NCBI GenBank assembly: GCA_947372965.1
Contig: CANBVR010000014.1
Coordinates: 1 to 34,140 of the forward strand
Length of the DNA stretch: 34,140 nucleotides
DNA from: Actinomycetota bacterium
GTDB lineage: Bacteria > Actinomycetota > Actinomycetes > Nanopelagicales > Nanopelagicaceae
Direction: 5' to 3'
Positions 1 to 34,140 of the stretch are shown here, one piece after another; the first letter of the stretch is position 1, and each line of letters opens with the position of its first letter. The notes under the pieces are model-generated. The model did no database searches and had not been told where the DNA came from. It saw nothing but the letters and a program-made list of their open reading frames with translations. A program made the position numbers and the translations under genes.

Positions 1-10
1 GCAAGGTGGG

Positions 11-976
11 TCATACTTTTAGCGGAGTGATAAGTCCGCTGGCCTCAAGATCACTCCATAGATTTGCTGGGAGCTCTAAATCAAAGTCAGCGATATTTGC
101 CTTTAACTCTTTTAAATTTCCAGGTCCAGATAAGACCGTTGCAACTGCAGGATGGCGAAGTGGGAATTGAAGTGCTACCGCCGTTAGTGGCACGTTGTAA
201 TCCGATAAGAAATTACGGATTGCGATCGCCTTATCAATAATTTCCTGTGGGGCTGGGGCGTAATCAAAGTGGGCACCGGGAACTGGGTTGGCTAGTACTC
301 CAGTATTGAAGACACCAGCGGCAACAATCGATACCTTTTTTCTTAACGCCAATGGATATAGCTCCTCTTGCGCGCTCTGGTCCAAGATTGTGTAGCGCCC
401 AGCTATAAGAGCAATATTTAATTCAGTTTCCTTCATGATCGCAATTGAAGCCGGAAGCCAATTCATTCCAATACCAATTGCCTTTATGATCCCCTCTTCC
501 CGTAATCTGGCAAGAATTGGATAGACCACATTAATTGCTTGATCAACTAATTCATCAGCATCGTGAATATAAGCAATCTCAATTTGATCGCGGCCCAGGC
601 GCCATAAACTATCTTTGATAGATTTTTCAATTCCGGCAGCAGAGTAGTCATAATAAATTTCAGTATTTGGATCCGCATTTGGATATTTATCCATCTCCAG
701 GTTTTTTCCTGGGCGAAGTAACCGTCCCAACTTTGTTGAGATGATTACATTGCGACCAGCTGTAGCACGACCAACTCTTCCTTCGCACACGCCATAGCCA
801 TAGAGCGGAGCGGTATCAACATAATTAATTCCCGCATCAAGGGCGTGATCTAATACCTCGCGAGCCTCTTCTTCGCTCACTGCTTTGAAGAGCCCGCCAA
901 TTGGCGCCGTGCCGAGACTGAATTTTGTAACAGATAAGTCAGTTCCATTGATCTTGGTTAATTCATTATGCCTCAT
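11..976 (-). CDS. Aldo/keto reductase (L-fucose dehydrogenase / D-threo-aldose dehydrogenase-like)
   Basis: 321-aa ORF; N-terminal SxFxLGTAPIGG and DAGINYVDTAPLYGYGVCEGRVGRA typical of AKR; last gene of the rhamnose operon, ATGA-type overlap with the kinase gene. Confidence 0.85.
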   Translation of the reverse strand: MRHNELTKINGTDLSVTKFSLGTAPIGGLFKAVSEEEAREVLDHALDAGINYVDTAPLYGYGVCEGRVGRATAGRNVIISTKLGRLLRPGKNLEMDKYPNADPNTEIYYDYSAAGIEKSIKDSLWRLGRDQIEIAYIHDADELVDQAINVVYPILARLREEGIIKAIGIGMNWLPASIAIMKETELNIALIAGRYTILDQSAQEELYPLALRKKVSIVAAGVFNTGVLANPVPGAHFDYAPAPQEIIDKAIAIRNFLSDYNVPLTAVALQFPLRHPAVATVLSGPGNLKELKANIADFDLELPANLWSDLEASGLITPLKV

Positions 977-2376
977 GAGTTCACCGCTCTCGGTAAATAT
1001 TCCTTCTGTTCAATACTGTTAGCGATTAACTTTCGGCCTTCATCCAAATCCTTAATTACACCAAAAGCTTGCATCTGAATAATTAAATTTCCCAGCACAG
1101 TCGCCTCGATTGGGCCAGAGAGAACTTTCTTTCCGGTGGCATCGGCAGTTAATTGATTTAATAAATCGTTGGCCGATCCCCCACCAACAATGTTGATCGT
1201 TGAAACTTCGATTCCAGCTGCATCTTGTAGTTCACCGAGCGTCTTGGCATATGCAGCGGCAAGCGAATCAAAGATGCACCTGGCAAATTCGCCAGGAGTG
1301 GTTGGAACATACTTATTTTGATCTTTTAGATACTTTGCAATTCGCCCAGGCATATCGATTGGCTTTTCAAAGACCGGATCATTTGTATCAAAAATATCTC
1401 GTGATGGAAGTAGGGCAGCCTCGGCCGCTAATTGCGCCGCGCTATAGCTCGCACCTTGATCGCGCCAATGGCGGATTGATTCTTCAAGTAACCACATGCC
1501 GGTTACATTTCGAATGAATCTAATTCGTCCCTCGGCCCCAATTTCATTTGTGATGTTGTAGTTCATCGCCTTGGAATCGGTAACGGCCTTTGAAAGTTCT
1601 AGACCAACTAATGACCAGGTGCCGGATGAGATATATGCGGATTTACCAAAAAGTGGTGTTCCTGCAACTGCAGATGCGGTGTCATGTGAACCAACCGATA
1701 CAACTTGCGCCCCGTCGATGGCACCGTGGCCTTTAACTTTTCCAAGTTTTACGCCAGGTTTGTGGACAGGTGGAAATATTTTTCGTGGGATGCCCAACTT
1801 ATCAATCAGCTCGAAATCCCAATCTTGAGTCTTGGCATTTATTAATTGAGTAGTGGAGGCGTTGGTGACTTCGGCCCCTTTTACCCCACATAAAATGTAA
1901 TTAAGTAAATCCGGGAGAAGTAGGAATTCTTTGGCTCGTTTTAATTCATCGGTCTCTTTGGCGGAATAAAATTGGTAGGCAGTATTAAAGAAAATGAATT
2001 GAATACCTGTGCGACCGTAGATATATTCCAAACCTAAATCGTGCTTTAGTGAATCCATCAGGCCATCAGTGCGCTTATCGCGATAGGCAAATGGAGTTTC
2101 GATTAATTCACCGCGCTCATCCAACAGCCCGTAATCAACAGCCCAAGAATCGACGCCAACTGATTTAATTTCACCGAGTTCACTAGCCTTATTAAGGCCA
2201 GCCAAAACTTCACTAACGATGTGCTCCCACTCCCAGCGAAAGGAGCCATCAGGCAGGATCTTTGCTTCATGTTTAAAGCGATGTACTTCTTGCATCGCAA
2301 TCTTTCCTGAATCAAGGCGCCCTACGGCAACTCGGCCACTAGACGCCCCAAGATCAACTGCTGCAAATAGCTCCAT
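973..2376 (-). CDS. rhaB: Rhamnulokinase (FGGY family)
   Basis: 467 aa; AAVDLGASSGRV, VDSWAVDYGLLD, SHDTASAV, YISSGTWSLVG, VGGGSANDLLNQ motifs; rhamnose operon context. Confidence 0.9.
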   Translation of the reverse strand: MELFAAVDLGASSGRVAVGRLDSGKIAMQEVHRFKHEAKILPDGSFRWEWEHIVSEVLAGLNKASELGEIKSVGVDSWAVDYGLLDERGELIETPFAYRDKRTDGLMDSLKHDLGLEYIYGRTGIQFIFFNTAYQFYSAKETDELKRAKEFLLLPDLLNYILCGVKGAEVTNASTTQLINAKTQDWDFELIDKLGIPRKIFPPVHKPGVKLGKVKGHGAIDGAQVVSVGSHDTASAVAGTPLFGKSAYISSGTWSLVGLELSKAVTDSKAMNYNITNEIGAEGRIRFIRNVTGMWLLEESIRHWRDQGASYSAAQLAAEAALLPSRDIFDTNDPVFEKPIDMPGRIAKYLKDQNKYVPTTPGEFARCIFDSLAAAYAKTLGELQDAAGIEVSTINIVGGGSANDLLNQLTADATGKKVLSGPIEATVLGNLIIQMQAFGVIKDLDEGRKLIANSIEQKEYLPRAVNS

Positions 2377-2382
2377 AACTAT

Positions 2383-4434
2383 TTATCGCATGAATGCTGC
2401 TGCGACGCCACCATCTACTGGAATGTGTAAGCCGGTCGTAAGTGACAAGTCGCCACCTAGAAGAGCAAAGACTGCCGCCGCAATATGGTCTGGCAAAACT
2501 TCTTTTTTCAAGATAGTTCGCTTGGCATAAAACTCACCGAGTTTCTCTTCTTCAACTCCATAAACTGCGGCGCGATTGGCGCCCCAACCTGATGAGAAGA
2601 TTCCTGAACCTTGGACTACGCCATCTGGATTAATTCCATTAACGCGAATTCCTGATTCACCTAATTCAGCTGCAAGCAACCTTACTTGGTGAGATTGATT
2701 TGCCTTGGTTGCGCCGTAAGCCACGTTATTTGGTCCAGCGAAGACTGAGTTCTTCGAAGAGATATAAATAATGTCAGCCGATAAACCTTGTGCCAACATC
2801 ACCTTTGCAGATTCGCGGGAAACTAAGAATGAACCGCGACCCATGATGTTGTTCTGTAGGTCCCAATCCTTTAGCGTTGTTTCAACAAGTGATTTACTAA
2901 TTGAGATGCCCGCATTATTAACAACTATATCTAGGCCACCAAAGGCTAGACAGGTTGCGGCAATGGCAGAAGAGATCGCCTCTTCGCTGGTGACATCCAT
3001 TGAAACTGCGACTGCAACATCTGGACCGCCAAGTTCTTTGGCAAGAGCCTGCGCTCCTTCAAGATTTAGATCTGCGATAACAACGCATGCGCCCTCTTTT
3101 GCTAGACGAGTTGCAGTTGCCTTGCCTAAACCTGATGCCGCGCCAGTTACTAGTGCGATGCGACCGGCAAGTGGCTTTGGCTTTGGAGCCCGACGAAGCT
3201 TTGCTTCTTCTAGATCCCAATATTCGATGCGGAACTTTTCAACTTCCGGAATTGGTGCGTAGATAGAGAGCGCTTCAGCTCCCCGCATAACGTTTATTGC
3301 ATTGATATAAAACTCAGATGCCACACGAGCGGTTTGCTTATCTTTTCCATAGGTAAACATTCCGATTCCTGGAATAAGAATTACGGCTGGATCAGCGCCA
3401 CGAATTGCTGGTGAATCTTTCTGGGCATGACGATCGTAATAAGCCTGGTAGTCAATGCGATATTGCGCGTGCGCCTTTGCCAACGCCTCGAGTACTTCTT
3501 CCATCGGCGCATCTGGCGCAGTTTGAATCACCATTGGCGATACCTTCGTGCGCAAGAAGTGATCTGGACATGAAGTGCCGAGAGCGGCAAGTTTCATTAG
3601 CGATTCGCGCTCTAGGAAATCTAGAACAACTGGTGCATCGGTGAAGTGACCGAGCATCCGCTTATCAGTAGATGCAATCTTGCGAAGATGAGGCGCTAGT
3701 TCACTGGCGCGTGCGTTTCGAGCAGCATCAGTCAAAGGCACAAATTTTGCAACCTTGGCACCGAAAGGATCTTTCTTTCCCTTTTCGATAATAAATTTCT
3801 CTGCCTTTGTAATGGCATCAACCGAACGCTTTTCACATTCATCGCTGGTATCAGCCCAGGTTGTTAGACCGTGCCCACCAAGGATGCAACCTTTTGCCTT
3901 TGGATTTTCTTTTGCAATCTTTGCCATATCCAATCCAAGTTGGAATCCTGGACGTCGCCAATCAACCCAAAGAATTTCATCGCCAAAACATTCCCGAGTT
4001 AACTTCTCGCCATCAACTGATGTTGCAAGGGCGATAATTGAATCTGGATGAAGGTGATCGACGTGATTGAATTCAACTAGTCCGTGCATCGAAGTATCGA
4101 TACTTGGCGCAGCTCCTCCCATACCAAAGCGACAGTAATCAAAGCGCGCGACCATCTCATCTTCGTGTTCTACACCCCGATATACCTTTGGTAGTTCACG
4201 AAACTTTTCGAGGTCTACTAGCGCTAAACCAGCTTCGGTCATGGTGCCAAGATCGCCACCAGAACCTTTAACCCAAAGTACTTCGGCATCTTTTCCAGTT
4301 GCAGGATTTTTTACAAAACCCTTTGATGAAGTATTTCCACCAGCAAAGTTGGTAATTCGCGGGTCGGAGCCCAATCGATTACTTCGATCTAATAACTCTT
4401 TCGCAGGTTTTGGTGTTGTCACTATGCTCCCCAC
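2383..4434 (-). CDS. rhaD: Bifunctional rhamnulose-1-phosphate aldolase / short-chain (lact)aldehyde-alcohol dehydrogenase
   Basis: 683 aa; N-terminal class II aldolase-like half (GGNTSSKG, GHGLTTW) fused to an SDR half (ALVTGAASGLGKATA, VNNAGIS, YGATKANQ); known RhaDE/RhaEW-type fusion architecture. Confidence 0.88.
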   Translation of the reverse strand: MGSIVTTPKPAKELLDRSNRLGSDPRITNFAGGNTSSKGFVKNPATGKDAEVLWVKGSGGDLGTMTEAGLALVDLEKFRELPKVYRGVEHEDEMVARFDYCRFGMGGAAPSIDTSMHGLVEFNHVDHLHPDSIIALATSVDGEKLTRECFGDEILWVDWRRPGFQLGLDMAKIAKENPKAKGCILGGHGLTTWADTSDECEKRSVDAITKAEKFIIEKGKKDPFGAKVAKFVPLTDAARNARASELAPHLRKIASTDKRMLGHFTDAPVVLDFLERESLMKLAALGTSCPDHFLRTKVSPMVIQTAPDAPMEEVLEALAKAHAQYRIDYQAYYDRHAQKDSPAIRGADPAVILIPGIGMFTYGKDKQTARVASEFYINAINVMRGAEALSIYAPIPEVEKFRIEYWDLEEAKLRRAPKPKPLAGRIALVTGAASGLGKATATRLAKEGACVVIADLNLEGAQALAKELGGPDVAVAVSMDVTSEEAISSAIAATCLAFGGLDIVVNNAGISISKSLVETTLKDWDLQNNIMGRGSFLVSRESAKVMLAQGLSADIIYISSKNSVFAGPNNVAYGATKANQSHQVRLLAAELGESGIRVNGINPDGVVQGSGIFSSGWGANRAAVYGVEEEKLGEFYAKRTILKKEVLPDHIAAAVFALLGGDLSLTTGLHIPVDGGVAAAFMR

Positions 4435-5588
4435 CCAGCTTGCTTTCCGCCAATACGTTCAGCAGAAATCTTTGCTAAGTAACCGCTGCGGGCAAACGCA
4501 GCCTTAGGATCTGGATCAAGTCCTTGTTCTGCGCGAAGTTCACCAAGCATTGGACGAACATCTGTGTTGTATGCGTCCATCAAGATGTCATTTCCACCGA
4601 GAATATCGCCAGCAACTTGCGCCTTCATAAGTGCATCGGCATCAACTAATAACGCCTTTGCCACTGCTTCTTGAACATTTGTAATCGAACGAATTTGACC
4701 TGGGATCTTATCTTCGATGTTGTGGCATTGATCTAGTACATAAGAAACCGGAGTGCCAACATCAAAACCGCCACCTTGATTTACTTCGTGCATGATTCTA
4801 AATAGTTGGAATGGATCTGCAGCGCCAACAATTAGGTCATCATCGGCATAGAAGCGTGAGTTAAAGTCAAATGCACCTAAACGCTTCTTCCAAAGTAGGA
4901 AGGCGACGATGTATTCAATATTTGTACCTGGTGCATGGTGCCCGGTATCAACGCAGACTGCCGCCTTTGGTCCAAGTTCTAGACAGTGAACATATGAAGT
5001 TCCCCAGTCAGGCACATCGGTTGAGTAGAAAGCTGGTTCGAAGAACTTATATTCCAAAAGCATTCTTTGGTTTGGTCCAAGACGGTCATAACATTTGCGA
5101 AGCGATTCAGCTAGACGCTCTTGGCGACCACTTAGATCATCTTGGCCTGGATAGTTTGTACCGTCGGCAAACCAGAGCTTTAGATCTTGTGCGCCAGTGA
5201 TATTCATAATTTCTAGGCATTCATAGAGATGATCTACTGCCTTCTGGCGAATCTTGGCATCTGGGTGACAGACTGAACCAAGTTTGTAATCATCGTCTTG
5301 GAAAGTATTTGAGTTTGCAGTACCAAGGCGAACGCCTAGATCTTTGGCATGCTGGGCTAACTTTGAGTAATCCTCAACTTTGTCCCAAGGAATGTGCATC
5401 GCAACTGAAGGAGCTGCGCCAGTAAACTTGTGAACCTGGGCAGCATCGGCAATCTTTTCAAATGGATCGCGTGGAGTTCCGGGAGATGCGAATACTTTGA
5501 AGCGAGTACCCGAATTTCCATAAGCCCATGAAGGCACTTCAATATAAAAGCGCTTTAAGACTTCCTTTGCTTCTTTGATACTTGCCAT
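4422..5588 (-). CDS. rhaI: L-rhamnose isomerase
   Basis: 388 aa; VPSWAYGNSGTRFKVF start and CVDTGHHAPGTNIEYIVAFLL region characteristic of RhaI-type isomerase; overlaps downstream gene by 13 bp. Confidence 0.9.
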   Translation of the reverse strand: MASIKEAKEVLKRFYIEVPSWAYGNSGTRFKVFASPGTPRDPFEKIADAAQVHKFTGAAPSVAMHIPWDKVEDYSKLAQHAKDLGVRLGTANSNTFQDDDYKLGSVCHPDAKIRQKAVDHLYECLEIMNITGAQDLKLWFADGTNYPGQDDLSGRQERLAESLRKCYDRLGPNQRMLLEYKFFEPAFYSTDVPDWGTSYVHCLELGPKAAVCVDTGHHAPGTNIEYIVAFLLWKKRLGAFDFNSRFYADDDLIVGAADPFQLFRIMHEVNQGGGFDVGTPVSYVLDQCHNIEDKIPGQIRSITNVQEAVAKALLVDADALMKAQVAGDILGGNDILMDAYNTDVRPMLGELRAEQGLDPDPKAAFARSGYLAKISAERIGGKQAGWGA

Positions 5589-5611
5589 TTCTTTTCACTC
5601 CCTTAGGTTGA

Positions 5612-5935
5612 TTAATCTAAATGGAAAACTTCTTCTAACTCTAAAAATCCTTCATCGGGCCGGCGCCCTTCTAGCGCGACAAAAAATTTACCCATCTCTG
5701 CTTGCCACTTGGCATTGATTGCGGTCTTTTCCATACCAGCTTTTGCCGCAGCCAAACTTGGGGTTTCAAGGTAACCAATCAAGGTTCCATCTTTGCGATC
5801 TAGATAAAGTGAGTAATTTCCCCAACCGGTGTCACGAAGGGCATCAAGCATCTCTGGCCAAACGGTTTTGTGTCGGTCGACGTATTCGTCTAAAAACTCA
5901 AGTTTTACCTGGAGACGAAAACAAACTCTCTCCAT
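5612..5935 (-). CDS. rhaM: L-rhamnose mutarotase
   Basis: 107 aa; ERVCFRLQVKLEFLDEYVDRHKTVWPEMLDALRDTGWGNYSLYLD typical of RhaM/RhaU. Confidence 0.92.
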   Translation of the reverse strand: MERVCFRLQVKLEFLDEYVDRHKTVWPEMLDALRDTGWGNYSLYLDRKDGTLIGYLETPSLAAAKAGMEKTAINAKWQAEMGKFFVALEGRRPDEGFLELEEVFHLD

Positions 5936-6009
5936 GGCTACTTAAATTCTCCTAACTAGGGGTTTACTTGCTTAACTCTAGTGAATTTAACTTCTCTACG
6001 GAAGGGTCT

Positions 6010-6056
6010 TGCAAAAAATAATTTAGGGCAGTCCCCCGAAGGAAACTGCCCTAAAT
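6010..6056 (-). terminator. Rho-independent terminator downstream of rhaS
   Basis: Perfect 12-bp inverted repeat ATTTAGGGCAGT (6021-6032) / ACTGCCCTAAAT (6045-6056), 12-nt loop, followed on the minus strand by TATTTTTTGC. Confidence 0.85.
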
Positions 6057-6092
6057 CTTTAAGAACTTACATCAACTAATCTCGTTGAGAAA

Positions 6093-7106
6093 TTAGAAGT
6101 TGTATTGATCTACGTTCTTTGCTGTGAATACAGTTGCTGGTCCGAGGATTATCTCGTTTCCAACGGCACCTGCTGTAACTGTACGAGACTTCAAGCCCTT
6201 GTCGCCCTTGCCAGACTTAACAACTGCGCCAACCTTTACAGATTGCTTGTTGTTACGAATTGCGTTAGCAACTTGAACTGCAACGTAACCGAAGTTCTCA
6301 ACATCCCATAGAGATGCTTGAGCTCCTGATCCGTCCTTGATGTATGTCTTCATGTCGTTAGGCAATCCAAGACCGGTTACGAAAACCTTGCCCTTTGATG
6401 CTGAACCTGAAACATACTTGGCAGCAGCAACGATACCTACTGATGTAGGAGCAACGATTGCCTTGATTGTTGGATACTTCTGGATTAGGCCTTGAGTTTC
6501 TGTTGTTGACTCTTCTGGCTTATCTAGACCGTACGCAGTTGCAACAACCTTGATATCTGGATACTTAGCCGCTAGGCGCTTCTTCATGAAGTCGATCCAA
6601 ACGTTCTGGTTTGTTGCATCTGGTGTTGTTGAAAGTACTGCGATGTCGCCACTTCCGCCAGCTAGATCTGCTGCTGAATCTGCAAGTGCGTTACCGATAC
6701 CTTCTGAAGATGCTTGGTTTACGAATACTGAACGACCAGCTGGAGCAACATCTGAATCGTATGTAACAACTGTTACACCCTTCTTCTGCGCTGCCTTAAG
6801 TGCTGGTACTAGAGCGTCCTTGTCATTAGCTGCAACGATCAATACGTTGTAACCACCTTGTACGGCTGCGTTAATTTCCTTAACTTGTGCAGCGGCTGTG
6901 ATTTCTGTAGGTCCCTTGTATGCACATGTTGCACCAAGTTCTTTACATGCACGTTGTACACCCTTGTCAGCTGCTTGGAAGTAGCCAATTGTTCCTAGCT
7001 TAGGAATATGGGCGATCTTCAGCTTTGCTGCTGCTTGTGATGAAGGTGCTACAAATGCAGTTGCGATCAACGCACCTGTTGCAATTGCTGCTAATACTTT
7101 CTTCAA
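6093..7106 (-). CDS. rhaS: Rhamnose ABC transporter substrate-binding protein
   Basis: 337 aa; signal peptide, periplasmic-binding protein fold (AHIPKLGTIGYFQAADKGVQRACKELG, NVLIVAANDKDALVPALKAAQKKGVTVVTYDSD), rhamnose operon context. Confidence 0.88.
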   Translation of the reverse strand: MKKVLAAIATGALIATAFVAPSSQAAAKLKIAHIPKLGTIGYFQAADKGVQRACKELGATCAYKGPTEITAAAQVKEINAAVQGGYNVLIVAANDKDALVPALKAAQKKGVTVVTYDSDVAPAGRSVFVNQASSEGIGNALADSAADLAGGSGDIAVLSTTPDATNQNVWIDFMKKRLAAKYPDIKVVATAYGLDKPEESTTETQGLIQKYPTIKAIVAPTSVGIVAAAKYVSGSASKGKVFVTGLGLPNDMKTYIKDGSGAQASLWDVENFGYVAVQVANAIRNNKQSVKVGAVVKSGKGDKGLKSRTVTAGAVGNEIILGPATVFTAKNVDQYNF

Positions 7107-7234
7107 AGTAACTTCCTTTCAGTTAAGAGAACAGAACCTACGTTGGTTCTGAACACAGGCCTAGATAAGTGGTTACCTAACAAGGTCTGATTTCTTCAAT
7201 CTATTCGCTTAAAGAAGGCCTAACAAGGCATCCT

Positions 7235-8236
7235 TTATAACGATTTAGTTACCTTCCTTCGTGCTTTCGCCTTATTTATAAGGACGGGAGCGGCTACGGA
7301 AGTTAACAACAAGATGCCGGTGACGATCGTGCGCCACTGGGCATTGATCTCGCGAAGGGTTAACCAAGATTCAACGCTACCTGCGAGAAGTACACCCGCA
7401 ATAACGCCCCACATGGTTCCAATTCCACCGAAGATGGAAACTCCGCCGAGCAAACAAGCAGAGATAACAAGTAGTTCTAAACCAACTCCGTTATCTGCTT
7501 GCGCAGTTGAGAATCTAAAGGTGTAGATAACGCCAGCGATACCTGACATAAATCCAGTAAAGGTAAAGACGATTATCTTGTGGCGAATTACATTTACGCC
7601 CGCAAACTTGGCAGCTTCTGGACTTTGTCCAATTGCAAGACTGCGACGTCCAAATGGCGTGTTGTGAAGAAGTAACCCAAAACCAATTCCCAAAATAATA
7701 ATTAGTGGAAGTGACTGTGGAATCCAACTCTTACCAATGGTGTCGAATCCAAAGCTAGTCCAATAATCTGGAAACTCATTAACTGTCTTTGTTCCGAGTA
7801 ATCCATTTGCAATACCGCGATAAAGCGCCAGTGTTCCGATGGTTACTGCTAGAGAACCCAGCCCTACCTTGGTAACCAAGATTCCATTTATGAAACCACA
7901 GAGAGTTCCAACCACGATACAGATAATGATTGAGAGCCAAATAGGTGTACCTCGTTCGTAAGACCAACCAAGCATCGCCGAACCAAGGGCAAGAATTGAA
8001 GCAATCGATAGATCAATTTCCCCAACGATGATCAAGAAGATCATGCCAAAGGCCATAATCGTGATCTCAGAAGTATTGGAGAAGATCTGTGAAACGTTGG
8101 TGGTACTTAGGAAATTATCGGTTGTAAGAGTTGCGGCAACCCAGACAACTAGGAGTAGAAGAAGGATTGAAGTATCCCAAGTGAAACGAAACTTAGGCTT
8201 CTTTGCAGTCGTTGAGTCTGGTGTAGTAACTGACAT
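7235..8236 (-). CDS. rhaQ: Rhamnose ABC transporter permease (BPD_transp_2 type)
   Basis: 333 aa, multiple TM helices, GEIDLSIASILAL and ACLLGGVSIFGGIGTMWGVIAGVLL motifs. Confidence 0.87.
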   Translation of the reverse strand: MSVTTPDSTTAKKPKFRFTWDTSILLLLLVVWVAATLTTDNFLSTTNVSQIFSNTSEITIMAFGMIFLIIVGEIDLSIASILALGSAMLGWSYERGTPIWLSIIICIVVGTLCGFINGILVTKVGLGSLAVTIGTLALYRGIANGLLGTKTVNEFPDYWTSFGFDTIGKSWIPQSLPLIIILGIGFGLLLHNTPFGRRSLAIGQSPEAAKFAGVNVIRHKIIVFTFTGFMSGIAGVIYTFRFSTAQADNGVGLELLVISACLLGGVSIFGGIGTMWGVIAGVLLAGSVESWLTLREINAQWRTIVTGILLLTSVAAPVLINKAKARRKVTKSL

Positions 8237-8238
8237 TT

Positions 8239-9237
8239 TTATGCCCTCTCTTTAATTCGTTGCGCGAGTAAGGCATTTTCACTCTTTCGAGCCAAAATTC
8301 GATCCGCCCAGATTGCAATTATCAGCAAGAGACCATTAATTGCTGACTTCCAGAATGCATCAACACCTAGTGCAGCAAGTGCTCCCTGAATTGTCTGTAC
8401 CAATAGCGCACCGATGACTGCACCAACTGTTGTTCCGGAACCACCAGCGATTGTTACGCCACCGATTACAACGGCAGCAACAACAGCAAGTTCTTGGCCA
8501 TAGAATGCAGTTGAGTCAACTTGCGCAAAGCGAATCAAGTAGAAGACGCCAGCAATTCCTGCCATGAAGCCAGAGAAAACATAAGCAAGGAAGGTACGGC
8601 GAAATACTTTGATACCGACTAGATCTGCCGCAGGTGGATTAGATCCAATTGCATAGCAGTCGCGACCTGGTTTGCGATATTTCATAAACCAAGCGGTAAT
8701 TAACATCATTATTAAAACTAATATGAAGGTCAGTGGGAATAAGCCAAGAAATACGTGATGGCCAATTGCCAGCAAGCTTGGTGGCATTTCCTGCGCGTTG
8801 TAATCAACAGAGTTTGAGATTACATAGACAAGTCCGCGGACTATATAAAGCGTACCCAGCGTTACTACCAGCGCAGGTAAACGAAGACCCGCAACCAGAA
8901 TTCCATTAAGAGCTCCAACTGCAACTCCAATTAATCCGGCAATAACAAAGCATTGCCACCAGGAGAAATTCTTATGGTGGGCGCATAGGTTTGCGACCAT
9001 CCAAGCAGAGAGACCAACGGTGGAGGAGATCGAAAGATCGATGTGGCGCATGATTACAACTGGCGCAATACCAATCGCCATCAAAGCAACGATTGATGTA
9101 GAACTTAGAAGATCTCTAGTTCCATCACCTGTTAAGAAGCGCGGATTGATAATTCCGGTAACTCCCATTGTAAGAACGAGAATGATTCCAAGACTGGCTT
9201 CGCGGCCCTTCGGGCGCAGATGCGAAAGAAAGTTCAT
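8239..9237 (-). CDS. rhaP: Rhamnose ABC transporter permease (BPD_transp_2 type)
   Basis: 332 aa, multi-TM; RHIDLSISSTVGLSAWM, AAVVIGGVTIAGGSGTTVGAVIGALL. Confidence 0.87.
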   Translation of the reverse strand: MNFLSHLRPKGREASLGIILVLTMGVTGIINPRFLTGDGTRDLLSSTSIVALMAIGIAPVVIMRHIDLSISSTVGLSAWMVANLCAHHKNFSWWQCFVIAGLIGVAVGALNGILVAGLRLPALVVTLGTLYIVRGLVYVISNSVDYNAQEMPPSLLAIGHHVFLGLFPLTFILVLIMMLITAWFMKYRKPGRDCYAIGSNPPAADLVGIKVFRRTFLAYVFSGFMAGIAGVFYLIRFAQVDSTAFYGQELAVVAAVVIGGVTIAGGSGTTVGAVIGALLVQTIQGALAALGVDAFWKSAINGLLLIIAIWADRILARKSENALLAQRIKERA

Positions 9238-9239
9238 TG

Positions 9240-10742
9240 TTAGGCCACCTTTCCTGTTGTGGCCGCTGCAATTATGTTTTCTTGCGTTGCTTGAGCGCGA
9301 GTTAATTCGGTTACTTGATGGCCTTCTCGCATAACGATGATGCGATCTGCCATACCTAGAACTTCTGGAAGTTCGGAGGAGATCATCAAAATTGCTTTGC
9401 CTTCCTCGGCTGCGGCATCAATCAAACGATGCACTTCAGCTTTAGTACCAACATCGATACCGCGAGTTGGTTCATCAACAATCAAAAGATCTGGATTTGT
9501 TGCAAGCCACTTTGCTAGAACGGTCTTCTGTTGATTTCCACCTGAGAGGTGATCAACTGAAGCAGATGCATCAGCAAACTTGATCGAGAGCTTCTCTTTC
9601 CAAGTCGCGGTAAGGGCTCTTTCCTTTTTAAAGTTAATAAATATTCTATTAACCAGATTTGGGAAAGATTCCATTGAAATATTTCGGTTGACGCCCGCGA
9701 TCATAAATAGACCTTGCTGACGACGATCTTCTGGAACTAGCGCAATCTTCTCTTCCATCGCAGCCACTGGTGAGCCCTTCTTTAGCTCTTTACCCTTGAC
9801 CTTTACCGATCCAGTTTCGTACTTATCTACGCCAAAGATGGCGCGCGCAATTTCAGATCGCCCGGAACCAACCAGTCCAGCCAAGGCCACGATCTCACCG
9901 CTTCGTACATTGAATGAAACATTTCGGAAGAAAGCAGGGTTTGAAAGATCTTTAACTTCAAGAACCACGTCCCCAATCTTGTGGGTGGTCTTTGGGAAGA
10001 GTTCGGTTAATTCGCGACCAACCATCTCTTTAATGACAGTTTGGAGATTGGTATTAGCAACTGGGTTCTGACTTACCGTCGCACCATCGCGCATAACGGT
10101 GATGTAATCCGAGATTGCAAATACTTCATCAAGGCGGTGGCTAACGAAGATAACTGCTTTGTTAGCTGCCTTCAGATTCTTCATAACTGTCATCAAGCGC
10201 TCTACTTCAGAAGCTGAAAGCGCTGCGGTTGGTTCATCCATCAAGATGATCTGAGCATTCATTGAAAGCGCTTTTGCAATTTCAACTACTTGTTGATCGG
10301 CAATTGAAAGACCACGTGCTTGTCGCTTTGGATCTAGCGAAACGCCTAGCTCTTTAAATAATTTGCCCGCTTCATCTTGCGCCGCTTTCCAATCAATTCC
10401 AACTCCCTTAATTGGTTGGCGACCGATAAATACATTTTCGGCTAAAGATAAATCCAGGAAGAGTGAAGGTTCCTGGTAAATAACTGCAATACCTTGTTCA
10501 ATCGATGCTTGCGGTGAGCCGACTTGGAAGGGCTTATTTCCTAGAGTGATTGTTCCGCCGTCGTTCTCGTGAACACCTGCCAAAATCTTTAACATCGTAG
10601 ATTTACCAGCGCCGTTTTCACCTAGTAGTGCGTGAATCTCACCAGCTCTAATTGATAAATCAGTTCCGCGTAGTGCAATTGCGCCACCAAATCGTTTTTG
10701 GACGCCGGTCATTTGGAGAAGAAGGTCTCCCTTTTGTGCCAC
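9240..10742 (-). CDS. rhaT: Rhamnose ABC transporter ATP-binding protein (double ATPase, RbsA type)
   Basis: 500 aa; Walker A GENGAGKS, signature LSIADQQ and LSGGNQQ, Walker B ILMDEPTAAL and LIVDEPTRGID. Confidence 0.92.
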   Translation of the reverse strand: MAQKGDLLLQMTGVQKRFGGAIALRGTDLSIRAGEIHALLGENGAGKSTMLKILAGVHENDGGTITLGNKPFQVGSPQASIEQGIAVIYQEPSLFLDLSLAENVFIGRQPIKGVGIDWKAAQDEAGKLFKELGVSLDPKRQARGLSIADQQVVEIAKALSMNAQIILMDEPTAALSASEVERLMTVMKNLKAANKAVIFVSHRLDEVFAISDYITVMRDGATVSQNPVANTNLQTVIKEMVGRELTELFPKTTHKIGDVVLEVKDLSNPAFFRNVSFNVRSGEIVALAGLVGSGRSEIARAIFGVDKYETGSVKVKGKELKKGSPVAAMEEKIALVPEDRRQQGLFMIAGVNRNISMESFPNLVNRIFINFKKERALTATWKEKLSIKFADASASVDHLSGGNQQKTVLAKWLATNPDLLIVDEPTRGIDVGTKAEVHRLIDAAAEEGKAILMISSELPEVLGMADRIIVMREGHQVTELTRAQATQENIIAAATTGKVA

Positions 10743-10878
10743 GTTGACTCCACTCTTAAATTGGATTTCATGATTCGCCTAAATGCGCTTGTGCATAGTA
10801 ATCAGGTAGCACCCCCCTGCGCTAGGGATTGGCCAAGAAAGTTCGTCCAATTCACCCCTAATTTGTATAACGTTTTTT

Positions 10879-10918
10879 TATAATGATTCGCCTTTTAGAA
10901 ACTCTTTTGTGCGCAAAA
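10879..10918 (+). promoter_or_regulatory. Candidate promoter (-10 TATAAT) with overlapping repeat and small inverted repeat upstream of the second operon
   Basis: TATAAT at 10879-10884; ATGATTCGCCT at 10883-10893 is an exact copy of 10770-10780; TTTTG-TGCG-CAAAA inverted repeat at 10905-10918; no good -35. Confidence 0.5.
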
Positions 10919-10942
10919 CAAATATGGCAAGATCACTAAATC

Positions 10943-12436
10943 ATGGCTACCTACCTTGCGCTAGACCTAGGTGCTGAATCCGGACGCCTGATGGCTGTGG
11001 ATATTGGAGAAACAATTTCCACTAATGAGATTCACCGCTTTGAAACACCAGTTACAACCGATTTACGCAATCGTCGCTGTTGGGATTTTCCAAAGTTAAT
11101 TTCAGAGATCAAGGTTGCGCTTAGTAAAGCTGCGCAAATTCCAGGTGCAAAATATGAATCAATCGCAGTTGACACCTGGGGTCTAGATTTTGGCTTCCTA
11201 GATGTAAATCAAAAGATCATCGATCTTCCAGTAAGCCATCGTGATCATCGCACCGATGGATTTCTAGCCAAGGCAGCAGACCTAGTTGGCAAGAAGCGAT
11301 TGCATGAAGCAAGCGGCGCCCAATTACTTGAAGTAAATAGCATCTACCAATTACTTGCGATTAAAGAGTTATCCCCTGAGGAATTTGAAAGAGCAGCGCA
11401 CCTGCTTTTGATGCCCGATCTAATTCTCCATGCACTCACCGGAGTAATAAAGAGTGAATACACAATTGCAACAACCTCTGGTTTGTATGACGTCGTAAGT
11501 AATAAGTGGGCGCTGGACCTGGCCCTGGAACTTGGGATTCCAACAAATTTCTTTGGCGAAGTCCAAGATGCGGGATCAATTCGTGGAAATTTGCTATCAG
11601 AGATCGCAGCCGAGACTGGAATAGGCGAACTTGTTTGCATCGCCACAGCAAGCCACGACACTGCAGCGGCCGTTGTTGCAACTCCATTTACCGCACCCGG
11701 AAATGCCTATATCTCTTCTGGTACTTGGTCGCTTATGGGAATTGAATTACCAAAGCCGCTGATAAATGAAATTACCTTGGAACGTCGCCTAACAAATGAA
11801 GGTGGGTTTGGCCGAAATATTCGCTTACTTCGAAACATTATGGGTCTTTGGGTAATTCAAGAAGTTCGTAGGGATTTAAAGAAGCAAGGCATCGAACTCA
11901 CTTATGCCGAACTTGTTGATGCAGCGAAAGCACAAGCTGATCCCTATCGCACTCTCATTTATATCGATGATCCACTATTTCACCATGCCGGCGGCATGAT
12001 CGAGCGAATTCAAAGTTATGCCAAGAATTCAAAGCAGCCAATTCCAAATTCACCTGGTGAATTGGCCCAATGTGTTTTCGTCTCACTTGCACTGCAATAT
12101 TCGCGAATAGCCGATGTCTTACAGAAGTGCGGCGATCAAGAAATGAAAGCAATTCAAATTGTTGGTGGCGGCTCGCAAAATGAACACCTCTCCCAGATGA
12201 CCGCAGATATCTCTGGCATCGAAGTTATTACCGGACCGGTTGAGGCAACAGCGATGGGAAATGCCATCGTGCAAGCTATTGGACTTGGCCAATTAGCAGG
12301 ACTGGATGCTGGGCGGGAATTAGTTCGCAAGAGCGTTTCCATTAAGCGCTACGCCCCAACGCAAGATTTGGAATTACGCGCACACATCAAATCAATCCGA
12401 CTACGCTATGACCAGTTAATCGATCGGGAGTTATAA
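10943..12436 (+). CDS. Second rhamnulokinase-family (FGGY) carbohydrate kinase
   Basis: 497 aa; LALDLGAESGRLMAV, VDTWGLDFGFLD, ASHDTAAAV, YISSGTWSLMG; clearly paralogous to 973..2376. Confidence 0.87.
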   Translation: MATYLALDLGAESGRLMAVDIGETISTNEIHRFETPVTTDLRNRRCWDFPKLISEIKVALSKAAQIPGAKYESIAVDTWGLDFGFLDVNQKIIDLPVSHRDHRTDGFLAKAADLVGKKRLHEASGAQLLEVNSIYQLLAIKELSPEEFERAAHLLLMPDLILHALTGVIKSEYTIATTSGLYDVVSNKWALDLALELGIPTNFFGEVQDAGSIRGNLLSEIAAETGIGELVCIATASHDTAAAVVATPFTAPGNAYISSGTWSLMGIELPKPLINEITLERRLTNEGGFGRNIRLLRNIMGLWVIQEVRRDLKKQGIELTYAELVDAAKAQADPYRTLIYIDDPLFHHAGGMIERIQSYAKNSKQPIPNSPGELAQCVFVSLALQYSRIADVLQKCGDQEMKAIQIVGGGSQNEHLSQMTADISGIEVITGPVEATAMGNAIVQAIGLGQLAGLDAGRELVRKSVSIKRYAPTQDLELRAHIKSIRLRYDQLIDREL

Positions 12437-13222
12437 ATGAGTGAGATCGTAAAGAATCTAACCAATCTCTCGCTGCGCGCAGGTGATCCCGCCGCCGACC
12501 TAACAATTCTCGCTGAAGGCAATGCGGGCGCAGTTGATTTAGAAAACGATCGCTTCCTCGTTAAGGCAAGTGGCGTAATTATGTGTAAGGCCACCGAAGA
12601 AGATTGGGTCTACCTCCCGCTTTCAAAATGTATTGAGATCTTGGAAGACGCAAATAAGAATGGCATCTCTCAAAAGGGCGATAAAGCTCTTGATGATTTA
12701 TTGCAAAACTCGGTAACGCCAAATGGCACTAAACGAAAAGCAAGTATCGAAACTTTGGTTCACGTTGTCGCATTCCATTTAATGGGCGCCAAGTGGTCAC
12801 TTCACACCCACCCAACTCCAGTTGTTGCACTTGCCTCCAGCAAAGATGGGCCAGTGCATTACGCCGGAACTCTCTTCCCAGATGAGAGCGTTACCTGCGG
12901 ACCAACCCCACTCTTCTTGCCTTATGCCGAACCAGGTTTAACTTTGGGCTTGGGCGTTTATCAAGGTGTTGCAAAATTTATGGACGAGCACGGGCGCGCT
13001 CCTGGTCAGATCATTCTCGGCAATCACGGTCTCTGCACTTCTGGCAGTGGCGTTGATGAAGCACTGGCAACTACTGAAATTGCGGTTAAAGCCGCACGAG
13101 TTCGAATCGGTGCCTTATCTGCGGGTGGAATTAGCTTCTTGCCACAGAGCGCTGCTGAAAAGATCGCTTTCCGCCCAGATGAAGTTGCTCGTCGCAAGTT
13201 ATATGCCAAAGAAAATAAGTAA
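12437..13222 (+). CDS. Class II aldolase/adducin family protein (ketose-1-phosphate aldolase-like)
   Basis: 261 aa; LAEGNAGAVDLENDRFLVKASG, SLHTHPTPVVAL, ILGNHGLCTSG; start codon immediately follows upstream stop. Confidence 0.82.
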   Translation: MSEIVKNLTNLSLRAGDPAADLTILAEGNAGAVDLENDRFLVKASGVIMCKATEEDWVYLPLSKCIEILEDANKNGISQKGDKALDDLLQNSVTPNGTKRKASIETLVHVVAFHLMGAKWSLHTHPTPVVALASSKDGPVHYAGTLFPDESVTCGPTPLFLPYAEPGLTLGLGVYQGVAKFMDEHGRAPGQIILGNHGLCTSGSGVDEALATTEIAVKAARVRIGALSAGGISFLPQSAAEKIAFRPDEVARRKLYAKENK

Positions 13223-13225
13223 TTA

Positions 13226-13891
13226 ATGCAGCCAAAAGCAGTTACCTTTGATGTTGGCGGAATTATCTATTCTGATGATGTCTTTAAAGAGGCGATCTAC
13301 CAAGCAATCGCTCATTTCAATAATGGCGCAGATCGCACCAAGTTCGAAAGCGTCTATGACGAACACCTTAAGTCGCACTCTGGCTCGCTTCGCACCAAAC
13401 TCTGTATGGCATTCTTTGGTTCGCTCGAACTAAAAAAAGATATTATGGATTACGCCACCGAGCGTTGGAATTTCACCGCCCAAGATCTCTACCAAGATGC
13501 AATCGCATGCATCGATACGATCAAAGCAACTGGTGCAAAGATTGGTTTGGTCGCTAACCAACCACTTGCCTCCATCGAAAGCCTAAAGCGTGATGGCATT
13601 TATGAAAAAATAGATTTCCTCGGCATATCGGCAAAAGTTGGTTTAGAAAAACCAGATCCCGCTTTCTTTCAATTAGCGCTAAAAGAACTAGGTACAGAAC
13701 CAAGAGATGCGATTCATATTGGCAATCGCTTTGATACCGATGTCTTGCCAGCAAAGAATTTAGGGATGCGCACCGTTTGGATTCTGCGTGGTGAAGCAAA
13801 TCCCAACCCAGCACAAAGTGATTTGGACCAGGCCGATATCGTCGCGCCCGATCTAACTAACCTAGCAGAGTTGATCGCCAAACTTTCATGA
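13226..13891 (+). CDS. HAD-superfamily hydrolase
   Basis: 221 aa; VTFDVGGIIY, KVGLEKPDPAFFQLAL, HIGNRFDTDVLPAKNLGMRTVWI. Confidence 0.85.
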   Translation: MQPKAVTFDVGGIIYSDDVFKEAIYQAIAHFNNGADRTKFESVYDEHLKSHSGSLRTKLCMAFFGSLELKKDIMDYATERWNFTAQDLYQDAIACIDTIKATGAKIGLVANQPLASIESLKRDGIYEKIDFLGISAKVGLEKPDPAFFQLALKELGTEPRDAIHIGNRFDTDVLPAKNLGMRTVWILRGEANPNPAQSDLDQADIVAPDLTNLAELIAKLS

Positions 13892-15219
13892 GCCAAAGCT
13901 TTATCGGAGTTGATATCTCAACTGAAGGAACCAGAGCAATTCTGGTTGATGAGAACGCCAGACAAATAGCTCGTGCAACCACCAAACTCTCACCAGTAAT
14001 TCGTGGAGATGATAATTCCCAAACTCAAGATGCAACTAGTTGGGTCGAAGCAGTAAAACGAGTTCTCGCAGAAGTTGTTGAAAAGAGCGAATCCCAACCA
14101 ACGGCAATGGCAATTACTGCCACCTCTGGAACCTTTGTACTTACCAATAAGGCAGGAATCCCCGTTGCACCGGCTGCGATGTACAACGATGGCCGCGCCA
14201 ACTCACCGCTCGAACGCGCGCGAATAATTCGCCAGGGTCTTTCCAATACGAGTGAAGAACTCTTATTCGCTCACACTCCAGAATTTGTTATCGCCGCCCT
14301 TACACGAACACCACTAAATCAAATCGCCACCGATTGGTCACACGGGTTAAAGAGTGGCGCAAACCATCAAACTCTCACATGGGAAGAAACCATCGAAGGC
14401 ATTGAAATGCCAAAGATAGTTGCGCCTGGAACTTTCCTTGGAAAGATCAGTAAAGCAATAGCAGAAGAATTAAAGATTCCAGAAATGGATATCTATGCTG
14501 GAATGACTGATGGTTGTACGGGGCAAATTTCTGCCGGTGGCACAGAAATCGGTACTGCCGTAACCACTCTTGGCACAACCATGGTTATTAAGATTGTTGC
14601 GGATAAAGAAATCTCTGGTCCCGGTTTTTACTCGCACTTACTTCCAACTAATACTTGGTTAGCTGGCGGCGCCTCAAACCTTGGTGGAATTTCATATAAG
14701 AAATTCGGCGGCCTGCTAGAAAGTTTCAACGAGCGCGCAAAGAATCCAGCCACTTATCTGACCTATCCCCTGGTTGGTGTCGGCGAGCGCTTTCCGATTG
14801 CCAATAAAGAATTAGTTCATCTACAAAAAGGTGAACCACAAAGCCAAATGGATGAATACCGAGGAATATTGGAAGGTATCGCATTTGCTGAACGCCTTTC
14901 ATATGAAATCTTAGAAAGCGCCGGAGCACCAATTCAAGGCGCCGTTTACACCGTCGGCGGTGGCGCCAAGTCACAACTTCTCTCTCAGATTCGCGCAACG
15001 GTACTAAATCGCGAGATCGCGCTACTTGCTGACTCTGGTTCTGATATCGGCGCCGCCATGATTGCAATTGGTGCAAGTGCCGGTGGCGATCTAGCAACAT
15101 CGATTGCAAAGATCAAAATCCCAATAGGTAAGACGATTCAACCAAACGCATCACAGCTAGAACTACTTGAAGCGCGCTATCAGGAATTTCACTCACTAAT
15201 CCATTCATATTTACCTTGA
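13888..15219 (+). CDS. FGGY-family carbohydrate kinase (xylulokinase/D-ribulokinase-like)
   Basis: 443 aa; FIGVDISTEGTRAILVDE, GMTDGCTGQISAGG, VGGGAKSQLLSQIRA; ATGA overlap with upstream gene. Confidence 0.82.
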   Translation: MSQSFIGVDISTEGTRAILVDENARQIARATTKLSPVIRGDDNSQTQDATSWVEAVKRVLAEVVEKSESQPTAMAITATSGTFVLTNKAGIPVAPAAMYNDGRANSPLERARIIRQGLSNTSEELLFAHTPEFVIAALTRTPLNQIATDWSHGLKSGANHQTLTWEETIEGIEMPKIVAPGTFLGKISKAIAEELKIPEMDIYAGMTDGCTGQISAGGTEIGTAVTTLGTTMVIKIVADKEISGPGFYSHLLPTNTWLAGGASNLGGISYKKFGGLLESFNERAKNPATYLTYPLVGVGERFPIANKELVHLQKGEPQSQMDEYRGILEGIAFAERLSYEILESAGAPIQGAVYTVGGGAKSQLLSQIRATVLNREIALLADSGSDIGAAMIAIGASAGGDLATSIAKIKIPIGKTIQPNASQLELLEARYQEFHSLIHSYLP

Positions 15220-15223
15220 TCGC

Positions 15224-15523
15224 ATGTACTGTGAACCCGTTATGAGAAAACTGCTCTTCCTAGATCCCAGCGATAACATCGCCGTCTCCCTAGCCGATCT
15301 CGAGATCGGTGAACTCATCGAACAAGATGGCACGACGATTAAAGTTTTGAATAAGATAAATCGCGGCCATAAGATCGCCACCAAAGAGATTAAGAAAAAC
15401 GATGGCATCATCAAATATGGCGAGCGCATGGGCCATGCCACTAGCGATATCCATATCGGCGAGCATGTTCACACCCACAACGTTCTAGGCGATCGCCTCT
15501 CAACCGAGCAAGTGGCAAAGTAA
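15224..15523 (+). CDS. SAF-domain protein, UxaA-family dehydratase small subunit (start may be ATG 15242)
   Basis: 99 aa; LDPSDNIAVSLADLEIGE...RGHKIATKEIKKNDGIIKYGERMGHATSDIHIGEHVHTHNV, matches the N-terminal SAF domain of altronate dehydratase. Confidence 0.85.
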   Translation: MYCEPVMRKLLFLDPSDNIAVSLADLEIGELIEQDGTTIKVLNKINRGHKIATKEIKKNDGIIKYGERMGHATSDIHIGEHVHTHNVLGDRLSTEQVAK

Positions 15524-16339
15524 ATGAGCACTGGCTACCTTCACGAAAATCGCGGCATCGGAATCCGCCATCACCAATTAATCCTTCCTTCCGTTGTCTG
15601 CTCCACCCACGTCGCCCGAAGAATTGCCAATGGCTTAGATGCAATTACCTTCGCTCACCAACATGGCTGCGGGATTATCGGTGGCGATGTCGCCGGCATC
15701 GATGACTTCTTCTCACAATTAGCGGCACATCCAAATGTGAGTTCGGTACTAGTGGTCGGCCTGGGCTGTGAAACTATTCAGAGTCAAGAACTCGGCGCAA
15801 AACTCCTCGAGACTAACAAATCGACTAGATACCAAATCATTCAAGAATCTGGCGGAGTACAAGGCACGGTTGATTCCGGTATTGCTGCAGCCAAGCAATT
15901 AAATGCTGACTTTCCAAAGAACCAAGTAGAAATAAGGAACGACCAAATCACCGTCGGTATCGATAACTCAAATCCAAAGATCGACACCACCGAACTCACC
16001 AACGCACTTAAGGCCGCCGGCTACAAAGTCGAAATCGTTACTGATTCCCATATCTCAATCGACAACTTTTCAAAGCTTATGGAGTTAAAGGCTCAAGTAA
16101 TCATCTCCTTTCCAGATGAGAACCAACCAGCCTCTGGATTCCCATTGATTCCAGTAATTAATATCGCTGGCACCGGCCCGCTTCACCAAGCAACCAGCCA
16201 AGACTTTGATTTAACCAACACAAACTCAAGCCAAGAGATTCTTGATCTTCTTGCCAAAGTAATCGCTGGCCAAGAAACAAAGGCTGAGAAGAGCAGCGTC
16301 GGTGAAATTCGCGCACCTAGAATCGTAAGGAGCGTTTGA
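15524..16339 (+). CDS. UxaA-family dehydratase large-subunit-like paralog A (shortened)
   Basis: 271 aa; GIGIRHHQLILPSVVCSTHVARRIA, HQHGCG, VLVVGLGCE, C-terminal GQETKAEK; lacks the GLECGGSD and LEEKSLG segments. Confidence 0.75.
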   Translation: MSTGYLHENRGIGIRHHQLILPSVVCSTHVARRIANGLDAITFAHQHGCGIIGGDVAGIDDFFSQLAAHPNVSSVLVVGLGCETIQSQELGAKLLETNKSTRYQIIQESGGVQGTVDSGIAAAKQLNADFPKNQVEIRNDQITVGIDNSNPKIDTTELTNALKAAGYKVEIVTDSHISIDNFSKLMELKAQVIISFPDENQPASGFPLIPVINIAGTGPLHQATSQDFDLTNTNSSQEILDLLAKVIAGQETKAEKSSVGEIRAPRIVRSV

Positions 16340-17514
16340 TGGACTCGCCACTAAAAGCTTTTAAGCGCACTGATGGTCGATGGGGCCTTCGCAATCACGT
16401 TTTGATCTTGCCACTTCACTCTGCGCTTTCAACTACTGCCCGAAAGATCGCTGATGATGTGAGCGGTTGCGTAGCTCTCAATCACGATTGGTCTGGCGAA
16501 GTAGATAACGATCTACCTCGCGTCACAAAGACTTTGGCGGGCTCTGCAGCAAACCCAAATAACCATTCAGTTATCTTCTTAACTCTTGGTACCGATGTTG
16601 AATTAGAAATTATCAAGCAAGCAAAGGCGATAACAAAACAAACCATCATCGAACTTTCACTACCAAAACTCGGCTCGATTCAAACTCTCACCGAGCAAGC
16701 AACACAAGAAGCAATAAAACTTGCCAAAGAAGCAGAAGCAGAAGCCCGCGTCCCAGCGCCTTGGTCTGCGATTGTTCTTGGCCTTGAATGCGGCGGCTCT
16801 GATGCGCTCTCTGGAATTACTGCCAATCCAGCCCTCGGTGTTGCTTCAGATCGACTCGTAGAACTCGGTGCCACATCAGTTCTTGGTGAAACAACTGAAA
16901 TTCTTGGCGCCGAACACTTACTTGCAGCGCGCGCACTCGACGAAGAGACCGGTAAAAAGATTGTTGCAATGGTTGCTAGATATGAATCATCAATTAACTA
17001 TGAAGGAATTGATATTCGTGGCGCCCAACCATCTCGTGGAAATATTGAAGGTGGTCTTTCTACTCTTGAAGAGAAATCACTTGGCGCCGCTAAGAAAGCG
17101 GGCAACGCTCCCCTAACTGGTGTTCTTGAATTCGCCGATGTTCCCGCAAAACCGGGTCTCTACTTTATGGATACCCCTGGCCATGACATCGAACAATTAG
17201 CTGGCTTTGCTGCCGGTCACATCAATGTTGTTGTCTTTACCTCTGGTCGCGGCACACCAACAGGTTCACCAATCATGCCGGTCATTAAAGTAAGTACGAA
17301 TACGCCGATGTATAAAGCAGTTACCGACTTCATCGATCTAGATGCCGGCACTATCGCCGATGGCATCGAAACCCTCGAAGAAACTGGCGCAAGAATTTTT
17401 GATGAGATTGTTGCCGTTGCTAATGGTCAAGAGACTAAGGCTGAGAAGAACGGCCACCAAGAATTTGCCCTTAGTCGCATGTATGAAACCGTAGTCCCAC
17501 CGCTTTTTTCCTAA
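16336..17514 (+). CDS. UxaA-family dehydratase large-subunit paralog B
   Basis: 392 aa; GRWGLRNHVLILPLHSALSTTARKIA, GLECGGSDALSGITANPALG, GGLSTLEEKSLGAAKKAG, SGRGTPTGSPIMPVIKVSTNT. Confidence 0.83.
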   Translation: MMDSPLKAFKRTDGRWGLRNHVLILPLHSALSTTARKIADDVSGCVALNHDWSGEVDNDLPRVTKTLAGSAANPNNHSVIFLTLGTDVELEIIKQAKAITKQTIIELSLPKLGSIQTLTEQATQEAIKLAKEAEAEARVPAPWSAIVLGLECGGSDALSGITANPALGVASDRLVELGATSVLGETTEILGAEHLLAARALDEETGKKIVAMVARYESSINYEGIDIRGAQPSRGNIEGGLSTLEEKSLGAAKKAGNAPLTGVLEFADVPAKPGLYFMDTPGHDIEQLAGFAAGHINVVVFTSGRGTPTGSPIMPVIKVSTNTPMYKAVTDFIDLDAGTIADGIETLEETGARIFDEIVAVANGQETKAEKNGHQEFALSRMYETVVPPLFS

Positions 17515-17549
17515 CACCGCCGGCCAAGGCACGGGTGGTAGATATTAAA

Positions 17550-19076
17550 TTAAGCTGCTTTCTCCTCGCGAGTCTTCTTTCCGCTAACCCAGAATAAGAA
17601 ACCAACGATTACAAAGATTGCTAGCGGTACCGCTTCGGTCAAGAAGTACTTCCACTTCTCGGCCTGCGCCCAACCATCCGGACGGTAATCATTACCGAAC
17701 CACGCGCTGCCAATTCCAGGGAAAAGTAACTGCGCCCCAGCAAAGAGGACCAAACAAGTAAGCCAGGCAGAGATGAACTTTCCAAATGGCGCCTTGTATG
17801 GACGTGGTTGCTCGGGATGTGAATTGCGAAGCTTCCAGAGCGCTGGATAAATAGCGAGATAGGACAGAACTGTTGTTGAAACTGCGATGCTGATGACAAC
17901 GGTGAAATACTTGCCTAGATTGCCACCGCTAATTTGATGCGCCGCAAATACGGTAATTGAAGCCACTGCGCCAGAAAGAATATTTACGCGAACTGGAGTT
18001 CCGTGCTTTTCTGAAATCTCACCGAGCCAACGTGGCGCAGCCCCGTCATAACCAGATACGGCTAGTGCGCGGTCAGAACCCATAATCCAAGCAACGCCAG
18101 ATGAAAGGGTGCAGAGAATAAAGAGAACTCCAGCAACTCCACCCATCACAGCTCCACTGCCAGTTAAAGTCGCAACGCCCTTTGCATCGACCGATCCACC
18201 AAAGACTGTAAATACCGTTTTGATTGCATCGATAAATCCACCAAGGCTGGTTACTTGATCGATTGGTAACACCATAAGCACACAGGTGATTGGCACACCA
18301 TAAAGAACGATTCCGGCAATTGCCGCACGAATGAGTGAGTAAGGCACATCGCGCTTTGGATCGATCATCTCATCACCCGCAGCATTTGGAAGTTCAAAGC
18401 CACAAAGTGCGAAGATCAAGATTCCAGTCAAACCAACAAAGCCAGCATAATTAATTGTCATATCGCTCAAATGTGGCGTGTGAACACCATGCTTTGCGCC
18501 ATACATAACTACAGCGAGGGTAAATACGCCAAGTAGTACAAATCGAGCATATGCACCAGAGATTGGGATGTACTTACCTACTTTGAAAGACAAGATTGTG
18601 GCAAAAGTACCAACCCAGATAAAAAGCATCGTAAATAGATAGAACCAGAAAGTACTAAGTGGCTTTCCATTTCTAAAGAAGGTTTCCAGAGTTGCCGCAG
18701 CAACCACAGAGAGTGTTCCACCAAACCAAACTGGATTAGTAACCCAATACAACATGTTGTTGATTGTTGCGACTAACCGACCAAAGGCAATACGCGCCCA
18801 AAGATACGGTCCGCCTTCTTGAGGGAATGCCGTTCCAAGTTCGGCAAAGAGAAGTGATTGCGGGATAAAGAAGGCCAATGCAAAGAACAGGAGCATCGTG
18901 ATTGCCCGCGGTCCTTGGCTTGCTATCTGACCAACGCTATCGACACCAACCAAGGTACAGATGGTGAAGGCAAGAATCTCTTTTCGCCCGAAGGACTTTT
19001 TGAGGTGCTTGGTCTGTTCGACGGCATCGACGGTCGTATCAAATGCTGGTGCGTTCTGGCTTTGGCTCATGCGCAA
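17550..19076 (-). CDS. APC-family amino acid/amine permease
   Basis: 508 aa, about 12 hydrophobic segments; FALCGFELPNAAGDEMIDPKRDVPYSLIRA typical of APC permeases. Confidence 0.83.
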   Translation of the reverse strand: MRMSQSQNAPAFDTTVDAVEQTKHLKKSFGRKEILAFTICTLVGVDSVGQIASQGPRAITMLLFFALAFFIPQSLLFAELGTAFPQEGGPYLWARIAFGRLVATINNMLYWVTNPVWFGGTLSVVAAATLETFFRNGKPLSTFWFYLFTMLFIWVGTFATILSFKVGKYIPISGAYARFVLLGVFTLAVVMYGAKHGVHTPHLSDMTINYAGFVGLTGILIFALCGFELPNAAGDEMIDPKRDVPYSLIRAAIAGIVLYGVPITCVLMVLPIDQVTSLGGFIDAIKTVFTVFGGSVDAKGVATLTGSGAVMGGVAGVLFILCTLSSGVAWIMGSDRALAVSGYDGAAPRWLGEISEKHGTPVRVNILSGAVASITVFAAHQISGGNLGKYFTVVISIAVSTTVLSYLAIYPALWKLRNSHPEQPRPYKAPFGKFISAWLTCLVLFAGAQLLFPGIGSAWFGNDYRPDGWAQAEKWKYFLTEAVPLAIFVIVGFLFWVSGKKTREEKAA

Positions 19077-19144
19077 AATCGTACCCGTTGAATATCCACA
19101 AGTTAATGCACGGGCAAGAATATTTTTGATAAATTCTGAGCTAC

Positions 19145-20191
19145 TTAAATCCCCGGCTTAATAATCGTAATTCCCTTACGCGATACAGAAGAAGCAGAAG
19201 AGGTATCAAAAGTCGCCAACACCTGCGCCCCCTCTTCCAACCCAACCTCGCGAGTAACCAAGACCGACGGATCAAGTGCACCTGATGCAACTAGTGCCAA
19301 CATCTCCGGATAATCCACCGCCGCCATTCCATGCGATCCCAGTAAATCCAACTCCCACGCAATTACTCGCGCCATCGGTATCGCACTGAGTCCATCCTCC
19401 GTAAGCAACAACCCCAATTGCAGATGCCGTCCCCTACGTCGCAATGACATTACCGACGCTCCAGCAGTCACTTCACTTCCCAACGCATCCACCGCCACAT
19501 GTGCCCCACCAAGTGATTGCATATATGTAACTGGATCAACCTCGCGTGAATTAATACCAATAGCTCCCAAACCAACAGCCATCGATAACGCTTCCTCATT
19601 AACATCAACCGCATAAACAACTGCGCCAAGTGCCCGAGCAATCATCACCGCACTCAAGCCCACACCACCACAGCCATAAACAACAACCACTTCACCAGAC
19701 TTAACCAAGGCCCGCTTAACCAACCCGCGATATGCCGTAGCAAAGCGACAACCAAGAGCCGCAGCTGTTGAAAAAGAAACACTCTCCGGAATCAAAACTA
19801 AATTAAAGTCAGCGTTATCAATCGCAACATATTCCGCAAAAGAACCCAAGCCCGTAAATCCCGGTTGCGTCTGCACTGGACAAACTTGCGCATCTCCCCT
19901 TAAACAAAACTCACACTTCCCACACCCACACACAAACGGGACCGTTACCCGATCCCCCACCTTAAACTTCGAAACCAATCCACCAACCGAACTAATAACC
20001 CCAGCCAACTCATGTCCAGGAACATGTGGCAACACAATCCCATCATCATGACCCATCCAGCCATGCCAATCACTCCTGCATACCCCAGTGGCCTCAACCT
20101 TTAAAACAACCCCAGCCTCACTAGCAACAGGCATAGGAATATCAACAACCGATATAGGCCCCTTGAATTGGGTGAAGTGGATGGAGTTCAT
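19145..20191 (-). CDS. Zinc-dependent alcohol dehydrogenase (MDR family)
   Basis: 348 aa; CRSDWHGWMGHD, GHELAGVI, structural Zn CGCGKCEFCLRGDAQVC, YGCGGVGLSAVMIA. Confidence 0.88.
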   Translation of the reverse strand: MNSIHFTQFKGPISVVDIPMPVASEAGVVLKVEATGVCRSDWHGWMGHDDGIVLPHVPGHELAGVISSVGGLVSKFKVGDRVTVPFVCGCGKCEFCLRGDAQVCPVQTQPGFTGLGSFAEYVAIDNADFNLVLIPESVSFSTAAALGCRFATAYRGLVKRALVKSGEVVVVYGCGGVGLSAVMIARALGAVVYAVDVNEEALSMAVGLGAIGINSREVDPVTYMQSLGGAHVAVDALGSEVTAGASVMSLRRRGRHLQLGLLLTEDGLSAIPMARVIAWELDLLGSHGMAAVDYPEMLALVASGALDPSVLVTREVGLEEGAQVLATFDTSSASSVSRKGITIIKPGI

Positions 20192-20195
20192 TTAG

Positions 20196-22055
20196 CTAAT
20201 TCTTAGGAAGTCGAGATTCAAAGTACTTCCTCGTTTCCTCGTTTGTGAAATAAACATAACAACCCTTCATTCCACGGCTCATTAAGGTCCTGTAAGTATT
20301 ACGAATTAACTCATCGGCTTTTGCGTCGGCCAATTCTGGATTTATCTTTCGTTCTGACTTATAGCCAGCCAAAGACTTGTCGGTTTTTGCTCTACCTGCA
20401 GGATTAGTAATGAGTTTGTCCCCATAAACCTGCAAGTCCTCTCCAACTATTACGCCCACATAGTCCATCTCAAGTCCCTGACAAGTGTGGATACAACCCA
20501 CTTCCTCGACGGAGTTTGGATTTAAGATCCATTCATTTCCATAACTAGCTAAGTTCCAACGCGCTTGATAGTTAGACTCAGAAATTTTAATATCAAATAC
20601 CTTCGAATCTTTCTTGCTCTCCCAGTTCCAGCAATAACCAGCGACTACGCGGGATTTATTTGAATTTAAATTTTTTTCCCTTATTAACTGATGCAGTACG
20701 AGAGGAGAATCTATGACTTGAAAGTCGAATTTCTCCCGACTGAAGTAATTCTCGGGGATATTTTGTAAACCTAAAGTGTCATCAAGCCACGCCATGTAAT
20801 CGTCGGAACCACCACATCTAAATTGAGAAACAAGTTCTAATATCTCAACGTCAGCACCTAACGCAGCTGCATTTGCCTTAATTCTAGATATCTCGCCTAC
20901 GTCTGACCAAGTGACTTTCTGCGCTTCATCAATAAAGAAGACACTCAACTTTGAGGAAAAGATAATTTCCTTTGCCTGATCTTCCCCTAGATTCTTAAAC
21001 ATTCCCGATTTCATACGTAGGCGATGCGCTTCATCTACAATCAAAACGTCCATTGAATCTTTTTTGGTTTCCGTATATGAGCCGGAACCACCAAATAAAT
21101 GTTTTACGGAATCTCCCGCAACTAAATTTTTTAACTTTGCTTGAAAGACATCCCGTGGTGCGGCGTTAGCGGTTACATACTTCACGTTCAATCTTTGGGA
21201 GGTTAATTCCGCGAGTGCATTGATAGAAATAACCGATTTTCCAGTTCCAGGTCCACCCTTAATTATTAGAACTTTTTTTCCACTTTTCTGAGTTTCACGG
21301 GCAGCCAGAAGAATTTTCTCATAGGCAGTTTTCTGCTCATCAAGGAGAACAAATTCATTTTGACCTTTAAGCATATTCCCAACAGCTTCCGCCAATTGCT
21401 TCGATGGCCTAATAACCGCAGCATCGACTCGCTCTAGAAGTTGAATCCCACTTCCTTTAACAATATTTTTCTCAATCAACTCTTGGAGTTCGGCGAACTC
21501 ACCGTGCAGAAAAACGGGAGCAAGTTGAAGCGCATTCTCATAGCGGGAACTTGTTATAACCGATCGGTCTTTGCAATTATGTAGGTAGGCGCAAGCAGAA
21601 ACACTTAGTGAGTTCTCGTATACATATTCGTTAAACATCTCGAGGTGCGACTTGTATGACCAAACTTGATAAGAAGGGTGAGTAACGTCTCTTAATCCCC
21701 CTCCAAGAACTGTCTTGACGTGTTCCTCTAGATCTGAAAATTGGATATCAGTCCATTGCTTCAATTCAATTATTACCAGGGACTCTTTATTTTGAGAGTC
21801 CAGCCCTGAGATAACAAAATCCAATCTAAAACGCCGGCCATTCAACCGGTATTCAATCGCAATGCCCGCGTCATCTGGGATCTTTTCAGAACGCATGATG
21901 TTCGACATGGCATTTCCAAGAGAATTTCGCCATGAGAGGTATTCACTCTCCCCGACAGCAAAATTCAATTTGGCTAAAACCGCATCACGAACTTTGTCCT
22001 CTATTACCGGGGCATCGAGCAAGAATTGACCCTTTGTTCCTAGGTACGCCAGCAC
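20196..22055 (-). CDS. DUF2075-type ATPase/helicase with N-terminal PD-(D/E)XK-like region
   Basis: 619 aa; Walker A IKGGPGTGKSVISI, Walker B VLIVDEAHRL; N-terminal RLDFVISG...LVIIELKQW (D...ExK). Confidence 0.75.
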   Translation of the reverse strand: MLAYLGTKGQFLLDAPVIEDKVRDAVLAKLNFAVGESEYLSWRNSLGNAMSNIMRSEKIPDDAGIAIEYRLNGRRFRLDFVISGLDSQNKESLVIIELKQWTDIQFSDLEEHVKTVLGGGLRDVTHPSYQVWSYKSHLEMFNEYVYENSLSVSACAYLHNCKDRSVITSSRYENALQLAPVFLHGEFAELQELIEKNIVKGSGIQLLERVDAAVIRPSKQLAEAVGNMLKGQNEFVLLDEQKTAYEKILLAARETQKSGKKVLIIKGGPGTGKSVISINALAELTSQRLNVKYVTANAAPRDVFQAKLKNLVAGDSVKHLFGGSGSYTETKKDSMDVLIVDEAHRLRMKSGMFKNLGEDQAKEIIFSSKLSVFFIDEAQKVTWSDVGEISRIKANAAALGADVEILELVSQFRCGGSDDYMAWLDDTLGLQNIPENYFSREKFDFQVIDSPLVLHQLIREKNLNSNKSRVVAGYCWNWESKKDSKVFDIKISESNYQARWNLASYGNEWILNPNSVEEVGCIHTCQGLEMDYVGVIVGEDLQVYGDKLITNPAGRAKTDKSLAGYKSERKINPELADAKADELIRNTYRTLMSRGMKGCYVYFTNEETRKYFESRLPKN

Positions 22056-22174
22056 ACTCCGAGGTTAGTAGACACCGCCCCAAAAGGAAGAGGCTATGCA
22101 GTCCTATGAGTAAATGTTTCAACGAATTCGATCAAATTCCACCAAGAAAGGCTTTTTAGAATGATAATTTACCT

Positions 22175-22507
22175 ATGTCCGACATCCTGGAAGAAGCCCT
22201 AAAACTTCCTGAATTAAATCCATTCCAAATATTGAAAAATGGCTTTTCAAATAATGCAGGACTTAGAGACGATCTTGAGACGGTAATGCGCACTATCGTC
22301 GAACGCCACAATCCATCTGATCGAGCAGAACGATTCGTATACGGCGGCGCGTGCGAGTGGGCCATGGCAACTGCATGTTGGGTTGCGGGAATCCATGTTT
22401 TCCCAGCCGGACATTCACAAAATGGGTTTGATCTCACGGAATACAAGGATGGCCTACTAGGTGTGCAAAAAGGTTTCCTCGTATGGCGCTTTGGGAATGG
22501 TTGTTAA
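22175..22507 (+). CDS. Small ORF, possibly a truncated/frameshifted nuclease-like protein
   Basis: 110 aa; GFDLTEYKDGLLGVQK resembles a PD-(D/E)XK-type strand; ends abruptly just after an A5 run (gtgcaaaaagg). Confidence 0.4.
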   Translation: MSDILEEALKLPELNPFQILKNGFSNNAGLRDDLETVMRTIVERHNPSDRAERFVYGGACEWAMATACWVAGIHVFPAGHSQNGFDLTEYKDGLLGVQKGFLVWRFGNGC

Positions 22508-22619
22508 GACACGCCCACCCAAGCCCCACGCTCGTCTGTATTAATTTAATACGCCCAAGGCGAAATGTCCGCTCTCCCTGAGTTTAGAGTTATACAGGCC
22601 TCATATGTAACCTTTACTC

Positions 22620-25295
22620 ATGACCAAGTTAAGTCGTCCAGATGAGGGAGAAGTTGTTTCTCACCCTACATATGGAAAAGGTCAGATCAAAGAAGTTGCT
22701 CATGGGTCAATATTTGTATCTTTCTATGATTGGCCGGGGGTGTATGTATTTTCTATTGAAGACTTAAGGAATGGATTCAAGGGAAGTCCCTATCAGTCGG
22801 CCACCCCTCAAAAACAAGTCAAAGTCGAACTTCCAGATCGAGCATGGATTAATTCTGTGATTTCCAACAACTACTTGAAATCTGAAGAAATTATCTTGGA
22901 AAGACATCAAAAGTTGATTTCTCGTAATGAGATATCAGAACTTCAACTTAAGTGGGTTGCCAGCAAATTCGACGACTTAGATACCGCAAGTCCCGACACA
23001 GATCAATTAAAAGCAATTGCAGCAACAGAGAAGCGAGTCCTTGTTACTGCTCGAGCCGGAAGCGGCAAAACTCGAACAATAGTTAATCGGGCTATTTTTT
23101 TGACTGAATTTTGTAATGTGGATCCGAGTGAAATCCTTATTCTGGCATTCAATAGGGCTGCAGCAGCTGAGGTACTAAATCGTCTTACGACATTTTCCCC
23201 AAAATTCGAAAAATGCCATGTGATGACCTTTCATGCACTCGCTTATGGAATTGTCCATCCCGAAGAGGCTCTCTTGATTGATAACACCGAGCAACAAGGT
23301 TCAAGGATCCTTGCGGTCGAATCTATCGTGAAGAATTTGCTCGAGGATAAGGAATTTGCAGAAGACATCATGAGCGTAATGCTCAGTTTTTTTCGTACGG
23401 ATTGGCACACCGTAAAAAGTGGTGGATGGCATTTACTGAATGATAAAGAGCAATTCCTGAATTTTCGACGGGGTCTCTCAAACGAATCAATGAGAGGGGA
23501 GACAATAAAATCGCTCGGCGAGAAGATAATTGCAGACTTTCTCTTCCAGCATGATTTCGACTATAAGTACGAGAAGTACTTCAAATGGGATCGGCCATAC
23601 AGACCTGATTTCACAGTCGAACTTGGCGAGGATCAGGGTGTAATAATTGAATACTTTGGCATGCGAGGGAACCCACAATACGACTCTGAAATAATTGAGA
23701 AACAGGACTTTTGGGCAAACAAGCCTGGGTGGAAATTGCTGTCCTATTACCCTGAGGATCTCAATTTAGATTCACTTGAAGATCTAGAACATCGAATTGT
23801 CACAGATTTGACCGAGCTTGGATTGAGTGTCAAAAGGTTATCTGACGAAGAAATCTGGAAAAGAATTGAAAATAGAGGTACCTATCAATTCACAAGTACC
23901 GTGAGCAATTCAATTAGTAAAATTCGAAAAAGAAATCTGAGTGCGGAGCAATTCAAAGATATTGTTGATGCATATACTCCTCAAGATACAGCCGAATTAA
24001 AATTTTTAAAGCTGCTTGTCAGGATATTTTCTAGATACATGGAATTCTTAGAACAAAGTGATAACGACGACTTTGACGGTCTAGTGAATCGAGGTGTGCA
24101 AAAAATCGAAGAAGATCTGCTGGGGTTTGTGCGCAAGAAAACCCAGGGCAATCTTGGAGAGATTCGCTTTATATTTGTTGATGAATTTCAAGACTTTAGT
24201 GAGCAGTTCTTTAGGATAATCGATTCAATTTTTAAAAAGAATCATGAGGCCTCGCTTTTCTGTGTTGGAGACGATTGGCAGGCAATAAATTCATTCGCTG
24301 GCTCAGAACTTAAGTATTTCAACTCCTACTCGGATTATTTTGGCGATATTAAGAAATATTCACTTATGAAGAATTACCGCTCTGGGGCGTCAATTGTTGA
24401 ATTATCAAATGGAGTTATGAAAGGGCTAGGTACCCCTTCTCTTGCAGAATCAGACGCTCTAGGATCAATACGACTTGCTGAGTTGAAACGACGGAATATT
24501 TCATCTAGCGAAGACTTAATTTATAAGGGTGATCGATTAACGCCTGCGCTCACCAAAATGTTGATTCAACTTGGAGGAAAGTTCTCTGTCGCAGTTCTTG
24601 GTCACAACCGAGTCAGTATCCCGTATTACGTAAAAATCGGCGAACAAAGAGGCAGCAGTCTCCTAGATAGATTCGGAGAAAAGGTTAAATCTATGCTCCC
24701 CCCAGAACTTTCTAAGAAAGTACTTTTTTCCACCATCCATGGATTTAAAGGGAACGAAGCAGACGTGGTAATTCTCTTGGATCCTATTGAGAGATCATTT
24801 CCCTCAATTCACCATACATGGCGGCTTCAAAGAATTTTCGGCGTATCGCACGAGGGTCTTGAAGAGGAAGAGCTTCGTCTATTTTATGTAGCCCTGACTA
24901 GGGCGGCTAAGCATCTTGTTTTGATTTGTAATGAGAGCAAGGAATTGACTCCTTTTCTGTCCAAAAATTCAAAAATTGAGAATCTCCAACCTATCGATTG
25001 GTCCAGAATCGACGATATTGGAATCGATGAAGTTATTGTCACTGTCCGTAGCAAAGGCTTTGGAACTAGAAATATCAGTGCAGAACTCAAAGATGCCAAG
25101 TATTTTTACAGAGTTGAAAGTAAATCTTGGACGAAATATCTAAGGGCCGAAAGCTTCAACTTGCAAAGCATTCAAGCAAGTAACTGGGGAGCCAAAGCGG
25201 ATGATGTTTCTGTGACCATTGACTACCCCGATGGCCTTACTTCGACGACGTGGCGAATTTCTAATGGAAAATGGATCCAAGAGCCACTTGATTAG
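22620..25295 (+). CDS. UvrD/Rep-like superfamily 1 DNA helicase with inserted nuclease-like domain
   Basis: 891 aa; motif I ARAGSGKTRTIVNRA, II FIFVDEFQDF, III FCVGDDWQAINSFAGS, IV KNYRSG, V STIHGFKGNEADVVIL, VI LFYVALTRAAKHLVL; insertion YRPDFTVELGEDQGVIIEYFG. Confidence 0.88.
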   Translation: MTKLSRPDEGEVVSHPTYGKGQIKEVAHGSIFVSFYDWPGVYVFSIEDLRNGFKGSPYQSATPQKQVKVELPDRAWINSVISNNYLKSEEIILERHQKLISRNEISELQLKWVASKFDDLDTASPDTDQLKAIAATEKRVLVTARAGSGKTRTIVNRAIFLTEFCNVDPSEILILAFNRAAAAEVLNRLTTFSPKFEKCHVMTFHALAYGIVHPEEALLIDNTEQQGSRILAVESIVKNLLEDKEFAEDIMSVMLSFFRTDWHTVKSGGWHLLNDKEQFLNFRRGLSNESMRGETIKSLGEKIIADFLFQHDFDYKYEKYFKWDRPYRPDFTVELGEDQGVIIEYFGMRGNPQYDSEIIEKQDFWANKPGWKLLSYYPEDLNLDSLEDLEHRIVTDLTELGLSVKRLSDEEIWKRIENRGTYQFTSTVSNSISKIRKRNLSAEQFKDIVDAYTPQDTAELKFLKLLVRIFSRYMEFLEQSDNDDFDGLVNRGVQKIEEDLLGFVRKKTQGNLGEIRFIFVDEFQDFSEQFFRIIDSIFKKNHEASLFCVGDDWQAINSFAGSELKYFNSYSDYFGDIKKYSLMKNYRSGASIVELSNGVMKGLGTPSLAESDALGSIRLAELKRRNISSSEDLIYKGDRLTPALTKMLIQLGGKFSVAVLGHNRVSIPYYVKIGEQRGSSLLDRFGEKVKSMLPPELSKKVLFSTIHGFKGNEADVVILLDPIERSFPSIHHTWRLQRIFGVSHEGLEEEELRLFYVALTRAAKHLVLICNESKELTPFLSKNSKIENLQPIDWSRIDDIGIDEVIVTVRSKGFGTRNISAELKDAKYFYRVESKSWTKYLRAESFNLQSIQASNWGAKADDVSVTIDYPDGLTSTTWRISNGKWIQEPLD

Positions 25296-25557
25296 GAAAA
25301 GTGCACAAAGGTCATCAATATTCAAGCAATAGCTTCATCATAGAGATCTCACCTCCTGGGGGTAAAAAGTCAGAAAGGTTTGGCAATTGTTAGCAGTACG
25401 GTCATCAGTAGAAGCAGTAGTGTCAGGAAGGTTGAGCGATTTTTCTCTTGGAAAAGGTCGAAACCCCGTCTATTATTTCTTTAAACAAGCTCAGATTGTC
25501 ACTGTCCTATAACTCTTAATCACCTGGCATGTCAGTGGCCACTTGTAACTTCTCTCC

Positions 25558-26400
25558 ATGAAGAAGTTTCTTGGAATCTCGGTCTTCCTGGCTCTCGTTG
25601 GAGTCATGGCGATTGTTTCTATGAATCTTTCGGATTGGGTCATGTTTTGGGCCCCGAATAAAGTCCGCGATATTTCCTCGGAAGTGTTTCAAGGTTCATT
25701 TGCACTATTGTTGTGGAGGTACTTGACGCGTAGAGGCCTTCGATACTTAAAATTGCCAGCGTTTAATTGGCGTAATTTATTATTTTTGCTTCCAGCTATC
25801 TCTCAAGTTTATTGGGCCTTCGATTCTGTGTTTTATAAGACTTCCACACCCAAGCATTTGGTCTATTCGATTCTCGTGGTACTTGGGATCGGCTTTGGGG
25901 AAGAAATGCTTTGTAGGGGTTTTGCTTACGGGTATTTATCAAGGTTTGGGATTTTCGTTGGCGTAATAGGTTCTTCAGTTTTCTTTGGACTGATGCACAT
26001 TACGAATGCAATCTTTGGTCAATCAATTTCTTCGACAATAGCTCAGATAATCAATGCGGCTGGGATGGGTGTTCTTGCCTGTGGGCTAATGCTTGCGATG
26101 AAAAGTATCTGGCCGGCAGTAGTTATGCATGCGATAAATGACTTGCCGATGACAATTATGGAAGTTAAGAAGATGAAGTTTGGAGTTTCCCCTATGGAGA
26201 TACTTGGGACAACAGCTTGGGCGATGATTCCCGTTATTTTTGGTTTACTACTTACCTTGGTGGCATTGATTCGTGATACCGAATTGCGAGCTGGAACGTC
26301 CAAATTTGATTTGCAGGTACTTAAACTTCTCGAACGTATGGGTAAGCGTATTATTAGCGAAGAGCCAAAGTTAGAGCTGCCTTCTTCAAAGCTCAGTTAG
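25558..26400 (+). CDS. CPBP-family intramembrane metalloprotease/glutamic protease (Rce1-like)
   Basis: 280 aa, multi-TM; GEEMLCRGFAYGYL, FFGLMHITNAI, VMHAINDLP. Confidence 0.85.
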   Translation: MKKFLGISVFLALVGVMAIVSMNLSDWVMFWAPNKVRDISSEVFQGSFALLLWRYLTRRGLRYLKLPAFNWRNLLFLLPAISQVYWAFDSVFYKTSTPKHLVYSILVVLGIGFGEEMLCRGFAYGYLSRFGIFVGVIGSSVFFGLMHITNAIFGQSISSTIAQIINAAGMGVLACGLMLAMKSIWPAVVMHAINDLPMTIMEVKKMKFGVSPMEILGTTAWAMIPVIFGLLLTLVALIRDTELRAGTSKFDLQVLKLLERMGKRIISEEPKLELPSSKLS

Positions 26401-26919
26401 GAATACCGGGATCACGATCTCGTTGTATTGCATAAAACCTGGTTTGAAGGGTGGATCAAAGCGGCAGATTCGAGTCTCCCCGGAGAGTGCAATATTTTGT
26501 TTTGCTGCAGCGGCTCTGAGTTCGTGAACTTTCTTCTGTGAGAGCTCGGAAGTTGCCTTTCCACGAAATGACATTGCGATACAAGTTTCAGCATCTAATT
26601 CCCGCAAAACAACTTGCGGATCATTGGGATGTGGCAGATGGCCAAAGGTGCTGCCAGAGGGCATGACAAAAGAGACAAACCATTCATCGGAATCGATCTT
26701 CTCCGCGCGTTGCGCCGCGATCACGGGAGCTGTCATAGCAATCTTCTCGGACTTTTTATTGCCCTTGGAGATGTATTTAAAGAGCGAGGAGAAGGCCGTT
26801 CCTGATGCATCGGCGTAATTAGCTGAAACTTTCACTTCAGCAATTACACATGGTTGATATTCACGTACTTCAAAATCTTTATAGGTTTCAAGGACTCGAA
26901 ATTCTTGTCTCTTTGTCAT
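26386..26919 (-). CDS. SOUL heme-binding family protein
   Basis: 177 aa; YKDFEVREYQPCVIAEV, FKYISKGNKKSEKIAMTAPV, NEIVIPV. Confidence 0.87.
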   Translation of the reverse strand: MTKRQEFRVLETYKDFEVREYQPCVIAEVKVSANYADASGTAFSSLFKYISKGNKKSEKIAMTAPVIAAQRAEKIDSDEWFVSFVMPSGSTFGHLPHPNDPQVVLRELDAETCIAMSFRGKATSELSQKKVHELRAAAAKQNIALSGETRICRFDPPFKPGFMQYNEIVIPVFLTEL

Positions 26920-27045
26920 GGTCTGATAATACTTTCAAAGAGCTGATGGATTTGAGAAGTGAGTAGATCATGAGGGGATCGAGCGGAATTTAATGGCAGT
27001 TAGGAAGTACTCTCTTTTTAAGAAACCTTGTGAAAGGGGAGAAAA

Positions 27046-27135
27046 ATGAGCGCTGAAACTAAAGAGAAAGAAACTGGTTCGGTCTGTATCTTGTGTAAGC
27101 AGGATCCATGCATATGTCTGAAAGAGCTTATGTAA
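27046..27135 (+). CDS. Tiny Cys-rich ORF (29 aa), candidate metal-binding microprotein
   Basis: MSAETKEKETGSVCILCKQDPCICLKELM; C-x2-C-x4-C-x-C; strong Shine-Dalgarno AAAGGGGAG at 27033-27041, 4 nt before ATG; not in the ORF track because of size. Confidence 0.55.
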   Translation: MSAETKEKETGSVCILCKQDPCICLKELM

Positions 27136-27169
27136 TTAGCAAAATGCCAATTAGCGCTACCTTTGCCTT

Positions 27170-27898
27170 GTGGGAACACATGGTCGCCTCGCGCTAGTTG
27201 GTTCTGGTGAGTATTTGCCGGTTATGGCCGCGCTTGAGTCATCGTTGTTGAGTTCTGGTCCTTCTAGAAAGTATGTGCAGCTAGCTACTGCTGCGGGGCA
27301 AGAAAGCCAAGATCGATTGGCTTATTGGTTTCAAAGAGGGAAAGAACAGGCAGAGCGAATTGATGCCGAGCACGTTTTCCTACCTGTCTTTAATCGCGAG
27401 GATGCGATGCGCGAAGATTTAGTTCCTTTTATTGACGGTGCGGGGTTAATTTATTTAAGTGGCGGTGATCCGCATTATTTGGCGCGGACTTTGCTCGGGA
27501 CTCCAGTCTTTGATGCGATTGTTAGGAATTGGAAAGCCGGATCTTCTTTGGCAGGGTGCAGCGCAGGTGCGATGGCGCTGGGATCTGATGTGCCGAACTT
27601 TAGAAAGATGAAAGAGCAAGGTGAGGTTGGATTAGGCCTTCTCCCCCATATTCGTACCATTCCGCATTACAACAAGTTCTTTAAATGGATACCTGATGCG
27701 GCGGCTCAGTTGTTTTTAAAGGCACCAGAGGGTGTTTGTGTGGTGGGGATTGATGAAGATACTGCGATGGTTACATCTGATTTAATTTCGTGGGAAGTTT
27801 ATGGGGATGCGGGTGTGCACTTGTTGAATGGGGCTGGGAAGTATTCAGCTGGCGAGAAGTTCGTACTACCGGTAATGCTCGAACCAGGTGCGAGCTAA
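27170..27898 (+). CDS. Peptidase S51 (cyanophycinase/dipeptidase E)-like protein
   Basis: 242 aa, GTG start; LALVGSGEYLP, GLIYLSGGDPHYL, SLAGCSAGAMALG (nucleophile GxSAGA). Confidence 0.8.
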   Translation: MGTHGRLALVGSGEYLPVMAALESSLLSSGPSRKYVQLATAAGQESQDRLAYWFQRGKEQAERIDAEHVFLPVFNREDAMREDLVPFIDGAGLIYLSGGDPHYLARTLLGTPVFDAIVRNWKAGSSLAGCSAGAMALGSDVPNFRKMKEQGEVGLGLLPHIRTIPHYNKFFKWIPDAAAQLFLKAPEGVCVVGIDEDTAMVTSDLISWEVYGDAGVHLLNGAGKYSAGEKFVLPVMLEPGAS

Positions 27899-28303
27899 GG
27901 CCAAGATCTGTGGCTCTGTAAGAGCAATTACGTCGGCTTCAATCGCATCGACAATTTTTTTCGCAACTTCTGGGTGCTTGCGCTCGGCGAACTGAATGAA
28001 GTGCAGCATTTCGCTGGCTTTTCCAGCTCCATGGCCAATTAGAAGTATTTCATTTTCACTGGATACAGCCGCGCAGATTTCATTGAAATAAGTGATGACC
28101 TGAGTCGACTCTTTTGTTGCATTAGAGAGTTTTGGATCCGTGCGAAAATGGTGGTGATTGCCAGAGGCGGGCACGTGAATCTTTTCGGGTTTCTGCCCCT
28201 TGTCGATTCCAGTGGCCCAAATTTTTGCTTCGCCATGAGTAAGTGTTACGACTACGAACTTATTGGAAATGTCGGTCATTTCAATCTCCCTTGTTAATTT
28301 CAC
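27866..28303 (-). CDS. eRF1 domain-like / 'translational machinery' family protein
   Basis: 145 aa; VVVTLTHGEAKIW, GNHHHF, ILLIGHGAGKASEMLHFIQFAERKHPEVAKKIV, LARTWF; 3' end overlaps the convergent S51 gene by 33 bp. Confidence 0.55.
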   Translation of the reverse strand: MKLTREIEMTDISNKFVVVTLTHGEAKIWATGIDKGQKPEKIHVPASGNHHHFRTDPKLSNATKESTQVITYFNEICAAVSSENEILLIGHGAGKASEMLHFIQFAERKHPEVAKKIVDAIEADVIALTEPQILALARTWFEHYR

Positions 28304-28359
28304 AGTACTCCTGCGGGAGGGAAAAAGCGCCTGCTTTACCTAGACGAGAGTGTCAGCGC

Positions 28360-28803
28360 TCACTCATTTTCTTCTCGGTGCTCGGCGTTATAGGTGCGGA
28401 TTTGTTGAACAACGCCAGCAATTGAGAATGCGGCGAGAACTCCGACAACTGCGAAGAAGATGTAATAGGTATCTCTGGGAACGTGGCGCGCAAAGCCGAG
28501 GATGTAAATATCAGGAATGAGGAAGTTAAATGCTGAGTAAAAGCCCCACTTTTGAATTTCGCGCATCCGCTTCTTGTAGACAGAGACGGCAAGGCGGGCT
28601 GTAGATAGCCCATAAAACCAAGAGGTTATGAGGTCGACAATAAAGAAACCGATTGGGTTTACCCCGTACTTGCCGAGGGTCTTCCAAACTACAAAGGTTG
28701 CTGCAAAGGTATAAAGCACGATGGTGCTGGCCCAAATACGTTCCCAAAATGTTTGGCGCTTTGAGCGTGGGGCATCTTGCGGTTTCTCTTTCTTGAAGTT
28801 CAT
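28360..28803 (-). CDS. Conserved membrane protein of unknown function
   Basis: 147 aa with several hydrophobic segments; tightly linked to next gene. Confidence 0.65.
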   Translation of the reverse strand: MNFKKEKPQDAPRSKRQTFWERIWASTIVLYTFAATFVVWKTLGKYGVNPIGFFIVDLITSWFYGLSTARLAVSVYKKRMREIQKWGFYSAFNFLIPDIYILGFARHVPRDTYYIFFAVVGVLAAFSIAGVVQQIRTYNAEHREENE

Positions 28804-28806
28804 TTC

Positions 28807-29466
28807 CTAGACCAAAATGTTTACAGCTCTTGCAATTACCAGACCCACGACTACTAGTGAGGTTAGGGATTGCAAGAACATTAGGGCTTTGGCCCATCGC
28901 GTAAGAGGCATTGCATCGGTGGGGCTAAATGCAGAAGCGTTTGTAAAAGAGGTGTAGAGATAATCAAAAAAGTGCGGGGTCCAATGCTCTGGTGCATATT
29001 TGGGATCGCTCATTTGTGGGAATAAGAAATCGGGAAATTCCTTCTTGGCTTCGGCGCGAGCACCTGGGCCGCCGCGGTCTAAATCCCAGTACCAGAGGCT
29101 AAAAATAGTGATGTTGCAGAACCAGATGGCTCCACCTGATGCGAGAAGTGTTGAAGCTGATTTGATGTGACCAAAGATTAGGGCATCTATTAGTTTGACT
29201 ACAGAGATTGAATTAAGGATCGTCATTGTTGATGTGACGGCAATGCCAAGATATCTAGTAGATAACTGGTGCTTTGAGATTCGAATTGGGTTTGAGGATA
29301 TGAGTGCTAGCAAAAGAATGAATTGAACGATTGCCGCAGTCTTCTTGAGTTCGAATGAGAATTGGGTTGGAATCAAGAATTGAATCGTGATTACCGTAAG
29401 TACTACGGCCGATACTGGCCAACGGTATTCGCCAAGGTGGGGACGGTGCCAGTGAGGTAAGGACAT
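28807..29466 (-). CDS. Conserved membrane protein (possible DUF1345/ion-channel-like C-terminus)
   Basis: 219 aa, several TM segments; YLYTSFTNASAFSPTDAMPLTRWAKALMFLQSLTSLVVVGLVIARAVNIL. Confidence 0.65.
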   Translation of the reverse strand: MSLPHWHRPHLGEYRWPVSAVVLTVITIQFLIPTQFSFELKKTAAIVQFILLLALISSNPIRISKHQLSTRYLGIAVTSTMTILNSISVVKLIDALIFGHIKSASTLLASGGAIWFCNITIFSLWYWDLDRGGPGARAEAKKEFPDFLFPQMSDPKYAPEHWTPHFFDYLYTSFTNASAFSPTDAMPLTRWAKALMFLQSLTSLVVVGLVIARAVNILV

Positions 29467-29481
29467 AAACAGAGTTTACCT

Positions 29482-30006
29482 TTACAGAAGGTGTAAGCCG
29501 CGAGAGGTTATAAGGAGTTGGGAATACGTTAAGCCATTTGTAAGGACTTCGATACTTGTTGCTTTTAGATTCTTAGTTGGCTTTGTATTCCACATGGCAT
29601 AGCCGCCGTATTTTCCAATATTTGCCGTATTGCAGTTTTTCCATTGCTTTGCATTTGCTGGATCGCAGAAGGCGACAATCTTTGCTTTGACCCCATTGAT
29701 AGTTGCTGTAGCTACTTGAACTCCAAGGCCCGGATTTGAACATTGCACGGTTGCATCGGTTTCTATAATCTGAATTTGTGGCTTATTCTTGCCGTAAATC
29801 GCAGCAAGCCATGGCTCCTTTGCGGTGCCACAGGTAAGCAGTTTGAAGGATGTCAGTTTTATATTTGCTGTCGTTGTTGGCTTCCATACTTGGTAGGTCA
29901 ATCCGACTTGAGCATCTTGGTACTTATCCCCCGAACCGGAAGCCATTACTGGGCTTGCAGCAATGATCTGGGTGGCGATCAAGGTGGAGAGGATTGTTTT
30001 ATGCAT
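29482..30006 (-). CDS. Secreted hypothetical protein
   Basis: 174 aa; signal peptide MHKTILSTLIATQIIAASPVMASG; four Cys in the mature part. Confidence 0.6.
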   Translation of the reverse strand: MHKTILSTLIATQIIAASPVMASGSGDKYQDAQVGLTYQVWKPTTTANIKLTSFKLLTCGTAKEPWLAAIYGKNKPQIQIIETDATVQCSNPGLGVQVATATINGVKAKIVAFCDPANAKQWKNCNTANIGKYGGYAMWNTKPTKNLKATSIEVLTNGLTYSQLLITSRGLHLL

Positions 30007-30038
30007 AGTTGATAGTAACTCGTAGATAGACTGCGTGC

Positions 30039-31385
30039 GTGCATGAATTTAACAGTGAGGTTGAAGAACTAGCCAAGGAAGTATTGGCTTACTCCCTCCA
30101 TCGATTAAAGAGCGATCCACCTTTGGATGGACCACGCAGCGCTGAAGATTTATTTAAAGAAGTTGGAAATACAATCACCGCTAAAGGTTTAGGTGGCCAT
30201 CAAGCACTCGAGGTCTTTACCTCTGTGCTTGCAAAGGCATGTATCTCCACAGATCATCCGCGCAACCTCGCTTTTATTCCATCTGCCCCATCTGAACATG
30301 CAAACTTGTTCGACCTAGTTGTTGGTGCTTCATCTTTATATGGTGGCTCCTGGCAAGAAGGTGCGGGCGCTGTATTTGCCGAGAACCAGGCATTGCAGTG
30401 GTTGATTGATCTTGCAAAATTGCCTTCATCTGCCGGTGGCGTATTTGTACAAGGTGGCACGATTGGAAATCTCTCTGCGTTAGTTGTTGCACGGGCGCAG
30501 GCGCGTAAGAAGCATCCTTTGGTAACACGCTTTGCTATTGCATGTTCGGCAGAAGCCCATTCATCGATTGCATCTGCGGCAATGGTGATGGATGTTGAGT
30601 TATTAAAGATTGAAGTTTCTGAATCTGGAAAATTAATTGGCGAGGATGTGGCATCTGCGATTGATGCTTTTGAAGCCCTAGTCGATGTTCGAGTATGTGC
30701 GGTAGTTGCTACTGGTGGCACAACAAATCTAGGAATCATTGATGACATTGCCGGGATTGGGAAAGTCGCGCGCGATCGTGGAATTTGGTTCCATGTTGAT
30801 GGCGCTTATGGCTTGGCTGCATTATGCGCCCCATCTGTGCGATCACACTTTGATGGCGTGGAGTTAGCTGATTCATTCATCGTCGATCCACACAAGTGGC
30901 TCTTTGCGCCATTTGATGCCTGCGCCTTGGTATATAGAAATCCTGAATTAGCAAAAGAAGTGCACCAACAAAAAGCTTCATACTTGGATACCTTGCACGA
31001 TGACTCGTGGAGTCCATCTGATTATGCGATCAATTTAACGCGCAGAACCCGTGGCCTGCCATTCTGGTTCTCCTTGGCGGCAAATGGAACCGATGCCTAT
31101 ACGCAGGCAGTTGAGCAATCAATCACGGTAGCAAAGCAGGCCGCCGAGTTAATTAAGAACCATCCAAATCTGACTTTATTGTGCGAACCAGAACTTTCGA
31201 TCGTGGCTTTCACGGTAAATGGCTGGAAAATAGAAGATTATGCAAAGTGGAGTGAGTCTTTGCTAGAAAAGCAGATCGGCTTTATTCCCTATTCATCACA
31301 TAAGGGGCAACCAATATTGCGTTTTGCAATTGTGAACCCTTGGACAACTATTGCCGATATCGAATTTATTCTGGCAACGCTCTAG
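30039..31385 (+). CDS. PLP-dependent (aromatic amino acid/glutamate) decarboxylase family
   Basis: 448 aa, GTG start; GTIGNLSALVVAR, WFHVDGAYG, FIVDPHKWLFAPFDACALVYR (PLP lysine). Confidence 0.88.
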   Translation: MHEFNSEVEELAKEVLAYSLHRLKSDPPLDGPRSAEDLFKEVGNTITAKGLGGHQALEVFTSVLAKACISTDHPRNLAFIPSAPSEHANLFDLVVGASSLYGGSWQEGAGAVFAENQALQWLIDLAKLPSSAGGVFVQGGTIGNLSALVVARAQARKKHPLVTRFAIACSAEAHSSIASAAMVMDVELLKIEVSESGKLIGEDVASAIDAFEALVDVRVCAVVATGGTTNLGIIDDIAGIGKVARDRGIWFHVDGAYGLAALCAPSVRSHFDGVELADSFIVDPHKWLFAPFDACALVYRNPELAKEVHQQKASYLDTLHDDSWSPSDYAINLTRRTRGLPFWFSLAANGTDAYTQAVEQSITVAKQAAELIKNHPNLTLLCEPELSIVAFTVNGWKIEDYAKWSESLLEKQIGFIPYSSHKGQPILRFAIVNPWTTIADIEFILATL

Positions 31386-31388
31386 GCT

Positions 31389-32387
31389 TTACCGATCTAA
31401 AAGATTTTGTAGCGGGTTATACGGCTTGCCACTGCGACGTTTTGCAATCGCAGAAAGAGCTTCTAGAACAACTCGGTTAGCCAAGATCGCAGTGATATCT
31501 GCGCTATCAAATGGTGGCGCAACTTCAACTACATCAATTCCAACAACTGGAAGTTCGAGACAAATTCTTCGAACTGCTTCGAGTAATTCACGGCTTGTCA
31601 TGCCACCAGGTTCTGGCGTGCCAGTTCCGGGCGCCATTCCAGGATCAACCACATCAATATCGACAGAGAGAAAGACGCCATCGCATTCGTTGGTAAGAGT
31701 TGCGAAAGATTCGTCGAGAACCGCCATGAGCCCGCGATGGTGGATCTCGGTCATCTCATAAGAACGCATTCCTTGATCGCGCATCCAATTAAGCGTCGCA
31801 TCTTCTGGCCAATAGCCACGTAGTCCTAATTGCAAGAAGCGATCGCCGCGAACATAACCATTGTTGATGAGATTACGCATTGGAGTGCCATGGCCGACAA
31901 GTGCGCCAAATTGTGATTCGCCGGTGTCAGCATGGGCATCGAAGTGAATCATTGATATTTTGCCTTTGCCGCGGTGCTCGGCAATTCCTGCAACATCTGC
32001 AGAAGCGATCGAGTGATCGCCACCTAGAACCACTGGAATGATTCCTGCGCGACTAATTTTTTCGGTAGCTTGCTTTAGGACTTCGAGTGACTTAACCAGA
32101 TCGCCGCCAGGCATAAGTAAATCACCGGCATCAAATACTTTTAGATCTTTCAGGCCATCGGTGCGAAGCGCTAAGTGCGGGCGTTCACCATCGTGCGGTA
32201 GATAGTCCCCACCACGAATAGCTTGTGGACCAAACTTTGCGCCAGATCTATGTGAGGTGCCAGAATCAATTGGCGCACCGACAATGATTACATCCGCCCC
32301 GTCGTAACTCTTTGGATCATCTAGATCACAGGCCGGAATACCAAGAAATGTGAAGTTTGGGCCATACATATTTCCATGGTTGGTCAT
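31389..32387 (-). CDS. speB: Agmatinase / ureohydrolase family
   Basis: 332 aa; VVLGGDHSIASADV, SMIHFDAHADTG, LSVDIDVVDPGMAPGTGTPEPGGMTSREL. Confidence 0.87.
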   Translation of the reverse strand: MTNHGNMYGPNFTFLGIPACDLDDPKSYDGADVIIVGAPIDSGTSHRSGAKFGPQAIRGGDYLPHDGERPHLALRTDGLKDLKVFDAGDLLMPGGDLVKSLEVLKQATEKISRAGIIPVVLGGDHSIASADVAGIAEHRGKGKISMIHFDAHADTGESQFGALVGHGTPMRNLINNGYVRGDRFLQLGLRGYWPEDATLNWMRDQGMRSYEMTEIHHRGLMAVLDESFATLTNECDGVFLSVDIDVVDPGMAPGTGTPEPGGMTSRELLEAVRRICLELPVVGIDVVEVAPPFDSADITAILANRVVLEALSAIAKRRSGKPYNPLQNLLDR

Positions 32388-32416
32388 AGGGCTAAAACTA
32401 CTAGATAAGTATTAAA

Positions 32417-32968
32417 TTAAAAGCCTTCGTGCTTATTCTTATCGGCAATCCAGTCCATTAGGGCAAAGAGAACGCCAGAGATTACGAAGGTGATGTGAAT
32501 GCCAATTCGCCACTTGAGACCATCTGAAACTGTGTCATTTGCGGCCATGAAGTCTTTGAGTAGTTCGATAACTGAGATCGCAACCAAAGAACCGATTAGC
32601 TTGATCTTTAGACCTGAATAGTCAACTCGGCCCATCCAGTGAGGACGATCAACTGCTCCCTTGGCTGATTCGATCTTCGATACAAAGTTTTCATATCCAG
32701 CAAAGATAACAATGAGAATTAGATTTCCAAGCAAGGTCATATCAAGCAGACCAAGAATTCCGAGAGTTACTTCATGAAGATCATTTGAAGTTACGTGCCT
32801 TGCAAAATCCCAGAACTGTTGGCCGAACTTGATCATCAACATCGCAAGCGCTGCCGCAAGGCCGATATAGAACGGAGCCAAGAGCCAACGGCTACCAAAG
32901 AGGGTCTTTTCGATTAAGACCTCTAGTGGGTTAGTGGAGCGGTGGCCATCTGCATGCTTCTTTGTCAT
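32417..32968 (-). CDS. UPF0114 / YqhA family membrane protein
   Basis: 183 aa; EKTLFGSRWLLAPFYIGLAAAL, KIKLIGSLVAISVIELLKDFM. Confidence 0.8.
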   Translation of the reverse strand: MTKKHADGHRSTNPLEVLIEKTLFGSRWLLAPFYIGLAAALAMLMIKFGQQFWDFARHVTSNDLHEVTLGILGLLDMTLLGNLILIVIFAGYENFVSKIESAKGAVDRPHWMGRVDYSGLKIKLIGSLVAISVIELLKDFMAANDTVSDGLKWRIGIHITFVISGVLFALMDWIADKNKHEGF

Positions 32969-33067
32969 GTTTATAAGGTAGCAAAGACAGAGGGTAACTC
33001 CCCTGAACTCGGGCGGGGTGTCGGTGGGGCGGGTTAAGTTATGGCTATCTAGAGATCGGGGTGGAAG

Positions 33068-33412
33068 GTGTTTAACTTCTTTAAGAACATCAAATTGGAT
33101 GTGGAGTATCGCGAGCTAATCGAGTCGCATAATCGAGTAAAGGCCGATGCTTCAGAGATTCGTGATTTTCTTCTTGCCGTTCTAGCGGATGCGCAAAATG
33201 GCGTTGAGAAATTTGGTGATGCGCGTTTGCTCGAGGCGAGTGAAATTATTGATCGAGTTGGTCCGGGAGCTTTCTATTGGATGACCGATATTGCTGCCCA
33301 GATGGTTTTGTTATCGACTGCAAAATTTAATGAAGTTCCCACAAGCGTTGATATTGCTTTGAAGGCACCTGTGGAAGCTGAAGATATTGTTTTGGAAGTT
33401 ATTCGCGTTTAA
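33068..33412 (+). CDS. Hypothetical protein
   Basis: 114 aa, GTG start; no recognised domain. Confidence 0.55.
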   Translation: MFNFFKNIKLDVEYRELIESHNRVKADASEIRDFLLAVLADAQNGVEKFGDARLLEASEIIDRVGPGAFYWMTDIAAQMVLLSTAKFNEVPTSVDIALKAPVEAEDIVLEVIRV

Positions 33413-33486
33413 TTTTCCACACTTTTTTAGTTTCCACAGAACTCCATTTTCAAAAAGTATGAGGGATTATAAAGAACTTCACTTCG

Positions 33487-33699
33487 TTGGTGAAGCGAAT
33501 TGATTTAATCAGATTAATTAATAGAAAAGCCAGAGAGGTGGGAATACCCACCGTGTATTTTGTAGAATCTAAAAAACACACTCGGTGCTTTGTAGGAAGT
33601 GCCAGCACATCAATAGGTAGACATAGGGAAATTCGAGATATTGATTTGAGAAGTATTATGAAAGACTTAGAGCCCGAGTTTGGAGCAAAATGGTTATAA
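33487..33699 (+). CDS. hicA: HicA-like mRNA interferase toxin (TTG 33487 or GTG 33490 start)
   Basis: 70 aa; KRIDLIRLINRKAREVG...KKHTRCFVGSASTSIGRHREIRDIDLRSIMKDLE matches HicA layout (H residue and RHxEI...LRSIL). Confidence 0.7.
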   Translation: MVKRIDLIRLINRKAREVGIPTVYFVESKKHTRCFVGSASTSIGRHREIRDIDLRSIMKDLEPEFGAKWL

Positions 33700-33965
33700 C
33701 TATGACAAATCAAACCTATGGAGCCTGTGTGACAAAGTCAGGGCGCTATTGGAATATTGATCTTGGTTCCGTTGGGCACACCTCAACCAAGAAATCTTAT
33801 GAAATAGATCTTGTGGCGAGAGATTACATCTCCCTTCAACTTAACTTAAAGCCCTTTGATTTTAATATTGCTTTTGAATTTCCAGGTGAAAAACCGGAAA
33901 ACTTTATTCCGACTCAATTTGAGTCTTTTATGATCTTTGTTAAAAGATTTCTTAGGATTAGCTAA
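33690..33965 (+). CDS. hicB: HicB-like antitoxin (start may be ATG 33702)
   Basis: 91 aa; YGACVTKSGRYWNIDL...LVARDYISLQLNLKPFDFNIAFEF resembles actinobacterial HicB; overlaps hicA by 10 bp. Confidence 0.6.
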   Translation: MVITMTNQTYGACVTKSGRYWNIDLGSVGHTSTKKSYEIDLVARDYISLQLNLKPFDFNIAFEFPGEKPENFIPTQFESFMIFVKRFLRIS

Positions 33966-33969
33966 CTTT

Positions 33970-34140
33970 TTAGCGAGAAGGATCCACCAGAATCTTTGGG
34001 CCTGGGCCAGCGCCTTCGGGGCGCTTGCCATTAAAGATATCGATCGCTTGATCTAGCCCGACAGTTCCCCCAACTAATTTGCCGAGATCAACTTTTCCGG
34101 CTCTCATAAAATCAATTGAGTGTTGGAGTCCCGGTGAAGC
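33970..34140 (-). CDS. Zinc-type alcohol dehydrogenase, C-terminal fragment (runs off the window)
   Basis: Reverse frame reads ASPGLQHSIDFMRAGKVDLGKLVGGTVGLDQAIDIFNGKRPEGAGPGPKILVDPSR*, typical MDR dehydrogenase C-terminus. Confidence 0.7.
   Translation of the reverse strand, partial: ASPGLQHSIDFMRAGKVDLGKLVGGTVGLDQAIDIFNGKRPEGAGPGPKILVDPSR

Follow-up and report, generated by a model that had tools for sequence, protein, structure and literature searches.

Probable division of one active site between two chains

Can two neighbouring genes, each coding for an incomplete large chain of the UxaA/GarD superfamily, together supply what one intact chain would hold? This question is raised by a locus in a 34,140-nucleotide stretch of actinobacterial DNA (hereafter the window), for which an earlier note, made from the letters alone, had suggested that the active site is shared by two paralogs, A and B, working with a free SAF subunit. 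UxaA (altronate dehydratase) and GarD (galactarate dehydratase) are single chains with the domain order PF08666-PF04295-PF20629, and the same three domains are found here, spread over three genes (Table 1). SAF, A and B lie head to tail with their ends touching or overlapping, the stop of A overlapping the ATG of B as TGATG, with AAGGAG at 16327-16332 as ribosome-binding site.

Table 1. Coordinates of the features at the locus, numbered from the first letter of the window.
Feature	Position	Strand	Match or equivalent
Rhamnulokinase-like kinase, class II aldolase, HAD hydrolase and second FGGY kinase, operon-like run	10943..15219	+	Family matches
SAF subunit, 99 aa, free N-terminal domain of the UxaA/GarD superfamily	15224..15523	+	PF08666 1.1e-06
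Subunit A, 271 aa, second domain plus shortened, degenerate C-terminal domain	15524..16339	+	PF04295 3.3e-27
A Cys26 (SVVCST)	15599..15601	+	UxaA Cys132 column; alignment column 167
A Cys49 (HQHGC)	15668..15670	+	UxaA Cys166 column; alignment column 206
A Cys82 (GLGCE)	15767..15769	+	UxaA Cys199 column; alignment column 242
Subunit B, 391 aa from ATG, second domain without three Cys, complete GD_AH_C	16339..17514	+	
B Cys152 (LECGGSD, numbered from TTG), fourth family Cys	16789..16791	+	UxaA Cys264; alignment column 317

Re-reading the sequence, we recovered the open reading frames, coordinates and motifs of A and B as they had been described, with two corrections. The frame of B is real, but its likely start is the ATG at 16339 and not the TTG at 16336 that gave 392 aa; VVGLGCE is indeed present in A, but it begins at 15752, the positions formerly given for it (15758-15772) reading GLGCE. 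A further carries SVVCSTHVARRIA, HQHGCG from 15656 and GIDNSNPK from 15956. B carries GLECGGSDALSGITANPALG at 16780-16839, LEEKSLG and SGRGTP, and its first half reads LPLHSALS, NHDWSGE and TLGTDVE.

Homology places both proteins in the superfamily (PF04295 plus PF20629, COG2721), A through Pfam GD_AH_second only, with no match to PF20629, and B through GD_AH_second (PF04295, 2.2e-16) as well as GD_AH_C (PF20629, 3.1e-94). The tails of A relatives match PF20629 weakly (1.5e-5 to 8e-4), and judged by such matches the A tail is a degenerate GD_AH_C domain. Compared with E. coli GarD (PDB 6u7l), B gives an E value of 6e-57 and A only a marginal match. The best NCBIfam match of SAF is to the start of TIGR03248, galactarate dehydratase, whose equivalog cut-off of 730.85 is reached by none of the three chains (B 211.5 bits, SAF 32.8, A 25.1). 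In the window genome, an assembly that is 92% complete, no PF04295 proteins other than A and B were found. Single-chain AF2 models were poor (A, pTM 0.58 from 3 sequences; B, pTM 0.40 from 2 sequences), and NifEN-like Foldseek matches of A, with a TM of 0.28 on such a model, were treated as meaningless.

Four family cysteines are split three to one

We aligned A and B proteins with E. coli UxaA, GarD and other superfamily members. Exactly four cysteine columns are invariant in the 11 references with an intact site (UxaA Cys132, 166, 199 and 264), and a fifth is cysteine in 9 of the 11. Columns 167, 206 and 242 hold cysteine in 11/11 references, 37/37 A and 0/37 B, and column 317 in 11/11 references, 37/37 B and 1/37 A. 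All 37 A/B pairs show this three-plus-one division, as do all 39 when two more pairs are added (27 from the window's order, 3 from another class and 9 haloarchaeal), so that neither A nor B singly has the four cysteines in one large chain and only the two together do. The complementary motif loss reported from the window is not due to chance: it recurs in 27/27 A and 27/27 B of the order, in 3/3 pairs of the other class and in 9/9 haloarchaeal pairs. The A of Haladaptatus YSMS36 (L136:3459-4592) is the sole A with cysteine at the fourth position (GIVCSD), and it lacks GGSD.

What these cysteines may do is indicated by a D-arabinonate dehydratase of the superfamily, for which a published study describes an EPR signal of rubredoxin-like ferric iron (Watanabe et al., PMC6336799). 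According to that study, the only cysteines that the superfamily conserves, with the exception of sulfolactate sulfo-lyase (SuyAB), are Cys134, 173, 208 and 276; they were proposed as iron ligands, and Cys-to-Ser substitutions were tested (PMC6336799). We equate these residues with our four columns, since in both analyses no further cysteine is fully conserved. The motifs kept in A and in B, which the note had taken for parts of a metal site, coincide with these proposed ferric-iron ligands. An iron site has experimental backing in a homologue, and iron would be expected to bind at A/B.

The division extends beyond the cysteines. The references have 52 invariant columns, 12 of them in the second domain and 40 in the C-domain; A of the order keeps 85% of the former and 18% of the latter, and B keeps 52% and 95%; the haloarchaeal values are 96% and 46% for A, and 75% and 94% for B. 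B has its own invariant LPLH and HDW (window 16408-16419 and 16483-16491; HDW in 27/27, HEW in the other class), placed where intact relatives carry the cysteine motifs. With these residues conserved, the second domain of B is not simply decayed; it may have a new role, with LPLH and HDW possibly serving as new ligands or at an interface. A has a conserved motif of its own, RxVRSV, at its end. Lineage-specific conservation of this kind (RxVRSV in A, HDW in B) is what one would see if A and B were separate enzymes, or binding proteins with different ligands, whose genes happen to share an operon. We find this improbable, as each of them lacks residues that are invariant in intact relatives, the losses are complementary, and the two are never apart except at a contig edge.

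A and B travel together in actinobacteria and haloarchaea

A-type proteins occur in 52 and B-type proteins (60% identity or more) in 51 of 296 genomes of the window's order. The note had named a B standing alone as evidence against a shared site, and none appeared: A is present in all 51 genomes with B, and the sole A that lacks B (G015) is at the end of a contig. In 50 of the 51 pairs A and B are adjacent on the same strand, the remaining pair being split over two contigs, and the order SAF-A-B is kept in all 26 larger loci of the order examined.

At about 270 aa, A is a shortened chain in which most of the catalytic C-domain is gone, as would fit a duplicate in decay. This reading is very unlikely: A persists in 52 genomes at 46-62% identity to the window copy, with Cys26, Cys49 and Cys82 invariant in the aligned set; frame decay, suggested earlier as a sign to look for, is absent, with zero stops or frameshifts among the A copies of the order; and homologues of A exist in another class and in archaea. 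Conservation and the absence of stops led us to rule out pseudogene decay.

Outside the order, the adjacent pair recurs in other genomes, of a second actinobacterial class and of archaea. Trios are found in three genomes of one family in another class of the phylum (L124, L166, L167), and nine haloarchaeal loci, on megaplasmids, have the order B-SAF-A (Halostagnicola, Halomarina, Haladaptatus, Halomicrobium, Natrinema, Halarchaeum, Natronococcus and Haloterrigena). Haloarchaeal A proteins are longer (about 354-382 aa) than those of freshwater actinobacteria (about 270 aa). Among 396 sampled genomes of the same class, full-length A was confined to the window's family. Other phyla were sampled through plasmids and one contig scan only; the plasmid search with A gave zero matches covering 80% of its length, and the contig scan with A returned two close and two distant loci only. 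Distances between A proteins follow those between B proteins across 27 loci (r = 0.91), a correlation that shared ancestry alone would also make high. The sequence pattern is stronger and wider than the note had stated.

Four single proteins of 343-374 aa are 24-27% identical to A (L057:7533-8657, L058:5382-6506, L059:7020-8123 and L060:2789-3820). They mostly lack the family cysteines, all lack CGGSD, and they do not stand beside SAF or B.

An old pair of paralogs

All A proteins form one branch, both over the whole length (96/99) and with the second domain alone after removal of the cysteine columns (89/87). A single clade of B is not in the best tree but is not rejected either (p 0.28 and 0.31). 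B groups with intact-site proteins and not with SuyB in the whole-length tree, and beside SuyB in the second-domain tree (83/88), possibly because both have lost the same positions. By these trees A and B are old paralogs. Since A is one branch and the B clade is not rejected, the A/B split may go back to a single old duplication with later transfer between domains; it may also have two convergent origins, and long branches are in play.

The near-identical 21-mers at the ends of A and B, once read as a sign of recent tandem duplication, do match at 19 of 21 positions, but this argument has to be given up: the motif they encode occurs throughout the family, as in the UxaA of Anaerospora, a single chain that reads SGQETKAEK, and A and B are old. 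Recent duplication was discarded on that ground. We give roughly even chances to the broader reading that the trios form one cross-domain, three-chain UxaA-type class, with mononuclear iron on three plus one cysteines, a single old duplication and an A that has shrunk progressively (about 377 aa in haloarchaea, about 270 aa in the streamlined actinobacteria of fresh water).

Could B work without A?

SuyAB, the (2R)-sulfolactate sulfo-lyase, pairs SAF with a large chain that lacks the first three cysteines, much as SAF and B would do. It is the exception to cysteine conservation noted by Watanabe et al. (PMC6336799). SuyB-type chains (L062-L066, L172, L173 and one haloarchaeal protein) lack Cys 1-3, retain the fourth and have no A. 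B could likewise form with SAF a complete enzyme without cysteine-bound iron, leaving A as an accessory protein with a retained iron-binding fold, be it a carrier of iron, a regulator or a stabiliser. As SuyB-type proteins share the cysteine pattern of B and function with SAF as their only partner, the loss in B by itself is no proof of dependence on A. We nevertheless hold this explanation to be unlikely, although it is the one to be taken most seriously beside a shared site. A and B co-occur obligately and their genes overlap, and A keeps exactly the three cysteines that B has lost, in two actinobacterial classes and in archaea; an iron-free B is less likely because the pairing is obligate and A holds precisely the missing ligands. 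SuyB-type chains, in addition, read CGESD and GQGN in the C-domain, both absent from B, which has ECGGSD and the dehydratase-type GRGTP, and the placement of B in the whole-length tree speaks against this explanation even if the second-domain tree does not. In cysteine pattern B would pass for a SuyB; in having a third subunit, with A in 51/51 B genomes, it does not, and SuyAB differs also in cleaving a C-S bond. We ruled out SAF-A-B as SuyAB by its C-domain motifs and the presence of A.

Pairs of SAF and a large chain of about 388 aa that resemble SuyAB (L062-L066, L172, L173) are present in many genomes of the order and also in the other class. By their sequences they are candidate sulfolactate or related lyases.

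A proposed three-chain dehydratase

A and B are complementary halves that occur jointly in actinobacteria and haloarchaea, hence they are probably parts of one sugar-acid dehydratase. From the split, its conservation, the co-occurrence and adjacency of the genes and their context, we infer that SAF, A and B are probably three subunits of a single UxaA/GarD-superfamily enzyme whose iron site is completed between A and B. The divided active site of the note has so far survived those of its refutations that sequence can address, and is supported to that extent.

In intact relatives one large chain would hold a mononuclear, rubredoxin-like iron on four cysteines. Here the second domain of A would give Cys26, Cys49 and Cys82, and B would give Cys152 (in ECGGSD) as well as the ETxE, EKSLG and GRGTP segments conserved in its C-terminal domain. 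A and B would pair in a pseudo-symmetric heterodimer. Its one complete site would combine the second domain of A with the C-terminal domain of B, and the reciprocal site (second domain of B, C-terminal remnant of A) would have decayed. The losses would be exactly complementary because both fall in this same dispensable site. SAF would join as it does in other members with SAF plus a large chain, and the enzyme is predicted to dehydrate an aldonate to a 2-keto-3-deoxy acid. If sites are composite in this way, homomeric relatives should have them between chains, or show a domain swap. BchN-BchB is a case in which paralogous chains jointly hold a metal cluster, on three cysteines and one aspartate. 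With metal ligands across the interface of two paralogs, it and nitrogenase-type heterodimers offer a works-like analogy only; chemistry and cluster type are unrelated to those of A/B, and we claim no homology.

The trio resembles UxaA and GarD in its four cysteine columns, its C-domain motifs and, at 10 loci, its place in the genome, next to the genes for UxaC and a uronate-reductase-like protein. It differs in having three chains for one, with the cysteines divided over two paralogs. In the open-access PMC literature searched, the heteromeric members on record are SuyAB and an L-fuconate dehydratase of SAF plus large chain (PMC6336799). The latter, predicted in Paraburkholderia mimosarum, has a free SAF and a large chain of about 390 aa, like the trio (PMC6336799); yet such two-subunit members have one complete four-cysteine chain in place of two incomplete, complementary ones. 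A trio whose two large chains complement each other was not found described in that literature.

Gene context and candidate substrates

At 10 of 27 loci, in four genera, the trio adjoins genes for the glucuronate isomerase UxaC and a mannitol-dehydrogenase-family protein. UxaC scored above the NCBIfam curated cut-off in all three cases tested, and the neighbouring mannitol-dehydrogenase-family gene is nearest to fructuronate/tagaturonate reductases. This linkage to UxaC and a uronate reductase, taken as the mark of altronate dehydratase in the Ashwell pathway, is seen at those 10 loci and not at the window. B is the only complete PF20629 protein in 12 genomes searched, with an extra partial one in G288. 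The UxaC-linked trio fills the UxaA slot and is most likely altronate dehydratase. Nine of the 12 genomes with UxaC context that were searched encode UxuA as well, so that the reductase beside the trio could be part of the fructuronate branch; it may serve either branch. Relatives of the window genome encode UxuA (PF03786) either as a tandem pair of paralogs, each about 328 aa long, or in a single 677-aa frame that UxuA matches twice (G285:C9:7911-9818, G286:C53:123-2030, G035:C1:1317134-1319007), possibly another duplicated or fused dehydratase.

Trios away from UxaC would act on other (deoxy)aldonates. The neighbours at one locus (L037: alpha-L-fucosidase, DHDPS-type aldolase, aldo-keto reductase) and at another (L046: L-lactate dehydrogenase, zinc dehydrogenases, Gfo/Idh) are suggestive of deoxyaldonate substrates. 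In the window genome UxaC is encoded on a different contig. Enzymes of glucuronate interconversion have been noted in a published acI-C1 genome (PMC5301498). The window trio closes the kinase, aldolase and HAD run of Table 1, which recurs, again with SAF-A-B at its end, at three further loci (L042, L045, L048), and opposite to it stands a complete L-rhamnose cluster (RhaM, RhaI, RhaD-dehydrogenase, RhaB and a RhaS-type importer). Given this run and this cluster, a 6-deoxy-sugar acid is a possible substrate of the window trio.

The L-rhamnose genes of the window (973-5935 on the minus strand, 10943-12436 on the plus strand) include two rhamnulokinase-like kinases on opposite strands. Further along, a Schlafen group 3-type helicase protein of 619 aa (20196-22055, minus strand; PF09848, 1.9e-92) is followed on the opposite strand by a UvrD-type helicase (22620-25295).

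The freshwater actinobacterial genomes in question hold only incomplete UxaA-family chains. If our reading is true, the trio would fill an otherwise missing altronate dehydratase in several genera of these abundant freshwater actinobacteria, the window's family. It would also be a natural test of the proposed four-cysteine iron site, the ligands being already on two separate chains. For the superfamily, it would mean that a homomeric metalloenzyme became an obligate heteromer through complementary ligand loss after duplication, in bacteria as well as in archaea.
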